Of a stretch of DNA of 64,000 nt, positions 1 through 64,000 are shown one piece after another. Position 1 is the first letter of the stretch. Each line of letters begins with the position of its first letter. A model generated the notes under the pieces. That model was not told where the DNA came from. It searched no databases and worked only from the letters and a program-made list of their open reading frames with translations. The stretch comes from Haloterrigena turkmenica DSM 5511 (lineage in GTDB: Archaea > Halobacteriota > Halobacteria > Halobacteriales > Natrialbaceae): contig NC_013743.1 in the NCBI RefSeq assembly GCF_000025325.1, positions 1,674,001 through 1,738,000 of the forward strand. Direction: 5' to 3'. The position numbers and the translations under genes are program-made.

Positions 1-2091
1 GACCGGGCGGGCTCGCTGGACGAGCGACTCGAGACGCTCCGAACGGAGCTGGAACGCCTCGAAACGGAGACCGCGTCCGCGGCCGATCTCGAGGACGCGA
101 TCGAGACGATCGATCGACTGGACGAGACGCTCGCGGCGATCGACGAGGATGTCGACCGGATCGATACCCGTCTCGACGATCTAGACGACGGCCTCGAGGA
201 GCAGGCGACCCAGATCGACGGCGAACTCGAGTCGGTCGACGACCGGATCAGCGACGTCGACGACCGGCTTGAGGACGTGATCGATGACGTCGACGATCGA
301 ATTCGGGGCATCGACGATCGACTCGAGACAACCAGGACGGACCTCGAGGGCGTCGAGGAGGATCTCACGGTCGTCGACGATCGCCTCGAGGCCACGGATG
401 ACCGCGTCGAGACGGTAGCCGACGACATCACCGACGTCCGCGAGACGCTGAGTGCCCGAGCCGACGATCTGGAGGCGCGCCTGGAGAGTGCTCGGGAGAC
501 GGTCGGAGGCCTCGAGGCGACGGCGGCCGACGACGAGCGGGTCGACGCCGTCGAAGACGATCTCGAGGCCCTCGAGACGGATCTCGAAGAACTCGGAGAC
601 GGTGTCACGAGCGTCTCGGAGCGACTCGAGGACCTCGCGGAACGGACGGCGCTCGAGGACACCGTCACCGCACTCGCGTCCGACCTCGACGCCGCCGAGA
701 GCGAGCTCGCCGATCTCGGCGACGCGTTCGACTCGCTCGAGACCGATGTCGACGACCAACTCGAGGCGACGACCGCCGAGTTCGATGCCACGGCGACCGA
801 ACTCGAGGCGCGACTCGACGACCGGACGGACGACGTCGAGACGAGACTCGAGGGCGCGGTCGGCTCGATCGAGGACGATTTCGCGACCCTCGAGTCGCGC
901 CTCGATCGCCTCGACGAAGCGGCACCGGAGGCTGACGCGGTCGACGAACTGTCCGATTCGCTCGCGGAGACGCGCGAAACGGTCGAATCGGCGACGGCGG
1001 AGGTCGACGCCCTCGCGGAGGATCTCAACGCGCTCGAGTCGCGGTTCGGGGAACTCGAGACGGCGCTGACCGATCGGATGGACTCAGTCGAGACGGAACT
1101 CGACGACGTCGCGTCCGATCTCCGATCGACGGTAGCGGACGAGACCGACGCGCTCGCGGACCGTCTCGAGGGGCTCGGTGACGAGTTCGACTCGCTCGAG
1201 GCGGACGTCGAGACCCGACTCGAGGACGTCACCGAAACCGTCGACGGCGTCGACGCCGACGTCGAACGAATCTCGGCGCGCGTCTCAGAATTCGACGAGC
1301 GCTTCGAATCCCTCGACGAGACGGCCGCGTCCGCGGACGCCGTCGCGACGCTCGAGGAGTCAATCAGTACGCTCGAGGGAGAACTCGAAACGCTTCGGGC
1401 AGCGTCCGACGAAACGCACGAGGCGATCGCGGCGCTCGAGGCCGACCGCGAGGCGGCGCCGGCGGACGTCGCGGAACGTCTCGAGCGCGTCGAGGACCAA
1501 ACTGACGATCTCGAGAACCAGACCGATGTGCTTGCGAACCGAGTCGGTCGACTCGACGACCTCTCGACGCGGGTCGATGACCTGGCCGACCGCGCGGACG
1601 GACTCGACGACCGGACGAGCGAACACGGGTCGCGGCTCGATCGGCAGGGCGATTCGCTCGCGGCCCACGACGAACGCCTCGAGTCGGTCGCGAGCGAGGT
1701 CGACGACCTCGCGACGGCCCTCGACGCGACGCCAGACGAGGCAGCCCTCGAGTCGACGGACGATCGACTGGACGCGCTCGCGGATCAGGTGGACGGACTC
1801 GAGTCGGCGCTCGACGACGTGGAGTCGGAGACGGTTCGCGGGGAGCAACTCGAGGCACTGCAGGCCGACGTCGCCGAGTTGCGAGAGCGCGTCGAGACGG
1901 AAGCGCGACCCCACGAACAGAACGAGTCGTCCGGGATAGCGGAGACGGTCGTTCCGATCGCTGCCGGCGGGGGCGGCGCCGGTGTCGTCGCCGGCGGCTC
2001 GCTCGCGCTCGCGGGCGACGGGACGATCGGCGCCGTCGCCGTCGTGCTCGGGGCCGTCCTGATCGCCGGCGCTATCGCGGCGAGTCGGTAA
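1..2091 (+). CDS. Long coiled-coil membrane-anchored protein (5' end missing)
   Basis: The reading frame is open from the first base, so the true start lies upstream; the first internal ATG is at 277. About 640 residues are almost entirely heptad-like, rich in Asp, Glu, Leu, Arg and Val, with recurring DDLEA-, DRLE- and LESRL-like segments, as in a long dimeric coiled coil. The last about 50 residues change character. They contain two hydrophobic, Gly/Ala-rich stretches that look like a C-terminal membrane hairpin or anchor, ending in AASR. No enzymatic motif is visible. A structural or scaffold role at the membrane is an inference from architecture only. The heptad coding makes the DNA unusually rich in CTCGAG and GACGAC words, so similarity searches need low-complexity filtering. 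Confidence 0.8.
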   Translation, partial: DRAGSLDERLETLRTELERLETETASAADLEDAIETIDRLDETLAAIDEDVDRIDTRLDDLDDGLEEQATQIDGELESVDDRISDVDDRLEDVIDDVDDRIRGIDDRLETTRTDLEGVEEDLTVVDDRLEATDDRVETVADDITDVRETLSARADDLEARLESARETVGGLEATAADDERVDAVEDDLEALETDLEELGDGVTSVSERLEDLAERTALEDTVTALASDLDAAESELADLGDAFDSLETDVDDQLEATTAEFDATATELEARLDDRTDDVETRLEGAVGSIEDDFATLESRLDRLDEAAPEADAVDELSDSLAETRETVESATAEVDALAEDLNALESRFGELETALTDRMDSVETELDDVASDLRSTVADETDALADRLEGLGDEFDSLEADVETRLEDVTETVDGVDADVERISARVSEFDERFESLDETAASADAVATLEESISTLEGELETLRAASDETHEAIAALEADREAAPADVAERLERVEDQTDDLENQTDVLANRVGRLDDLSTRVDDLADRADGLDDRTSEHGSRLDRQGDSLAAHDERLESVASEVDDLATALDATPDEAALESTDDRLDALADQVDGLESALDDVESETVRGEQLEALQADVAELRERVETEARPHEQNESSGIAETVVPIAAGGGGAGVVAGGSLALAGDGTIGAVAVVLGAVLIAGAIAASR

Positions 2092-2219
2092 GGAGATCCG
2101 CGTGGGTCGCTCGCGCAGTCGCTCCTTCTCGAGGATTTTTCGCGGTCGCGAACGCTGACGCTACGCGTACGGAACCGCGGGAAAACGGTTCCGTCGGTCG
2201 TCACGAGGGCTGCGATCGC

Positions 2220-2351
2220 TCACTCGCGGATCGGATCGACGTTCCGCATCTCGCCCCCGCAGCGCCGACAGGTGCTGACAAGCGCGTCGGCGACCGTCTC
2301 GCGGTGCCCGCACGCGACGCACTCGTACTCGAGTTGCTCGGCAACCGTCAT
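2220..2351 (-). CDS. Small rubrerythrin-like zinc-ribbon protein
   Basis: A 43-residue protein reading MTVAEQLEYECVACG at its start. It contains two CxxC pairs (CVACG near residues 11-15 and CRRCG near residues 30-34), the spacing of a zinc ribbon like the C-terminal knuckle of rubrerythrins. Many haloarchaea encode stand-alone ribbons of this size. The acidic composition and paired cysteines support a real gene. A second protein with the same layout lies at 4157-4297. Function is unknown; metal binding is inferred from the cysteines. Confidence 0.7.
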   Translation of the reverse strand: MTVAEQLEYECVACGHRETVADALVSTCRRCGGEMRNVDPIRE

Positions 2352-2424
2352 GTGCTAACGTTTGTAACGGGTCGTGTTAACTCTTTCCACGGTAAACGGT
2401 ATCGGTGACTGTCATCGAAGGCGA

Positions 2425-3645
2425 CTACTCGAGCAGCCAGAGTACGGCGCCGAGCGCCGTGGCGGCAGCGACCGACGCCGCGAGGAGGACGAAGGCGGGC
2501 CGAAAACCGACGAGTTCCGAGAGCGTGCCGACGATCGCGGGGGCGATCGCCCCGGCCGCCATCAGCATCGTCCGGACGACGCCGAGCCCGCCGCCGGCGA
2601 CGTCGTCGGGGATCGCCGACATCAGGTAGGCCCCTCTGACGGGCCGGAAGCCGTGGGAGCCGATCCCGACCGCGACGAGCGTCGCGCCGAGAACCAGCGG
2701 CCCGGCCGTCCCGGTCAGCGCGATGAGGGCGGTCAAGGCGATCGACGCGAACCCGAGCGTGCCGACGATGAGCGGGAGTCGCCCGACCCGGTCGCTGAGA
2801 TCGCCGGTGACGAGTTGGACCAGGCTCGCGAGGAAGAGGGCGCTGTAGAGCAGGCTCGCCGTCGCGTCGGTCAGCCCCGCCTCCTGCGTGAGATACAGCG
2901 GGGCGAACGCGACGAACCCGTTGTAGGTAAACGAGAACAGCACCGTCAGCAGCGCGAACACCGCGAACCGCGGGTCGCGAAGGAGCGTCGTGTACTGTCC
3001 GATGCCGCCGGCCGAGACGGCGGCCGTGGCAGCGTCGCCCGCGGAGTCGTTCGGCAGTCGTCGCGGAACACGCACTCGAAACGCCGCGCCGAGGCCGAGT
3101 CCGAGCACTCCGGCGCCCAGGAAGAGCAGCCGCCAGCTATCGCCCAGCGGGAACGAGACGCTCGCGACGGCGACGATCACGGCCGGCGCGACGACGCCCC
3201 CGAAGGCGCCGAACGTGTCGAGCACGCCGAGGGCTCGGCCCGTTCGCGCGGGGTAGGCCCGCGACAGCAGCCGAACGGCGACGGTCTTGTGCGCGCCGGT
3301 GCCGGCGCCCATGACGAGCATCGCGCCGACGAGGACGAGAAACGGCGAGTCGACGACCAGCGCGAGCGCGGCGACGGCCGCCACGACGACGCCCGCCGTG
3401 ATGACGCCCACCGAGCCGAAGCGATCCGCGAGCACGCCCGAGGGAAACTGCATGGCCGCGTAGACGAGCATCAGCCCGGTGTAGGCGGTCCCGAGCACTG
3501 CGTTCGAGGCGCCGTAGCTCGCCCCGAACGAGTCGAACAGCGGCGGGAAGGCGTAGCGGAGGAACTTCGCGAGAAACCAGATCGTCGCCGTCAGGACGAG
3601 GACGTCGTAGCCGCGGAGCCGATCGACCGTCTCGCGAAGCGCCAT
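2425..3645 (-). CDS. MFS transporter
   Basis: About 406 residues with twelve predicted hydrophobic helices and a central hydrophilic loop (RVRVPRRLPNDSAGDAA region). The loop between helices 2 and 3 reads GVLADRFGSVG, the classic major facilitator A-motif, and a second copy appears after helix 8 as GDLSDRVGRLP. It is therefore a secondary transporter in the cytoplasmic membrane; the substrate cannot be read from sequence. I chose the ATG at 3645 (MALRETVDRLRGYDVL) because the residues between it and the upstream in-frame start at 3756 are basic and His/Arg-rich, unlike a haloarchaeal protein. It stands alone, with no obvious operon partner. Confidence 0.85.
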   Translation of the reverse strand: MALRETVDRLRGYDVLVLTATIWFLAKFLRYAFPPLFDSFGASYGASNAVLGTAYTGLMLVYAAMQFPSGVLADRFGSVGVITAGVVVAAVAALALVVDSPFLVLVGAMLVMGAGTGAHKTVAVRLLSRAYPARTGRALGVLDTFGAFGGVVAPAVIVAVASVSFPLGDSWRLLFLGAGVLGLGLGAAFRVRVPRRLPNDSAGDAATAAVSAGGIGQYTTLLRDPRFAVFALLTVLFSFTYNGFVAFAPLYLTQEAGLTDATASLLYSALFLASLVQLVTGDLSDRVGRLPLIVGTLGFASIALTALIALTGTAGPLVLGATLVAVGIGSHGFRPVRGAYLMSAIPDDVAGGGLGVVRTMLMAAGAIAPAIVGTLSELVGFRPAFVLLAASVAAATALGAVLWLLE

Positions 3646-4156
3646 GTGGGTCGGGGATATCCGAACGAGCGACGAATACCCACCGATTTCGGCGCCGCGA
3701 TCGAAGCGGGAGCGGCGGGTGCAGTGACTGCGACGGGGTCGGTCGACAGCGGTCACGACTGATCCCGGGCAGTCTCGTAGCCGATGTCATTTCGTAGTCG
3801 ATCGTCCCGTAGTCGGTCGTCGCCCCGCTGTGTTCGGCCTCGAGTCCGCTCGAGTCGGCCGCTTGTCGCTGCCCCCAGCGTCGAATACCGGCGGCGCGTC
3901 GTCACTGCGGTATCCCCACACTGGGTAATTGGACGGACGTCTACCGATAGCGTTCTCGAGCCATCGATCAACGCGATAGTATCCGTCTGACTGCGCTGAA
4001 TCAGGGACCTGAACGATTAGATTCTGCTGTCGGCGGCATCGAGGACAATCGGACAAGCGAACACTATTCTAGGAGATCTATCCAAGTATGATTGTGGAAT
4101 GGGGTACTATCCGTACCAGCACAACGCTTTTTCGTGGTAAGTTATCTCATTCCACC
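3646..4156. other. Intergenic region without a convincing gene
   Basis: Short frames exist on both strands, but their products are rich in Arg, Ser and Cys and lack the acidic bias of the neighbours. The stretch near 3776-3826 contains imperfect repeats of CGTAGTCGATCGTC-like words. The right end (about 4045-4135) is AT-rich and carries a CTTTTTCG box about 28 nt before the ATG at 4157, a plausible leaderless promoter for the zinc-ribbon gene. Nothing else is recognised. Confidence 0.5.
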
Positions 4157-4297
4157 ATGGTACTCCCTGCCCCACACGCGCCGGATCGATCGTACTACGA
4201 ATGCCGTGACTGTGGCTACCGGGAGATGACCGACTCGCTCGAGTCCTGTCCCGAGTGCGACGGGCGAACGAGAAACATCGCGGTCGCCCGAGCGTAG
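4157..4297 (+). CDS. Small rubrerythrin-like zinc-ribbon protein
   Basis: A 46-residue protein with CRDCGY near residues 16-21 and CPECDG near residues 31-36, forming a two-CxxC zinc ribbon. It resembles the ribbon protein at 2220-2351 in length and cysteine spacing. The frame stays open further upstream (to 4088), but the ATG at 4157 sits about 28 nt after a T-rich box, which fits a leaderless transcript, and the upstream residues look non-coding. Function is unknown; rubrerythrin-like metal binding is inferred. Confidence 0.7.
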   Translation: MVLPAPHAPDRSYYECRDCGYREMTDSLESCPECDGRTRNIAVARA

Positions 4298-4372
4298 GGC
4301 GACGTCGCGTCGGTCCGCGGCAGTAGCTCACGCGTTTCTGTGCCGGTAGCGCGGCCCCGACGGCCGCCGTCG

Positions 4373-4837
4373 TCAGTCGAAGTCCGGGAGATCCTCCGGC
4401 GGTTCGTACTCGGCCTCCCAGTCGATGTACTCCTCTTTGAGGATCACCGAGACGACCTGACCGAACTCGGTCAGTTCGGCGTTGATCGAGGAGACCGTCC
4501 CCCACGTATCGAGGCCCGGGTGATACTCCCGTGCCTGCCAGTCCTCGGGGATGCCGGGCGCGTGGTAGCCGACCCTGTCGGCGAAGTCGTCCCAGAAGAA
4601 GTCGAAGCCCGCGAAGAGATCCATCTCGCGGGCGATCTCGTACTCCCGTTCCTCGAGATCGGTGTCCTCGCGCCACTCCTCGAACGCCTCCTCCCAGGCG
4701 CCCGTCTCGAGGAACTCCTGGAGTTCCTCGCGCCGATAGTCGACGTCCCCGTCGGCGCTGATCGTCGCGTCCTCGTACTCGTTCGGGTCGACGAAGTTCA
4801 GTTCCGGCGGCTCGGGGGGTTCGACCTCGAGTGTCAT
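4373..4837 (-). CDS. Uncharacterised acidic protein, paralogue A of a tandem pair
   Basis: A 154-residue, very acidic soluble protein starting MTLEVEPPEPPELNFVDP. It shares a clear framework with the next gene (4918-5367). Both have an MTL[E/D] start with a Pro-rich acidic leader, a DP..Y[E/D]DA motif, a YREEL..FLE-GAWEEAFEEW block around residues 35-55, and a DFFWDDFADRVGYHAPGIPED block around residues 78-100. I do not recognise the family. There is no signal peptide, membrane segment or metal motif. The ATG at 4837 was preferred over upstream frame extension because it aligns exactly with the start of the paralogue. Confidence 0.75.
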   Translation of the reverse strand: MTLEVEPPEPPELNFVDPNEYEDATISADGDVDYRREELQEFLETGAWEEAFEEWREDTDLEEREYEIAREMDLFAGFDFFWDDFADRVGYHAPGIPEDWQAREYHPGLDTWGTVSSINAELTEFGQVVSVILKEEYIDWEAEYEPPEDLPDFD

Positions 4838-4917
4838 GGCCGGACGTAGGACGGGTTCGCGGATAAGAATTCCCACCTCGGCGTCGCTCCAGGGCGCTCG
4901 GCCGGCGACTCGTTCGC

Positions 4918-5367
4918 CTACTCCCAGTCGTACCCGAACTCCTCGCTCCCCCGATGGATGTAATCGTTCTCGAGCACTTCGCTGACCGTCCGCGCGAGGT
5001 CGTCCAACTCCTCTTCGACGTCCTCGACGTCGTCCGACTCGAGACCCCCGTGAGCCGCGAACAGATCCTCGGGGACCGGTGGAACGCGGTAGCCGACGTC
5101 CTCGGCCGCCGGATTCCAGTAGAAGTCGAGTCGGCGGAGCAAGCCCGCCTCGCGGACGATCCGAAACGCCGCGTCAGACAGGTAGGTCCGGTCAGACCAG
5201 TCGTCGAAGGCGTCCTCCCAGGCGCCCGCCTCGAGCAGGTCGGCGAGGTCCTCGCGGTACGTGTCGTCGCCGGTTCGCTCCTCGGGTTCGTCGACGGCGT
5301 CGTAGTCTCCCGGATCTTGCGGTCCCCGAAGCGCGGGGGGATCGGGAACCTCGGTATCGAGCGTCAT
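4918..5367 (-). CDS. Uncharacterised acidic protein, paralogue B of a tandem pair
   Basis: A 149-residue acidic protein starting MTLDTEVPDPPALRGPQDP. It has the same block order as its neighbour at 4373-4837: YREDLADLLEAGAWEDAFDDW in the middle, then LDFYWNPAAEDVGYRVPPVPED, then a C-terminal helical part ending VSEVLENDYIHRG, which matches VSVILKEEYIDWE in the paralogue. The two genes lie head-to-tail on the minus strand, 80 bp apart, so a local duplication followed by divergence is the simplest reading. The function is unknown. The start at 5367 is set by alignment with the paralogue. Confidence 0.75.
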   Translation of the reverse strand: MTLDTEVPDPPALRGPQDPGDYDAVDEPEERTGDDTYREDLADLLEAGAWEDAFDDWSDRTYLSDAAFRIVREAGLLRRLDFYWNPAAEDVGYRVPPVPEDLFAAHGGLESDDVEDVEEELDDLARTVSEVLENDYIHRGSEEFGYDWE

Positions 5368-5537
5368 ATCCGACCGTTCGGTCGACAGCGTGATGTGGAT
5401 TGCCCCGGCGAGGGACCGGGTTCTCTCACAGAGTGTCCCCGCGATGGCCCCCACCGAACCGCGCGACGACCGCTGGCGCGGACGGACACGCTCCGCAGTC
5501 CCGCACAGTTATTTCGAACGACACCCAACTGTCACGT

Positions 5538-5942
5538 ATGGGCAGCGAGAGCGGCGGCAGCTACACGCTGACGGAAATCTTCGCCATCAAGTTCGTCCTG
5601 GCCGACGTAGTGATTATCGCCGCCTTGCTACTGGCGGGGCCGCTGTGGGCGCTCGGACTCACCGCGCTGTTCGTGGCCAGCACGTTCCTCATCTGGTATC
5701 TCACCCGCCGCAGCGAGCGCGCCGACGCCGACCGTGCGGCCGAGCGAGACGCCGCCGAAGCCGCGTCCGAACGCCCGGAGGATACGAGCGATCCCGTCAC
5801 GAGGCTGCAGGAGCGGTACGCCGACGGCGAACTCTCCGAAGCGGAGTTCGAGGCGAAACTGGACCGGCTGATCGAGTCCAACGAGCGGGCCGACGCCGCC
5901 GGAATCGAGACCGAAGAACTCGAACTCGAGCGATCGAACTGA
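5538..5942 (+). CDS. SHOCT-domain membrane protein
   Basis: A 134-residue protein. A short N-terminal tail is followed by two hydrophobic helices (about residues 14-35 and 37-57), a charged linker, and then a C-terminal segment DPVTRLQERYADGELSEAEF around residues 83-102. That segment has the pattern of the SHOCT (short C-terminal) domain, with its conserved RYA.GEI/L..EEF core. SHOCT modules are thought to act as oligomerisation tags on membrane and sporulation-type proteins; the role here is unknown. The ATG at 5538 was chosen because it directly precedes the first membrane helix; the frame upstream (to 5400) is basic. Confidence 0.8.
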   Translation: MGSESGGSYTLTEIFAIKFVLADVVIIAALLLAGPLWALGLTALFVASTFLIWYLTRRSERADADRAAERDAAEAASERPEDTSDPVTRLQERYADGELSEAEFEAKLDRLIESNERADAAGIETEELELERSN

Positions 5943-6005
5943 TCGGCGTCGCTCGACTGCGGGCCATCCCAACACTCAATCGCCGCCCGGCCGTAGTCCC
6001 GGCCG

Positions 6006-6785
6006 ATGACCGACTACGAGGCGGCGATCCTCGACGTCGACGGCACGATCGTCCGCGGTGAGGAGTTGCTCCCGAACGCCACCGACGCCCTCCGCGACCT
6101 CGAGGACGTCGGCGTCGATCGACTCCTGTTCTCGAACAACCCGACGCGGGGCAGCGATCACTACGGGACGAAACTCGAACCCCACGGGATCGACGTCGAT
6201 CCGGCGACCGTCCTCACCTCGGCGACGGTCTCGGCGGAGTACCTCGCGACGACCCATCCGGACGCGACGGTCTACCTCGTCGGTAGCGATCGGCTCCGGG
6301 CCATCCTCGAGGACGCGACCGTCGGACTGACCGACGACCCCGACGCCGCGGACGTCGTCCTGGGCTCGTTCGACGACGAGTTCTCTTTCGGCACGCTCTG
6401 GGAGTCCCTGCGGGCCCTCGAGGGGGACGTGCCCTTCTACGGGACCGATCCGGACGCGACGATCCCGATCGACGACGGCGAGATCCCCGGCTCCGGGGCG
6501 ATCCTCGCCGCGATGGAGGCCGTCGCGGGCCGAGAGCCCGACGCGATCCTCGGGAAACCCTCGTCGGTCGCCGCGGCGGCGGCGATGGACCGCCTGAACG
6601 CCGCTCCCGACCGAACGCTGGTCGTCGGCGACCGGCTCAACACTGACATCGCACTGGGAGAGCGAGCCGGCATGACGACGGCGCTCGTGTTGACCGGCGT
6701 GACCGACCGAGCCGACGTCGAGTCGGCCGAGATCCAGCCCGATTACGTCCTCGAGTCCCTGGCCGACGTCGCGACGCTGCTATAG
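6006..6785 (+). CDS. HAD-superfamily hydrolase, NagD-like (HAD-IIA)
   Basis: A 259-residue soluble enzyme with all HAD motifs: LDVDGTIV near residue 9 (the nucleophile Asp and acid Asp), FSNNPTR near residue 41, the lysine of GKPSSVAAAAA around residue 180, and VVGDRLNTDIALGERAG around residue 204. The order and the C2-type cap between motifs II and III match the NagD/4-nitrophenylphosphatase group, which dephosphorylates sugar or nucleotide phosphates. The substrate is not predictable. It stands alone between the SHOCT gene and a small glycine-rich protein. Confidence 0.88.
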   Translation: MTDYEAAILDVDGTIVRGEELLPNATDALRDLEDVGVDRLLFSNNPTRGSDHYGTKLEPHGIDVDPATVLTSATVSAEYLATTHPDATVYLVGSDRLRAILEDATVGLTDDPDAADVVLGSFDDEFSFGTLWESLRALEGDVPFYGTDPDATIPIDDGEIPGSGAILAAMEAVAGREPDAILGKPSSVAAAAAMDRLNAAPDRTLVVGDRLNTDIALGERAGMTTALVLTGVTDRADVESAEIQPDYVLESLADVATLL

Positions 6786-6921
6786 CGGCGCGATCGGCGA
6801 CCGTTCGGTGTGAAATCTCCGGAATGGCCTCGAGTCCACCCTGATCGAGCCCGGAGCGACGATTCCGAAAATCGCGTGCTCGAGAGACATATTTATGAGT
6901 GACAGTAACGAACATCAAGCT

Positions 6922-7161
6922 ATGAAACAGCGAATCAAGCACGTCTTGCTTCGAGCTCGGTACGCCGCAATCGGCGCGGCCGTCGGGGCCGCGATCGGCT
7001 CCGTCTTCAGTCGAAACGCCGCGAGCACCGGCGGTGCGATCGGTGCGATGGCCGGTGCGACCATCGCCGACACCCGTGAAACGGTGACGGCGATCCTCGA
7101 CGAGGCGAAAGAACGGGATCTCGGTCCGCTGTCGGAAGACGCCGATACCGATCCGAACTAA
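6922..7161 (+). CDS. Small glycine-zipper membrane-associated protein
   Basis: A 79-residue protein with a central GxxxG/AxxxA-rich segment (AAIGAAVGAAIGSVFS, then GGAIGAMAGATIADT) flanked by charged ends. This resembles glycine-zipper proteins that insert into or line membranes. An in-frame ATG also exists at 6895. I prefer 6922 because the ATATTTAT box at about 6889-6896 lies about 29 nt before it, the usual leaderless spacing, while it would overlap a start at 6895. No partner gene is evident and no function can be assigned. Confidence 0.7.
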   Translation: MKQRIKHVLLRARYAAIGAAVGAAIGSVFSRNAASTGGAIGAMAGATIADTRETVTAILDEAKERDLGPLSEDADTDPN

Positions 7162-7403
7162 GTCGGTTCCGTTTTCGCTGTGCGGCCGAGTCGACTGTTC
7201 GTTCGTCTCGATTCCGATCGTCAGGTCCGTTTGTAGCGTCGACTCCCGGTAGCATCCACTTCCCGCGGTCTCGAGCGACGGCGCTCACGGGCGGACACCC
7301 CGATCGCGGATGTAGGCCGTCGCTGCTCCGGCGGAGCCGCTCGGAATCGGTCGATCGCCGACGGACTCCACGCCGACGTTCGTCCCGGCTGCTCCGTCCT
7401 CGA

Positions 7404-7847
7404 TCAGCGGTCGCTGTCGCTCTCGAGGGCCGCCTGCCGTAACGCTACCTCCTGTTCGCTGTCGGTGGTCAGGTCGGGCACCGTCGTCGGATTCTTCTCG
7501 TCGTCGATCGCGACGTAGACGAAGTACGATTCGGTCGTCGTCTCCCGCTCGCGCGTCCGCAGATCCTCGCGCTCGGCGACCAGCCGGACCTTCACGCTCG
7601 AGGTGCCCGCGTCGTAGACGTAGGCCGTGATGTAGGCGGTGTCGCCGACGTGGATCGGCCGCTCGAAGTTCATCCGATCGACGCGGGCCGTCACGCAGGT
7701 TTCGCCCGAAAACAGCATCGCGGACATGGCGCCGACCTCGTCCATCCACTTCATCACGTTTCCTCCGTGGGCCGTATCGAGCATGTTGGCGTGATTTGGC
7801 TGGACCATCTCGCGGTTCTCGACGAGCGTCTCGATGAGCGCAGTCAT
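7404..7847 (-). CDS. Acyl-CoA thioesterase, hotdog fold (YciA-like)
   Basis: A 147-residue single hotdog-domain protein. The MLDTAHGGNVMKWMDEVGAM segment (around residues 22-41) is the conserved active-site helix region of the acyl-CoA hydrolase/YciA-BACH group, with Asn/Asp and Gly-Gly positions that line the thioester site. The DRMNFERPIHVGDTAYITAYV strand follows, then DDEKNPTTVPDLT. It should cleave acyl-CoA to free acid and CoA in the cytosol. The ATG at 7847 is preferred over 7871 because the family normally begins just before the ETLVENREMVQPNHAN segment. It is transcribed divergently from the TraB-family gene. Confidence 0.85.
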   Translation of the reverse strand: MTALIETLVENREMVQPNHANMLDTAHGGNVMKWMDEVGAMSAMLFSGETCVTARVDRMNFERPIHVGDTAYITAYVYDAGTSSVKVRLVAEREDLRTRERETTTESYFVYVAIDDEKNPTTVPDLTTDSEQEVALRQAALESDSDR

Positions 7848-8013
7848 CGACCGTTCGTTCGGGACGGGCACAAACAGTCTTGTCGCCGCCTCGGCCCGCG
7901 ATTATCCAGAGGGGCCGCTGCGGAAATCAATTATGTGCAATCGGATTGAAATCGGAATTATTATTTCCACCGGCTTCGATACTGGTAAAAGTCGTCGCCG
8001 AGTTGAACCGCTA

Positions 8014-9783
8014 ATGAGCGATGCAGGTGACGCCGATGTGCCGGCGCCCCCCGACCCACCGGACGACGACCAGGGCACCGTCACCGTCCTCGGGACAGCC
8101 CATGTCTCGCAGTCGAGCGTCGACGAGGTCCACGAAACGATCGATCGCGAGCAACCGGACGTCGTCGCCGTCGAACTGGACGAAAACCGGTACCGCCAGA
8201 TGCAGGGCGGTGCGCCGGACGACATCGAGGCGGGCGACCTCCTCTCGGGGAACACCGTCTTCCAGTTTCTGGCCTACTGGATGCTTTCCTACGTCCAGTC
8301 GCGGCTCGGCGACCAGTTCGACATCGAACCCGGCGCGGACATGCGCGCCGCCATCGAGGCCGCCGAACGCAACGGGAGCGGCGTCGCGCTGGTCGACCGA
8401 GACATCCAGGTGACGATCCAGCGGTTCTGGCGCGGGCTCTCGATCACCGAGAAGCTGAAGATGGTCGGCGGGCTCGCGCTGGGGGTCACCGATCCCCGAA
8501 CCATCGGGCTCTCCTTCGGCGCCATCGGCGGCGCCCTCCTCGGGCTCCTCTTCGGCGCGTTCCTCGCCCCGCTGCTCGGACTGGGCGACACCCTGTTGCT
8601 CGGCATCACCGGCTCGACGACGCTGGCGGCCGCCGGCGCCGTCACCGCCGGTTCATTCGGCGGCGCCCTCGTCGGCCTCCTCTTTCTCCCCTCGCTCGAG
8701 TCGGTCGGGAGATCGAACGGCATCGCCGGCGGGTTCACGATACGGATCCTCGCCGGGATCGGACTCGGAATCGCTGCCTGCCTCGCGCTCGTCGCGGCGG
8801 AGGTCTCCGTCGGGCCGTTCTCCGCGGGGGCCTTCGAGAGCGTCGGTACCTACGCGGTCCGCGGGACGGTCGGTCTGTTGGCCGGCCTCGGCGTCGGCGT
8901 TCTCGTCGGCGCCGTCGTCGGGCTCTTCCTCGACGGCGTCAGCGGCGACGTCGACGAGATCGACGAAGTCGACATCGAGGAGATGACCGACGGCGACGTC
9001 GTCGCGGCGATGATGGAGGAGTTTCGTCAGTTCAGCCCGCGCGGCGCCAACGCCCTGATCGACGAACGCGACGCCTACATCGCCACCCACCTTCACCAAC
9101 TCCGCGAGCAGGGGTACGACGTGCTCGCCGTCGTCGGCGCCGGGCACAAGGCCGGCATCGAGCGCCACCTCGAGAACCCGTCGGAAATCCCCTCCCTCGA
9201 ATCGCTGTCGGGGACGACCTCGAGCAGCCGGTTCTCGCCGCTGAAGATCGTCGGCTACCTGCTGACGCTCGGCTTCGTCGCCTTCTTCTTCCTGCTGGTC
9301 ATGGCCGGCGTTCAGGACACCTTCCTGCTCCAGTTGTTCGGGGCGTGGTTCCTGATCAACGGGATCTTCGCGTTCACGCTCGCTCGTCTCGCCGGAGCGC
9401 GCTGGATCAGCGCGGGCGTCGGCGGAGCCGTCGCCTGGCTGACGAGCATCAATCCGCTGCTGGCTCCGGGCTGGTTCGCCGGCTACGTCGAACTCAAATA
9501 CCGGCCGGTCAACGTCCGGGACATCCAGACGCTAAACGAGATCATCGACGACACCGAGCGCCCGATCGAGGAGGCCTTCGCCGACATGTTCGAGGTGCCG
9601 CTGTTCCGGCTCATCATGATCGTCGCGCTGACCAACATCGGGAGCATGATCGCGAGCTTCCTGTTCGTGGTCGGCGTGTTGCCGTGGCTGGCGCCCGAAA
9701 TCGGCGGTATCAACGCCCTGTTCGATGAACTCTTCCGCGGGGCCGAGAACACGCTCGAGTTGCTCCGGGGGCTGTTGACATGA
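8014..9783 (+). CDS. TraB/PrgY-family membrane protein
   Basis: About 589 residues. The N-terminal soluble domain has VTVLGTAHVSQSSVDEV near residue 26 and VVAVELDENRY near residue 54; a later VVGAGHKAGIERHL near residue 375 supplies the second GxxH. These two GxxH motifs and the conserved Glu define the TraB/PrgY/GumN family, which shares a fold with proposed metalloproteases or erythromycin-esterase-like enzymes. Gly/Ala-rich helices interrupt the domain around residues 150-310, and a further helical block forms the C terminus. The archaeal members are uncharacterised. The stop overlaps the start of the next gene by 4 bp, indicating translational coupling to a site-2-type protease. Confidence 0.88.
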   Translation: MSDAGDADVPAPPDPPDDDQGTVTVLGTAHVSQSSVDEVHETIDREQPDVVAVELDENRYRQMQGGAPDDIEAGDLLSGNTVFQFLAYWMLSYVQSRLGDQFDIEPGADMRAAIEAAERNGSGVALVDRDIQVTIQRFWRGLSITEKLKMVGGLALGVTDPRTIGLSFGAIGGALLGLLFGAFLAPLLGLGDTLLLGITGSTTLAAAGAVTAGSFGGALVGLLFLPSLESVGRSNGIAGGFTIRILAGIGLGIAACLALVAAEVSVGPFSAGAFESVGTYAVRGTVGLLAGLGVGVLVGAVVGLFLDGVSGDVDEIDEVDIEEMTDGDVVAAMMEEFRQFSPRGANALIDERDAYIATHLHQLREQGYDVLAVVGAGHKAGIERHLENPSEIPSLESLSGTTSSSRFSPLKIVGYLLTLGFVAFFFLLVMAGVQDTFLLQLFGAWFLINGIFAFTLARLAGARWISAGVGGAVAWLTSINPLLAPGWFAGYVELKYRPVNVRDIQTLNEIIDDTERPIEEAFADMFEVPLFRLIMIVALTNIGSMIASFLFVVGVLPWLAPEIGGINALFDELFRGAENTLELLRGLLT

Positions 9784-10418
9784 GCACGCGAACGCGACAG
9801 CGGGCCGGGTCCGGCCCGGAACTGACCTTCAGCGACCGGGAGCTGATCGATCTCGCCGTGGCGTGGCTGACGCTGTCGGTCGCGTTCTCGCTGATATTCG
9901 TGCCGATCCACCGCGGCGGGAGCAGCGTCGGCTACTTCCTCGGAATGGTCGGATTGAGCCTCGTCACCGTCGGCGTCGCCTTCCTGTTACACGAGCTCGC
10001 ACACAAGGTCGTCGCGATCGAACACGGCCAGCTCGCCGAGTTCCGCGCGGACTACCAGATGCTGTTTCTGGCGCTCATGGGCGCGCTCGTCGGCTTCCTC
10101 TTTGCCGCCCCCGGCGCCGTCTACCACCGCGGTCGGATCACCCAGCGGGAGAACGCAATGATCGCTCTCGCCGGACCCGTCACCAACCACCTGCTCGCGG
10201 TCATGTTCCTGCCGCTGGTGCTCCTGCCGGCCCCGCTCGGGACCATCGGCCAGATGGGCGTCTGGATCAACCTCGTGCTGGCCGCGTTCAATATGATCCC
10301 CTTCGGTCCGCTGGACGGCAAATCGGTCTACGACTGGCACAAGGGCGTGTTCGCGCTCGTGTTCGTCCCGAGCGTCCTGCTCGCGGGGTACGTAGTCCTG
10401 TTCGTCAATCCGTTCTGA
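9780..10418 (+). CDS. Site-2 protease-like (M50) intramembrane metalloprotease
   Basis: A 212-residue polytopic protein. HELAH at residues 71-75 sits inside a hydrophobic helix and is the zinc-binding HExxH. A later AAFNMIPFGPLDGK around residues 167-180 is the second zinc-ligand motif (N..P..PLDG) of M50 proteases. It should cleave membrane-spanning substrates within the bilayer. It overlaps the upstream TraB-family gene by the ATGA tetranucleotide, so the two products are made together; that pairing suggests a shared membrane-quality-control or signalling role, which is inference. Confidence 0.87.
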   Translation: MSTRTRQRAGSGPELTFSDRELIDLAVAWLTLSVAFSLIFVPIHRGGSSVGYFLGMVGLSLVTVGVAFLLHELAHKVVAIEHGQLAEFRADYQMLFLALMGALVGFLFAAPGAVYHRGRITQRENAMIALAGPVTNHLLAVMFLPLVLLPAPLGTIGQMGVWINLVLAAFNMIPFGPLDGKSVYDWHKGVFALVFVPSVLLAGYVVLFVNPF

Positions 10419-10618
10419 CGGCGATCGGCGATCCGTTCGGCGCCGAATCGGTTTTTCCGCCCATGGACGGTCTCGAGTCGGACAGCCCCCAGCGTCGACC
10501 GTGACGACGATCGACGGCGAACGACAGTGCCCGCGGCGACGGTTGCTGTGGAGACGCGGACTCGCGGTCGCTCGCCCGGACCGGTGACCTTTTGCTCGCC
10601 CCGGGAGGTCGTTCAGAC

Positions 10619-11611
10619 ATGACCGATTCAGCGGACGACGGGAGCGAGGAACGACTCACCTACGCGGAGACGGGCGTCGACATCGAAGCCAGCGAGGACG
10701 CGACCGCGGCCTTGCTCGAGGCCTTCGGCAGCGACCTGCGGACCGAGTACGCCGGCCTAATCGACATCGGCGACCGCTATCTGGCGCTGGCGACCGATGG
10801 CGTCGGCACCAAACTGCTGGTGGCGGAAGCCATCGAGGACTTCTCGACGATCGGCATCGACTGCATCGCGATGAACGTCAACGACCTCGTGGCCGCGGGC
10901 GTCGAGCCCGTGGCCTTCGTCGACTACCTCGCGATCGACGAACCCGACGAGGAGCTCACGAATCAGATCGGCGAGGGGCTCGCCGTGGGCTTAGAGGAGG
11001 CCGATCTGACGATGCTCGGCGGCGAGACGGCGGTCATGCCCGAGGTCGTCAAGGGATTCGATCTCGCGGGGACCTGCGCCGGCCTCGCCGGGAAAGACGA
11101 GATCTTCGAAGGCGAGGCGCAGGTCGGCGACGTCCTCGTCGGCTTCGCCTCGAACGGGATCCACTCGAACGGGCTCACCCTCGCCCGCGAGGCCGCGACG
11201 CGGGAGCACGACTACGCCGATCCGTTCCCGCCGAACCCCGAGCGGACGATCGGCGAGGAACTGCTCCGGCCGACCCGAATCTACACGGACTTGCTCGAGC
11301 CGATGCGCGACCACGGCGTGCGCGCGGCGGCCCACGTCACGGGTGGCGGCTGGACCAACCTGCACCGAATGGGCGAGTTCGAGTACGTCGTCGACGACCC
11401 GTTCCCCGCCCAGGCGGTTTTCGAGTTCGTCCAGGAGGAAGGGAACGTGACTGACGAGGAGATGCACCGGACGTTCAACATGGGAACCGGGTTCGTCGTC
11501 GCACTGCCCGAGGATCGCGCCGAGGACCTCGCGGCCGCCACCGACGGACGGATCATCGGCCGCGTCGAGGAGGGCGATTCGGTCGAGATCCGCGGGCTCT
11601 CGCTGTCCTGA
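10619..11611 (+). CDS. purM: Phosphoribosylformylglycinamidine cyclo-ligase (AIR synthetase)
   Basis: A 330-residue enzyme of de novo purine synthesis that closes the imidazole ring of FGAM to give AIR using ATP. The sequence shows the PurM landmarks: LALATDGVGTKLLVAEA around residue 55, IAMNVNDLVAAGVEPVAFVDY, DLTMLGGETAVMPEVV around residue 130, GFASNGIHSNGLTLAREA around residue 175, and AAAHVTGGGWTNLHRM around residue 237. Length is normal for the family. The ATG at 10619 follows a CTTTTGC box by about 30 nt. The gene is monocistronic here. Confidence 0.95.
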   Translation: MTDSADDGSEERLTYAETGVDIEASEDATAALLEAFGSDLRTEYAGLIDIGDRYLALATDGVGTKLLVAEAIEDFSTIGIDCIAMNVNDLVAAGVEPVAFVDYLAIDEPDEELTNQIGEGLAVGLEEADLTMLGGETAVMPEVVKGFDLAGTCAGLAGKDEIFEGEAQVGDVLVGFASNGIHSNGLTLAREAATREHDYADPFPPNPERTIGEELLRPTRIYTDLLEPMRDHGVRAAAHVTGGGWTNLHRMGEFEYVVDDPFPAQAVFEFVQEEGNVTDEEMHRTFNMGTGFVVALPEDRAEDLAAATDGRIIGRVEEGDSVEIRGLSLS

Positions 11612-11670
11612 TCGAGACCCACCGCTCGGACTCGAGCGGTCGAGACGAAGAAGCGATCGTCGCGGCGCGA

Positions 11671-12144
11671 TCAGAGCGTCGTGACCGGCGCGCTGGCGTT
11701 GCGGGCGACCGACTCGGGGACCGATCGGAAGACCGGCCGGAACGCCGTCGGCGGGTGGTCCGCGATGACGATGTGGTCGACCCCGTGCTCCGCCGCGTAG
11801 TCGGTGATCTCCCTCGCCGCGCCGCCCGAGCGGACGACCGGTTCGATCTCTCGGTCGTGGCGCTCGGCGAGTTCGTGCGCGCGGGAGAGGACCTGCTCGG
11901 CCCGTCGGCACTGGGCTCGCGTAAAACGATCCGGCGTCGGGAGCAGTTCCGCGCTCCGTTCGGCAGTCAGTTCGGGGATCACGTACTCGCAGGGATCCCG
12001 GCCGCCGAACCGGGCGAGCGGACCCGCCGCGTCGGTGACGTGGAGCACGGAAATTCTCGCCACGGGATACTCTCCGAACGCGTACTCGAGCGCCGCGTCC
12101 GACGCGTCTGTCCTGCCCATCGCCACCAGTACGTGCCGCCCCAT
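11671..12144 (-). CDS. Universal stress protein (UspA-like), degenerate nucleotide motif
   Basis: A 157-residue Usp-domain protein starting MGRHVLVAMGRTDASDAALEYA, the usual first strand and helix. The C-terminal part reads HGVDHIVIADHPPTAFRPVF then SVPESVARNASAPVTTL. Classical ATP-binding Usps have a GxxGxxxxxxxxxG(S/T)V motif there; here the glycines are replaced (DHPPTAFRPVFRSV). ATP binding may therefore be lost. The start was taken at 12144 because the family begins with this strand; the frame upstream is not Usp-like. The gene is divergent from the small gene at 12413. Confidence 0.85.
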   Translation of the reverse strand: MGRHVLVAMGRTDASDAALEYAFGEYPVARISVLHVTDAAGPLARFGGRDPCEYVIPELTAERSAELLPTPDRFTRAQCRRAEQVLSRAHELAERHDREIEPVVRSGGAAREITDYAAEHGVDHIVIADHPPTAFRPVFRSVPESVARNASAPVTTL

Positions 12145-12363
12145 ACGCTCGGCTTCGAGCACCGGTGAGTTATTTGTTCCCGACAACAGATGGCGTCTTG
12201 AAGGCGGACGGACGAGAGCCCGGCTCGAGCGGACAGCGGACGCGTCGACGTGATGTGCGGCGATATCGCCCTGAACGACGTCGAACGCCGCGCGCACGGG
12301 CACGGCGTCGACCAGTGTGAGGGAGTGGTCCGAGCTCGCACGTACCAGTCGGTTCCCAGAGAG

Positions 12364-12377
12364 TTAGGCCGACCAAA
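12364..12377. promoter_or_regulatory. Degenerate copy of a TTWGG-N3-ACCWAA operator
   Basis: The 14 bases read TTAGGCCGACCAAA and match the perfect palindrome at 12390-12403 in both half-sites and spacing. It lies just upstream of the T-rich promoter of the gene at 12413. A pair of half-conserved sites around one promoter suggests binding of a dimeric regulator, probably a DtxR/SirR-type metal sensor judging by the motif type (inference). Confidence 0.4.
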
Positions 12378-12380
12378 ACC

Positions 12381-12389
12381 TTTTTAGAT
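12381..12389 (+). promoter_or_regulatory. Probable TATA box for the gene at 12413
   Basis: TTTTTAGAT is centred about 28 nt before the ATG at 12413, the usual spacing of a leaderless haloarchaeal promoter. It is bracketed by the two operator-like sites at 12364-12377 and 12390-12403. Confidence 0.5.
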
Positions 12390-12403
12390 TTAGGTATACC
12401 TAA
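12390..12403. promoter_or_regulatory. Perfect 14-bp palindromic operator
   Basis: TTAGGTATACCTAA is its own reverse complement. It sits between the TATA-like box and the start codon at 12413, so a bound protein would block initiation. The form TTAGG-N4-CCTAA resembles the operators of iron- or manganese-responsive DtxR/SirR/Idr repressors. A related site lies upstream of dpsA at 13982-13995. The regulator itself is not encoded in this window. Confidence 0.55.
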
Positions 12404-12412
12404 CTCCACGTG

Positions 12413-12580
12413 ATGGACGTACCCGCCCGCAGGCAGGATTCCGACGCCGACGAAGAACCCGAGGAGCAGGCAGCGGTCGTTACCAGCCACGAGACGCGCC
12501 CCGGCAAGACCGTCTTCACCGAGCGCGACAACAACGACGGCTGGATCGCGACCGACCTCACCGTCGACCTCGAGCGCTGA
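12413..12580 (+). CDS. Small acidic haloarchaeal protein under operator control
   Basis: A 55-residue acidic protein starting MDVPARRQDSDADEEPEEQA and ending IATDLTVDLER, with a short conserved-looking ETRPGKTVFTERDNNDGWIA core. It resembles small proteins of unknown function common in haloarchaea. There are no cysteines or membrane segments. Its support comes from the clear leaderless promoter (T-rich box 28 nt upstream), the perfect palindrome between box and ATG, and the acidic composition. The operator suggests metal-dependent expression, possibly with dpsA nearby; the role is unknown. Confidence 0.65.
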   Translation: MDVPARRQDSDADEEPEEQAAVVTSHETRPGKTVFTERDNNDGWIATDLTVDLER

Positions 12581-13337
12581 CCGTCGGGACGGGTCCGACA
12601 CGACCTCCACGGCTCGACCGCACCGCTCGGCCGTCGCTGACCCGACGGACCGAACCGCCACGCCGACTGACCTCGGCAATGGATCCTCCCTCTTCGGTTT
12701 TGACGCCAGATAGCGTCTGCGAGGCGTCATCTTCAGTCCCCCGTTTCGGTTGGATTCGAGACCGAATCGGCTAGAGAGAGCCGAATGCATCGGTTCGTTC
12801 TTCGTACCGTTCGCGGTCCCGGCTTCGGTCACCGACTGAAAGCGGCTCGAACGATGCAGCGTTCTGCTACTTTCGCTGACACTGGGGATCTCCACACCCA
12901 CCCCATCCGATTTCTGCTCACGGGCGCGCAGCGCCCTCTGCTCACGGCCTCCGGCCGTTCGCACGGTATGCGAGACCGCCGGTCTCGCACTATTCGCATG
13001 GTCCGCGGAACCGTTGGTTCCGCGCTACGCTCGTTTCACTCACTCGTTCCTCCGCACCATCGTCGGCCGACCTCGCAGTCGCTCACGGCTCCCTGTGGTC
13101 ACCGTTCGCTTTCCGAGCTGCGAGCAGCGCGAGCATCTCGCGTCGCTCGGCCGACCGACAGCGCGCGCCGACCGTATGCCGGTTCAGCGGTTCGAAATAA
13201 TACGTTGCGGAACGGACTCCGGGTATCGGTGTCACCCCTCGAGTGCAGAGGCTACTCGCTGACGTCTCGAGACGTCGTCGAAAAAACGCGGAGTCGATCG
13301 GCGACGCGGTTCGGTGACTGGCGATTCCGTCGCCCGA
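12581..13337. other. Non-coding region with hairpin array
   Basis: About 750 bp between a small acidic gene and dpsA. No frame has haloarchaeal composition; the longest ones encode Arg/Ser-rich products. The central part carries the triloop hairpin array described separately (12922-13024). The right-hand part (about 13025-13190) is a GC-rich stretch with words such as TTTCACTCACTCG, again typical of decayed palindromic intergenic sequence. Confidence 0.6.
12922..13024. repeat. Array of four perfect triloop hairpins
   Basis: Four inverted repeats follow one another: 12922-12936 (6-bp stem), 12944-12958 (6 bp), 12969-12989 (9 bp) and 13004-13024 (9 bp). Each has a three-base loop (GCA, TCC, GCC, GTT), perfect arms and a different stem sequence. 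Linkers share words such as TGCTCAC, TTCGCA and ATGGTCC. The stem of the third (arm TGCGAGACC) recurs at 27231-27249. Confidence 0.75.
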
Positions 13338-13883
13338 TTACTTCGTGGCCTCCTCGAGGACGAGCGTGTCGTCCTCGAGGTAGTGTTCGAAGTGGTGGCC
13401 GTCTTCCTCGAGGTGGACGAGGATCTCGCGCAGCATCTCGCCGGTGGCGGGGTCGCCGAGGTTCTCGGCGAGTTCGATGCTGCCGCGCATCGACTCGATG
13501 ATGTCACCGTACATCTCGAGGTCGTTCTCGAACATCGTGCGGACGTCGTAGACGTCCTCGCCCTCGAACTCGACGGTGGCGCGCTCCTCGAGGTTCGACG
13601 GGCCGGAGACGGGAACGCCGCCCAGCGCCTGGGCGCGCTCGGCGATGTGGTCGGCACCCTCTTCGACGTGCTCGTAGGCCTCTTCTAAGAACTCGTGGAG
13701 CGGCAGGAACTCGGCGCCCTCGACGACCCAGTGGTGCTTCTTGAGCTGGTGGTAGAGGACGTACGAGTTCGCGAGCTCCGTGTTCAGCGCGTCGACGATC
13801 TGTTCGGACTTCTCCTGATCGAGTCGGAGTTCGTTCCCCTCGACGCTGTCTGCCGACTGGCGGACGGTCTCTTGAGTGCTCAT
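13338..13883 (-). CDS. dpsA: DNA-protecting ferritin-like protein DpsA
   Basis: A 181-residue four-helix ferritin-like protein. The N-terminal helix reads NTELANSYVLYHQLKKHHWV around residues 35-54, with the His of HHWVVEG and the downstream HEFLEEAYEHVEEGADHIAERAQALGG block that form the inter-subunit ferroxidase site of Dps. DpsA oxidises and stores Fe(II) in a dodecamer and protects DNA from peroxide. The ATG at 13883 is supported by a CTTTAA box about 30 nt upstream (leaderless). A DtxR-like operator copy lies about 100 bp upstream (13982-13995), consistent with iron control. Confidence 0.93.
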   Translation of the reverse strand: MSTQETVRQSADSVEGNELRLDQEKSEQIVDALNTELANSYVLYHQLKKHHWVVEGAEFLPLHEFLEEAYEHVEEGADHIAERAQALGGVPVSGPSNLEERATVEFEGEDVYDVRTMFENDLEMYGDIIESMRGSIELAENLGDPATGEMLREILVHLEEDGHHFEHYLEDDTLVLEEATK

Positions 13884-13909
13884 TGTATCCGAATAGACGC
13901 GCGCGTTCC

Positions 13910-13918
13910 CCTTAAAGA
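13910..13918 (-). promoter_or_regulatory. TATA box of dpsA
   Basis: On the minus strand the sequence reads CTTTAAGG, ending about 28 nt before the dpsA start at 13883. This spacing predicts a leaderless mRNA. Confidence 0.55.
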
Positions 13919-13981
13919 TTTCCCATGCAAGAACATTTTTTCCGTAATCGAAAAGCACACTTCATCATATGCGCCATAGAT

Positions 13982-13995
13982 TTTGGTCTACCTAA
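13982..13995. promoter_or_regulatory. DtxR-like operator copy between dpsA and the aldehyde dehydrogenase
   Basis: TTTGGTCTACCTAA fits the same TTWGG-N3-ACCWAA pattern as the two sites near 12364 and 12390. It lies about 100 bp before the dpsA start and 85 bp before the divergent aldehyde dehydrogenase start. Confidence 0.45.
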
Positions 13996-14066
13996 CAACC
14001 ACGCGTTACCGACCGAGGGCATCAACACCTACGTTATTTTTTCAACCATGAGTAAACTCTTTCAGT

Positions 14067-15557
14067 ATGGCCCTCCAAGAGATAGGTATGGCAACGAGAG
14101 CCGCACAGCGGAGAGAGCGACTGTACATCGACGGTGAGTGGCTCGAGACCGAAAACGCGATCCCGGTCTCGGATCTCGCCGACGGAGGCACCTTCGCACA
14201 GGTGACCGCTGCGGATCCGGCTGCGGCCCACGCCGCCCTCGAGGCAGCCCACGAGATCAAGCCGCGCATGCGCGAGACGACGGTCGTCGAGCGCGCGACG
14301 TGGTGTGAAACGATCGCCGAGGGGCTGCGCGAGCGTGAGGAGGAACTCGCGGAGGTCATCGTCCGCGAGGCCGGGAAACCGATCTCCTCGGCCCGCGGCG
14401 AGGTCGGGCAGGCCGCCGAGCGATTCGACCGCGCGGCCGAGGAGGCTCGCAACGTCGTCAGCCAGGGCGAGTACCGGGAGGGCTCGACGGCCGGCCACGA
14501 GGGCTGGCAGGCGATCGTCAAACACGAGCCGATCGGCGCGGTGCTGTGTATCACGCCGTACAACTATCCGTTGGCGACCACGGCATTACAGGTAGCCCCT
14601 GCACTCGCCGCCGGTAACAGCGTCCTGCTCAAACCGGCCAGCAAGACGCCCATCTCGGCGGCGATCCTCGCCGACGTCATCAGCGAGGTCGACGGCATCC
14701 CCGACGGCGCGTTCAACTTCGTCCCGGGTGAGGCCAGCGAGATCGGCGACGTCCTGTCGGGCGACGACCGCGTCAACGCCATCGCGATGACCGGGTCTTC
14801 GGGCGCCGGCAAACACGTCGCCCGCGAGAGCGGCATGGTCAACCTGCACATGGAACTGGGCGGCAACGCCCCGGCGATCGTCTTCGAGGACGCCGACCTC
14901 GCCGACGTCGCGGGCAACTGCGCCAAGGGCTCGTTCAAGTACGCCGGCCAGCGCTGTTCGGCCGTCTCCCGGGTGCTCGCCCACGAGTCGGTCCACGACG
15001 AGCTCGTCGACCTGATCGATGGCCAGATGGACGCCTGGACCGCCGGTGACCTCTTCGAGGAGGACACCGCCTTCGGCCCGCTGATCAGCGTCGATCAGGC
15101 CGACTGGGTCGAAACGCTCGTCGAGGACGCTGTCGAGAAGGGCGCCGACCTCGTCCGCGGCGGGAGTCGCCACGCCCCCGAGGGCGTCCCGGATGAACTC
15201 GGCGACCAGTTCTTCGAGCCGACGCTGCTGGCGAACGTCCCCCACGACGCCCGCATCGTCGACGAGGAGCAGTTCGGCCCCATCGCCGTCGTCACGACCT
15301 TCAGCGACGAGGAAGAGGCGATCGAGATCGCCAACGGCTCCGATCTGGCCCTCGACGCGGCCGTCTTCACGAACGACCACAAGCGCGCGATGAACGTCGC
15401 GAACCGCGTCGACGCCGGCGCGGTCCGGATCAACGGCGCGCCGAGCCACGGGCTGGGCGACATCCCCTTCGGCGGCAACAAGGACTCCGGTATCGGCCGC
15501 GAGGGCCTCGACGCCTCGATCCACGAGATGATGCGCGAGAAGAGCATCATTCTGTAA
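14067..15557 (+). CDS. Aldehyde dehydrogenase, GapN-like
   Basis: About 496 residues of the NAD(P)-dependent aldehyde dehydrogenase superfamily. Visible landmarks are ITPYNYPLATTALQVAPALAAGN around residue 160, LKPASKTP, the Rossmann glycine MTGSSGAGKHVA, the general-base Glu in LHMELGGNAP around residue 270, the catalytic Cys in KYAGQRCSAVSRVL around residue 300, and EEQFGPIAVV around residue 400. The AGQRCSAVSRVL and INGAPSHGLGDIPFGG forms recall non-phosphorylating glyceraldehyde-3-phosphate dehydrogenase, but semialdehyde substrates are also possible. A TTATTTTT box lies about 29 nt before the ATG at 14067, supporting this start over 14088. Confidence 0.88.
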   Translation: MALQEIGMATRAAQRRERLYIDGEWLETENAIPVSDLADGGTFAQVTAADPAAAHAALEAAHEIKPRMRETTVVERATWCETIAEGLREREEELAEVIVREAGKPISSARGEVGQAAERFDRAAEEARNVVSQGEYREGSTAGHEGWQAIVKHEPIGAVLCITPYNYPLATTALQVAPALAAGNSVLLKPASKTPISAAILADVISEVDGIPDGAFNFVPGEASEIGDVLSGDDRVNAIAMTGSSGAGKHVARESGMVNLHMELGGNAPAIVFEDADLADVAGNCAKGSFKYAGQRCSAVSRVLAHESVHDELVDLIDGQMDAWTAGDLFEEDTAFGPLISVDQADWVETLVEDAVEKGADLVRGGSRHAPEGVPDELGDQFFEPTLLANVPHDARIVDEEQFGPIAVVTTFSDEEEAIEIANGSDLALDAAVFTNDHKRAMNVANRVDAGAVRINGAPSHGLGDIPFGGNKDSGIGREGLDASIHEMMREKSIIL

Positions 15558-15573
15558 GGCGACACCGATCTCT

Positions 15574-15672
15574 CTACGCTTTCTCTCGTTTCGACCGGCC
15601 GCTCGAGAGCGATAGCGCCGGCGCCGCTGCCAGCGTCGCGCCGCCGACGATCCGCCAGCGCTCGGTATCCAT
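15574..15672 (-). CDS. Possible 32-residue membrane-anchored small protein
   Basis: The minus-strand frame encodes MDTERWRIVGGATLAAAPAL followed by a short basic tail (SLSSGRSKREKA). It has one weakly hydrophobic, Gly/Ala-rich stretch. It is divergent from the PfkB-family kinase, and the ATG at 15672 lies only 28 bp from that gene's start. Composition fits a small haloarchaeal membrane protein, but there is no independent support, so confidence is low. Confidence 0.3.
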   Translation of the reverse strand: MDTERWRIVGGATLAAAPALSLSSGRSKREKA

Positions 15673-15699
15673 AAACCGCCGGCCGACGGATACGCAGAC

Positions 15700-16725
15700 A
15701 TGACTCGCGACGTACTCGTAGCCGGCGAGACGCTGATCGACTTCATCCCTGAGCGCCCCGGACCGCTCGAGGACGTCCCCGGTTTCGACCGCCGGCCCGG
15801 CGGCGCGCCGGCCAACGTCGCCGTCGGCCTCGCGCGACTCGAGGACCCGCCGCTGTTCTGGACCCGCGTCGGCGCGGACCCGTTCGGTCGGTACCTCGAG
15901 GGCGTCCTCGCGGACGAGGGACTCCCCGATCGGTTCGTCGAGCGCGACTCCGACGCGAAAACGACGCTCGCGTTCGTCACCCACGACGAGACCGGCGACC
16001 GCGAGTTCACCTTCTACCGCGAGGACACCGCCGACACCCGCTTCGAGCCCGGCCGGATCGACGACGCGACGCTCGAGTCCCTCGAGTGGGTCCACGCGGG
16101 CGGCGTCACCCTCGCCAGCGAGCCGGCTCGCGAGGCGACGCTCGACCTGCTCGAGCGGGCCGCCGCCGCGGGCTGTACGACCTCGTTCGATCCGAATTTC
16201 AGGCCCGAGCTCTGGCCCGACGAGGAGACGTTCGCCAGCGTCGGCCGCGAGGCGCTGGCCCACGTCGACGTCTGCAAGGCGACCGTCGGCGAACTCGAGC
16301 GGCTGGGCTTCGAGGCAACCGCTGACGGGTCCCGCTCGGCGCCGGACGCGATCGCTCGAGGGGTCCTCGAAGGCGGGACCGGCGGCGACGGACCGCACAC
16401 CGTCTTCGTCACGCGCGGGAGCGAGGGCGCCGTCGCGGCCGCGTCGGAACGCGCGCCGTGGACCGACTCGCCGGGGAACGCCGAGTCGAACGTGCGCGTC
16501 GCGAGCCACGCCGGGTTCGACGTCGACGTGATCGATACGACCGGTGCGGGCGACGCGTTCGTCGCCGGCGCCATCGCCGCGTTTCGCGACGGCAGGTCGC
16601 TCGAGGAGACGCTCGCGTTCGCGGGCGCGGTCGCCGCGACGGCGACGACTGACGCGGGGGCGATGGCCGCCCTGCCGACCCGAAGCGCGGTCGAGTCGCT
16701 GCTCGAGGACGGCCCGAACTCGTAA
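15700..16725 (+). CDS. PfkB-family carbohydrate kinase (fructokinase-like)
   Basis: A 341-residue ribokinase-fold sugar kinase. The first signature is RRPGGAPANVAVGLARLEDP around residues 28-47. The second, DTTGAGDAFVAGAIAAFRDG around residues 278-297, contains the catalytic Asp and the anion hole. SFDPNFRPELW around residue 165 is also typical of fructokinase/2-keto-3-deoxygluconate kinase members. It phosphorylates a sugar or sugar acid using ATP; the exact substrate is uncertain. It follows the aldehyde dehydrogenase but is separated by a divergent small frame, so a shared pathway is only possible. Confidence 0.88.
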   Translation: MTRDVLVAGETLIDFIPERPGPLEDVPGFDRRPGGAPANVAVGLARLEDPPLFWTRVGADPFGRYLEGVLADEGLPDRFVERDSDAKTTLAFVTHDETGDREFTFYREDTADTRFEPGRIDDATLESLEWVHAGGVTLASEPAREATLDLLERAAAAGCTTSFDPNFRPELWPDEETFASVGREALAHVDVCKATVGELERLGFEATADGSRSAPDAIARGVLEGGTGGDGPHTVFVTRGSEGAVAAASERAPWTDSPGNAESNVRVASHAGFDVDVIDTTGAGDAFVAGAIAAFRDGRSLEETLAFAGAVAATATTDAGAMAALPTRSAVESLLEDGPNS

Positions 16726-16812
16726 CGGAATCTCCGATTACCGGCGTCGAGGGAAATCCACACGGTCGCTGCAAGCCGACGGCATATCGCCGTTCGGGTC
16801 CCGTATGTGCCT

Positions 16813-18006
16813 ATGTCTACGGATCTTCGCGACGGCCTCTCCTTCGGGAAGACGGTCGTCGGCGGTATTCAGGAGAAGAACGTGCCGTTCATGGCGGCGA
16901 GCATCGCCTATCAGGCGTTTATCTCGCTACTGCCGCTGCTCGTGCTCGTGTTCTTCCTCGTCACGTTCGTGGGCGGCGACGCGTTCGCCGATCAGGTCTC
17001 GACCGCGACGGAGGGCTTTCTCCCCGATAGCGGTCAGTTGTTAATCGAGAACGCGATCGAGGACTCACCGGCGTCGGCGGGGTCGACGATCATCGGTCTC
17101 GTCGTGCTGCTGTGGGGGTCGCTGAAGATATTCCGCGGGCTCGACACGGCGTTCTCGGAGATCTACGGGACGACCAACGAGAACTCGTTTTTCGACCAGA
17201 TCCACGACGCGCTGATCGTCTTCGGCGTCATCGGCGGCGCACTCATCTTCGCGGCCGTCGCGACCGCGATCGTCGCGCTCCTGCCGGAGATCCCCTTCCT
17301 CGGCGTCGCGCAGTCGATCCTGCTGTTCGTCGTCCTCGCGATCGCGTTCTTCCCGATGTACTACTACTTCCCCGACGTCGGCTCCTCGAAGCGACAGGTG
17401 ATCCCCGGCGTCGTCGTCGCGGCCCTCGGCTGGACGCTGCTCCAGTCGCTGTTCCGCGTGTACGTCTCTTTCGCCTCCAGTTCGGAATCCGCGGGCCCGC
17501 TTGGCGCCATCCTCCTGCTGTTGACGTGGCTCTACTTCGGCGGGATGATCCTGCTGGTGGGCGCCGTCATCAACGCCATCGGGACGGGCTACCTCGAGCC
17601 CGGCGCCGACGAGGAGGCAGCGGATGAGACCGGCGACGAGACGGCCGCTCTCGAGGAGGACTCGATCGCCGCGACCGACCGCGACCCCTTCGTCGACGAC
17701 GGCGCGCGGGAGCGCGAGCAACTCGCCGCCCAAGTCGAGACCCTCCGGCGCGAGCGCGACCAACTGGAAAACGACCTGAACGCCCAGCGCGAGCGCCGCT
17801 ACCGGCTCGAGGATCGCGTCGACGACCTCGAGGCGAGCGCGGAGCGCCTGGAGGCGACGGTCGAGAACCTCGAGACCGAGAACGAACGCCTGCGTCGCGA
17901 ACTCGAGGAGCGACGGGAGACGGAGCCGGCGTGGCGACGCGGGGCTCGAACGGTGTTGCGCCACGTCCGGACGCTGAACGTCGGCACCGTCGAGCGACGG
18001 AAGTAG
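16813..18006 (+). CDS. YihY/BrkB-family membrane protein with C-terminal coiled coil
   Basis: About 397 residues. The first about 255 contain six membrane helices with VPFMAASIAYQAFISLLPLL near residue 22, LLWGSLKIFRGLDTAFSEIY near residue 97 and FPMYYYFPDVG near residue 178, all hallmarks of the YihY/BrkB family. The remaining about 140 residues are an acidic linker and a long Arg/Glu-rich coiled coil (LRRERDQLENDLNAQRERR region), not usual in bacterial members. Function of the family is not settled. The ATG at 16813 was chosen over the GTG at 16807. Confidence 0.87.
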   Translation: MSTDLRDGLSFGKTVVGGIQEKNVPFMAASIAYQAFISLLPLLVLVFFLVTFVGGDAFADQVSTATEGFLPDSGQLLIENAIEDSPASAGSTIIGLVVLLWGSLKIFRGLDTAFSEIYGTTNENSFFDQIHDALIVFGVIGGALIFAAVATAIVALLPEIPFLGVAQSILLFVVLAIAFFPMYYYFPDVGSSKRQVIPGVVVAALGWTLLQSLFRVYVSFASSSESAGPLGAILLLLTWLYFGGMILLVGAVINAIGTGYLEPGADEEAADETGDETAALEEDSIAATDRDPFVDDGAREREQLAAQVETLRRERDQLENDLNAQRERRYRLEDRVDDLEASAERLEATVENLETENERLRRELEERRETEPAWRRGARTVLRHVRTLNVGTVERRK

Positions 18007-18092
18007 CGACTGTCAGCCGTCGATCGAACACACTCTCTCCGTTCGACGGGAGAGTCGAGACATCTTAGTGATTCCCGCCGCCACTCACACTC

Positions 18093-18515
18093 GTGTCGCA
18101 TCCGGTTCGAGACGCGCGCCGTCGGATCCAGACCGAACACGCCCCGGTCGTCGAGGCGATACAGGACTGCGCCGACCGGATCGCCGAGCCCTGGGATACG
18201 TCGCGGACCACCGACCGGACAACCGTCACCGACGGCCTCCGGTCGGAACTCGAGGCGTCCGGGCTGCTTGAGCGACTGCCGGTGGTGCTGGCCGACGTCG
18301 TCGCGGCGACGGGCCACGAGCTGTCGGCCCAGCCGGTCGCCGGGCCGCCGTACGTCGTCGTCACGAGCCGTGGCCCCGTCCTTCGGGCGACGATCGGTCC
18401 CGGACGCCTGGTGATCCGCTTCGACGTCTTCGACGTCGTCCGCGATGCCGACCCCGGCCAGCCACCGGCGTACCGACGCCACAACGGCGTCGAACTCGGC
18501 GTCTCGCTCGAGTGA
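18093..18515 (+). CDS. Uncharacterised haloarchaeal protein
   Basis: A 140-residue soluble protein starting at a GTG. The N-terminal half is helical and charged (RDARRRIQTEHAPVVEAIQD); the C-terminal half looks beta-rich (PYVVVTSRGPVLRATIGPGR, LVIRFDVFDV). I do not recognise the family; no catalytic motif is visible. It lies between the BrkB-like gene and the zinc importer without overlap to either. Confidence 0.65.
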   Translation: MSHPVRDARRRIQTEHAPVVEAIQDCADRIAEPWDTSRTTDRTTVTDGLRSELEASGLLERLPVVLADVVAATGHELSAQPVAGPPYVVVTSRGPVLRATIGPGRLVIRFDVFDVVRDADPGQPPAYRRHNGVELGVSLE

Positions 18516-18614
18516 GTCCGCCGATTTTCGCGGAGTCATTTCTCGTCGTTCGGTTTCCTCGCCACCGGAACCCGCTCGTCGCTCGGTTAGTAACAACGCC
18601 CCCTATAGCTACCT

Positions 18615-18629
18615 CGAGTTAATAACTCG
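18615..18629. promoter_or_regulatory. Perfect palindrome upstream of the zinc importer
   Basis: CGAGTTAATAACTCG has perfect 7-bp arms around a central A. It ends 48 bp before the znuA start, just upstream of a TTTTA box at about 18650-18654. It is a candidate operator for a zinc-responsive regulator; the regulator is not identified. Confidence 0.45.
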
Positions 18630-18677
18630 CATCAGTGGTATAATAACGCTTTTATCCGACCGGACGTATTTCCGGAT

Positions 18678-19739
18678 ATGAACCGAACACGGCGGTCGCT
18701 GCTGGGTGCCGGTGGGACCCTTCTCGCTGCGAGCGCGTTTGCCGGCTGTCTCGACGATTTAGACCTCGCAGAACAGGAGTACGACACGGGGTACGCCGCC
18801 CTCTTTAGCCTCTGGGACTGGGCCGATCAGGTCAGCGGCGAGACGATGACGTTCAAGAACCCGGTAGGAACCGGCGAGTCGGGCCACGGCTGGAGTCCGC
18901 CGGGCGACCTCACCCGCGACGTCGCCGACGCGGGCGTCTTCGTCTATCTCGACACGCCCGAGTTCTCGTGGGCCCAGGACATCGCGTCGACGCTCGAGGG
19001 GGACTACGACGACGTGATCGTCGTCGACGGCTTCGCGGGACTCGACGATCAATTGCTCGAGTGGGACCACGAGACCGGGTCCGACGGACACGATCACGAG
19101 AGCGATAACGAGACGCACGAAGACGGTGAGCACAGTCACGAAGACGAGAACCACAGCGAGGACGGCGACCATGAGCACGATCGCTCTTCGTTCGATCCCC
19201 ACGCCTGGCTCGATCCCGTCCTCGCGCGGGACATCCTCGAGAACATCGTCGACGGCCTCGTCGAGGCCCATCCCGACGAAGAGGAGACGTTCCGAGCCAA
19301 CGCCGACGAGTACGCCGCTGTCCTCGAGGACGTCGATCAGCAACTCGAGGCGCTCGTCGAGGACGCGGAGCGCCAGACCGCCGTCTTCGCCGGCCACGAT
19401 TCCTTCACCTATCTCGAGGAGCGCTACGGCTTCGAACTGCACACGCCCGTCGGGGTCTCCCCCAACGAGGAGCCGAGCCAGGGAGAGATTTCGGAGACCA
19501 TCGATCACATCGACGAGAACGGGGTCGACACGATCCTCTACGACGCCTTCGACGCCCCCGAAGGCCAGTACCCTCCTCTCGTCGAGACGCTCCTCGACGA
19601 CAGCGACGCGACCGACGCGATGCCCCTCTCGACGGCTTCGGGGACCCTCGCCTCGTGGGAGGACGAAGGCTGGGGCTACCGTGAGCAAATGGAAGAGATA
19701 AACATCCCCGCGTTCAGAGAAGCACTAGACGCACAGTGA
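18678..19739 (+). CDS. znuA: Zinc ABC transporter substrate-binding lipoprotein
   Basis: A 353-residue cluster A-I metal-binding protein. The N terminus RTRRSLLGAGGTLLAASAFAGC is a Tat signal with a lipobox (AGC), so the protein is exported folded and lipid-anchored. Around residues 136-170 lies a loop rich in His, Asp and Glu (GHDHESDNETHEDGEHSHED), the metal-collecting loop typical of ZnuA. FDPHAWLDPVLA follows, with the conserved ligand His, then FAGHDSFTYLEERYGFELHT. It feeds Zn(II) (or Mn) to the ATPase and permease that follow. A stop/start overlap couples it to the ATPase gene. Confidence 0.92.
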   Translation: MNRTRRSLLGAGGTLLAASAFAGCLDDLDLAEQEYDTGYAALFSLWDWADQVSGETMTFKNPVGTGESGHGWSPPGDLTRDVADAGVFVYLDTPEFSWAQDIASTLEGDYDDVIVVDGFAGLDDQLLEWDHETGSDGHDHESDNETHEDGEHSHEDENHSEDGDHEHDRSSFDPHAWLDPVLARDILENIVDGLVEAHPDEEETFRANADEYAAVLEDVDQQLEALVEDAERQTAVFAGHDSFTYLEERYGFELHTPVGVSPNEEPSQGEISETIDHIDENGVDTILYDAFDAPEGQYPPLVETLLDDSDATDAMPLSTASGTLASWEDEGWGYREQMEEINIPAFREALDAQ

Positions 19740-20473
19740 CCGTCGTCGACATCCAGAACGTGACGTTCGCCTACGGTGACCAGCCCGCGGTCCGCGACGT
19801 CTCCTTAGCCGTCGAGGAGGGCGATCTGCTCGGACTGATCGGCCCCAACGGCTCCGGGAAGACGACACTCTTGCATCTCATGCTCGGTCTTCTCAGCCCC
19901 GACAGCGGCCGGATCGAACTCTTCGGCGAACCGGTCGACGAGTTCGACGACGGCGAGCGGATCGGCTACGTCTCCCAGCAGGCGACCAGCGGCGGCGGGA
20001 CGATGCCGGTCACCGTCCGCGAGGCCGTGACCATGGGTCGGTTCGCCCACGTCGGCCACGGCCGGATTCGGGAGGAAGACCGCGAGATCGTCGCCGACGC
20101 CATCGAGACGGTCGGCATCGAGGACCTCGCCGACCGACAGGTCAACCAGCTCTCGGGCGGCCAGCGACAGCGCGCCTACATCGCGCGGGCGCTGGCCTCC
20201 GAGGCCGATCTGCTCGCACTCGACGAGCCGACCGTCGGGGTCGACGCCGAGTCCCGCGACGCCTTCTACCAGTTGCTCGAGTCGCTCAACGAGGACGGGA
20301 TCACGATCATCCTGATCGAGCACGACATCGGCGTCGTCACGGACCGCGCGAACCGAATCGCCTGTATCAACACAGAACTGTACCACCACGGCGACACCGA
20401 GTCGTTCGTCGAGAGCGACGCGCTCACCGAAGCTTACGGGGCGACGGGACAGGTCGTCCACCACCACCATTGA
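19736..20473 (+). CDS. znuC: Zinc ABC transporter ATP-binding protein
   Basis: A 245-residue ABC ATPase: Walker A GPNGSGKTT near residue 37, signature LSGGQRQRAYIARAL near residue 138, Walker B ADLLALDEPTVGVD near residue 157, and the switch His in EHDIG. It ends in a His cluster (QVVHHHH). It overlaps the substrate-binding gene by 4 bp and is followed 32 bp later by the permease, giving an ACB operon order. It powers zinc import at the inner face of the membrane. Confidence 0.92.
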   Translation: MTVVDIQNVTFAYGDQPAVRDVSLAVEEGDLLGLIGPNGSGKTTLLHLMLGLLSPDSGRIELFGEPVDEFDDGERIGYVSQQATSGGGTMPVTVREAVTMGRFAHVGHGRIREEDREIVADAIETVGIEDLADRQVNQLSGGQRQRAYIARALASEADLLALDEPTVGVDAESRDAFYQLLESLNEDGITIILIEHDIGVVTDRANRIACINTELYHHGDTESFVESDALTEAYGATGQVVHHHH

Positions 20474-20505
20474 GACGCTGATATCGAGAGACTGAGATAC
20501 GAGTT

Positions 20506-21519
20506 ATGCACCGCGAGACGAGACTTCGGCTGGAACTGATCGGAATCGGCGCGACGGGACTGCTGGCGGCGGTTATGATCGGCTTTCTCGCCCTCGACTA
20601 TCTGCAGGACTACACCGTCGCGGGAGCGCTGTACGAACAGTACCGCATCGCCGGCCGGCTGCTGGACTACGTCCTCGGGACGAACGTCTTCAGACATCCG
20701 TTCATGTGGCGCTCGATCGCGACGGGGGTCCTGATCGGGATCGTCGCGCCGCTCGTGGGGACGTACCTCGTCCACCGCGAGATGGCGCTGATCGGCGAGA
20801 CGCTCGCCCACACGGCCTTCGCCGGCGTCGCGATCGGCTTGCTGTTCAGCGCCACGACGGATCTGGGCGTCTCGCTGCTGCTGGCGGCGCTGGTCGTCGG
20901 GATCCTCGGCGCGCTCGGCGTCCAGTGGCTGACCGAACACACCGACACCTACGGCGACGTGCCGATCGCGATCATGCTGACCGGCAGCTTCGCCGTCGGG
21001 ACGCTCATCATCAGCTACGGTCGGGGCATGACCGGGATCAACGTCGAGGACTACCTCTTCGGGAGCATCTCCGTCGTCACGCCCGGCGGCGCGCGGCTGA
21101 TGGCCGTACTGAGCGTCCTCGTCGTCGCCGTCGTCGTCGCGACCTACAAGCAGCTCCTCTTTATCACGTTCGACGAGCAGGCCGCCCGCGTCGCGCGGCT
21201 CAACGTGACCTGGTACAACACCCTGCTGATCGTCATGACGGCCGTGGTCGTCGTCGGCGCGATGCAGATCCTCGGCGTCATCCTCGTCGCCGCGATGCTC
21301 GTCATCCCGGTCGCGGCCGCCACGCAGATCGCTCACAGCTTCCGCGAGACGCTGTTCTGCTCGATCCTGTTCGGGCAGGTGTCGATCCTCGGCGGCTTCG
21401 CCGTCTCGATCGGCGGCAGTCTGCCGACCGGCGGCTCGATCGTCGTCGTCGCCATCGCCTGTTACCTGCTCGCGATCGCCGCCTCGAGTCGGTCGACGGC
21501 GGCGATTTCGACGCACTGA
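20506..21519 (+). CDS. znuB: Zinc ABC transporter permease
   Basis: A 337-residue ABC-3 type permease with about eight hydrophobic helices. The cytoplasmic-loop motif GTYLVHREMALIGETLAHTAF around residues 85-105 is the ABC-3 EAA-like coupling region, and MTGINVEDYLFGSI around residue 174 is also typical. It forms the membrane channel of the zinc importer with the two preceding genes. The next gene is convergent, so the operon ends here. Confidence 0.92.
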   Translation: MHRETRLRLELIGIGATGLLAAVMIGFLALDYLQDYTVAGALYEQYRIAGRLLDYVLGTNVFRHPFMWRSIATGVLIGIVAPLVGTYLVHREMALIGETLAHTAFAGVAIGLLFSATTDLGVSLLLAALVVGILGALGVQWLTEHTDTYGDVPIAIMLTGSFAVGTLIISYGRGMTGINVEDYLFGSISVVTPGGARLMAVLSVLVVAVVVATYKQLLFITFDEQAARVARLNVTWYNTLLIVMTAVVVVGAMQILGVILVAAMLVIPVAAATQIAHSFRETLFCSILFGQVSILGGFAVSIGGSLPTGGSIVVVAIACYLLAIAASSRSTAAISTH

Positions 21520-21524
21520 CGACC

Positions 21525-21974
21525 TCAGGCGCGGCTATCGGAGCGAAATTCGTCGACGAGTTGGACGACCGCGCCGAGCCCGGAAGCGATAACGCCGATC
21601 GGAACGAGCAGGAGCCCGATACCGACGACGGAGCCGAGGGGGAGGAACAGGTCGAACACCAGCGAGGCCAGCATGGGAACGACCAGCAGAACGATCGAGA
21701 GGCCCCCGGCGACGGCTCCCAGCGTGAGTAACCGTCGCGGCAGATTCGTCGGATCACGGAAGTGAGTGACCAGGAACAGGAGTCCCGCCTCCGCGATCGT
21801 CAGGACGCCGACGATCGCGCACAGCATCACGAAGAGACCGGTGAGACCGGCCGCGAACCCGTCTCCGGGGGGATTGTCTGGAATCGTCTCGAAGAACAGC
21901 ACCGCGGTCAGGAGGCTGATCGCACCCAGCACCGCGGTGCCGGCAGCGATCGCGCGGGGACGGTGAACGGACAT
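21525..21974 (-). CDS. Four-helix membrane protein of unknown function
   Basis: A 149-residue hydrophobic protein with four predicted helices, among them AIAAGTAVLGAISLLTAVLF, LTGLFVMLCAIVGVLTIAEA and a later SVVGIGLLLVPIGVIASGLG. An upstream ATG at 21992 would add six residues; the TTAAA box at 22009-22013 fits the 21974 start better. No family recognised. It is convergent with znuB and divergent from the acyl-CoA synthetase gene. Confidence 0.65.
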   Translation of the reverse strand: MSVHRPRAIAAGTAVLGAISLLTAVLFFETIPDNPPGDGFAAGLTGLFVMLCAIVGVLTIAEAGLLFLVTHFRDPTNLPRRLLTLGAVAGGLSIVLLVVPMLASLVFDLFLPLGSVVGIGLLLVPIGVIASGLGAVVQLVDEFRSDSRA

Positions 21975-22159
21975 CGGTTGAACGTGTTCCATTCCCTACA
22001 GGTAGGTGTTAAACGTTCGCATCGTCGCGTCCGGCGGCACCGAACACGGTCGTATCGATCCCCCGATCGCATGCGGGCGTCGGCGATCAAGTTGCGGATC
22101 TTCTCTCCCCGCTGGAACAGGCCCCACCCTTAACACGCCGCTGGGCGAAGCCTCGAACG

Positions 22160-24289
22160 ATGGGACGGTTAGCCGAACTTTTCGACCCCGAGACCGTCGC
22201 CGTGGTCGGCGCGACCGACCGCGAGGGCGCCGTCGGCCGCGCGATCACCGCGAACCTGCGAGACCGGTTCGACGGCGAGGTCGTGCCGATCAATCCCGGC
22301 CGCGACGAGGTGCTCGGGCTCGAGTGCTATTCGGACGTGTCGAGTGCGCCGCCGATCGATCTGGCGGTGGTCGTCGTACCGCCCGACGCGGTGATCGACG
22401 CGCTGAACGATCTCGGCGAGGCCGGGACGCGAAACGTCGTCGTCATCACCGCCGGCTTCTCGGAGACCGGCGGCGAGGGGGCCGACCGCGAACGGCGGCT
22501 GCGCGAGGTCGCCGAGGAGTACGACCTCAACGTCGTCGGCCCCAACAGCCTCGGGGTCATGGCCACGCCGAGCGGCATGAACGCCACCTTCGGCCCCGAG
22601 CACGCCCTCGAGGGCTCGATCTCATTCATGAGCCAGTCGGGCGCGTTCATCACGGCCGTCTTAGACTGGGCCAACGAGCAGGAGATCGGCTTCCAGGACG
22701 TCGTCTCGCTCGGGAACAAGGCCGTGCTCGACGAGACGGACTTCGTCCGCGAATGGGGCGACGACCCAGATACCGACGTCATCATCGGCTACCTCGAGGA
22801 CATCGACGACGGGCAGGAGTTCATCGAGGCCGCCCGCGAGGTGACCGACGACACCCCGATCGTCCTCGTCAAGTCCGGCCGGACCGACGCCGGCGCGCAG
22901 GCCGCCTCCTCGCACACGGGCGCGATCGCCGGCAGCGAGCGCGCCTACGAGGCGGGGCTCGAGCAGGCCGGCGTCCTCCGCGCCCGCTCGGTCCAGGAGC
23001 TGTTCGACTACGCGCGAGCGCTCGCGGGACTCCCCGAACCCGAATCCGACGGTGTCGCCGTCGTCACCAACGCCGGCGGGCCCGGTGTGCTCACCACCGA
23101 CGCCGTCGGCGACTCGACCCTCGAGATGGCCGGCTTCACCGACGAAACGATCGACCGACTCTCCGAGGCGATGCCCGACGAGGCCAACGTCTACAATCCG
23201 ATCGACGCCATCGGCGACGCCGACGTCGACCGGTTCGGCGAGGCCTTAGAGATCGCACTCGAGGACCCCAACGTCGGCAGCGCGGTCGTCGTCGCGGCGC
23301 CGACGGCCGTCCTCTCCTACGACGAGTTGGCGGAGACGGTCATCGACAAGCTCGAGGCCCACGACACGCCCGTCGTCACCTGTCTGATGGGCGGCGGGCG
23401 TGCCCGCGACGCCGAGGAGACGCTGCGCGAGTCGGGGATTCCGAACTACTTCGACCCCTCGCGGGCGGTCTCCGGACTGGACGCCCTCGCCCGGTTTCGG
23501 GACATCCGCGAGCGGACCGTCGGCGAGCCCGAGCGGTTCGACGTCGATCGGAAGCGTGCCCACGAGATTCTCGAGCGCGCCCGCCGACGGGACGACAACC
23601 GGCTCGGCGTCGAGTCGATGGAGCTGCTCGAGGCCTACGGAATCCCGACGCCCGACGGCGAGATCGTCGACGATCCGGATCGAGCGCGCGAGGTGGCCGA
23701 GTCCATCGCGGGCGACGTCGTGATGAAGATCGTCAGCCCCGACATCTCCCACAAGTCCGACATCGGCGGCGTCAAGGTCGGCGTCCCGGACGACGAGGTC
23801 TACGACGCCTACGAGGACCTCGTCGCTCGTGCGCGCAACTACCAGCCCGACGCGACGATCCTCGGCGTTCAGGTCCAGGAGATGCTGGACCTCGAGACCG
23901 CCACCGAGACCATCGTCGGAATGAACCGCGACCCGCAGTTCGGCCCGCTGTTGCTGTTCGGCCTCGGCGGTATCTTCGTCGAGATCTTAGAGGACACGTC
24001 GGTCCGCGTCGCCCCGATCGGCGAGAGCGAGGCCCGCGACATGATCGACGAGATCCAGGCCGCGCCGCTGTTGCGTGGCGCCCGCGGGCGCGAGCCCGCC
24101 GACGTCGAGGGCGTCGTCGAGACGATCCAGCGGCTCTCGCAGCTGGTGACCGACTTCCCGGCGGTCCTCGAACTCGACGTTAACCCGCTCGTGGCGGGGC
24201 CCGATGGCGTACAGGCAATCGACCTGAGACTCACCGTCGATCCGGACGAACTCCCGGACGAGACGGACACGGAGGACGAATACGTATGA
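22160..24289 (+). CDS. ADP-forming acetate/acyl-CoA ligase, fused alpha-beta
   Basis: A 709-residue enzyme that converts acyl-CoA, ADP and phosphate to acid, CoA and ATP (or the reverse). The alpha part has a CoA-binding Rossmann start (VAVVGATDREGAVGRAI) and MSQSGAFITAVLDW. The phosphorylated His lies at about residue 252 in SSHTGAIAGS. The beta part at the C terminus is an ATP-grasp domain (DVVMKIVSPDISHKSDIGG, then VQEMLDLETATETIVGMNRD). Fused single-chain forms are usual in haloarchaea. A CTTAACAC box lies about 27 nt upstream of the ATG. The stop overlaps the next start by 4 bp. Confidence 0.92.
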   Translation: MGRLAELFDPETVAVVGATDREGAVGRAITANLRDRFDGEVVPINPGRDEVLGLECYSDVSSAPPIDLAVVVVPPDAVIDALNDLGEAGTRNVVVITAGFSETGGEGADRERRLREVAEEYDLNVVGPNSLGVMATPSGMNATFGPEHALEGSISFMSQSGAFITAVLDWANEQEIGFQDVVSLGNKAVLDETDFVREWGDDPDTDVIIGYLEDIDDGQEFIEAAREVTDDTPIVLVKSGRTDAGAQAASSHTGAIAGSERAYEAGLEQAGVLRARSVQELFDYARALAGLPEPESDGVAVVTNAGGPGVLTTDAVGDSTLEMAGFTDETIDRLSEAMPDEANVYNPIDAIGDADVDRFGEALEIALEDPNVGSAVVVAAPTAVLSYDELAETVIDKLEAHDTPVVTCLMGGGRARDAEETLRESGIPNYFDPSRAVSGLDALARFRDIRERTVGEPERFDVDRKRAHEILERARRRDDNRLGVESMELLEAYGIPTPDGEIVDDPDRAREVAESIAGDVVMKIVSPDISHKSDIGGVKVGVPDDEVYDAYEDLVARARNYQPDATILGVQVQEMLDLETATETIVGMNRDPQFGPLLLFGLGGIFVEILEDTSVRVAPIGESEARDMIDEIQAAPLLRGARGREPADVEGVVETIQRLSQLVTDFPAVLELDVNPLVAGPDGVQAIDLRLTVDPDELPDETDTEDEYV

Positions 24290-25476
24290 GCGACACTGAC
24301 CCCACTGACACCGACACCACTCCCGACGACACCGAGACGACCGACGGTCGGCAGCCCGACGAGCAGCAGGGTGACCGACGGTCGACTGACGCCGCCACGA
24401 CTGCGAGTGACACCGATACGATCCTCGTCAGTTCGCTCGCGGAGAGCACCGGCAAGACGGCGATCACGCTGGCACTGGCCCGGCTCGCGGCCGAGGAAGG
24501 CGACAGCGTCGGCTACATGAAACCGAAGGGCACCCGACTCGAGAGCAACGTCGGAAAGACCCTGGACGAGGATCCGTTGCTCGCACGCGAACTGCTCGAC
24601 CTCGAGGCCGAGATGCACGATCTGGAGCCCGTCGTCTACTCGCCGACGTTCGTCGAGCAGGCGATCCGCGGCCGCGAGGACCCCGACGAGATCCGCGAGC
24701 GCGTGGTCGAGGCCTTCGAGACGCTCGCCGACGGCCGAGACCGCATGTTCGTCGAGGGCGGCGGCGAGTACGACGTCGGCGGTATCGTCGACCTCACCGA
24801 CGCCGACGTGGCGGAACTTCTGGACGCCCGCGTCGTCCTCGTGGCTTCCCACGAGGTTCCGGGCGATATCGACGACGTGCTCGCCGCGGTCGACGCCTTC
24901 GGCGACCGACTCGCCGGCGTCATCTACAACGACGTCGCGGACGCCGTCTACGATACGCTCGAGACCGACGTCGTCGCCGCGCTCGAGGAGCGCGGGATTC
25001 CGGTCTTCGGCGTGCTCCCTAGCGAGCGGACGCTCTCGGGGGTCACCGTCGGCGAACTGGCCGAAGAGCTCGGCGCCTCGATGCTCGTCGAAGACGGACG
25101 GGACGCCTACGTCGAGCGGTTCAGCGTCGGCGCGATGGGCGCCGACAGCGCCCTGCGCCACTTCCGCCGGACGAAAGACGCGGCCGTTATCACCGGCGGC
25201 GACCGCGCCGAGATCCACACCGCCGCGCTCGAGGCGCCGGGCGTGCGCTGTCTCATCCTGACCGGCGGCCACCGCCCGTCGGGCGCGATCATCGGTCAGG
25301 CCGCCGAGAAGGGGATGCCGATCCTCTCGGTGCAGACGGATACGCTGACGACCGTCGAACGCGCCGAGGACGTCGTCCGGAGCGGCCGCACGCGCGACGC
25401 GGAAACCGTCGACCGGATGGCGGAACTGCTGACCGACCACACGGCGGTCGACTCGATTCTGGACGGTTCTCGCTAG
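24286..25476 (+). CDS. P-loop/DRTGG-domain protein (phosphotransacetylase N-terminal-like)
   Basis: A 396-residue protein. After a disordered Asp/Thr-rich leader of about 45 residues, a BioD-like P-loop domain begins (TILVSSLAESTGKTAITLAL, with STGKT as the nucleotide loop). It continues with MFVEGGGEYDVGGIVDLTD. A DRTGG domain follows (IPVFGVLPSERTLSGVTVGE, then AVITGGDRAEIHTAALE and LILTGGHRPSG). This layout is that of the regulatory N-terminal part of large phosphotransacetylases, without the catalytic Pta domain. It overlaps the ADP-forming acyl-CoA ligase, so it probably regulates or assists that enzyme (inference). Confidence 0.85.
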   Translation: MSDTDPTDTDTTPDDTETTDGRQPDEQQGDRRSTDAATTASDTDTILVSSLAESTGKTAITLALARLAAEEGDSVGYMKPKGTRLESNVGKTLDEDPLLARELLDLEAEMHDLEPVVYSPTFVEQAIRGREDPDEIRERVVEAFETLADGRDRMFVEGGGEYDVGGIVDLTDADVAELLDARVVLVASHEVPGDIDDVLAAVDAFGDRLAGVIYNDVADAVYDTLETDVVAALEERGIPVFGVLPSERTLSGVTVGELAEELGASMLVEDGRDAYVERFSVGAMGADSALRHFRRTKDAAVITGGDRAEIHTAALEAPGVRCLILTGGHRPSGAIIGQAAEKGMPILSVQTDTLTTVERAEDVVRSGRTRDAETVDRMAELLTDHTAVDSILDGSR

Positions 25477-25905
25477 GGCCCTCGAGTCTCGGTTCGGCCG
25501 TCGATCACACCTGAACGGATCGTTTACGGCCGGCGTCGGGTCACCGAGAATTGACCCACCCGAATCGGGGAGGAGGTGCCGTCTCCGCTGTGGCGTCGTC
25601 CGGCATCAATTCGAGGAGAGTCCGATCGTTCTTGGCACCCTACTTACATGTGAGTGATACACAACCGATCCAAATCGTGTTGGGAAACCGCTTATCGCCC
25701 TGTAACGACATTCACTGGATACGGAACAGAAACCGATACCCTCTCACTCAGACTTCGCTGCCCAGTGGCGCCTGAATGGCAGAACACACTAATTCAGGAC
25801 CATACGTAACGATATCCCATTCGTTTTAATTAGATACATCCATAGTAACATTTTGGTCATGAGGGGCAAACAGAAGGTTTACGTATCCTTGGTTTTCTTC
25901 TGAGA
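25477..25905. other. AT-richer intergenic region before a regulator gene
   Basis: No convincing coding frame on either strand. The right-hand part (25800-25900) is markedly AT-rich (TTTTAATTAGATACATCC region) compared with the surroundings, as expected for a promoter of the winged-helix gene that follows. No hairpin or repeat stands out. Confidence 0.5.
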
Positions 25906-26541
25906 ATGTACGATATGATGCCCAAAACAGACCGCCGCTCCTCCACGGGCACGCCCTCCCACGACCCTCCGTCCGACGAACCCGAAGCACTCTCGCCGGA
26001 CGATATCTTTCACATTCTCCAGACGAACCGCAGACGAGACGCGATCTCGTATCTTCTGGACCGGGAGGGACCGGTCAAGATGAGTGACATCGCCGAGCAC
26101 GTATCGGCGAAGGAACACGAGACGACCGTCGCGGAGTTGACGTCGACCCAACGGCAGCGCGTGTACATCCCGCTCTATCAGTCCCACCTCCCGAAACTCG
26201 ATGAGAAGGGAGTCATCGACTACAACAAGCCCCGCGGTATCGTCCGGCCGACCGAACGCATCGAAGTGTTCCGACCGTATCTCGAGGCCGCCGAGTCGAA
26301 CGAGAGTCCGGATCAGCCGGACGCCGACGATGGACTCGTCGATCAGTTGTTCGATGGCACCCACGCGATGTTCGTCGGGGCGAGCGTCGGCCTGCTCGCG
26401 GCGTCCGTAAGCGGACTCCTCGTGATTCCCCAACTGACGCTCGTGGCCATCATCGGGCTCCTGTTCGTCCTGACGACGATCAAGACGAATCTAGTCGACT
26501 CCGCCGCGACGAAGCACACCGGCGACGGACGACTCTCGTAG
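25906..26541 (+). CDS. Winged-helix regulator with C-terminal membrane helices
   Basis: A 211-residue protein. Residues 28-110 form a winged-helix domain of the type common in haloarchaeal regulators: LSPDDIFHILQTNRRRDAIS, then GPVKMSDIAEHVSAKEHETT, then SHLPKLDEKGVIDYNKPRG. The C-terminal third carries two hydrophobic helices (AMFVGASVGLLAASVSGLLV and LTLVAIIGLLFVLTTI). It is therefore a membrane-tethered DNA-binding protein. Its targets are unknown; the lower-GC promoter region suggests transfer or strong promoter selection. No neighbour is coupled to it. Confidence 0.8.
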   Translation: MYDMMPKTDRRSSTGTPSHDPPSDEPEALSPDDIFHILQTNRRRDAISYLLDREGPVKMSDIAEHVSAKEHETTVAELTSTQRQRVYIPLYQSHLPKLDEKGVIDYNKPRGIVRPTERIEVFRPYLEAAESNESPDQPDADDGLVDQLFDGTHAMFVGASVGLLAASVSGLLVIPQLTLVAIIGLLFVLTTIKTNLVDSAATKHTGDGRLS

Positions 26542-26727
26542 TGACGAGCGCTCGAGCCGAACCGGTCCGATCGGCTCGTACACGAGTCGCGGACCACTCA
26601 CTCCGTTTTGCGCATCGATTCAGGAGTCGGTAGTATCGTGGTCGAAACCAGCTCTCGATTTCGTGCAGGGTCTCGACAGCGGAACGTCTGACCAAGAATT
26701 AAGAGTCCGCCCTGCATGAGGCCAGAC

Positions 26728-27021
26728 ATGGACGACACTCCCCAGGAAATCACTTCCCTCGTTGGACGCGAGGTCTATTCGAACAACGGCGTTTTCGTCG
26801 GCGAAGTCGAAGACCTGCGGCTGAACGTCGACGGACAGGCCATCACCGGACTCGCGCTCGGCAACCTCAACTCCGAACTGTTCACCGATGCCACCCGCAG
26901 CGGGCAGGGCGTCATCGTTCCCTACCGCTGGGTCCGCGCCGTCGGTGACGTGATCCTGATCAACGACGTCGTCGAACGCGTCCGCCAGCCCGACGAGGAA
27001 GAAGAAGAGCTGATCGCGTAG
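26728..27021 (+). CDS. PRC-barrel protein (CdpB-like)
   Basis: A 97-residue PRC-barrel protein: ITSLVGREVYSNNGVFVGEV, then DLRLNVDGQAITGLALG, IVPYRWVRAVGDVILI and an acidic tail. The size and the domain filling the whole chain resemble the CdpB proteins that, with SepF and CdpA, organise FtsZ-based division in haloarchaea; other single-domain PRC proteins exist, so the match is tentative. An AATTAAG box lies about 29 nt before the ATG at 26728, favouring it over the in-frame ATG at 26716. Confidence 0.75.
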   Translation: MDDTPQEITSLVGREVYSNNGVFVGEVEDLRLNVDGQAITGLALGNLNSELFTDATRSGQGVIVPYRWVRAVGDVILINDVVERVRQPDEEEEELIA

Positions 27022-27643
27022 GTTCGATTGGCACGCGGTTCGTCTCCGCTTCCGCAGTTCCCGTCCGCTGAGCGATTTGTCTCTCGGTTCGCGGTCGTTT
27101 TCGCGACGTCGACTCGCCGTCCCTGCGTGTCACTCGAGACGAGCAGCCGGTGTGCGGTGGCGCGCGCTGTCGATCGTCGAGTGATAGCGAGGGGCGATCG
27201 ATGAAACCGCGCGAGGTCGTTGTGAGTAGTGCGAGACCGCCGGTCTCGCCGACCATGTGAACGAACGCTTCTCGCCCGTGAACAGACGGCGGCAAAGCCG
27301 CCGTGAGCAGCAATCGGTTGGGGAGGTCGTGGCACTCCCCGTTGCCACGATAGTAGTGCACTTCTTTTCAGTACTACTCTCTTCAACAACACCGGTCCAT
27401 GCACCTGCGAGTGGAACATTGCGGACGGATCCACCATCCGCGAGCGAAGCGAGCGGTTACCCGCCGGAGCGGGGTGAAACCCCGCGGAGGCGGCCTTTTG
27501 GCATCAACGGGTTTTGCCGAGGGCATCGGCGAGCGTCAGAGACGCTCGCCTCAACCCCGGCAAAAGAGGTTGCTGTACTGAACGATCTGTCCAACTCTAT
27601 AGGAACCCGAAACACACCCGCTCGAACTCGAGAGAGCCGATCG
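27022..27643. other. Non-coding region dominated by hairpins
   Basis: About 620 bp between the PRC-barrel gene and the DHH phosphoesterase. No frame has haloarchaeal composition. From 27231 onward the sequence is a chain of inverted repeats described in the repeat entry. The stretch 27441-27455 (CGAGCGAAGCGAGCG) is a near-palindromic word common in such regions. Confidence 0.6.
27231..27572. repeat. Cluster of hairpins, several with three-base loops
   Basis: Perfect triloop hairpins lie at 27231-27249 (8-bp stem; same stem as 12969-12989), 27286-27304 (8 bp, loop AAA), 27469-27485 (7 bp, loop GAA, with outer CCGCC/GGCGG pairing) and 27528-27550 (10 bp, loop AGA). The last is nested in an outer stem of TTTTGCCG (27512-27519) and CGGCAAAA (27558-27565), extended by CAAC/GTTG. 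A further 8-bp stem with 8-base loop is at 27327-27350. Confidence 0.75.
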
Positions 27644-29098
27644 TCAGCTCCCGTTCGACCCCTCGCTGCTGCTGCCCTCGACGCCCATCGCGTCGAACAG
27701 CGTCCGTTTGACCGCCTCCTCGGTCAACTCGAGCAGCGTGTCGCGGGTGTCGTCGGAGATCTCGATCCCGGTGAAGATGCCGAGCGGGATCTCCGCGCTG
27801 GCCTGGGTCGAGTGGCCGGCCGTCTCGCCCATTTCGCCGTAGGCGTCCTCCAAGACCTTCCCGATGTTGATGCGGATGTCCTTTGATCGACCGGCGAGGA
27901 AGATGGTCTCGTCGGCGATGCCGAAGACGGCGGTGGTGGTGACGCCCTCGAGGTTCAGCAGGTGGCTGGCGGCCTGGGTCAGGGCCTCGCGGTCGCGGAC
28001 GAAGCCGGCGTTGGAGACGAGGTGGCTCCCCTGAACGTCGCGGTTGGTGATCGCCTCCGCGAGGACGTCGAGCGTTTCGGGGGACATCGACGGCGACTCC
28101 ACCTGCTCTAAGGTATCGTGGTTCGCGAACGGGTAGAGATAGGCGGCTGCGGTGAGGTCGGCGGGGGTCGTATCGCGTTTGAAATCCAGGGTTTCGGCGC
28201 GGATGCCGTAGAGGAGCGCCGTCGCAACCTCCTCGGAGACGTTCATGTCGAACTCCTGGATGTACTTCGTCATGATCGTCGACGTCGAGGACATGTTCGG
28301 GCGGATGTCGACGAACTTGGGTTCGAACTCCGCCTCCGGCTCGTGGTGGTCGATGACGACGTCGACGGGCAGATTCATCTCGCCGGCGGTCCCGTGGTCG
28401 ACCAGCGCGACGGTGTCGTAGACCGCGTGGTCCTCGATCTCGTCCCACTGGACCAGATCGATCCCCAGCAGGTTGACGAACGCTCGGTTCTCCTGGTGGC
28501 CGACGTCGCCCAGGTAGATGATGTCCGACTCGATGCCGAGGTGGCTCGCGATCGCCTGCAGGGCCGCCGCCGACGCGATCGAGTCCGGATCGGGGCTGTC
28601 CTGGGTGACGATCGCCAGCCGCGTCGAGGTCTCCTCTAACAGCTGGGCGAGTTTCCCCGCGTTGTACTCGAGTTCGCCCGACTCGAGGGCGCGCAGGGCG
28701 GACTCGGCGATCACCGAGGAGGGGTTGATGACGATGTCGGCGCCGAGTTCCTCGAGTTCGTCCCCGGAGACGGGGTCGCTCGCGCGGGCGACGACGAACT
28801 GGGTGTCGTCGACCGCGCGGATGTGTTCGACGGCGCGTTTGTTCGATTCGACGTCCGAGGCGAGGATGAGGACGACGTCCCGGTCGGCGACGAGGTCGGC
28901 GGCTTCTGGCTCGCGAATGTCGGCGGTGCGGGCGTCTAAGTCCTGGTCGCGCAGCGATTCGACGCGGCTCTCGTCGCGGTCGACGATGAGGACGTCCTTC
29001 CCCTGCTCGACGAGTTCCTCCGCGACCGCGTAACCGACGCTTCCACAGCCGAGAATCGCGTAGTCAGAGATCGACGAGATCGTAACCCCCGTACTCAT
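27644..29098 (-). CDS. DHH-family phosphoesterase with TrkA-N domain
   Basis: A 484-residue protein. The N-terminal Rossmann domain starts YAILGCGSVGYAVAEELVEQ around residue 13 and resembles TrkA-N/RCK NAD-binding domains. The DHH part follows: TQDSPDPDSIASAAALQAIA, then the DHG of ALVDHGTAGEM and the signature VVIDHHEPEAEFEPKFVDIR. The DHHA1-type end contains FGIADETIFLAGRSKDIRIN. Such RCK-DHH fusions are thought to hydrolyse cyclic dinucleotides or nano-RNA; substrate is unknown. The ATG at 29098 is preferred over a GTG at 29122. Confidence 0.87.
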   Translation of the reverse strand: MSTGVTISSISDYAILGCGSVGYAVAEELVEQGKDVLIVDRDESRVESLRDQDLDARTADIREPEAADLVADRDVVLILASDVESNKRAVEHIRAVDDTQFVVARASDPVSGDELEELGADIVINPSSVIAESALRALESGELEYNAGKLAQLLEETSTRLAIVTQDSPDPDSIASAAALQAIASHLGIESDIIYLGDVGHQENRAFVNLLGIDLVQWDEIEDHAVYDTVALVDHGTAGEMNLPVDVVIDHHEPEAEFEPKFVDIRPNMSSTSTIMTKYIQEFDMNVSEEVATALLYGIRAETLDFKRDTTPADLTAAAYLYPFANHDTLEQVESPSMSPETLDVLAEAITNRDVQGSHLVSNAGFVRDREALTQAASHLLNLEGVTTTAVFGIADETIFLAGRSKDIRINIGKVLEDAYGEMGETAGHSTQASAEIPLGIFTGIEISDDTRDTLLELTEEAVKRTLFDAMGVEGSSSEGSNGS

Positions 29099-29232
29099 TA
29101 CATCTGTGGTCGGAGCGACCACACTTAACGCTCCCGAAGATCCTTATTCTGCGTAGTCCCGGGAGAGAGCGGACTCGAGGACGGTGTCGTGGTGTGTGTC
29201 CGTCCGTACCACGACGCAATCCAAAGGAAACG

Positions 29233-29240
29233 TATTTTAA
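29233..29240 (+). promoter_or_regulatory. TATA box of the tRNA-Lys gene
   Basis: TATTTTAA is centred about 29 nt before the first tRNA base at 29266, the expected archaeal spacing. Confidence 0.6.
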
Positions 29241-29265
29241 CGGCCGACGAAAAGTCGTAGGTACA

Positions 29266-29339
29266 GGGCCGGTAGCTCAGTCCGGCAGAGCGTCTGACTC
29301 TTAATCAGACGGTCGCGTGTTCAAATCGCGCCCGGCCCG
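29266..29339 (+). tRNA. tRNA-Lys (anticodon CTT)
   Basis: A complete cloverleaf. The acceptor arm GGGCCGG pairs with CCGGCCC. The D-arm is GCTC/GAGC, the anticodon arm TCTGA/TCAGA encloses loop CTCTTAA (anticodon CTT, reading AAG), and the T-arm GCGTG/CGCGC encloses TTCAAAT. The discriminator is G and no CCA is encoded. No intron. A TATA box lies at 29233-29240. Its 3' 19 bases are repeated downstream at 29438-29456. Confidence 0.95.
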
Positions 29340-29400
29340 CTTCTCGCCGCGAGCAAATCCGTGAGCGACAGGTAACGGACCCGAAGCGATTTGAAGTAGA

Positions 29401-29432
29401 CCAGAAAGGCGCAGCGGAGCGAGCATTTCTGG
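29401..29432. repeat. Hairpin between tRNA-Lys and its 3'-end duplicate
   Basis: The arms CCAGAAA and TTTCTGG enclose a GC-rich loop. It lies in the short spacer separating tRNA-Lys from the duplicated tRNA tail. Confidence 0.5.
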
Positions 29433-29437
29433 GCGTA

Positions 29438-29456
29438 GTTCAAATCGCGCCCGGCC
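29438..29456 (+). repeat. Duplicate of the tRNA-Lys 3' end (candidate attachment site)
   Basis: GTTCAAATCGCGCCCGGCC is identical to tRNA positions 29319-29337, 119 bp downstream and in the same orientation. A duplicated tRNA 3' end is the usual footprint of a tyrosine integrase that targets tRNA genes. Only about 100 bp remain between the copies, with no integrase, so this would be a scar rather than an element. Confidence 0.6.
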
Positions 29457-29561
29457 TGCACCGTCCCAGTTCCTAACTCGCCTTGAATACGCAGCGCTAC
29501 TGTCAATTATATTGAGTAGTGGACCCCTCATTTAAGAGTCCTCGAGTGAACAGTTCGACAC

Positions 29562-30533
29562 ATGTCAGCCATACAAGTGGATGGTCTGACCAAGCGCTTC
29601 GGCGACGAGATCGCCCTCGAGGGGCTCGATCTCGCCGTCGAGCGGGGTGAGGTGTTCGGCTTTCTCGGCCCGAACGGCGCGGGGAAGTCGACGACGATCA
29701 ACCTGCTGCTCGACTTTATGCGCCCGACCGCCGGCAGCGCGTCCGTATTGGGGATGGACACGCGAACCGAGACCGAGGCGATCCGCGCCCGGACCGGCGT
29801 CCTCGCGGAGGGGATCGACCTCTACGGGCGGCTGACCGGCCGGCGCCACCTCGAGCTCGCCCTCGAGTGGGCCGACGGAAAGGAGACCCCCAAAGAACTG
29901 CTCGAGCGCGTCGGGCTGTCGGTCGCGGACGCCGACCGGAGCGTCGACGAGTACTCAACGGGGATGAAACAGCGTCTCGCGCTCGCGATGGCGCTGGCCG
30001 GCGATCCGGACCTGCTCGTGCTCGACGAACCTTCGGCCGGGCTCGACCCCAACGGCATCCGGACCATGCGCGAACTCGTCCGCGCGGAAGCGGCGTCGGG
30101 GACGACCGTCTTCTTCTCGAGTCACGACCTCGGACAGGTCGAGGCCGTCTGCGACCGCGTCGCGATCCTCAACGACGGCGAACTCATCACGGTCGACACC
30201 GTCGACGGGCTCCGGGAGGCCATCGGGGCGCGCTCGGAGCTGTACCTCCGCCTCGCCGACGAGCCCGGTGCGGACCTCTCGGCGATCGACGGGATCGCTG
30301 ACGCCGAGTACGAGGACGGCCGGCTCGTGGTGACCTGTGCGGATCCGCGCGCGAAGGCCCGCGCCATCGGGCGGCTCCTCGACGCGGGCGTCGAAGTGCT
30401 CGACGTCGACGCGTCGTCGGTCGCCCTCGAGGACGTGTTCGCGGCCTACACCGACGACGAGGTGGATATCGTCCGCGAGGAAGAGACCGCAGCCGACGAT
30501 AGCCGCGGCCGCCTCTCGGGGGTGCTGGGATGA
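29562..30533 (+). CDS. ABC transporter ATP-binding protein
   Basis: A 323-residue ABC-2 type ATPase. Walker A is GPNGAGKSTTINLLLDFMRP near residue 38, the signature is DEYSTGMKQRLALAMAL near residue 128, and Walker B is LLVLDEPSAGLDPNGIRTMR. A C-terminal regulatory extension of about 90 residues includes LDVDASSVALEDVFAAYT, as in drug/antibiotic or copper (NosF/CcmA-like) exporters. It overlaps the following permease gene by ATGA and together they form a two-gene exporter of unknown substrate. Confidence 0.9.
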   Translation: MSAIQVDGLTKRFGDEIALEGLDLAVERGEVFGFLGPNGAGKSTTINLLLDFMRPTAGSASVLGMDTRTETEAIRARTGVLAEGIDLYGRLTGRRHLELALEWADGKETPKELLERVGLSVADADRSVDEYSTGMKQRLALAMALAGDPDLLVLDEPSAGLDPNGIRTMRELVRAEAASGTTVFFSSHDLGQVEAVCDRVAILNDGELITVDTVDGLREAIGARSELYLRLADEPGADLSAIDGIADAEYEDGRLVVTCADPRAKARAIGRLLDAGVEVLDVDASSVALEDVFAAYTDDEVDIVREEETAADDSRGRLSGVLG

Positions 30534-31426
30534 CCGTCACGTGGCGGGACGTCGCGCGCAAGGACTTCGAGGACGTCGTCCGGTCGAAGCTGCTGTGGGC
30601 GATCACCGGCGGTTTCGTCGGCCTCCTCGCGTTCTTCCTGCTCGTCGGCTACGTCTCCGGTAATACGGACGAGGCCTCGATGAGCGACCTGTTGGCCGTG
30701 ATGGGGCAGTTCGTGATCTTCTTTATCCCCCTGATCGCGCTGATCGCGGGCTACATGGCGATCGTCGGAGAGCGTCGGTCCGGGAGCCTGCGCGTCCTCC
30801 TGAGTTATCCGTTCTCGCGGGCGGACGTGGTCACCGGCAAGGTCGTCGGACGCAGCGTCGTCGTCGCGGCGACGATCCTGGTCGGATTCCTCGTGGTGAC
30901 CGCTCTCGGCGTGCCGCTGGCCGACGAATTCTCGGCCGTGGAACTCGCGCAGGTCACCGGACTGACGATCGGACTCGGCGTGACGTTCACGGCGCTCGCC
31001 GTCGGTATTTCCGCAGCCACGTCCTCCCGGGGAACCGCCCTCGCGTGGGCCGTCGGCGTCTTCATCCTCCTGCTGGTGATGTGGGAGGCCGTCGCCGTCG
31101 GGATCTACTACCTCGTCGCCGGCGCCCGTCCGGGCCTCGAGGTAGAGGCGTGGTACTTCGCGCTCTACCAGGCGAACCCCCTCGAGGCCTACCGGTTCGC
31201 CGTCGATCAGGTGACGGGCAACTACGTCTGGCCGATGGTCCAGCTGGGCCTCGAGGACGTGTCGTTCGCCGAGGCCGGCGCGGCGGACCTCCGCGTCGAA
31301 TCGCGCGTCGACGGCGATCTGCCCGTCTACCTCCGGCCGTGGACCGCCGCGCTGGTATTCGTCGGCTGGATCGCGGTTCCCCTGGCGATCGGCTACCGGC
31401 GGTTCGACGCGGCGGACCTCGAGTGA
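30530..31426 (+). CDS. ABC-2 type transporter permease
   Basis: A 298-residue permease with about six hydrophobic helices. It starts MTVTWRDVARKDFEDVVRSK, the amphipathic start of ABC-2/NosY-like permeases, and has the cytoplasmic segment GERRSGSLRVLLSYPFSRAD around residues 81-100, characteristic of the family. The long extracytoplasmic loop EVEWYFALYQ-like region lies near residue 200. Coupled by overlap to the ATPase upstream. The cargo is not predictable. Confidence 0.88.
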   Translation: MTVTWRDVARKDFEDVVRSKLLWAITGGFVGLLAFFLLVGYVSGNTDEASMSDLLAVMGQFVIFFIPLIALIAGYMAIVGERRSGSLRVLLSYPFSRADVVTGKVVGRSVVVAATILVGFLVVTALGVPLADEFSAVELAQVTGLTIGLGVTFTALAVGISAATSSRGTALAWAVGVFILLLVMWEAVAVGIYYLVAGARPGLEVEAWYFALYQANPLEAYRFAVDQVTGNYVWPMVQLGLEDVSFAEAGAADLRVESRVDGDLPVYLRPWTAALVFVGWIAVPLAIGYRRFDAADLE

Positions 31427-31470
31427 CCGACGATCGAAACGGCTTAGTCCGGTTCGTCGGACGCTCGGAT

Positions 31471-32462
31471 ATGAACGCTGACGGGCTCGATCCACAGGCG
31501 AAGGCGGCCCTCGAGCGTCAGGGGCGACTCCCCTTGCCGCACAATCGCTACGGTCTGAAACTCCTCCGGCTTCTCACCGGCCCGATGATGCGGCTCCGGA
31601 ACCGAAACGGTCCGAATGTCGGGCGAACGATCGACCGAACGATCCCCGGTCCTGCGGGCGATCTCGACGCCCGCCTCTACCTCCCGGCCGCGTCCGGACC
31701 GTACCCGACGATCGTCTTCTTCCACGGCGTCCACGAGAGCGGAGCTCTCGTGCGGTCCATCAGAACTCTTCGATTTCTGAGGAGGGCGGATTCGTGCTGG
31801 GGAGTATCGAGACGCACGACTGGCTCTGCCGACACCTGACTCGAGAGAGCGGCTGCGCCGTCCTTTCGGTCGACTACCGTCTCGCCCCCGAACACCCCTT
31901 CCCCGCGGCGGTCGAAGACGCCGTCGCCGCCGTCGAGTGGGCCGCCGCACATCCCGACGCAGTCGCCGGGGACGGGCAGGTCGCGGTCGCGGGCGATTCC
32001 GCCGGCGGGACGCTCGCCGCCGTCGCCGCGCTCATGGTTGCCGAGCGCGACAGCCCCGAGATCGACTATCAGACGCTTCTCTACCCGGCCGTCGGTATCG
32101 ACGCGGACCAGCCGTCCGTCAAGGAGCACGCCGGCATCGTCCTCAACGAGGACGACATGGAGTGGTTCAACGAGTGCTACTACCGGACCGAGATCCACAG
32201 GCGAAACCCATACGCCGATCCGACGAACACCTGCGACGTCTCCGGAGTCGCCCCGGCGACGATCGTCACCGCCGGCTTCGATCCGCTTCGCGACGGCGGG
32301 AAGGCCTACGCCGAACAGCTCGTCCGCGACGGCGTCCCCACGCGCTACGAGAATTATACGGACATGCCACACGGCTTCATGACCCTCCGCGACGTCGACC
32401 GCGCTCGCGACGCGATCGCGGCCGTCGCTGACGATCTCGCCGACGCACTTGGGGGCGACTGA
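31471..32462 (+). pseudogene. Alpha/beta-hydrolase (esterase/lipase) gene broken by a 56-bp insertion
   Basis: The two parts together match a hormone-sensitive-lipase-type esterase of about 310 residues. The N-terminal part (from ATG 31471) reaches LPAASGPYPTIVFFHG. It is then interrupted inside the oxyanion-hole HGGGF motif, and the downstream frame resumes with GFVLGSIETHDWL, VLSVDYRLAPEHPFPAAVED, the nucleophile elbow VAVAGDSAGGTLAA and the catalytic His of MPHGFMTL. Bases 31729-31784 are extra; removing them restores an uninterrupted frame with HGGGF. The insertion (56 = 3n+2) shifts the frame, so the enzyme is probably not made. The GTG at 31794 could start a truncated product lacking the oxyanion hole. 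Confidence 0.85.
31729..31784. mobile_element. 56-bp double-hairpin insertion in the esterase gene
   Basis: The inserted segment contains two consecutive 21-base hairpins of 9-3-9 form. The first at 31732-31752 is perfect (arm CACGAGAGC, loop GGA). The second at 31760-31780 has one mismatch (arm TCAGAACTC, loop TTC). They are separated by CGGTCCA. Removing 56 bp restores the HGGGF-coding frame, which defines the insert length; edges could shift by a base or two because of the G/GC repetition. It belongs to the same structural class as the hairpins at 12922-13024 and 27231-27572. Confidence 0.7.
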
Positions 32463-32540
32463 CCGCACGATTGCACGGTCGAAGTGCGGTCGACTTGCGC
32501 CGGCGAGGAACCGCCCACAACGAGCGAACCGACCGGTTCG

Positions 32541-34034
32541 TTACCGGTCGTCGCGCACGCCGTCCGGGAAGTCGTTGTTCGCGAGTGACACGGACCCGGA
32601 ATCGCTCGTGATGCGGAGGGAGTTGCCGTCCTCGAGCGAGTGGCTGTAACAGTCCTCGATCTGCACGCCGCTCCCGCCGTTGACGACGATGGGCGTCTTC
32701 GTCGTCTCGAACTCGCTGTCGGCGACGAGGTAGTCCTCACCGCGGAGTTCGAGTCCGCGTCGCTTGTCGTCTCCCGGTTGATCGACCGAGAGGCCGACGA
32801 ACCGACACCCGTCGCGCTCGCAGTAGATCGCGTGGCGGTTCCGGGTTCCGCTCGCGTCGCCGGTGATACGGACGTTCTCGACGTCGGCACCGGTGCCGTC
32901 TCCGCCGATCAGACGGATTGCGTTGGCGCTGCCGTGGATCTCGATATCGGTATTCTCGATTGTCACCGGTCCGGCGGCGGGATCGACTCGAATTCCGGCG
33001 CTCGGCCGGTAGCCGACCTTGATCTCCGAGTCGGAGATCACGGTGTTCTCGACGTCGTTCATGATTCGTATCGCGTCGCCGTTCGGCTGCGGCGTGTCGA
33101 CGGTGACGCCCTCGAGCTCCTGCTCGCCGCCGTCGAGTCGGATCGCGTGCTGCCCCTTCGCGTCGTGGGGGTTCTCGTTGACGACGGCGACCGCGTTCCT
33201 GATCACGCCGGTCGTTCCGGCGAGGCGGATCGACGCGGTGGCGCTGTTCTCGAACCAGCCCCGCTCGATGCCGACCCGTCCGGTTTCGTTGGACGCGTAG
33301 AGTCCGTTGTCCGGGAAGCCGCCGAGACTGCAGTTCTCGAAGACGAGCGTGCCGCGGTGGGGTTGGTTGACGACGATGCCGGTCGGGCCGCGCCACATAT
33401 TCCCCTCGTTGGGGGTATCGTCGGCGTGGAGGCCGCCGTCCGACGCGCGGAAGGAATAGACGTGCCCCTCGCCGTCGGGGTCGAGGACGTTGAACAGTCC
33501 CGGCCCCCACGTCCCGCTGTCGTGGACGCCGTGGATCGTGATTCGCCGCACGGAGAGGCCGTCCTCGACCTCGGCGCTGATGACTCGAATCCCCGTCTCG
33601 TCGGCGGTCTGGTCGACGTCGAAGCCCTCGAACCGGAGGTCCCGGCCGGGCCGATCATTGGTTCCCAGCCGGAACAGGCGATACTGCGGCCCGTCGAACT
33701 CGTGGTAGTCGGCCGGGACCAGCGTCGCGTCGTAGCCGACGAAACCGACGTTCTCGAAGTCCGTGAACCGCAGCTGTTCGTCCATGTAGTACCGGCCCTC
33801 GGGGAACTTCAGGAGCGTGTCGTCGTCGACGAGCTCCTGCAGAACAGGCGTGACGGACTCGTTCCCTTCGGTATCCGCCCCCGCTTCGGCCACGTCGATG
33901 ACGGTCCCGTAGTGCTCCTCGAGCGGGTGCGCTGACGCCACTCCCGCGACCGAAAGCGCCCCGAGCCCGGCGAGACAACTACTCAGGTACGTTCTTCGAC
34001 CGATCCCCCGACTTCGTGAATCGTCTGAAGTCAC
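32541..34034 (-). CDS. Exported right-handed beta-helix protein
   Basis: About 497 residues. The N terminus has twin arginines (GIGRRTYLSSCLAGLGALS) and a cleavable-looking hydrophobic segment ending ASAHP, so Tat export is likely. The body shows short repeating strands with GVTVDTPQPNGDAIRIMND, TVISDSEIKVG, VTIENTDIEIHGSANAIRL and VENVRITGDASGT, the pattern of pectin-lyase-like parallel beta-helices with stacked N and V/I positions. Such folds often bind or cleave polysaccharides, but no catalytic triad is recognised. It is monocistronic on the minus strand. Confidence 0.83.
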   Translation of the reverse strand: MTSDDSRSRGIGRRTYLSSCLAGLGALSVAGVASAHPLEEHYGTVIDVAEAGADTEGNESVTPVLQELVDDDTLLKFPEGRYYMDEQLRFTDFENVGFVGYDATLVPADYHEFDGPQYRLFRLGTNDRPGRDLRFEGFDVDQTADETGIRVISAEVEDGLSVRRITIHGVHDSGTWGPGLFNVLDPDGEGHVYSFRASDGGLHADDTPNEGNMWRGPTGIVVNQPHRGTLVFENCSLGGFPDNGLYASNETGRVGIERGWFENSATASIRLAGTTGVIRNAVAVVNENPHDAKGQHAIRLDGGEQELEGVTVDTPQPNGDAIRIMNDVENTVISDSEIKVGYRPSAGIRVDPAAGPVTIENTDIEIHGSANAIRLIGGDGTGADVENVRITGDASGTRNRHAIYCERDGCRFVGLSVDQPGDDKRRGLELRGEDYLVADSEFETTKTPIVVNGGSGVQIEDCYSHSLEDGNSLRITSDSGSVSLANNDFPDGVRDDR

Positions 34035-34393
34035 GGCTCTCCGTCGTCTACAATCGGTCTTACATATAGGCTGAGTAATGGATCCGAAACGGTCGCAGCA
34101 GCCGACCGACTCTCGGAAGCGGTTCGACGACGGAGCACCCGTTCAATGGCGTTTTAACGCGCCGATCGGCGAGACTTAGCGGCAAACTAAGCGAATCGCC
34201 AAGATGTCGGCGACGTGCACAACAGTTGCACTGGCTCGAAGAGTACGGTCTCGAGGCGGTTGCGTCGGATGTCCACCGAGACCGTCGGTCGGCGCTCCCG
34301 CGGTCGTAGCGGATGAGTAATAGTACGGCGTCGCGATCGGCGCGACGACGGCACCGAGCTATAAGCCCGCCGTTCCCGTACGTTCGAGCGGCC
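34035..34393. other. Divergent intergenic region with a long imperfect palindrome
   Basis: No coding frame. At 34168-34200 the outer arms GGCGA/TCGCC and inner arms CTTAG/CTAAG enclose CGGCAAA, forming an interrupted palindrome of 33 bases. A GTGCA...TGCAC pair lies near 34214-34231. The right end has a CTATAAG box (about 34359-34365) about 30 nt before the MBL-fold gene start. Confidence 0.5.
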
Positions 34394-35059
34394 ATGTCCA
34401 CGACATACGAGGAAATCACGTTCGAGCGGCTGGGCCACGCGAGCAAGCGCATCGAGACTGCTGACGGAACGGTCATCTACGTCGATCCGTGGGGCGAGCA
34501 ACTCGAGGGGGAACCCGGCGACGGCGATATCGTCTTCGTCACGCACGACGACTTCGACCACTACGATCCCGAAGCGATCGACGCGGTCGCGGGGCCCGCG
34601 GTCACCGTCGCCGCCTACGAGGCGATCGACACGAGCGACCTCGCGTCCGACGTGATCGATCTGCCCCTCGAGGGCGAGGTGACCGTCGACGGGATCGACG
34701 TCGAGACGGTGCCCGCGTACAACGATCCCGACGGGGAGCACGTCGACGAGGACGGCGAGCCGTTCCACGCCGAGGGCGAGGTGATCGGCCTCCTGCTGGA
34801 CCTCGAGGAGACGACCGTCTTCATTCCGTCGGACACGGACTTCCTCCCGCACCACGAGTCGATCACCGCGGACGTGTTCGTCCCGCCGATCGGCGGCCAC
34901 TTCACGATGGACCGCCGCGAGGCCGCCGACTTCGCCCGGAGCGTCGAGGCCGACCTCGTGCTGCCCGAACACTACGACACCTTCGACCCGATCGAAACCG
35001 ACGCCGACGCCTTCGCCGCCGACCTCGAGGCCGACGGAATTCGCGTCGACCTGTTTTGA
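34394..35059 (+). CDS. MBL-fold metal-dependent hydrolase, altered metal motif
   Basis: A 221-residue protein of the UlaG/YfiR-like metallo-beta-lactamase fold group. It starts TYEEITFERLGHASKRIETA, then VIYVDPWGEQ. The metal site that normally reads HxHxDH appears as THDDFDHYDPEAID near residue 52, so the second His is Asp. Later PPIGGHFTMDRREAADFARS and VLPEHYDTFDP supply the other ligands. It could hydrolyse a small ester or phosphodiester, or have altered metal use. The ATG at 34394 follows a CTATAAG box by about 30 nt. Confidence 0.83.
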   Translation: MSTTYEEITFERLGHASKRIETADGTVIYVDPWGEQLEGEPGDGDIVFVTHDDFDHYDPEAIDAVAGPAVTVAAYEAIDTSDLASDVIDLPLEGEVTVDGIDVETVPAYNDPDGEHVDEDGEPFHAEGEVIGLLLDLEETTVFIPSDTDFLPHHESITADVFVPPIGGHFTMDRREAADFARSVEADLVLPEHYDTFDPIETDADAFAADLEADGIRVDLF

Positions 35060-35534
35060 TCGGGGGTGCAGTGCCGGTCGTCCGCGAGCGATCCGCGGAC
35101 CCACGGGCTCGTCCGGTTCGTCGTCTCTCGGGTTCGTCGACGCTGTCGGAGACCTTCCGAACGGACTTACAGTCGGCATCGAGTATCGATGTCCGCTGTG
35201 AGATGTGTGGACGTACCGAACGGCGGACTCGACGGATCGAAGGGAAACCGAAGTGTTCTGCTATCGTGGCAACCGGGAATCGCCACTCCCTCCCCAGCCG
35301 ATTCACTCGCTCCCGCTGGTCGCTCGTTCACCACTGGAAGACGCTTCACGTCTTTCAAGCCATTCGCTCGTGCGACTCGCGAAGACCTCGCACGGCTTCC
35401 CGCCGCGTCTTCGCTGTGCTCAGACGCGCCGTAAGCGCGCGCCACCACCACTGGATCGGCGCTCTCGAGCCGCTCTTCCCACCCCGTGGGAACTCTCGAC
35501 GGGTGAAATACCGGTCCGCCGTGTACGAACGGAT
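35060..35534. other. Non-coding region with inverted repeats
   Basis: No frame with haloarchaeal composition. It contains several imperfect hairpins, for example AAGACG..CGTCTT near 35338-35356 and CGTGCGA..TCGCACG near 35368-35394, and GC-rich decayed palindromic sequence resembling that at 12581-13337. Just before 35535 a TATAC-like box is not obvious. Confidence 0.5.
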
Positions 35535-36830
35535 ATGACCGACGAGACACCGCGGACGGACGAGGAGATCAGACGAGCGGTCGTCGATCGGGTCCGTGAG
35601 GTCGAGATCATGGGCGGCGATCCGATCGGCGAGCAGTTGATCGAGGACGTCGACGTCGCGGACGGGATCGTCACCTTCACCGTCGACTTCGAACCGGTCG
35701 GTCGCGTACTGGCCGACCGGTTGACCGACCAGCTTCGGGGCGCCGGGCTGGCGACCGACGGCGTCATCCACGTCCGGGTCGAGGCCGCCGGCTCCGACGT
35801 GCCCGAGACCGGGTTGCCGGTGTCGGGCGTCGACTCGATCATCGCCGTCGGCAGCGCGAAGGGCGGCGTCGGCAAGACGACGATCACCGCCGCGCTCGCG
35901 CGGGCGCTCGCCGAGGACGGCCTCGACGTCGGCGTCTTCGACGCGAACGTCTACGCGCCCGACGCGCCGGACCTCCTCGAGGCCGACGGGCCGGTCGCGA
36001 CGTCGCCGACGGGGAAGCCGATGCCCGTCGAAACCGACGACGGCATTCAGGTCGTCAGCATCGAACTGATCGCCGAGGACGGGCCGGTCGCGTGGCGCGG
36101 GGCGATGGTCCACGACGTCGTCAAGGACCTGCTGGGCAACGCCGCCTGGGACGACCGGGACGTGCTGCTCGTCGACCTGCCGCCGGGGATCGGCGACGCC
36201 GTCTACACGATCGTCCAGCAGGCGCCGCTGGACGGCGGTCTGCTGGTCTCCACGCCGACCGACGAGTGCGTACGGGCGACCCGACGGACCGCGGCGCTGT
36301 ACTCGGCCAACGACGTGCCGTCGATCGGCGTCGTGCCCAACATGGTCGGCGCGGCCGAGGGCGAGTCGACCCCCTTCGACGGCGACGCGCTCGCCGAGGA
36401 CGTCGCCGAGGCGGCCTACGCCGAGATCGACCCCGTCCCGTTCGATCCGGCGCTGCGCGAGCCGACCGCGCGCTCCTTCGCCGACCCCTCGAGCGCCGGC
36501 GAACGCGCGATCGATTCGCTCCGCGAGACCGTCCTCGAGTTCATAGAGACGGAGGGCGGACCGGCGGTCCCCGAGGACGCGGTCGACCTGCGCGGGCTCC
36601 CGCCCGAGAGCTGCCAGCGGCAGGTAGTCACCGAGTTCGGCGTGGCCGACGAGGAGCCGGTGTCGGTGGTGTTGCGGGGCGATCCCGACGACCTCGTCGA
36701 CGTCGTCGACGAGAGCCTCGCGCGCGACGGCCGCTCGCTCGAGCGGACCGATGTCGACGATCTGGGCTACGACGGCTGGCTGGTCGAACTCGAGGCGGCG
36801 GGTCGGTCGGCGGTCGAGCCGGCGACCTGA
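35535..36830 (+). CDS. Mrp/NBP35-type P-loop ATPase with extra C-terminal domain
   Basis: A 431-residue protein. The N-terminal MIP18/DUF59-like domain (TDEEIRRAVVDRVREVEIMG start) is followed by a deviant Walker A IAVGSAKGGVGKTTITAALA around residue 107 and LLVDLPPGIGDAVYTIVQQA around residue 205. This is the layout of Mrp scaffold/carrier proteins for iron-sulfur clusters. The CxxC pair that carries the cluster in many Mrp/NBP35 proteins is not visible. The C-terminal about 80 residues (LPPESCQRQVVTEFGVADEE, then SVVLRGDPDDLVDVV) form an additional small domain. It lies just upstream of the molybdoenzyme region, possibly helping Fe-S assembly. Confidence 0.85.
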   Translation: MTDETPRTDEEIRRAVVDRVREVEIMGGDPIGEQLIEDVDVADGIVTFTVDFEPVGRVLADRLTDQLRGAGLATDGVIHVRVEAAGSDVPETGLPVSGVDSIIAVGSAKGGVGKTTITAALARALAEDGLDVGVFDANVYAPDAPDLLEADGPVATSPTGKPMPVETDDGIQVVSIELIAEDGPVAWRGAMVHDVVKDLLGNAAWDDRDVLLVDLPPGIGDAVYTIVQQAPLDGGLLVSTPTDECVRATRRTAALYSANDVPSIGVVPNMVGAAEGESTPFDGDALAEDVAEAAYAEIDPVPFDPALREPTARSFADPSSAGERAIDSLRETVLEFIETEGGPAVPEDAVDLRGLPPESCQRQVVTEFGVADEEPVSVVLRGDPDDLVDVVDESLARDGRSLERTDVDDLGYDGWLVELEAAGRSAVEPAT

Positions 36831-36887
36831 GGGCGGCCGGCGACCGACCCAGGAGGCGCGAGCGAACGGCGCCGGTGTGAGACCGTC

Positions 36888-36986
36888 TCACGGCCACGGG
36901 AGGATCCAGAGGAGATCGATGAGACGGTCGAGCCACGATCGGTCGTCGTCCGAGCCGTCGTCTCCGCCGGCGGTTGTGGAGGACAT
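36888..36986 (-). CDS. Small 32-residue protein with Trp-rich C terminus
   Basis: The minus-strand frame encodes MSSTTAGGDDGSDDDRSWLD and then RLIDLLWILPWP. An acidic head is followed by a short amphipathic Leu/Trp segment that could insert into a membrane. A CTATTTC box lies about 30 nt upstream of the ATG (leaderless). Promoter and composition support it, but no family is recognised. Confidence 0.45.
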   Translation of the reverse strand: MSSTTAGGDDGSDDDRSWLDRLIDLLWILPWP

Positions 36987-37416
36987 AGTTTTGTTTTTGA
37001 CACATCGAGAAATAGGTTTTTCTCCGTCCGAACGCGATCGGCGACCGGACCGACCCGTCGAACTACCGTCGGCGATCCCTCGCGGACGAACCGCGTTCCG
37101 TCGAAATACTCCTCGAGGCGAGGACGCTGCGGGACGTTCGGGGCGAGGACACTGCCATCGGTTTTCCCGCAATTTTCTCGTCGACTCGAGCGGTACTTCG
37201 GCCTCCGCCGACCCCGTTTTAAAGACCCACTATTCAGAGGATTTCGGCCGCAGCGTCCCCAACGCGTGGGAACGGGCGGATCTGGTTAATGAGTGGCTGC
37301 GTGAGTATCGACCGTGATGGCATACGGACGACCCACGGACGATCCGCGCTATCCGAACCGCTCACTGAGGGGTTCAGCTGGTGACGATCCGCGCACCACG
37401 CGTGCGGGGTGGTACG
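36987..37416. other. Upstream region of the molybdoenzyme operon
   Basis: About 430 bp between a divergent small frame and the catalytic-subunit gene. No convincing coding frame. A TTTTAAAG box lies near 37218-37224, well upstream of 37417, so a leader of roughly 170 nt would be required if it is the promoter. No palindrome of note was found by eye. Confidence 0.45.
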
Positions 37417-40400
37417 ATGAGTGACGAGGAACCCGACGGGCTCGAGCTGACCCGTCGGGAACTCGGCGCCGCGGCGGCGGGTATCGCCGGCGCGTCCGGC
37501 CTCGGTTTCCTCGGCTACCGGCGGCTGACCGGCGAGGAAACCGCCGACGAGGACGGCGAGGGACCGATGAACCCCCTCGAGGAGTACCCAAACGAGGAGT
37601 GGGACCAGAAGTACCGCGACATCTGGGAGCCCGACGACTCCTACATGCTCACGTGTACGCCCAACGACACCCACAACTGCTACCTCGAGGCCACGATCAA
37701 GAACGGCCAGATCACGCGCCTCGGTCCCTCGATGAACTACGGCGAGGCGACCGACCTCGACGGCAACCAGGCCTCCCAGCGGTGGGACCCCCGCGTCTGT
37801 AACAAGGGGCTGGCGATGGTCGAGCGCTTCTACAACGAACGGCGCGTCAAGGCCCCGATGATCCGTCAGGGCTTCAAGCAGTGGGTCGACGACGGCTTCC
37901 CGCGCGATTCCGACGGCTCGATGCCCGAGGAATATGCCCGGCGCGGAGAGGACGACTTCGTCGAGGTCTCCCACGAGGAAGCCCACGAGTACGCCGCCCG
38001 CACCTTCCTCGAGCTCGCCGACCAGTACAGCGGCGAGAGCGGGATCCAGTCGCTGCTCGATCAGGGCTACGACGAGCGCGTCGTCGAGGAGACGCAGGGC
38101 GCCGGCGTCCGGACGATGAAGTTCCGCGGCGGGATGCCGCTGCTCGGCGTCATCAAGCTGTTCGGCCAGTACCGAAACGCCAACTCGATGGCGTTGCTGG
38201 ACAACTACGTCCGCGACGTTAGCGAGGACGAAGCCCTGGGCGCGATGGGGCTGGACAACTACTCGTTCCACACCGACCTGCCGCCGGGCCACACGATGGT
38301 CACCGGTCAGCAGACGGTCGACTTCGACCTCGCGAGCATCGAGTACGCGGACCACATCGTGCTCGACGGGATCAACTACCTGACCTCGAAGATGGCCGAC
38401 TGTCACTGGCTGACCGAGGCCAAACTGAAGGGGTCGAAGGTCACCGGGATCTTCACCGACTACAACGCGACGGCCTCGAAGTGCGACGAACTCATCACGG
38501 TCCGGCCGGCGTCGGACACGGCGCTGTTCCTCGGCGCTGCGCGCGTACTCATCGAGGAAGAGCTCTACGACGAGGAGTACGTCCGGCAGTTCACGGACCT
38601 CCCGCTGCTGGTCCGCATGGACGACAACGAACTGCTCCGCGCCAGCGACCTCTCCGCGGACTACGAGCCCGCGGACTTAGAGAAGACCGACGCCGTCGCC
38701 GACGACGCGGACCGCCCCGGCGTCGACGTGACGAACATCGACGATCAGGTCATCACGGAGGAGCTCCGCCGCGAGTGGGGCGACTTCGTCGTCCACAACG
38801 CCGAGAGCGGCGAGTTCGAGCCGGTCACGCGCGACGACATCGGCGACGACTTCGACGTTCCCGCGACGATCGAGGGCGAGTTCGAGATCGAGCTCGCCGA
38901 CGGCGAGACCGTCGAAGTGCGGACGGTGTTCGACCTGATCAAGGAACACCTCGTCGGCACCTGGGACCTCGAGTCGACCGCCGAAGTCACGGGGACCGAT
39001 CCGCAGGCGATCGAGAACCTGGCCCAGGACTTCGCGGACAACCAGCAGAGCACGATGCTGCTGACCGGGATGGGGCCGAACCACTACGCGAACGCCGACC
39101 AGCACGGCCGTGCGGTGTTCCTGCTGGCGTCGCTGACGCGGAACGTCGGCTACCAGACGGGGAACGTCGGTTCCTACTCCGGGAACTACCGGATGGCGTA
39201 CTTCAACGGCGTCGGCCAGTACGCCAACGAGGATCCGTTCGACGTCGAACTCGATCCCGAGGAGCCGGCCACCACCGAGAAGCGCTGGGACGCCCACTCG
39301 GCGCACTTCTACACGAACCTCGACAAGCCGCTGAAGGTCGACGGCGAGTACTTCCAGGGCGACTCGCACATGCACACGCCCACGAAGTCGATCTGGGTGT
39401 CGGGGTCGAACTCCATCCTCGGCAACGCGAAGGGGACCTACAAGATCATCGAGAAGGCCCTGCGCACCGGCGACATCGAGGCCTTCTTCACCAACGAGTG
39501 GTGGTGGTCGATGACCTGCGAGTACTCCGACATCGTCTTCCCGGCGGACTCGTGGGCCGAACACCACGTCCACGACATCACCGCCTCCGTCACGAACCCC
39601 TTCATCACGACGATGCCGGAGACGGAGATCGACCGGATCTACAACACGCTCAACGACACTCAACACTACAAGGGCGTCGCCGAGAAGCTCGCCGAACTCA
39701 CCGGCGACAGTCGCTTCGAGGACTACTGGGCGTTCATCGACGAGGAGGAGTACCAGGCCAAACCCTACATCCAGCGCATCTTCGATCACTCCAACGCCGT
39801 CAAAGGGTACGACGTCGAGAACCTGCTGGAAGACGCCCGCGAGGGGACACCGGCGATCATCATGACCCGGACCTACCCCAAGCACGTCGGCAACGAGCAG
39901 ACCCAGGACTCCCAGCCCTGGTACACGAAGACCGGGCGCCTCGAGTTCTTCCGCGAGGAGGAGGAGTTCGCCGAGGCCGGCGAGCACATCCCCCTCCACC
40001 GGGAGCCGATGGACGCGACGCCCTACGAGCCGAACGTCATCGTCGACGACAGCGACAGTCCGGTGATCGCGCCCGAGACCCCCGGCGACCGCGGCTGGGA
40101 CAGCGAGGCGAAGGCCCGCGACACCAACGACCGACAGGTCCGCAATGAGATCCGGTCGCCGTCGGAACTGGTCGACACGACCCATCCCCTGACCGATGTC
40201 GACGACGGCTACGACTACGTCTACATGACGCCGAAGTACCGCCACGGGACCCACACCTTCGGCGCCGACCTGAAGGACATGGCCGTCTGGTGGAGCAACT
40301 TCGGCGACATGGGCCGGGAGACGGAGCGCGACTCCTTCGACCAGCGCAAACCGTTCGTCGGCGAGGGCTACGTCGAGATGAACCCCGAGGACGCCCGCGA

Positions 40401-40965
40401 GGAGGGGCTCCAGGACGGCGATTACGTGTGGGTCGACGCCGACCCCTCGGACCGTCCGTACCCGGGCTACGACCCCGACGACGAGAAGACTGAGTACACG
40501 CGGGCGATGATGCGAGTCCGCTACCAGCCGAGCATCCCGCGAGGGGTCACGCGGAGCTGGATGAACGTCAGCCAGACCTCCCACAAGTCCTACGAGGCCC
40601 AGGAGGAACGCGAGGACGGGAAGGCCCAGTCCGAGGACACGAACTACGTGTCGATGTACCGCAGCGGCGGTCACCAGTCGATGACCTCGACGTGGCTGCG
40701 ACGGACCTGGCTGACCGATACGCTGCCCCGAAAGGGCATGTTCGGACAGAACGTCGACGTCGGCTTCGAGCCCGACGTCCACGCCGCCAACGGCGCGCCC
40801 AAGGAGTCGTTCGTCAAGATCGAGAAGGCCGAAGACGGCGGCGTGAACGAGGACGGCGAGCCCGATGGTGACTGGCGACCAGTCGGAGAGGGCGTCCGTC
40901 CGACCCAGGAGAACGACCGGATGAAACAGTACCTAGAGGGCGGTTTCACGAGCGAATCAGACTGA
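37417..40965 (+). CDS. Tat-exported type II molybdoenzyme catalytic subunit, NxrA/NarG-like
   Basis: An 1182-residue DMSO-reductase-superfamily protein. The N-terminal LTRRELGAAAAGIAGASGLG is a Tat-like signal, so the enzyme acts outside. A [4Fe-4S] motif reads C80-x3-D84-x3-C88 with a further C128 (DPRVCNKG). The Asp at 84 takes the place of a Cys; the usual order is H/C-x3-C-x3-C. D287 (FHTDLPPGH) is in the position of the Asp that ligates Mo in type II enzymes. RVKAPMIRQGFKQWVDDGFP and RTMKFRGGMPLLGVIKLFGQ resemble the nitrite oxidoreductase group as I remember it. Length is near NxrA (about 1150), longer than the usual haloarchaeal NarG. The gene starts an operon with the beta subunit (12 bp gap). 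Substrate unproven. Confidence 0.88.
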   Translation: MSDEEPDGLELTRRELGAAAAGIAGASGLGFLGYRRLTGEETADEDGEGPMNPLEEYPNEEWDQKYRDIWEPDDSYMLTCTPNDTHNCYLEATIKNGQITRLGPSMNYGEATDLDGNQASQRWDPRVCNKGLAMVERFYNERRVKAPMIRQGFKQWVDDGFPRDSDGSMPEEYARRGEDDFVEVSHEEAHEYAARTFLELADQYSGESGIQSLLDQGYDERVVEETQGAGVRTMKFRGGMPLLGVIKLFGQYRNANSMALLDNYVRDVSEDEALGAMGLDNYSFHTDLPPGHTMVTGQQTVDFDLASIEYADHIVLDGINYLTSKMADCHWLTEAKLKGSKVTGIFTDYNATASKCDELITVRPASDTALFLGAARVLIEEELYDEEYVRQFTDLPLLVRMDDNELLRASDLSADYEPADLEKTDAVADDADRPGVDVTNIDDQVITEELRREWGDFVVHNAESGEFEPVTRDDIGDDFDVPATIEGEFEIELADGETVEVRTVFDLIKEHLVGTWDLESTAEVTGTDPQAIENLAQDFADNQQSTMLLTGMGPNHYANADQHGRAVFLLASLTRNVGYQTGNVGSYSGNYRMAYFNGVGQYANEDPFDVELDPEEPATTEKRWDAHSAHFYTNLDKPLKVDGEYFQGDSHMHTPTKSIWVSGSNSILGNAKGTYKIIEKALRTGDIEAFFTNEWWWSMTCEYSDIVFPADSWAEHHVHDITASVTNPFITTMPETEIDRIYNTLNDTQHYKGVAEKLAELTGDSRFEDYWAFIDEEEYQAKPYIQRIFDHSNAVKGYDVENLLEDAREGTPAIIMTRTYPKHVGNEQTQDSQPWYTKTGRLEFFREEEEFAEAGEHIPLHREPMDATPYEPNVIVDDSDSPVIAPETPGDRGWDSEAKARDTNDRQVRNEIRSPSELVDTTHPLTDVDDGYDYVYMTPKYRHGTHTFGADLKDMAVWWSNFGDMGRETERDSFDQRKPFVGEGYVEMNPEDAREEGLQDGDYVWVDADPSDRPYPGYDPDDEKTEYTRAMMRVRYQPSIPRGVTRSWMNVSQTSHKSYEAQEEREDGKAQSEDTNYVSMYRSGGHQSMTSTWLRRTWLTDTLPRKGMFGQNVDVGFEPDVHAANGAPKESFVKIEKAEDGGVNEDGEPDGDWRPVGEGVRPTQENDRMKQYLEGGFTSESD

Positions 40966-40976
40966 GGTGACTCACA

Positions 40977-42170
40977 ATGGCAGAAGTTTACAACTGGCAG
41001 ATCGGCCGCGAGATGGAGTACCCGTACCCGGAAGCGCGTCCGGAGAAACAGTGGGGCGCAGTGTTCGACCTGAACAAGTGTATCGCGTGCCAGACGTGCT
41101 CGCTGTCGTGTAAGACGACCTGGACCAACAACGAGGGCCAGGAGCACATGTTCTGGAACAACGTCGAGACCAAGCCCTACGGCTCCTACCCGCTGCAGTG
41201 GGACGTCGAGATCCTCGACCGACTCGGCGTCCACGAGTGGGGGTCGGACGGCGTCTACGACGGCGACACGATCTTCGAGGCCCGCGACTTCGACTGGGAG
41301 TCGATGGCGGCCGACGACGATCCGGAAACCATGCACAGCGAGGGGATCGAGGGCTTCCGTCCCGACGACGAGGACTGGGCCCAACCGAACCTCGGCGAGG
41401 ACGAACCCACCGGTCAGGAGTTCGAGTCGGATACCCACATCGACGAGGACCACCACCCGACGTGGTTCTTCTACCTTCCCAGAGTCTGTAACCACTGCAC
41501 GTTCGCCGCCTGCGCCGGCGGCTGTCCCGTCCAGGCCATCTACAAGCGCCAGGAGGACGGTATCGTCCTGCTCGACGAGGACAGCTGTCAGTCCTTCCAG
41601 GAGTGCGTTCGCGCCTGCCCCTTCGGGAAGTCGATCTACAACTCCGTCGCGATGAACTCCCAGAAGTGCGTCGGCTGCTACCCGAAGGTCGAGCAGGGGA
41701 AGGTCCCGCAGTGCTTCGAGAACTGTCTCGGCAAGATCCGGATGCACGGCTGGGTCAACACCCCCGAGAACGCCGACACCTCCGCGCCCGTCGACTACAT
41801 GGTCCACGACGCCGAGGTCGCGCTCCCGCTGTACCCCCAGCTGGGGCTCGAGCCCAACGTCTACTACATCCCACCGATCAACGTCCCGACGGACTACTTG
41901 GAACAGATGTTCGGCCCGGGCGTCGAGGAAGCCCAGGAGACCTACCGGAAGGCCCGCCGCGGCGACGAGGAGTACCGCAAGCTCCGCGGCGTCTTGCACC
42001 TGATGGGATCGACCGAGTGGCGCATCGAGGAGTTCGAAGTGACCGACGAGGAAGCGATCGGCTACGACCAGGACGGCCACACGGTCGCCCGCGTTCCGAT
42101 GGAGGAACCGACCTACCAGCGCGATCGCTTCGACAGCCAGCACGACGCCTACCGGCTCGACATCGCGTAA
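40977..42170 (+). CDS. Four-cluster iron-sulfur subunit of the molybdoenzyme (NxrB/NarH-like)
   Basis: A 397-residue ferredoxin-like electron-transfer subunit. It has four cysteine sets: CIACQTCSLSC (residues 35-45), CNHCTFAACAGGCP, CQSFQECVRACP, and CVGCYPKVEQGKVPQC with CFENCLG. In the third set the second Cys position is Phe, as the Trp or Tyr in NarH/NxrB, which predicts one [3Fe-4S] cluster. The start MAEVYNWQIGREMEYPYPEA and HMFWNNVETKPYGSYP recall NxrB. There is no signal, so it would be carried out with the alpha subunit. A GAGGTGA ribosome-binding-like word precedes its ATG. Confidence 0.9.
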   Translation: MAEVYNWQIGREMEYPYPEARPEKQWGAVFDLNKCIACQTCSLSCKTTWTNNEGQEHMFWNNVETKPYGSYPLQWDVEILDRLGVHEWGSDGVYDGDTIFEARDFDWESMAADDDPETMHSEGIEGFRPDDEDWAQPNLGEDEPTGQEFESDTHIDEDHHPTWFFYLPRVCNHCTFAACAGGCPVQAIYKRQEDGIVLLDEDSCQSFQECVRACPFGKSIYNSVAMNSQKCVGCYPKVEQGKVPQCFENCLGKIRMHGWVNTPENADTSAPVDYMVHDAEVALPLYPQLGLEPNVYYIPPINVPTDYLEQMFGPGVEEAQETYRKARRGDEEYRKLRGVLHLMGSTEWRIEEFEVTDEEAIGYDQDGHTVARVPMEEPTYQRDRFDSQHDAYRLDIA

Positions 42171-42198
42171 CGACTACGAACCCACCATAGCCACACCA

Positions 42199-43011
42199 AT
42201 GTCACGACCAGACCACCACGTTCACCGCGCGCGACTGTACAAGCTCGCGTCGATGGCGTTCGACCGGCCGACCGACGACCTTCGCGAGGCGATCCGCTCC
42301 GACGAGTTCGACGACCAGCTCGTCGAGTCCGCCGCGGCGCTCGGCGACGACGACCTCCGCGAGCACGCCGAGACGGTCGCCGAGTTGAGCCCCGACGACG
42401 CCGACGAGATCGAGGACTGCTACTCGACGTACGCCGCGCTGTTCGGCTTCGAGCAGGGCGGCGAGATTCAGCAGTACGAGGTCGAGTACGGTTCGGGCAC
42501 GCTCGTGACGAACACCGACACGCTCGCCGACATCGCCGGCTTCTACGGTGCGTTCGACCTCGACCTCGAGGACGGCAACCGCGAGCGGGTCGACCACCTC
42601 TGCATCGAACTCGAGTTCGTCTCCCACCTGGCCCTGCAGACGGCCTACCTCGAGCAGTCGGACGATCAACAGGGCGTCGACATCGTCTCGAACGCCCAGG
42701 CGGACTTCCTCGAGGATCACCTCGGGCGCTGGGTCCCGCGGTTCCGAGAGACGGTCCACGACGACGCCGACGACCCGTTCTATCGGGCGCTCGCGGATCT
42801 CGTGGTAGCGCTGGTCGAGACTGACGCCGACCGGTTCGGGATCGAACCGGACGTCTTCCCCGAGGTGCCGCCGGCGCCGACCGAGGGGCTCACCGGCGGC
42901 GGCGACGGGGACTTCCGGTGTGGAACCTGCGGCTCGAACGGATCGGGGACGCCGACCCCCTCGCCCGGCAGCGCCGAGATGCCGATGGGTGACCGCGACG
43001 GCCCGCACTGA
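42199..43011 (+). CDS. TorD/NarJ-family molybdoenzyme chaperone
   Basis: A 270-residue mostly helical protein. The order LYKLASMAFDRPTDDLREAI, YSTYAALFGFEQGGEIQQYE, TLADIAGFYGAFDLDLED, DHLCIELEFVSHLALQTAYL and DDPFYRALADLVVALVE follows the TorD/DmsD/NarJ chaperone family. These bind the Tat signal of the catalytic subunit and hold it for cofactor insertion. The last about 40 residues are disordered and contain one CGTCGS pair, absent from most members. It follows the beta subunit by 28 bp and completes the structural part of the operon. Confidence 0.88.
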   Translation: MSRPDHHVHRARLYKLASMAFDRPTDDLREAIRSDEFDDQLVESAAALGDDDLREHAETVAELSPDDADEIEDCYSTYAALFGFEQGGEIQQYEVEYGSGTLVTNTDTLADIAGFYGAFDLDLEDGNRERVDHLCIELEFVSHLALQTAYLEQSDDQQGVDIVSNAQADFLEDHLGRWVPRFRETVHDDADDPFYRALADLVVALVETDADRFGIEPDVFPEVPPAPTEGLTGGGDGDFRCGTCGSNGSGTPTPSPGSAEMPMGDRDGPH

Positions 43012-43224
43012 CGGCGACAGCGGCCTCGCGGCGGGGCGTCCGTCGAGCGGCGTCGTCGACCCGGTCTCGAGTGGCAGCGCCGTCACGCCGTGACCCGCAC
43101 CCGTCTCGTGCCACAGTTCGGGTGAGCGCCATCGCCGCCGCTGACCGGAACGACGATACCCGCGACGGCGCGTGCCCGCGTCGAACGAGTCTTCCGTTCG
43201 TCCCCCGAAGCGACCCTACCAGAG

Positions 43225-43752
43225 ATGAGTCAGGAGCCACCGTTTCGCGTCGTCTGTCTTGCCGGGCCGAGCGATTCGGGGAAGACCACGCTCGTCGAAC
43301 GGCTCGTTCCGCGACTGGCCGATCACGGCCGCGTCGCGACGGTCAAGTCGATCCACCACGACATCGAGATCGACACGCCGGGCGCCGACACCCACCGCCA
43401 CCGAACCGCGGGCGCCGAGACGGTCGTCGGCGTCACCCCCGAACTCACGTTCGACATCACCGCTCGCGGCAAGCGCGACCCGCCGGACCGATCCGACGGT
43501 GACGCCGTGCTCGAGGGCGAGGCCGACGATCCGGAGCTCCGAGCGCTCGCGAGCACGCTCCAGCGCCTCGAGGAGCGGGGATACGCGTTCGTCGTCGTCG
43601 AGGGGTTCTCGGCGGCCCCATTGGCGACGATCCTCGTCGGCGACCGCGACCCGAGTGCGGTCGGCGGCCCCGTCGTCGGCCGCGGCGCAGACGACCTCGA
43701 GGCGCTCGTCGAGACGATCCGCGGGCTCGAGCCCCTCATCAAGCGCGAGTGA
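43225..43752 (+). CDS. mobB: Molybdopterin-guanine dinucleotide biosynthesis protein MobB
   Basis: A 175-residue P-loop GTPase. The Walker A is AGPSDSGKTTLVERLVPRL near residue 12; SIHHDIEIDTPGADTHRHRT around residue 46 is the conserved MobB segment; VVVEGFSAAPLATILVG is near residue 120. MobB helps attach GMP to molybdopterin to make the bis-MGD cofactor that a type II enzyme needs. Its position between the chaperone and the metal-uptake genes supports a dedicated cofactor supply. Confidence 0.9.
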   Translation: MSQEPPFRVVCLAGPSDSGKTTLVERLVPRLADHGRVATVKSIHHDIEIDTPGADTHRHRTAGAETVVGVTPELTFDITARGKRDPPDRSDGDAVLEGEADDPELRALASTLQRLEERGYAFVVVEGFSAAPLATILVGDRDPSAVGGPVVGRGADDLEALVETIRGLEPLIKRE

Positions 43753-43968
43753 CCGGGCCTCCGCTGGCCGACGGCGACGAACGAACGTGGGTCGACAATC
43801 GAACTCGTGCCGATCGTCGATCTACCGCCACCGCGGGCCGTCCCGCGATCGAGTACCGGGCGTTCCTCGGATCGATCGAGTACCCGCTATCGAAACCTGT
43901 TTCGGTTATCTTCCCGCAAAATAGGAACGAGAACCAGTTATATTGAACGGCGGGTTCGAGTGAGACGT

Positions 43969-44940
43969 ATGGTGACTCGCGGCGACGATCCCCGGACGAA
44001 ACGCGGTGCCGGACCGGCCGGCGGCGGTCGCCGGGCCTTTCTCGCGGCCGCGAGCGCGACGGCGGCCGGCATCGTCGGGACGGCCGGCTGTCTCGGCACG
44101 GCCGACCGCGTGCGGGTCCTCTCGGCCGGGAGCCTCGCCGTCGCGCTCGAGGAGACGGTCGGTCCGGCCTTCGAGTCCGAGATGGGACGCAGCTATCAGG
44201 GCGAGTACCACGGGTCGACCGTCGTGATGCGGATGATCGAGGAGGGGACCAAACACCCTGACGTGGTCGTCAGCGCCGATACCGAGCTGTTGCGAGACCG
44301 GCTCTACCCCGAGCGGACGGACTGGGACGTCGAGTTCGCCGCTAACGAGGTCGGCATCGCCTACGATCCCGACACGGCCCTCGGCGGCCGACTCGCGGGG
44401 GACGAGCCGTGGTACGAGGTCATCGTCGATGCCGGTGCGAACGACCTCGCGATCAGCGATCCCGACCTGGACCCGCTCGGCTACCGGGCCGCCCAGCTGT
44501 TCGAACTCGCCGAGCGTCGACACGATCTCGAGGGGTTTCGCGAGGCGATGCTCGATACCGCCTCCCGCGAGCCCGACGAGTCGAAGCTACTGACCGGCGT
44601 CGAGGCCGGAAACCGCGCCTGTGCGGTCGTTTACCGGAACATGGCCGTCGATCACGAACTGCCGTTCTGCGAGTTGCCCGACGCGTACAACTTCGGGGAT
44701 CCGACGCACGCCGAGACGTACGCGACGGCGACGTACACGACCGACGAGGGGTACGCGGCCCGCGGTCGGCCGGCGGTCTACAACGCGACGGTCCGGGCCG
44801 ACGCCGACAACCCCGACGCCGGCCGGGAGTTCGTTTCCTTCCTGCTCGAGGAGCCCGCGCTCCTGGAGGACTGCGGGCTCCGCGTCGGCGATGCGCTCCC
44901 GCGATCGAACGGGAACGTGCCGGAGGCGATCGAGCCGTGA
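43969..44940 (+). CDS. Molybdate/tungstate-binding lipoprotein (ModA/WtpA-like)
   Basis: A 323-residue binding protein with a Tat-lipoprotein start (GGGRRAFLAAASATAAGIVG, then TAGC as lipobox). The mature part begins DRVRVLSAGSLAVALEETVG and continues GSTVVMRMIEEGTKHPDVVV, DTELLRDRLY, GIAYDPDTALGG and NDLAISDPDLDPLGYRAAQL, which fits ModA/WtpA oxyanion binders. It captures molybdate or tungstate outside the cell. A TTATATTG box lies about 27 nt before the ATG. The stop overlaps the start of the permease gene. Confidence 0.88.
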   Translation: MVTRGDDPRTKRGAGPAGGGRRAFLAAASATAAGIVGTAGCLGTADRVRVLSAGSLAVALEETVGPAFESEMGRSYQGEYHGSTVVMRMIEEGTKHPDVVVSADTELLRDRLYPERTDWDVEFAANEVGIAYDPDTALGGRLAGDEPWYEVIVDAGANDLAISDPDLDPLGYRAAQLFELAERRHDLEGFREAMLDTASREPDESKLLTGVEAGNRACAVVYRNMAVDHELPFCELPDAYNFGDPTHAETYATATYTTDEGYAARGRPAVYNATVRADADNPDAGREFVSFLLEEPALLEDCGLRVGDALPRSNGNVPEAIEP

Positions 44941-45776
44941 CCGATATCGGTGCGCGGACGGACGATGCGAACGCGTCCCCGTTCGGGAGCGGCCTCGAGC
45001 GCCTGACTGACGGGATGGCCGTTCCGGCACTGCTAGGCGCGGTGTTGCTCGCGTACTTCGTCGTCCCGTTCGCCGTGTTCTTCGCGCAGGTGGGCTCGGT
45101 CGACGTGATCGGCGGCCTCGCCGACCCCGCCACGCGAGACGCAATCAGGACCTCGCTGGTGACGGCACCGATCTCGACGGCCGCCGCGACCGTCTTCGGC
45201 GTCCCGCTCGCGTACGTCCTCTCGCGGGCCAACTTTCGCGGCAAGCGCCTCCTCGAGGCCGCCGTCTCGCTGCCCCTAGTCCTGCCGCCGATCGTCGGCG
45301 GCGTGATGCTGCTGACCGTCGTCGGCCGGTATACGCCGATCGGTTCGACGGCGGCGGCGCTCGGCGTGCCGCTGACCGACAGCTACGCCGGCGTGATCCT
45401 CGCCCAGACGTTCGTCGCCGCGCCGTTTCTCGTCGTCACCGTCCGCGCCGGCTTCGACGACGTCGATCCGCGCGTCGAGGAGGCCGCCCGGACGCTGGGG
45501 TACGGGCGCCTCGAGACGGTCCGACTGGTCTCGTTGCCGCTGGCGCGAAACGCCATCGCTGCGGGGATCGTCCTGACGTTCGTCCGGGCACTCGGCGAGT
45601 TCGGCGCCACGATGATGGTCGCGTACAACCCGCGGACGATGCCGACGCGCATCGACGTCTTGCGAATCGCCCGCGGTCTCGAGGCGATCGTCCCGATCGC
45701 GCTGGCGCTACTGGTTATTACAGTCGGCGTGGTCGCGCTCGTTCAGGTGCTCGTCGGGTCAGCGCGTCGGTACTGA
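44937..45776 (+). CDS. Molybdate/tungstate ABC permease (ModB/WtpB-like)
   Basis: A 279-residue permease starting at the GTG that overlaps the stop of the binding-protein gene. Six hydrophobic helices. PLAYVLSRANFRGKRLLEAA and the EAA-type loop EEAARTLGYGRLETVRLVSL around residue 183 are typical of ModB/WtpB, and FVRALGEFGATMMVAYNP near residue 218 is the conserved oxyanion-permease end. It forms the channel with the binding protein. No ATPase gene follows; the next gene is a regulator. Confidence 0.88.
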   Translation: MTDIGARTDDANASPFGSGLERLTDGMAVPALLGAVLLAYFVVPFAVFFAQVGSVDVIGGLADPATRDAIRTSLVTAPISTAAATVFGVPLAYVLSRANFRGKRLLEAAVSLPLVLPPIVGGVMLLTVVGRYTPIGSTAAALGVPLTDSYAGVILAQTFVAAPFLVVTVRAGFDDVDPRVEEAARTLGYGRLETVRLVSLPLARNAIAAGIVLTFVRALGEFGATMMVAYNPRTMPTRIDVLRIARGLEAIVPIALALLVITVGVVALVQVLVGSARRY

Positions 45777-45896
45777 CGGTGAACCGGTAATAGCTTATGG
45801 AAGACGTGCTTGCAAGATACATCAGTAATAGTGTAATTCGGTTTCATCACCGCTAATCTCTTTGGAAATGGGGTTATTGGGATCCCCGTCGTACTC

Positions 45897-46577
45897 ATGG
45901 TTGAACTCATGACATCGATCGCAGACATCGAGATTCCGGCCGACGGAACCGGAACCGGCGAGCTGTTCGAGGCCGTCCCCTCACTGACCTGTGAAATGGA
46001 GCGCGTGATCGCCTCGAGCGGCCACGGCCTCTGGCTGTCGGGCCCATCCCAGGAGGATATCGAGACGGCGCTGAACGACGCCTCGGCGATCGGTGCCTAC
46101 GCGCTGATCAACAGCGAGGACGACCGGTGGCTCTACGACATCGAGTTCGAACCGGACACCATCGACATCTTCGAGCTGATCCTCGAGGAGAACGGCACCG
46201 TACTGAGCGCCTCGGCCTCGAGTGACACGTGGCTGCTGAGCATTCGGTTCGCCGACCGCGAGAGCGTGAGTTCGCTCTACGACCGGTTCGACGAGGCCGG
46301 CGTCACGCCGACGATCGTTCGCCTGTTCGATCTCGCAGAGGAGACGAAAAGCCAGTGTGGCCTCACCGCTCGGCAATACGAGACCCTCGTCGCGGCCATC
46401 GATCACGGCTACTTCGAGATCCCCCGTGAGGTCTCGATGCAAGAGCTGTCGGAGGAGCTCGGCATCTCCCACCAGGCGCTCTCCGAGCGCCTCCGCCGGG
46501 CCTATCGCGCGCTCGTCACCTCGGAGCTAAACGTCTCCGAGGACGAGACCGTGGCCCCGCCGGTGCCCTCGAACTGA
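45897..46577 (+). CDS. Bat-type (HTH_10) transcriptional regulator
   Basis: A 226-residue protein with the bacterio-opsin-activator-type helix-turn-helix at its C terminus: LTARQYETLVAAIDHGYFEI, PREVSMQELSEELGISHQAL and SERLRRAYRALVTSEL. The N-terminal about 155 residues form a ligand- or signal-sensing domain without Cys clusters of the NarO type. Such regulators adjoin respiratory operons in haloarchaea (DmsR, NarO), so control of the molybdoenzyme cluster is a reasonable inference. A second start at 45909 is possible. Confidence 0.85.
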   Translation: MVELMTSIADIEIPADGTGTGELFEAVPSLTCEMERVIASSGHGLWLSGPSQEDIETALNDASAIGAYALINSEDDRWLYDIEFEPDTIDIFELILEENGTVLSASASSDTWLLSIRFADRESVSSLYDRFDEAGVTPTIVRLFDLAEETKSQCGLTARQYETLVAAIDHGYFEIPREVSMQELSEELGISHQALSERLRRAYRALVTSELNVSEDETVAPPVPSN

Positions 46578-47030
46578 GCAGGTCAACACTGGTCCAGCCG
46601 ACTCGCGGTTCCGCCGGCCACTTCCGGCGGCACTCGATGTTTTCGCATCGGCATCACACGGTTCTCGCAGTTTGACACCCGTTGATCTGTTGGGCGCGTA
46701 GCGGCGTCCTCCGAGAGGTGTAGCCGTTGTATTCAGCGTTCCGTGTGTGCTGTTGAATTCAGCGTCCCGCGTAGACCGTTCATCCTGTAGACGACTGACA
46801 GAACCGAGGTCAGAGAGACAACTGGAACGCGTCGGAGAGTGGTGGGACAGTCGGCACGCTTCGGTCCGCGTGAGCGACGAGTAACGCGTTCCGTATCCGG
46901 GACGCTTCTCCGTAGGATAGAATGTTACATCACTGGTTCAATTGGCCAAACATCATCACAAATTCCATGTAAAATCCATTTCGTTCGTTGAACCAGAACG
47001 GAGTTACGAAGTCGTGAATAACAGCCAGTG
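46578..47030. other. Intergenic region with a short direct repeat
   Basis: No coding frame. GTTG[T/A]ATTCAGCGT[T/C]CCG-like 20-mers occur at 46726-46745 and 46752-46771 (26-bp period, three differences). The last about 90 bp before 47031 are AT-rich and hold the promoter of the NapH-like gene. Confidence 0.5.
46726..46771. repeat. Two-copy 20-bp direct repeat
   Basis: GTTGTATTCAGCGTTCCGTG at 46726 and GTTGAATTCAGCGTCCCGCG at 46752 differ at three positions. They could be regulator sites or a remnant of a transposon end; there is no way to tell from this window. Confidence 0.45.
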
Positions 47031-48389
47031 ATGGCAACAGAGGATCAACGGTCGAATCGAACTACCACCGATCGCACCGAATCGAATCGTAAGATCGTCA
47101 TTACACGGAATCGGGTATTTCGGTTCCTATTCACGAATAAAAACGTTCAGCACGCGGTCAACCTGATTACGGTCGCGATTTTCTTCTACGCGATCTATCG
47201 GGCCGCGGTGGGCCCGACGGACTCGAGCGCGAACTTCGGGAACGTCGCCTTTTTCGGCCTCTGGTGGGCCCCAGTCATGGTTCTCGGCCTCGTGTTTCTC
47301 GGACGGATCTGGTGTTACGTCTGCCCCATGGGAGCCATCGTTCGGTTCACTCAGCGATTCGGTCTCCACCGTCACTTCCCGATGTACACGCGGAAATGGC
47401 TCGTCTTCGGGCTCCCCGTCTCCGTTCTCTCGCTGACTGCGCTTACGTTCGCCATGGCTCGGTGGCCGATGTACAAAGTGGGCGTCGCGTACACGCCGCG
47501 ACTCATCCCGGTGTACTGGCTCACCATCCTGGGCGTCGCCGTCGGCGTCAGTCTCGTCTACCAGCGACAGGCTTTCTGTCGGTATATTTGCCCCGCCACG
47601 GGCGTGATGAGCGTGACCTCGAAGTTTTCGCCGCTCGAGATCGCTCAGAACAGGGACACCGGCGTCGCCTGTGCCACCCTCGAGTACAAGAGCGACTTTC
47701 TGAGCACTGACCGCCGGTGTACGGCATGTATGAAGTGTACGACCGAACAGCCCGAGGAGGACGTGGAGTTGCGGTTTCGCTGGCCGGGCGCGAAAGTCGT
47801 CACCGAACGCATTCCGCTCGTGGACGAAGCGCTTATCGCGCTGCTCATTTGGGCCGTATTCCCAATCGATCACGTGCTCGGTGACGCCGTCGAGGGGATG
47901 GCGGTCGTTCAGCGGTTGCCGGGAGTGCTCTCGCCGACCGCGGCCTACCTCATCAGCATCGCGGCGACGATTATCGGATTTACCGCCGTCAACCGACTGG
48001 CGAGCGGTTGGGGCGGTATCGACTGGGAGCGGTCGTTCACGAAGTTCGGGCTCGCCTACGCCCCGTTGGGCATCATGTTCACGCTCGGGTCACACGCCAT
48101 CGGCGGACTGCTCGAAGACGGCGGGCACGCGTTGAACGTGTTCGCTCGAGGACTCGGGCTTCCACTGGGTCTCCCCGCGGGAGCGAGCCCAGAACTCGTC
48201 TCGGCCTGGGAGCAGTTTTTCGTCACCGGCTGGCTCTGGCTCGCCGTCCTCTGGAGCGCGCTAATCGCCTGGCAGGTAGCGAAAACGATGACCGATTCGA
48301 GAGAACGCGCACTGAAAGCGTTCGCGCCCCACGCTGCACTGATGACGGGGAGTACCTACGTCGTCGCCGCCGTCCTCGCAACGCACTGA
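47031..48389 (+). CDS. NapH/CcoG-like membrane polyferredoxin
   Basis: A 452-residue membrane protein with about ten hydrophobic helices. Two membrane-edge CxxxCP-type motifs (GRIWCYVCPMGAI near residue 98 and QAFCRYICPATGVM near residue 185) are followed by DRRCTACMKCT near residue 237, a Cys set for [4Fe-4S] binding. This is the arrangement of NapH/NosR-type quinol-oxidising ferredoxins. The C-terminal half adds further helices. It could feed or drain electrons for the exported molybdoenzyme, which has no haem-b subunit gene nearby; that link is inference. Start taken at the ATG one codon after a GTG. Confidence 0.83.
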   Translation: MATEDQRSNRTTTDRTESNRKIVITRNRVFRFLFTNKNVQHAVNLITVAIFFYAIYRAAVGPTDSSANFGNVAFFGLWWAPVMVLGLVFLGRIWCYVCPMGAIVRFTQRFGLHRHFPMYTRKWLVFGLPVSVLSLTALTFAMARWPMYKVGVAYTPRLIPVYWLTILGVAVGVSLVYQRQAFCRYICPATGVMSVTSKFSPLEIAQNRDTGVACATLEYKSDFLSTDRRCTACMKCTTEQPEEDVELRFRWPGAKVVTERIPLVDEALIALLIWAVFPIDHVLGDAVEGMAVVQRLPGVLSPTAAYLISIAATIIGFTAVNRLASGWGGIDWERSFTKFGLAYAPLGIMFTLGSHAIGGLLEDGGHALNVFARGLGLPLGLPAGASPELVSAWEQFFVTGWLWLAVLWSALIAWQVAKTMTDSRERALKAFAPHAALMTGSTYVVAAVLATH

Positions 48390-48465
48390 TACCGATCCGC
48401 GCTCGTCGCTTTCCCTCGAGACACGGACTAGTCATCGTTATGAATCCGGCGACTGACATTCGAGT

Positions 48466-49233
48466 ATGCACGTCGACAGCGACGACGACGTTCTTCGGAT
48501 CGCGTTCGACCGGCCGGCGGCGCTCAACGCCATGACGAAAGCGATCGCCACGGAGCTAGCCGACACGATCGAGGCGGCCTCGCCGGCGGAGTACGACGCG
48601 ATCGTCCTCACCGGCGAGGGCGACGCCTTCAGCGCCGGCGGCGACCTCGAGGCGCTGGCGGAACAGCCCGAGTCGGCCCGCGAGGCGTATACGGAGGTCG
48701 AGGAGAGCTTCGGCCGCGTCGTCGAGGCGATGCTCGAGTGCCCCCTGCCGATCGTCGCGAAGGTCAACGGCGACGCCATCGGCGCCGGGCTGTCGCTCGT
48801 CGCCCTGGCGGACATCGCCTACGCCGCCGCCGACGCGACCTTCTCCTGTGCGTTCGTTCGGATCGGCCTCGTCCCCGATACCGGCGGGACGTTCATGCTG
48901 CCCCACATCATCGGCCTCAGAGCCGCCAAGAAGCTCGCGTTCACCGGCGAGTTCTTCGACGCCGAGCGGGCGGCCGACCTCGACCTGATCAACGAGGCGG
49001 TTCCGCCCGAGGAACTCGACGACCGCGTCGACGAGACCCTCGAGCAACTCCGGGGTCGCCCGACGGAGATCATCGGCCTGATGAAAGGAGCCATGCACGA
49101 GAACATGGCTCGCCACTGGTCGGAGGCGCTAGACCACGAGAACCTGTTGCAGGTGCAGGCGCGTACCTCCGACGCCCACGCGGAGGGGGTCGCCGCGTTC
49201 CTCGAGGACCGAGAGCCGGAGTTCGACGACTGA
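48466..49233 (+). CDS. Enoyl-CoA hydratase/isomerase family protein
   Basis: A 255-residue crotonase-fold enzyme. DVLRIAFDRPAALNAMTKAI starts the fold. The oxyanion-hole motifs are DAFSAGGDLEAL near residue 51 and AIGAGLSLVALADIAYA near residue 104; the catalytic-position segment is ATFSCAFVRIGLVPDTGGTF, with Pro-Asp-Thr-Gly in place of the usual Glu. It acts on acyl-CoA thioesters, probably in beta-oxidation; exact reaction unresolved. Confidence 0.9.
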   Translation: MHVDSDDDVLRIAFDRPAALNAMTKAIATELADTIEAASPAEYDAIVLTGEGDAFSAGGDLEALAEQPESAREAYTEVEESFGRVVEAMLECPLPIVAKVNGDAIGAGLSLVALADIAYAAADATFSCAFVRIGLVPDTGGTFMLPHIIGLRAAKKLAFTGEFFDAERAADLDLINEAVPPEELDDRVDETLEQLRGRPTEIIGLMKGAMHENMARHWSEALDHENLLQVQARTSDAHAEGVAAFLEDREPEFDD

Positions 49234-49335
49234 CGGCGGGGCTCGGCGTCCACCAGTGAAGAACTATCACGACTCGAACCGCAAGCCACCGCAAGCACCA
49301 CCGTCATCCTTTTCTTTGGTGTCTAGTTTATTGCA

Positions 49336-50124
49336 ATGTCCCCACAGTTTACCGACGACGATATCGGCAAGACCGTCGTCAACGCGAACGGCGAGGAGGT
49401 CGGCCTGATCGCGGACGTCGAACACGGTACCGCGCACGTCGAACCGGATCCGGGAATCACAGACACGATCAAAGCCAAACTCGGCTGGGGCGGAACCGAC
49501 GAGGACACCTACCCGCTCCAGGAGGGCTCGGTGGCCCGCGTCACGAACGACGAGGTCCGCCTCGAGAGCGATCTCTCCGGCAGCGCCGGTGGCGGCGCGA
49601 CCAGCGCCGGCGGCGCGACGGATATGGACACGGATCGGACCACGACGACCGACCGTAGCGACGACGACCTGATCGGTGACGACGACGACCGTCGCTCCGA
49701 CGACGACGGCCTCATCGGCGACGATAACGACGATTCGCTGATCGGTGACGACAACGACCGTCGCTCCGACGACGACGGCCTCATCGGTGACGACAACGAC
49801 CGTCGCTCCGACGACGACGGCCTCATCGGCGACGACAACGACCGCACCTCCGATGATGACGGACTCATCGGTGACGACAACAACGACGACTCGCTGATCG
49901 GTGACGACAACGACCGTCGCTCCGACGACGACGGCCTCATCGGCGACGACAACGATCGCCGCACCGATGACACTGATCGTCGTACCGACGATGACTCGCT
50001 GATCGGTGACGACGACGATGACGGTCTCATCGGTGACGATGACGACGATGATTCGCTGATCGGTGACGACACCGACCGCGACTCCGACGATGACGACGAT
50101 CGCATCGGCAACGACACGCGCTAG
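49336..50124 (+). CDS. PRC-barrel protein with acidic LIGDD repeat tail
   Basis: A 262-residue protein. Residues 1-80 are a PRC-barrel (DDDIGKTVVNANGEEVGLIA, then DTYPLQEGSVARVTNDEVRL). After a Gly/Ala/Thr linker, residues 110-262 consist almost only of Asp, Gly, Leu, Ile, Asn and Arg in repeats built on LIGDD. Eleven LIGDD motifs occur, in a 14-residue form (LIGDDNDRRSDDDG) and a 9-residue form (LIGDDNDDS), then DRIGND. The tail is extremely acidic and probably unfolded or Ca-binding (inference). No function is known. Confidence 0.85.
   Translation: MSPQFTDDDIGKTVVNANGEEVGLIADVEHGTAHVEPDPGITDTIKAKLGWGGTDEDTYPLQEGSVARVTNDEVRLESDLSGSAGGGATSAGGATDMDTDRTTTTDRSDDDLIGDDDDRRSDDDGLIGDDNDDSLIGDDNDRRSDDDGLIGDDNDRRSDDDGLIGDDNDRTSDDDGLIGDDNNDDSLIGDDNDRRSDDDGLIGDDNDRRTDDTDRRTDDDSLIGDDDDDGLIGDDDDDDSLIGDDTDRDSDDDDDRIGNDTR
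49669..50070 (+). repeat. Coding tandem repeat (LIGDD units)
   Basis: Eleven units built on CTGATCGGTGACGAC or CTCATCGG(T/C)GACGA(C/T), spaced by 27 or 42 bp. The mixture of CTG and CTC, and GGT and GGC, shows independent drift. They lie inside the PRC-barrel gene's tail. Confidence 0.8.
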
Positions 50125-50204
50125 TCACGCTCGCCCGACCCATCCTCGCTGAGCCCTCGCGATGCTCGAGCAAGCGGGGCCTCACGACCCCGCGGTCGAT
50201 ATCG

Positions 50205-51535
50205 CTACTCTTCTGTTTCCTCGAGTGAGTCGCTATCGGTGTCCTCGTCGGTCTCGTTTTCGCTTCGCTCGGCCGAGGGCACCGTGTCGTCCTGTGGCGT
50301 CTCGTCGGGATCGGCGTCGTGTTCCGCGTCGGTTGGAGACGATTCGAACCCTCGCGTCGGTGATTCACCCTGTCGGCCCTGTTCCTGCGCGATCGACTGA
50401 CGCTGTCGGCCGCGGTCGCCTCCGCGCCGGTCGGTGTCGATTCGCTGTGAGTACTGCTCTCGAGACTGGCCCTGCTGGGACTGCGGCTGGGTCTGCGTCC
50501 GCTGTTCGGTTCGCTGCGGCGGCTGGTGTCGTCCCTGCTCCTGCTGGGACGACCGGAATTGCGAGCCCCCCTGGTCGTGCTGAGACGACTGGAAGCCGCG
50601 CTCCTGCTGGCCGTACTGACCCTGCGTCTCGGACGGGCTCTGCATGGGCGTGCGGATCGACGGCCCTGCTGTGTCTCCGTTTCCATCTGTTCGCCCTGTG
50701 ACGGACTCCGATACCCGGGCTGACCCTGTGACTCGTAGCCGGTCTCCGACTGGCCGGACTGGGGCTGGTTCCGTCCCATCGTTCCGGCCGCCTCGCCGCC
50801 GTAGGTCTGCTCCTGGGAAACCCACTCGCCGGTCTGTGGATACTGTTGCCGTGTCGACTGCTGGCTGCGACCGCCCATCTGCTGGCCAGTCGGCTGCTCA
50901 CCCGTCCGTTGGCTACCCATCTGCTGTGAGCGATCGCCCATCCCCTGACTCGAGTGGCCGGGTTGCTGGCTTCCCATCTGCCGGCCGCCCGTCGGTTGGT
51001 TGGTCATCCGACCGCCGGTCTCCTGTGGGTTCCACTGGCCACCCGTCCGACCGCCGGATTGCTGGCCGCCCATCCGCTGTCCGTTCGGCTGCTGGCCGCC
51101 CATCTGGTGACTGCTCGTTCCCGTCGGCTGCATGCCGCCGGTCATTCCCTGCTGGCCCACGCCCTGGCTCGCGTGCTCCATTTGCTGTCCGGCCCGCTCC
51201 ATCTGCTGGCCCATTTCCATCCCCGGCTGGGCGGCGGCCTGCATTCCCTTCTCCATCGCTCGCTCCATGTCCGGCACGACGGCCTCGAGACCCTGCAGAT
51301 AGCTCTGCATCATCGACTGGGTGAACTGCTGGCCCGGAAACCCCTGCATCATCGACTTCGTCATCTCGAGGCCCTGCTGCTGGGCCGTCTCCTGCCACTG
51401 CATCGCGCTCAGGGCCATCCGGGCCATGTTCCGCTGGAGATCGATCGCCTGCTCGATGGCCTCCTGGCCCTGATTCATCGTCGTCTGCTGTAGTCGCTCC
51501 GTCGACTCCTGGGTGGACTGCTGGTGATCTGTCAT
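50205..51535 (-). pseudogene. Q/G-rich protein gene with an internal frameshift
   Basis: The start ATG at 51535 begins a helical domain (LQQTTMNQGQEAIEQAIDLQ, ARMALSAMQWQETAQQQGLE) of about 110 residues, reminiscent of phasin-like amphipathic helices but not assigned. A long Gln/Gly/Ser/Met-rich disordered part follows. Near 50661-50670 (a GGGCC tract on the minus strand) the frame shifts by one. The protein sense continues in another frame as PSETQGQYGQQERGFQSSQH to the acidic end SLEETEE at 50205. Frame 1 alone runs to 50027 with an Arg-rich tail unlike haloarchaeal protein. A sequencing error, a real mutation or programmed slippage are all possible. A hairpin (51544-51560) overlaps the region just upstream of the start. 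Confidence 0.7.
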
Positions 51536-51543
51536 GGTGTACT

Positions 51544-51560
51544 CGAGGAGTTACTCCTCG
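51544..51560 (-). promoter_or_regulatory. Hairpin containing a Shine-Dalgarno-like GGAG next to the start
   Basis: CGAGGAGTTACTCCTCG forms an inverted repeat with an 8-bp stem, ending 9 nt upstream of the start codon at 51535. On the mRNA it would hide the GGAG in a stem. Confidence 0.4.
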
Positions 51561-51816
51561 CCGGCACGGGCGACGGAACTCGCAATAAAGGGCCTCGTCA
51601 GTTCCGCGCAGTAGGCCGCGACCAACTCCTGAAACAGCGTTCCGTGGACGAACGAGGGCGAGAAACGAGGCACAAGGAGCGCGCCGCACCGCCGAACGCG
51701 TCGCGCAATAGTGTTATTGTGCCATCATGAACGAGGCAGGCGATAATCGGCCACGATAGCGACGGTCGTCGCGGTAATATGCGCTTGGATGGCCCGCTCG
51801 AGGCAAGGTGAGCGGA

Positions 51817-52656
51817 CTACGACTCGGAACTCGGTTCGCCGTGGGTGACCCCCTCTCGCTCGTCGGCCCGCCGCCGTCGCAGCGCCGCCCGTGCGTTGCT
51901 GGCTTCGTAGCCGAAGAAGACGCCGTTTCCGTACTCCTCGGCGACCTCGAGGGCGTGGATCAGGTTGTCGACGTCGACGTTTACCGCGTACAATTCGATA
52001 TTGAACGGCGTTTCGAGCGCGCTCTCGAACCCCTTCGCGATCGTTTCGAGCCAGTAGGTCGTTTCGTAGGCGGTATCGTAGAGCGGGACAACGAACTCGT
52101 CGACGTACTCCTCGATGGCCTCGAGGTCGATGCCGGCCCGCTCGTAGAGGTGGCCGGGGTAGGGGTCGGGGTAGAGAGTCATGTAGACGTCGCCGGGGAT
52201 GCGGTCGGCGGCCTCGGCGACGAACTCGGTGATGACGCTCGCGCGCCACTGGTCCCGGTCGTCATACTCGCTTTCGGCGAAGCGCTGCTCGCAGATGCCA
52301 CAGCGACAGTACTCGGCCCGCGGGAAGCCGATATCGTCGAGTCGGACGTCCGGATTCGCCTCGACGCAGTCGTCGATAATCTCGAACAGCCCCTCGCGGT
52401 AGTCCTCTCGGGAGGGACAGATGTAGGCCCAGTCGAAGTACTCCCGCTCGCGGTCGGCCGGTCGGCCCATATCGTCGACGGGGACCAGCGACGGGTCGGC
52501 GTCCGCGGCGGCGTTGTCGCCGAAACAGGAGACCATGTTCACGCCGTCCTCGATGGGGTCGGCGGACCGGCCGGTCACGTCCTTGACCTCGTAGAAGCCG
52601 CGGTCGAACTCCGGCCAGCGGACCTCTTCAGCGTTACGCGTGACGACGCCGTACAT
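51817..52656 (-). CDS. TIM-barrel-like protein with Cys cluster, glycosidase-type
   Basis: A 279-residue soluble protein. REYFDWAYICPSREDYREGL and DVRLDDIGFPRAEYCRCGIC suggest an alpha/beta barrel with the (strand-ending) Asp/Glu pattern of hypothetical glycoside hydrolases. AEYCRCGICEQRF has three Cys (CxCxxC) after the strand, which is odd for a glycosidase. MTLYPDPYPGHLYERAG and the end of the barrel complete the fold. I do not recognise a named family. Monocistronic on the minus strand. Confidence 0.72.
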   Translation of the reverse strand: MYGVVTRNAEEVRWPEFDRGFYEVKDVTGRSADPIEDGVNMVSCFGDNAAADADPSLVPVDDMGRPADREREYFDWAYICPSREDYREGLFEIIDDCVEANPDVRLDDIGFPRAEYCRCGICEQRFAESEYDDRDQWRASVITEFVAEAADRIPGDVYMTLYPDPYPGHLYERAGIDLEAIEEYVDEFVVPLYDTAYETTYWLETIAKGFESALETPFNIELYAVNVDVDNLIHALEVAEEYGNGVFFGYEASNARAALRRRRADEREGVTHGEPSSES

Positions 52657-52793
52657 ACCTCCGCGTACGGCGCCGTTCCTGTAAGCCGTTCGGATTCGAA
52701 CGAAAATCTAGCCGGCGAGTCGCGGGCTCGAGGAGAAACCGTCGGTAGTCGCCGAGCGACGAACGCCGACTCGCCCTCGAGCGGTAAACGGGA

Positions 52794-52913
52794 TTATTCG
52801 GCCGGTTCGTACTCGATTTCCTCGATATCGACGTCAGAAGAGCCGCCACTGACGACTTTCCAGAGGACGACGATAGCGAACAGGGCAACCAGGAGCTTCA
52901 CTGTACGGGACAT
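52794..52913 (-). CDS. 39-residue single-helix membrane protein
   Basis: MSRTVKLLVALFAIVVLWKV is a membrane helix at the N terminus, followed by VSGGSSDVDIEEIEYEPAE. The helix-then-acidic-tail layout is common for small haloarchaeal membrane proteins. Function is unknown. It is divergent from nothing and sits alone between the TIM-barrel gene and pyrI. Confidence 0.55.
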   Translation of the reverse strand: MSRTVKLLVALFAIVVLWKVVSGGSSDVDIEEIEYEPAE

Positions 52914-53032
52914 GTACAGTATACCGGTCGCTCGGCAACCACTTAGATATTCTGGATAACGCTCTAGAAATGAAGAAACGATTGCCGGTTCTAGGGAACC
53001 GTCGCCGTTCGGCGAGACACCGGTAGCGGGCC

Positions 53033-53518
53033 TCAGGTGTCGATCAGCGCGGCGATCTCGTCCCGAACGATCGTCCCGCAGTAGTCACACCGCACGCCCT
53101 CCTCGAGCACCTCGAACCGGGAGTCGACCGGCTCGCCGCTGGTCGTGATACAGCCGGCGTTCGGACAGGACAGCACCCCTTCGACGATCTCCGGCGGCTC
53201 GACGCGGTGTTTCTCGATCACCTCGTAGTCGCGAACGATGTTGATCGTCGCATCGGGCGCGATCAGCGAGAGCACGTCGACCTCGTCCTGGCTCAACTCG
53301 CGGCCCTCGACCTTCACGATGTCCTTGCGCGCGAGTCGGTCCGACGGGACGTTCATGCCGACGGAAACCTCCTCGCCCTCGCTGCCGTCGATGCCGAGGA
53401 TCGCCAGCACGTTTAGCGCCTGTCCCCCGCGGACGTGGTCGATCACGGTCCCGCTCCGGATCTTGCTGACCCGCAGTTCGTGCTCGTCGCCGTCGTGGTG
53501 GTCGTGATCGTCACTCAT
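53033..53518 (-). CDS. pyrI: Aspartate carbamoyltransferase regulatory subunit
   Basis: A 161-residue PyrI. The N-terminal nucleotide-binding part has [20 protein letters not shown] and [20 protein letters not shown]. The C-terminal zinc domain has CPNAGC near residue 112 and CDYCG near residue 146 (four Cys). It mediates allosteric control by nucleotides in the ATCase holoenzyme. A His/Asp-rich N-terminal extension ([14 protein letters not shown]) is unusual. It overlaps the catalytic-subunit gene by 8 bp. Confidence 0.94.
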
Positions 53519-54464
53519 CGGACCCACCTCCGAGTCGGTCGGCCGCTCCGTCGTCGCTCAAGAGCAGATCCAGCAGCGCCATCCGGACCGGCACGCCGTT
53601 GTGGGCCTGGTCGAAGTAGGCCGCGTGGTCGGTCTCGTCGATCTCCGGCGCGATCTCGTCGACGCGGGGCAGCGGGTGCATGATCGTCAGGTCGTCGCCG
53701 GCCGCCTCGAGCGTCTCGGAACCGATCTGGTACTCGCCGGCGACCTTCTGGTACTCCTGCTCGTCGGGGAACCGCTCGCGCTGGATCCGGGTGACGTAGA
53801 GGACGTCCAGCGACGGGAGGACCTCCTCGAGTGACTCGTGTTCGCGGATGCCGGCACCGCCGTCTTCCTGGTGGAGGTCGTAGACGACCTCGCGGGGCAG
53901 TCGGAGGCTCTCCGGGCTGATGAAGTGCTGCTGGGCGTCGAAGTTCGTCAGCGCGTGGGCCAGCGAGTGGACGGTTCGGCCGTACTTCAGATCGCCCATG
54001 ATCCCGATCGTGAGGTCGTCCAGCCCAGCGTTCTCCCGGATGGTGTATAGATCGAGCATCGTCTGGCTGGGGTGATGGCCCGCCCCGTCGCCCGCGTTGA
54101 CCAGCGGAACGTCGACGAACTCGCTGGCCATCGTCGCCGATCCCTGCTTGGGATGGCGCAGGACGAGCGCGTCGGTGTACCCCTCGATGACCCGGACGGT
54201 GTCGGCGAGTGTCTCTCCCTTCTTGACGCTCGAGGACTCGACCGACCCCATGTCGACGACGTCGCCGCCGAGCCGTTTCATCGCGGTCTCGAAGCTCATC
54301 TTCGTGCGCGTGCTCGGTTCGAAAAAGAGGAGGCCGAGCAACGTGTTCGTGTGCCGGTCGGCGACGGCCGACGGATCGGCGTCGATCTCGGCCGCGCGGT
54401 CGAGGATGGTCTCGATATCCCCCCGCGTGAGTTGTTTGCTCGTGATGAGGTGATCGTGGCGCAT
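53511..54464 (-). CDS. pyrB: Aspartate carbamoyltransferase catalytic subunit
   Basis: A 317-residue PyrB that joins carbamoyl phosphate and aspartate in pyrimidine synthesis. The carbamoyl-phosphate signature is [18 protein letters not shown] near residue 44, with [11 protein letters not shown] near residue 79, [10 protein letters not shown] near residue 130 and [11 protein letters not shown] near residue 265. The ATG at 54464 begins [20 protein letters not shown]. Translationally coupled to pyrI. Confidence 0.95.
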
Positions 54465-54615
54465 TCGTTCGTGTTGGGACCTGCCTCCACCTTGAATCTC
54501 TCCCTTCGGCGACGATCCCATCGCGAACCGAACCGATCCCGCGACAGTCTCTCGATCGCGAACTAAACGGAAGCCAAAGAGTTATGCGGCCGCTGCGGTA
54601 ATTGGTCTCAATTGT

Positions 54616-55242
54616 ATGGTCGGTCGGCTGGACACCGGAATCGACGTGCTGGACCGAAAGCTCGATGGCGGGCTCCCACCGGGATGTATCGTCGCGTACA
54701 CCGCCGATCCAGCCAGCCAGTCGGAGCTGCTCCTCTACGAGCTCACCGCCGCCCGAGGCACCCTCTATCTTACGACCGAGCGCTCCGACGACGCCGTCCG
54801 CCACGCGATCGAGAGCTCCCCCTCGGAGGTCGGCAGTCCGACCGTCCGCCAGGTCACCGGCGACGCCCCTCTCGAGGAGGCGACGCGGCTCATCGGCGCG
54901 CTCCCGGACGGCGCGAACCTCATCATCGACACGATGGACGTCTTAGAGCGGACCGACACCGACGACTACATCGAATTTCTCAACGAGCTCAAGTCGCAGA
55001 TGCTCGAGACCGGCTCGATCGCCGTCCTCCACTGTCTGAAAGGCGGTGACGAGCCGGCGAACCGGTCGCGGACGTACCACGCCGTCGACGCCGTCTTCGA
55101 CCTCCGAACCGAAATCGCCGGCACGGAACTCGAGAACCACCTCACGGTCCCGAAGTTCCGCGGCGGCAGCCAGCCGACCGAGGCGATTAAACTCGAGTTG
55201 ACCGAGGAAGTGGCAATCGACACGAGCCGCGACATCGCCTGA
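54616..55242 (+). CDS. RadA/KaiC-like protein with degenerate P-loop
   Basis: A 208-residue protein. It starts with LDTGIDVLDRKLDGGLPPGC, the entry to a RecA-fold domain of the RAD55/KaiC group. The Walker A position reads YTADPASQSELLLYELTAAR instead of GxxxxGKT, so nucleotide binding is doubtful. NLIIDTMDVLERTDTDDYIE holds a Walker B-like Asp. Members of this haloarchaeal group regulate transcription or signalling, but the role is unknown. It follows pyrB divergently. Confidence 0.75.
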   Translation: MVGRLDTGIDVLDRKLDGGLPPGCIVAYTADPASQSELLLYELTAARGTLYLTTERSDDAVRHAIESSPSEVGSPTVRQVTGDAPLEEATRLIGALPDGANLIIDTMDVLERTDTDDYIEFLNELKSQMLETGSIAVLHCLKGGDEPANRSRTYHAVDAVFDLRTEIAGTELENHLTVPKFRGGSQPTEAIKLELTEEVAIDTSRDIA

Positions 55243-55275
55243 TCGGGGGCCGAACGCGGCGGGGCCAGCCGTCCG

Positions 55276-55809
55276 CTACACCTCCTGTTCGGGCGTCGTG
55301 AACGGCGTGATCGCGGCCGTCCGCTCGGTCACCGTCGCCGTTCGCAGAATATACGCGAACAGCAGCGCGAGGGGGAACGAGCCCACCGCCGCGGCGATCG
55401 GAAACACGATCCGCTGGAGCGGTCGCCCGAACGTCGGCCCCGACAGCCCGGTCCGGTTCATGACCGACTCGACCGCCTCGCGGTAGGCGACGGTCTCCTC
55501 GATTTCGGACTCGAGGTCGCCCGGCGACTGCAGCTCCCGCGAAAGCAACAGCTGATTAATCGAGACGACGACCGTGATCAGCGTGAAGTTCCCCGAGATC
55601 AGCCCACTGAATGCGTAGAACAGCGACTGGGGGTCGGCCAGCGGCGCGAGGTTGCTGACCGTGAGGGACAGCAACGCCAGCGCGAACGCGGCCGCGAGAA
55701 CCGCCGCGAGCAGGAACCGATTGCCGTCGAGCAGGATCCACTGTTTCAGATCGTCGATCCCGATGCCGGAGACCGGATTCGCGTCGCTCTCGCCAGTCGA
55801 ATCGACCAT
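55276..55809 (-). CDS. Uncharacterised membrane protein (three helices)
   Basis: A 177-residue protein with helices near residues 32-55 (FLLAAVLAAAFALALLSLTV), 63-95 (ending GNFTLITVVVSINQLLLSRE) and 133-160 (IVFPIAAAVGSFPLALLFAY). No family recognised. It faces the RadA-like gene convergently. Confidence 0.68.
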   Translation of the reverse strand: MVDSTGESDANPVSGIGIDDLKQWILLDGNRFLLAAVLAAAFALALLSLTVSNLAPLADPQSLFYAFSGLISGNFTLITVVVSINQLLLSRELQSPGDLESEIEETVAYREAVESVMNRTGLSGPTFGRPLQRIVFPIAAAVGSFPLALLFAYILRTATVTERTAAITPFTTPEQEV

Positions 55810-55939
55810 CCGTCGGTGACGCGGTACGGGCCTGCGGGCGAAAAATCCGATCCGCGCACGTGCACGTCCGGGTGTCGATCAGGGACCGCAAAACGACGGT
55901 CGGTTACGGCGCGATACGAAATCGAGAGCGGACGAGCGG

Positions 55940-56905
55940 TTACTCCTCGGCGCCTTCGAGCTCTTCGACGATCTCGTCGGCGTCGACGTCGGCGTCCTCG
56001 AGGGCTTCCTCGATGTCGCCGCCGCCCATGCCGCCCATACCGCCCATCATACCGCCCATTCCGCCCATGCCCATGCCGTCGATGACTTCCTGGACGATGA
56101 CGCGGTCGACGCCGATCTGGTCGATGATCTGCTGTCCGATCTGCTGTTTGCCCATCATCCACTGCTGGTTCATCGTCATCTGGGGCGTGGCCTCGAGGTA
56201 GAGCGTCTCCTTCTCGACGGTTTCGGTCTCGAACTCGGGCTCTGCGTCCTCGTCGTCCTCGTCGGGCTCGACGGGGACCTCTTCCTCGACCTCGTCCGTC
56301 TCGATCCAGAGCTCGGGCTCCATCCCGAGGAACATCTCGAACAGGCCGGCGGCCTGCTTCTCGCGGTCGTCGACCTCGCCGAGAATCTCGTACTCGTACT
56401 CGACGTCCTCGCCGGCGAGCGGGTGGTTGAAGTCGACGCGGGCGCGGCCGCCGATGATCGTGCTGATGTAGCCCTGCTGGCCGTCGATCTGCACGTTCGC
56501 ACCGGGGTAGCGGTCGTCCTCGTCGATCTTCTCGGCGCTGACGGTCTGGACGTCGTCGGGGTCGTACTCGCCGAAGGCCTCCTCGGCGGGCACGGTCACG
56601 GTCCCCTCGTCACCGGGCTCGGAGCCGATGATGTCGTCTTCGACGGCCCCGAAGATGTGGCCCTCGCCGAGGACGATCGTCCGCGGCTTGAACTCCTGGC
56701 CCTGGTCGTCGACACCTTCCTCCTCGGCGACCTCGGGATCGGTCGTGTCGACCAGCTGGTCGTCGTCGGCGGTGTACGCGGTATACTCTAGTTCGACGAA
56801 GTCGCCCTCCTGAAGCCCCTCGGCCTCGTCGGCGCCTTCGTCCTCTACTTCTGCTTCGACGTCATCGGCCTGCTCCTCGAGCTCGGCCTCCTGTTCCTCG
56901 GTCAT
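55940..56905 (-). CDS. FKBP-type prolyl isomerase (SlyD-like) with Met/Gly tail
   Basis: A 321-residue peptidyl-prolyl isomerase. After an acidic leader, GDFVELEYTAYTADDDQLVD begins the FKBP domain; RTIVLGEGHIFGAVEDDIIG and GGRARVDFNHPLAGEDVEYE (the insert-in-flap region) match the SlyD-type archaeal family. The last part has about 20 residues rich in Met and Gly (GMGMGGMGGMMGGMGGMGGG), comparable to metal-binding or chaperone tails. It acts as a folding catalyst. Divergent from the CYTH gene. Confidence 0.9.
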   Translation of the reverse strand: MTEEQEAELEEQADDVEAEVEDEGADEAEGLQEGDFVELEYTAYTADDDQLVDTTDPEVAEEEGVDDQGQEFKPRTIVLGEGHIFGAVEDDIIGSEPGDEGTVTVPAEEAFGEYDPDDVQTVSAEKIDEDDRYPGANVQIDGQQGYISTIIGGRARVDFNHPLAGEDVEYEYEILGEVDDREKQAAGLFEMFLGMEPELWIETDEVEEEVPVEPDEDDEDAEPEFETETVEKETLYLEATPQMTMNQQWMMGKQQIGQQIIDQIGVDRVIVQEVIDGMGMGGMGGMMGGMGGMGGGDIEEALEDADVDADEIVEELEGAEE

Positions 56906-56999
56906 ACGTTGTACGTCCCGCCGTCTACATTTAAGGACGACGCTTTTGCGCGAGCGGGAGAACGACCGATACTTACGGCCGGTCCGCGTGCGCTCACCC

Positions 57000-57542
57000 A
57001 TGTACGAGGTCGAAGTGAAGGTTCCCGCGGATCTCGAGGCCGTCCGGGATCGCCTCGAGGATCTCGGCGCGACTCGAAAGCGGACCGTCGTGCAGGCGGA
57101 TACGTACTACGACGCGCCCCACCGGTCGTTCCCCGAGACCGACGAGGCCTTGCGCATCCGACGGGAGTCGTCCGACGGCGCGGGCGCCGAGAGCCGGATC
57201 ACCTACAAGGGACCGCTGCTGGACGACGAGTCCAAGAGCCGCGAGGAGTTCGAGACCGGCGTCGGCGACGGCGAGACGATGGACGCCGTCCTGACGAGCC
57301 TCGGCTTCGAGGCGGCCGCGACGGTCCGCAAGGAACGCGAGCGTTACGGGCTCGAAGGCTACACCGTCACTCTCGACGCGGTCGACGACGTCGGCGAGTA
57401 CGTCGAGGTCGAGACCGAGGTCGCCGAGGAGGTCGACCTCGAGTCGGCCCGCGAGGGGGCCTACGAGATCCTCGAGCGACTCGAGCTCGATCCGGACGAC
57501 CAGCTCAGGACCTCATATCTGGGGCTGTTGCTCGAGTCCTGA
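57000..57542 (+). CDS. CYTH-domain protein (class IV adenylate cyclase/thiamine triphosphatase-like)
   Basis: A 180-residue CYTH protein. The ExExK motif lies at the very start (MYEVEVKVP, E3-E5-K7), followed by DTYYDAPHRSFPETDEALRI and later EYVEVETEVAEEVDLESARE with the acidic metal-binding strands. It acts on triphosphates with Mg. Physiological substrate in archaea is unknown. The start is fixed by the ExExK motif; the upstream extension to 56946 is not CYTH-like. Confidence 0.88.
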   Translation: MYEVEVKVPADLEAVRDRLEDLGATRKRTVVQADTYYDAPHRSFPETDEALRIRRESSDGAGAESRITYKGPLLDDESKSREEFETGVGDGETMDAVLTSLGFEAAATVRKERERYGLEGYTVTLDAVDDVGEYVEVETEVAEEVDLESAREGAYEILERLELDPDDQLRTSYLGLLLES

Positions 57543-57649
57543 GTCGACCCGTTTGTGACGGCTGGACGCACGATAACTCCTGTCAGTTATGATCGGACTG
57601 TGAAATCATATCCGCAAGTTATAGAACGACGCTCCGCCAATCCCCGGTA

Positions 57650-58855
57650 ATGAGCGAGCGGAACATTCGGGTCGAGTCGATCGACCGTCAGGCAGTGGAA
57701 GACCAGGAAGTCGAAGTCGTCGAGCGAAAGGGGATCGGCCATCCCGATTCGATCTGTGACGGGGTCGCCGAGGCCGTCGCCGGCGCGCTGGCCCGCGAGT
57801 ACATCGACCGCGTGGGAGAAGTGCTGCACTTCAACACCGACGAGACGCAACTCGTCGCCGGCCGGGCCGCGCCCGCCTTCGGCGGCGGCGAGGTCGTCGA
57901 TCCCATCTATCTCCTGATCGTCGGCCGCGCGACCAAGAGCTACGAGGGCCAGACCATCCCCGCCGAGACCATCGCGCTGCGGGCTGCCCGCGACTACCTG
58001 TCGGAGACGATCCCGCAACTCGAGCTCGGCGAGGACATCGTCGTCGACGTCAAGCTCGGCGAGGGCAGTGGCGACCTCCAAGAGGTCTTCGGCGAAGACG
58101 AGGTGTCCGTCCCGATGGCCAACGACACGAGCTACGGCGTCGGCCACGCCCCGCTGACCGAAACCGAGCAGATCGTCCTCGAGACCGAGCGGCGGCTCAA
58201 CGGCGAGTTCGCAGACGAGAATCCGTATCTGGGTCCCGACGTGAAGATCATGGGTAAGCGCGAGGGCGACCGGATCGACGTCACCGTCGCGGCGGCGATG
58301 ATCGACGAGTACATCGCGGACATGGACGCGTACGCCGACGCCGTCGACGAGGTGCAGGCGTTCGTCGAGGAGATCTCCGGGGAGTACACCGACCGCGAGG
58401 TCGCCGTCCACGTTAACAACGCCGACGACTACGACGAGGGCTCGATCTACCTCACCGTGACCGGCACCTCCGCCGAGCAGGGCGACGACGGCTCCGTCGG
58501 CCGGGGCAACCGCGCCAACGGCCTGATCACGCCCAACCGATCGATGTCGATGGAGGCGACCAGCGGCAAGAACCCCGTCAACCACATCGGGAAGATCTAC
58601 AACCTGCTCTCGACGGAGATCGCCGAATCGGTCGTCGACGACGTCGACGAGATCCGCGACCTGCGCGTCCGACTGCTCTCCCAGATCGGCCGCCCGATCG
58701 ACCGGCCCCACGTCGCCGACGTCGAGCTGGTCACCGAGGAGGGCGTCGCGGTCGGCGACGTCGAGGACGACGTCGAGGCCATCGTCGACGAGGAACTCGC
58801 CAACGTCACGGACATCACTCGCCGCGTGATCGACGGCGAGCTTTCGACGTTCTGA
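57650..58855 (+). CDS. Archaeal S-adenosylmethionine synthetase
   Basis: A 401-residue methionine adenosyltransferase of the archaeal type, making SAM from methionine and ATP. Typical segments: [20 protein letters not shown] (residues 24-43), [40 protein letters not shown] around residue 157, [20 protein letters not shown] around residue 286 and [20 protein letters not shown]. Length is normal. It is monocistronic. Confidence 0.95.
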
Positions 58856-58991
58856 GACGGTCGATTCGCCTCTTTGCGGATCGATATTCGGCCGCTCGAG
58901 GCGGTCTCTACCGCCGGTTCCGACAGATCCTTGAGCCCCAACGCGTTGCTATGTAGGTAGCGACTACCGAGATTCTCGAGAGCGATCGCCA

Positions 58992-60233
58992 GTGAAACTG
59001 CCCTCCACCGTCACCGGTTCCAATCGCGTCGTCCTCGCCGTCGTCGCCAGTACCTTCTTCGTCGGCTTCGGCGGCGGCGTGGTCTTTCCGATCCTGCCGA
59101 ACCTGGGTACGGTACTGGGTATCTCTCCGTTTCTGGTCGGCCTGATCCTGAGCGCCAACCGGATCACGCGGCTCGTGGCCAACGCGCCGGCGGGCGTGCT
59201 CATCGATCGCATCGGCACCCGAACGCCGTTCGTCGCGGGGCTGGCGATCGAGGGGTTGGCGACGTTCGGCTACGTCGTCGCCATCGTCTCGTCGTTCCCG
59301 GAGGGCTGGTTCATGCTCGCCCGCGTGTGTTGGGGGATCGGCAGCGCCCTCGTCTTCGCGACCGCCTACACGATCACAGCGGACGTCAGCGAGGCCGACT
59401 CGCGGGGGACCAGCATGGGAATCGTCCGCGCGGGAATTACCTTCGGCTTCCCCGCGGGGCTGGTCATGGGCGGGGTCGTCAGCGACCTCTGGGGGAACGT
59501 CGAGGCGTTCGTCCTCGCGGCCTCGTTCGCTGGCCTGGCGAGTATCATCGCCTACCTGATCGTCCCCGAGACCCACGTCGAGGGCGAACAGCGCGCGGTC
59601 AAACCCTGGGACGTCGAGCGGAGCCTCCCGGCGCTGACGATCGGCCTCGTCAACTTCGGGCTCTACTTCGCGTACATCGGCGTCCTCTTCTCGACGCTGG
59701 TGCTCTTGATCGACGTGCGCGCCATCTCCATCTTCGGGCTCGACGCACAGGGCTCCTCGGGGATGCTGATGGCCGTCACCGTGCTGTCGGGGTCGGTGTT
59801 CACCCTCGGCGGCGGCGCGCTCTCCGACTCGGTCGGCGCGCGCGTCCCCGTCATGCTCGGCTTCCTCGTCACCTCCTGTGTCGGCTTCGCCGTCCTCGCC
59901 TTCGGCTCGAGCTTCGAGGTGCTGGTGCTGGCCTGCGTCCTGATCGGCGCCGGACAGGGCGGCGTCGGCGGCCCGCTGACGGCGCTGCTGGCCGACCTCA
60001 CGCCCGAGGAGCGGGTCGGCCGCGCGATGGGGACGAACAACGTCTTCGGCGACGTCGGCGGCGCGCTCGGGCCGCTCGTCTCGCTGCCGCTGATACAGGA
60101 CCTCGGGTTCGGGTTCGACGGCCTCTACGCCGCCAGCGCCGTCATCCCGATGCTCGCGGGGATCGTCCTCGTCGCCGGCATCTACGTCCACACCGGCCAC
60201 GTGAGTCCGACCGTCGGCGAATCGGTGAGTTGA
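58992..60233 (+). CDS. MFS transporter
   Basis: A 413-residue twelve-helix transporter starting at a GTG (VKLPSTVTGSNRVVLAVVAS). The A-motif-like loop reads GVLIDRIGTRTPFVAG near residue 68, with the second half GGALSDSVGARVPVMLG near residue 276. A wide set of small-residue helices and the DVGGALGPLVSLP segment are typical of drug/metabolite efflux MFS. Substrate not predictable. Confidence 0.87.
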   Translation: MKLPSTVTGSNRVVLAVVASTFFVGFGGGVVFPILPNLGTVLGISPFLVGLILSANRITRLVANAPAGVLIDRIGTRTPFVAGLAIEGLATFGYVVAIVSSFPEGWFMLARVCWGIGSALVFATAYTITADVSEADSRGTSMGIVRAGITFGFPAGLVMGGVVSDLWGNVEAFVLAASFAGLASIIAYLIVPETHVEGEQRAVKPWDVERSLPALTIGLVNFGLYFAYIGVLFSTLVLLIDVRAISIFGLDAQGSSGMLMAVTVLSGSVFTLGGGALSDSVGARVPVMLGFLVTSCVGFAVLAFGSSFEVLVLACVLIGAGQGGVGGPLTALLADLTPEERVGRAMGTNNVFGDVGGALGPLVSLPLIQDLGFGFDGLYAASAVIPMLAGIVLVAGIYVHTGHVSPTVGESVS

Positions 60234-60301
60234 ACCCTCGGATGTGCCCTCGAGTCCGTGCCTCGTAACCCCCTTATAGCTACGACCTGCTATCCACGTT
60301 C

Positions 60302-61480
60302 ATGTCCCCCCCGGGAGCCGATACCGTCCTCGTTCGTCACGGGGATCTCAACACCAAGAGCAACACCGTCAAGCGGTACATGGTGGACGTCCTCTGTGAG
60401 AACCTCGAGGCCCTCCTCGCGGACCGCTCGATCCCAGGCGACGTCGAGCGCAAGTGGAATCGACCGCTGATCCACACGACCGAGGACGCCGTCGAGGAGG
60501 CAACCGACGCGGCCACCGACGCCTTCGGCGTCGTCTCGGCCAGCCCCGCCCTGACCGTCAGTACCGAGAAAGAACGGATCATCGAGGCGCTGACCGAGGC
60601 CGCCCGCGAGTGTTACGACGGCGGAGCGTTCGCGGTCGACGCCCGCCGGGCGAACAAGGACGTCCCCTACAGCAGCGAGGATCTGGCCCGCGAGGGCGGC
60701 GACGCCGTCTGGGCCGCCGTCGAGGACGAGTTCGAGCCCGAAGTCGACCTCGACGATCCCGACGTCACCTTCGGCGTCGAAGTCCGCGACGAGTGCACCT
60801 ACGTCTACCTCGAGAAGCGCCCCGGACCGGGCGGACTACCGCTCGGTTCCCAGGAGCCCGCGGTCGCGCTGGTCAGCGGCGGGATCGACTCGCCGGTCGC
60901 GGCCTACGAGATCATGAAGCGGGGGAGCCCGATCGTGCCGGCCTACGTCGACCTCGGCGACTACGGCGGGATCGACCACGAAGCGCGCGCGATGGAGACC
61001 GTCCGGCTCCTCTCCGAGTACGCGCCCAATTTCGACATGGACGTCTACCGGATTCCCGGGGGCGAGACGGTCGACCTGCTGGTTCGAGAGATGGACAAGG
61101 GGCGGATGCTCTCCCTGCGCCGCTTTTTCTACCGGGCCGCCGAGACGCTGGCCGAGCGCGTCGACGCCCATGGGATCGTCACCGGCGAGGCCGTCGGCCA
61201 GAAGTCCAGCCAGACCCTCCAGAACCTCGGCGTCACCAGCCGCGCCGCCGACCTCCCGATCCACCGCCCGCTGCTCACCCGCGACAAGCAGGACATCGTC
61301 GCCCAGGCCCGCGAGATCGGCACGTTCACCGACTCGACGATCGACGCCGGCTGCAACCGCGTCACCCCCGACCGCGTCGAGACCAACGCCCGCCTCGAGC
61401 CGCTGCTCGCACACGAGCCCGACGACCTCCTCGAGCGGGCCGAGGAAGCGGCGAAGAACGCGACGCTGGTCGCGCCCTGA
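60302..61480 (+). CDS. thiI: tRNA 4-thiouridine synthetase ThiI
   Basis: A 392-residue ThiI. A THUMP domain at residues 60-165 (SPALTVSTEKERIIEALTEA, then YVYLEKRPGPGGLPLGSQ) is followed by the PP-loop VALVSGGIDSPVAAYEIMKR (residues 187-206) and the AEREP...DAGCNRVTPDRVE segment with its Cys. It makes s4U in tRNA and can serve thiamine synthesis. The bacterial C-terminal rhodanese domain is absent, as usual in archaea. Confidence 0.93.
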   Translation: MSPPGADTVLVRHGDLNTKSNTVKRYMVDVLCENLEALLADRSIPGDVERKWNRPLIHTTEDAVEEATDAATDAFGVVSASPALTVSTEKERIIEALTEAARECYDGGAFAVDARRANKDVPYSSEDLAREGGDAVWAAVEDEFEPEVDLDDPDVTFGVEVRDECTYVYLEKRPGPGGLPLGSQEPAVALVSGGIDSPVAAYEIMKRGSPIVPAYVDLGDYGGIDHEARAMETVRLLSEYAPNFDMDVYRIPGGETVDLLVREMDKGRMLSLRRFFYRAAETLAERVDAHGIVTGEAVGQKSSQTLQNLGVTSRAADLPIHRPLLTRDKQDIVAQAREIGTFTDSTIDAGCNRVTPDRVETNARLEPLLAHEPDDLLERAEEAAKNATLVAP

Positions 61481-61575
61481 TCGCGAGTCCACTTGACGCC
61501 GTCCAACGCCGCGCATCGATCGCGCTGAACTCGGAGCCGAAACCCACATTACGGCCACGGGCGGATCACAACGTA

Positions 61576-62172
61576 GTGACTCGCGTCTGTCTCATCGGGG
61601 ACCCCGACTGTAACCTCCAGTACGAACTCCTCTCCCGGGAGACCTCCCGCGAGGCCCTCGCGACGTACGATCTGCGCCGCCCGTTCGAGAACTCGATTTC
61701 CCTGCGGACGGTCAGCGTCGGCGCGGCCGTCTCCCTGCTGAACGATCTGAACTGGTATCTCACCCGGTTCGTCGACGAGGCGCTCGTCCAGGAGCCGAGC
61801 GTCAGCGAGGACGAGTGGCTCTCGCGAGCGCTCGCGACGGAACTCCGCAACGGCGACCTCGAGCCCGCCGACACCGCCGAGTTCTGCAAGATCTACGGCC
61901 TCGAGCGGGTCGGCCCGGACCCCGACGCCGAGACCGAGGCCGACGGCGATACCGCCGCGTCGACCGCGAATGGAGGGAATACCGCGACCGGAGATACCGC
62001 CAAGTCGGACGAATCGGCGGAAGCGGGCGAGACGCGCGACACCGCGACGAACTGGCGACTCGTCGAACCGCTGTACGTGCGCCGGACCGGCGGCGAACTC
62101 CCGACGTACGATCTCCGGGACGTCGAGGAGACGCTCGTCGTTCGTCTCACGGAAGCGGAACACTCGCCGTGA
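61576..62172 (+). CDS. Uncharacterised haloarchaeal protein downstream of thiI
   Basis: A 198-residue protein starting at GTG 61576 (VTRVCLIGDPDCNLQYELLS). Residues 1-115 are well packed (SLRTVSVGAAVSLLNDLNWY, TAEFCKIYGLERVG); a disordered Thr/Ala/Asp-rich stretch at 116-155 precedes a final strand block (WRLVEPLYVRRTGGELPTYD). I believe this is one of the haloarchaeal DUF families (possibly DUF5804), but this is from memory. The long frame to 60454 in the same phase overlaps thiI and is not real. It is adjacent to thiI, 96 bp apart. Confidence 0.7.
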   Translation: MTRVCLIGDPDCNLQYELLSRETSREALATYDLRRPFENSISLRTVSVGAAVSLLNDLNWYLTRFVDEALVQEPSVSEDEWLSRALATELRNGDLEPADTAEFCKIYGLERVGPDPDAETEADGDTAASTANGGNTATGDTAKSDESAEAGETRDTATNWRLVEPLYVRRTGGELPTYDLRDVEETLVVRLTEAEHSP

Positions 62173-62289
62173 GTTTGTATCGGTTACTACCGCTCTCACA
62201 TACTCGTCGCGAATCTCACGCTCGAGACGCACAGCCGTCGGCGTCGTCAGCAAACGCCAGCGACTGTCCTCGGTCGCCTCCGTCCATCG

Positions 62290-62985
62290 TCAGGCGTCTT
62301 CGTCCGGTTCGGGCGCCGATTCGCTCGAGCGCTCGACGGTCATGGTGAATCCGTGTGAGTCGCCGTGGTGGTCGACGATCGACGCAGCGGCCGTAGTCAC
62401 CGGTTCACCATCGAACGTCACCCGGACGAGCTTGCCGACGGAGATCACCTGGGTTCCCCCGACGTCGTTCGATTCCTCGCCGTCGGCCGCCTCGGTGACC
62501 ACCGCTTTGATGGCGAGGCTCGCTCCGTGAGCTTCCTCGCCGTCTTCCGTTTCGTCGTCTCCCCCCTGGTCTGCCGGCGCGTCGAGCGCGACCGTCTCGA
62601 GTTCGAGTTCGTAATTTAACTGCGGCGCTTCGGCCTCGAGGGCCAGCAAAATAGAGTCGTCGAACAGGGTATCGTCGACGAAATCGACGTACTGCTCCTC
62701 GTCGAGCCCGCGCTCTATGAGCCAGCTATCGGCGCCGCCGGCGTCGACGAAGAGTTCACCGGTGGGATCGACGGCTTCGTTTCGCGTATACGAGACGGTG
62801 TCGTACGTCTCGATACTGCTCGGCTCGGTTCCGTCGTCGGGATCGTCGTCGCCCGTTGCCCCCTCGGGGTCGTCGTCGGGATCGCCGTTCTCCGATGCGA
62901 CGTCCATCTCGTCGAGACAGCCGGCAGTGAGGGCGAACAGTCCAGCAGTGCCACACAAGATCGTCCGCCGCGATCGATCTGTCAT
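62290..62985 (-). CDS. Exported lipoprotein of unknown function
   Basis: A 231-residue protein. RSRRTILCGTAGLFALTAGC has twin arginines and a lipobox (TAGC), followed by an Asp-rich disordered linker. The mature part is beta-rich (ESAPQLNYELELETVAL-like strands, GTQVISVGKLVRVTFDGEPV). It is anchored to the outside of the membrane. No family recognised. Start at 62985 is set by the Tat signal. Confidence 0.75.
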   Translation of the reverse strand: MTDRSRRTILCGTAGLFALTAGCLDEMDVASENGDPDDDPEGATGDDDPDDGTEPSSIETYDTVSYTRNEAVDPTGELFVDAGGADSWLIERGLDEEQYVDFVDDTLFDDSILLALEAEAPQLNYELELETVALDAPADQGGDDETEDGEEAHGASLAIKAVVTEAADGEESNDVGGTQVISVGKLVRVTFDGEPVTTAAASIVDHHGDSHGFTMTVERSSESAPEPDEDA

Positions 62986-63088
62986 TACTCGAGGGGACAC
63001 CCGGATACCTCAAAGGAGTTCGCCAAGGTAAAAGAGCGATTTCCGCGTCCCGAAAGGGCTAGTCGAACGGCGACGCGAGCAACCGACG

Positions 63089-64000
<912 letters not shown>

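Follow-up and report, generated by a model that had tools for sequence, protein, structure and literature searches.

A bacterially related molybdoenzyme of the NxrA/NxrB superclade in Haloterrigena turkmenica: a candidate exported nitrate/nitrite oxidoreductase that has lost its gamma subunit

In the nitrite oxidoreductase (NXR) of Kuenenia, the haem subunit is the site where electrons leave the enzyme. KsNXR functions in both directions, and the residues C67, D71, C75, C115, N70 and D275 have been named for its catalytic subunit; among verified NXR alpha subunits the identity is about 60% (PMC8387239). For Nitrotoga, an NxrB has been described which carries a cysteine at the Asp45 position and from which an 8-residue insertion is missing. 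In the same work, the idea of archaeal nitrite oxidation was raised for thermophilic archaea (PMC6050957). In KEGG, narG and nxrA are combined in a single orthology (PMC9765009, PMC11052009).

Here, a window of 64,000 nucleotides from the genome of Haloterrigena turkmenica DSM 5511 was analyzed, which contains genes for such an enzyme. The genes were assigned by reading frames, HMMs and homologues and are all encoded on one strand (Table 1). A preliminary description had listed the genes from alpha to the NapH-like protein on this strand. Each of these frames and families was found again, and the motifs quoted for alpha and beta are present in the sequences of both proteins.

Table 1. Genes of the module and its downstream neighbor, numbered from the first letter of the window
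Feature	Position	Strand	Evidence
Mrp/ApbC/NUBPL-type P-loop NTPase with extra C-terminal domain	35535..36830	+	PF10609, E 2.5e-50
Catalytic alpha, NxrA-superclade molybdoenzyme, 1182 aa, Tat motif LTRREL	37417..40965	+	phmmer, trees, predicted fold
Iron-sulphur beta, NxrB-like, 397 aa, 15 Cys	40977..42170	+	NxrB 7b04_A, 330 bits
TorD/NarJ-family chaperone	42199..43011	+	TIGR03482, E 6.1e-29; PF02613
MobB, molybdopterin-guanine dinucleotide biosynthesis accessory protein	43225..43752	+	TIGR00176, 90.9 bits (cut-off 76.2)
WtpA/ModA-like oxyanion-binding lipoprotein, start uncertain	43969..44940	+	WtpA TIGR03730, E 4.6e-39, below cut-off; PF13531
WtpB/ModB-like molybdate/tungstate ABC permease	44943..45776	+	TIGR01581, 228 bits (cut-off 210)
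BAT + HTH_10 regulator, bacterioopsin-activator type	45897..46577	+	PF04967, PF15915
NapH-like polyferredoxin, membrane protein; outside module	47028..48389	+	NapH family, E 3e-6

The alpha subunit aligns end to end with NxrA of Kuenenia at 39% identity, including the C-terminal tail. A phmmer search yielded 752 bits against 7b04_B over residues 52-1176, in comparison to 164 bits for PcrA and about 107 bits for NarG. The predicted fold revealed query-normalised TM scores of 0.80-0.82 toward 7b04, 0.57-0.58 toward PcrA and 0.55-0.58 toward NarG. The FS0 cluster is ligated by C80, D84, C88 and C128, which are three cysteines and one unusual aspartate, the substrate residue is N83 and the molybdenum ligand is D287. 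In the alignment, these correspond, in the order given above, to the six residues named for KsNXR. This combination of an FS0 cluster with three cysteines and one aspartate, the substrate asparagine and the molybdenum aspartate is expected of a member of the NxrA/NxrB superclade.

The asparagine bears on the question whether another oxyanion, such as chlorate, perchlorate or selenate, is reduced. Catalytic flexibility is a feature of type II enzymes, the wider family includes PcrA and ClrA, and promiscuity has been noted for enzymes of this kind (PMC8400030). A shift of the clade to another oxyanion could have taken place. However, alpha is distant from PcrA and ClrA and lies outside their clade according to trees and bit scores. 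The motif table shows that the position of N83 is occupied by asparagine in NarG as well, whereas ClrA has a glycine. Furthermore, the genes of the locus include none that resembles a chlorite dismutase. We consider such a substrate unlikely.

In trees in which the verified NXRs were represented by the anammox clade, alpha and beta group with anammox NxrA and NxrB, apart from NarG, PcrA and ClrA, with a support of 96-100, and the superclade that includes anammox NxrA reaches 99-100. Within this group, alpha belongs to a sister clade of anammox NxrA together with enzymes from Acidobacteriota, Planctomycetota, Myxococcota and Actinomycetota ("clade 2"). In AU tests on the same sampling, a constraint joining alpha to the anammox clade was rejected (p-AU 0.00055). 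Alpha and beta are members of the NxrA/NxrB superclade, outside of the verified anammox-type NXRs. The preliminary description had placed both subunits nearer to periplasmic NXR than to classical haloarchaeal NarGH, which agrees with the bit scores, the fold comparison, the trees and the AU tests. The nesting beside anammox NxrA that it named as support was seen in part: the superclade is common to both, but the sister-clade position, the rejected constraint and the shorter beta speak against it. The contrary outcome it named, a grouping with haloarchaeal NarG or with DMSO/TMAO reductases, was not seen in the trees.

A survey from 2021 counts six longer NarG proteins in Natrialbaceae and reports no further difference (PMC8400030). 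Following this, alpha would be an ordinary haloarchaeal NarG that is merely longer, and nitrate reduction could indeed be a function common to both. However, classical haloarchaeal NarG forms a separate, distant clade, and a constraint grouping alpha with it was rejected (p-AU 3e-41). Its FS0 cluster is His-ligated and its operon differs, including a Rieske protein, cytochrome b and gamma, none of which is present in the locus described here. This makes an ordinary NarG very improbable, and the six longer proteins are probably members of the NxrA-superclade family described here.

In the alpha as well as the beta tree, the haloarchaeal sequences branch inside a bacterial clade. Among the other sampled members of the phylum, no relative was present at E<=1e-60, which fits a transfer from bacteria. 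Judged from these trees, the haloarchaeal enzyme was probably acquired from bacteria.

The beta subunit reaches 203 bits against PcrB, well below its score against NxrB (Table 1). Its cysteine pattern corresponds to three 4Fe-4S clusters and one 3Fe-4S cluster. The motif table revealed that the 8-residue insertion of anammox and Nitrospira NxrB is missing. Here, the spacer comprises 6 residues, as in clade 2, in comparison to 14 residues in nine planctomycete clade-1 betas, and KsNxrB shows the same longer spacer as the latter. The motif CIACQTCSLSC contains a cysteine at the Asp45 position. Together with the missing insertion, this is the combination described for NxrB of Nitrotoga.

Gene neighborhoods were compared at 25 related haloarchaeal loci. 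Solely alpha, beta and the chaperone are universal, the latter being located beside alpha-beta in all 25. The P-loop NTPase adjoins alpha in 21 loci and is a member of the module, upstream of alpha, that the preliminary description had omitted. Its predicted fold is nearest to ApbC (8zkc). A role as ordinary Fe-S carrier is doubtful, since the CxxC of the carrier members is missing and cysteines are present only at positions 245 and 360. MobB is linked in about 10 loci, WtpAB in about five and the BAT-type regulator in about six, where it occupies the same position with 78-98% identity.

In comparison with H. salina, the locus is collinear from 35473, before the P-loop NTPase, to 46643, after the regulator, which delimits the conserved block, and collinearity resumes at 48464. 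The region in between (46644-48463), harboring the NapH-like gene, is not collinear. This gene had been regarded as part of the module; it is present at none of the 25 related loci, and was found in 19 of 394 haloarchaea, mostly in those without the alpha-beta enzyme. Relative to H. salina, it is an insertion or replacement private to the H. turkmenica genome. Furthermore, the module had been called self-contained, which does not apply, as the gamma subunit, an electron-transfer partner and the WtpAB ATPase are all missing from the locus.

In the bacterial relatives, an EB_dh-type haem-b gamma directly follows beta in 55 of 62 cases, whereas it was found at none of the 25 haloarchaeal loci. 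Three gamma matches in haloarchaeal loci (L044, L047 and L053) were left out, because they coincide with the place of the chaperone gene and stem from a query frame that extends past gamma. Gamma has been lost in the haloarchaeal lineage.

An unlinked EB_dh gamma is no candidate for the partner in H. turkmenica, as its whole genome contains no EB_dh protein, and the same holds for 24 of the 32 carriers of the enzyme. In the others, five have a longer protein elsewhere, two have one near an HbG enzyme of their own and one shows a weak, broken match. Replacement of gamma by the NapH-like protein is ruled out by the lack of conservation at the 25 loci. A search for a classical NarC cytochrome b elsewhere in the genome was negative in 25 of 27 carriers, H. 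turkmenica included. A linked high-potential partner is not present at the locus either. Due to the loss of gamma, the redox partner would be a different, unlinked carrier, and our guess is a halocyanin or a membrane quinol/cytochrome protein.

The enzyme is found in haloarchaea of the Haloterrigena/Natronococcus group. There are 32 carriers, including Halobiforma nitratireducens with two copies, in comparison to 362 non-carriers. Among viral contigs, just one fragment was found. Classical NarG is present in none of the 32 carriers, but its general rarity in Natrialbaceae means that the exclusion seen in this family could be due to chance. NirK was found in 24 of 32 carriers and 184 of 362 non-carriers, a weak association (Fisher p 0.009) that is uncorrected for kinship. 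Some Haloterrigena have been reported to reduce nitrate to nitrite without gas, and the carriers are described as chemo-organotrophs (PMC8530250).

Based on the sequence data, we consider it fairly likely that the enzyme is an exported, outward-facing and reversible nitrate/nitrite oxidoreductase of bacterial origin, acting mainly as a nitrate reductase after the loss of gamma. Here, the TorD-type chaperone would load alpha, which has bis-MGD molybdenum and the Asp-ligated FS0 cluster, with the molybdenum cofactor ahead of export, and alpha would pair with the four-cluster beta in the cytoplasm. Export is predicted from the twin-arginine motif at residues 11-16 of alpha and the TorD-type gene linked in every locus, both features of Tat-exported molybdoenzymes, with beta as the putative passenger. 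On the outer side of the membrane, two electrons would move via beta between nitrate/nitrite at the molybdenum and the partner. In a heterotrophic host, the direction would most likely be mainly nitrate reduction, by which the enzyme may stand in for classical NarGH and feed NirK. MobB, WtpAB and the BAT-type regulator would represent optional cofactor supply and control. Against a nitrate reductase speaks that without gamma no path from the quinol pool is visible.

The opposite direction would be a working nitrite oxidase, which oxidises extracellular nitrite and passes the electrons to halocyanin and a terminal oxidase. This would either supplement the energy supply or serve detoxification. 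A nitrite oxidase would be in line with the superclade common with anammox NXR, the identical active-site and FS0 residues and the nitrite-oxidising archaea raised for the Nitrotoga sister clade (PMC6050957). However, alpha is located outside of the verified NXR clade, the NxrB insertion, NxrC and a linked high-potential partner are missing, the hosts are chemo-organotrophs by description and the co-occurrence with NirK suits denitrification equally or better. A nitrite oxidase appears improbable. The same is true for a specific form of it, a gamma-less NXR of Natrialbaceae and relatives that converts extracellular nitrite to nitrate and in which beta reduces a blue-copper protein directly, without NxrC or cytochrome c, to which we assign a small chance. 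If true, archaeal nitrite oxidation would take place in hypersaline habitats.

The placement of alpha separates NarG-type and NxrA-type enzymes, which are merged by annotation. The longer "NarG" of Natrialbaceae, left unexplained in 2021, would probably be a bacterially derived enzyme of the NxrA superclade without haem subunit. Depending on its direction, the enzyme would represent either a new haloarchaeal nitrate respiration or a culturable case of archaeal nitrite oxidation. Furthermore, these cultured organisms provide a natural experiment on how beta hands on electrons without gamma.

Classical haloarchaeal NarGH (Haloferax larsenii, Halomicrobium, Halarchaeum) resembles the system in being a type II enzyme that is exported and has a beta subunit and a TorD chaperone, and the operon of Haloferax larsenii also includes a P-loop NTPase. 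In contrast, its identity is about 30% to a part of alpha, in addition to the His-ligated FS0 and the different operon. A third family of type II enzymes in haloarchaea, the Halobaculum-type HbG, is sister to the NxrA superclade and has a similar beta start. It differs by 35-36% identity to a part of alpha, by its own FS0 motif CHPNCTQSC with cysteine instead of aspartate and by the presence of gamma.

Kuenenia NxrABC (7b04) shares the alpha subunit over its length, with Asp-ligated FS0, asparagine and molybdenum aspartate, as well as the beta start and cluster pattern. In contrast, it belongs to a separate clade, its NxrC is absent from the haloarchaeal loci and the insertion from their beta, and alpha is less similar to Kuenenia NxrA than verified NXR alphas are to each other. 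Nitrotoga NXR and Hydrogenobacter pNAR, compared by description only, likewise show about 40% identity to Kuenenia NxrA (PMC6050957). Nitrotoga NXR has the same type of NxrB, but its molybdenum motif ends in QM instead of QT, and gamma, missing from the system described here, is a further difference. The bacterial enzymes of clade 2 (loci L064-L120 and L180-L187) differ by the gamma gene behind beta. They share 47-52% full-length identity with alpha, the FS0 motif CxPNDTHNC and the short beta without the insertion, and form one clade with the haloarchaeal enzymes at a support of 100.

The catalytic subunit alpha and the iron-sulphur subunit beta resemble the periplasmic nitrite oxidoreductases (NXR). 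In a search of solved structures, alpha matched Kuenenia NxrA with 752 bits over residues 52 to 1176 (39% identity, the C-terminal tail being covered as well); perchlorate reductase (164 bits) and NarG (~107 bits) were both matched piecewise. Beta reached 330 bits with NxrB and 203 with PcrB. The predicted structure of alpha (mean pLDDT 75, the N-terminus and stretches near the cofactor being poorly predicted) was nearest to 7b04, the structure of Kuenenia NxrABC, with a query-normalised TM-score of 0.80-0.82, followed by PcrA (0.57-0.58) and NarG (0.55-0.58). For the Kuenenia enzyme, the ligands of FS0, the Fe-S cluster of alpha, as well as the substrate Asn and the Mo ligand have been named (PMC8387239). 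All of these residues are kept in the window's alpha, namely C80, D84, C88 and C128 at FS0, N83 as substrate Asn and D287 as Mo ligand, and D84 is almost invariant among 32 relatives. In both classical NarG and ClrA, the first FS0 position is occupied by His and the second by Cys, and ClrA displays a Gly in place of the substrate Asn.

The phylogeny of 86 alpha subunits united the 25 haloarchaeal ones in a single group (support 100). It is nested in a clade (clade 2, support 100) made up of enzymes from Acidobacteriota, Planctomycetota, Myxococcota and Actinomycetota plus one Omnitrophota row, and the sister of this clade is formed by anammox NxrA and other planctomycete enzymes (clade 1). Classical haloarchaeal NarG clusters with NarG, PcrA and ClrA. 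A smaller tree under a different model gave the same result, and the beta tree the same outline with some nodes less supported. The nesting next to anammox NxrA, named as support in the preliminary description, is seen at the level of sister clades (support 99), but a joint grouping with the anammox clade was rejected (90 log units worse, p-AU 0.00055). The opposing outcome, a grouping with classical haloarchaeal NarG, did not appear, the constrained tree being 530 log units worse (p-AU 3e-41). Bit scores, residues, trees and AU tests thus agree with the original view that both subunits are nearer to periplasmic NXR than to classical haloarchaeal NarGH.

The split from clade 1 is supported by a discrete character, the length of the spacer that separates two of beta's cluster motifs. 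It comprises 6 residues in haloarchaeal and clade-2 betas with a detectable pattern, as against 14 in nine planctomycete betas from clade 1, and alignment revealed the longer form in Kuenenia NxrB. Many Planctomycetota besides anammox bacteria (L150-L193) harbor an NxrA 56-69% identical to that of Kuenenia, in some of which the FS0 Asp is replaced by Cys. Haloarchaea also possess a third family of type II molybdoenzymes, the Halobaculum-type enzyme HbG (~1070 aa, FS0 motif CHPNCTQSC; L121, L137 on a Halobaculum plasmid, L122-L126, L133-L135), which is accompanied by TorD and a haem-b subunit gamma of the EB_dh type, and is sister to the entire NxrA superclade in the alpha tree.

Genes at the locus of the NxrA-like enzyme
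Feature	Position	Strand	Remark
P-loop NTPase	35535-36830	+	
Alpha	37417-40965	+	
Beta	40977-42170	+	
TorD-type chaperone	42199-43011	+	
MobB	43225-43752	+	
WtpA-like lipoprotein	43969-44940	+	
WtpB-like permease	44943-45776	+	
BAT/HTH_10 regulator	45897-46577	+	
NapH-like membrane protein	47028-48389	+	next to regulator
Enoyl-CoA hydratase	3' of NapH-like gene	+	
262 aa protein	49336-50124		many LIGDDDDR-type repeats; copy number differs in H. salina

The genes of alpha, beta and chaperone are separated by short gaps and occur together at 25/25 haloarchaeal loci. The P-loop NTPase is present at 21 of these, MobB at ~10, the regulator at six and WtpAB at five; a transporter ATPase was not found at the window's locus. 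By fold comparison of its predicted structure the NTPase is of the ApbC type, but it lacks the CxxC. Its family has an additional C-terminal domain beginning near DLRGLPP, and one classical haloarchaeal nar operon likewise contains a P-loop NTPase gene. The NapH-like polyferredoxin, initially counted as part of the module, has to be removed from it: the gene is absent from all 25 loci, its family (19/394 haloarchaeal genomes) has no association with the enzyme, and collinearity with Haloterrigena salina (94% from 35473 to 46643) is lost from 46643 to 48463 and resumes thereafter. This indicates a private neighbour. Relative to H. salina it is an insertion between regulator and enoyl-CoA hydratase; it was called lower in GC (0.616, flank 0.553).

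An EB_dh-type gamma follows alpha within 2.2 kb in 55 of 62 bacterial relatives; of the other seven, one has its best gamma match elsewhere and six loci have little downstream sequence. No such gene was found at any haloarchaeal locus, and no EB_dh protein in the window's genome, Haloterrigena turkmenica DSM 5511, or in 24 of the 32 haloarchaeal genomes with alpha (carriers); each of the five genomes used as controls, which carry classical NarG or HbG, has one. Classical cytochrome b was not found in 25 of 27 carriers. In some clade-2 bacteria (L144, L145) the gamma frame, 711 and 931 residues long, continues through adjoining subunits, which are possibly fused or translationally coupled.

The 32 carriers of a full-length alpha, six of them with two copies, were found among 394 sampled haloarchaeal genomes. 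They include 29 members of the window's own taxonomic family. Among the named carriers are H. salina, Halopiger djelfimassiliensis, Natronococcus, Natrialba, Natronorubrum, Halobiforma, Natrinema thermotolerans, Halorubrum trapanicum and Halovenus carboxidivorans. In a phylum-wide sample (E<=1e-60) no archaeon of the phylum except haloarchaea was matched, and at least 574 relatives were confirmed in all, the full-length bacterial ones numbering in the hundreds. An acquisition of alpha from bacteria would fit this distribution. Natronococcus occultus plasmid 2 (L138) carries an alpha copy without an annotated gene, near ric, a gene for iron-sulphur repair, and a ~1088 aa protein annotated as cbb3-type oxidase subunit I; this setting suggests a connection with nitric oxide. 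Furthermore, an IMG/VR contig (L194) holds a fragment 57% identical to alpha residues 52-162, possibly host DNA, and an isolated 231-residue C-terminal piece (G100:C1:1243544-1244194, 62% identity) is apparently a remnant.

Classical NarG was found in none of the 32 carriers, their best matches to it being their own NxrA-like gene or HbG. Since clade and Asn point the same way and no other classical-type nitrate reductase occurs in the carriers, nitrate/nitrite chemistry would be the favoured function on sequence grounds. Kuenenia NXR works in both directions (PMC8387239). For chemo-organotrophs that possess NirK, nitrate reduction is predicted to be the more probable main direction. NirK exceeds its family cut-off in 24/32 carriers, as judged from E-values, versus 184/362 others (Fisher p 0.009, kinship ignored). 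Some Haloterrigena convert nitrate to nitrite without gas (PMC8530250).

In the literature searched, no paper called the haloarchaeal clade NxrA-type or noted a loss of gamma, although published tree figures may contain a haloarchaeal row. A survey described six Natrialbaceae NarGs as longer than the rest and found no other difference (PMC8400030); these probably belong to the family of the window's alpha. The NxrA superclade itself is already known, with archaeal members proposed for thermophiles (PMC6050957). The same paper reports that Nitrotoga NXR and a proven periplasmic nitrate reductase share a clade that is sister to the anammox/Nitrospira type, and that the eight additional residues are missing from Nitrotoga NxrB as well (PMC6050957). 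Compared with Nitrotoga by this published description, the window's enzyme may belong to the same sister clade.
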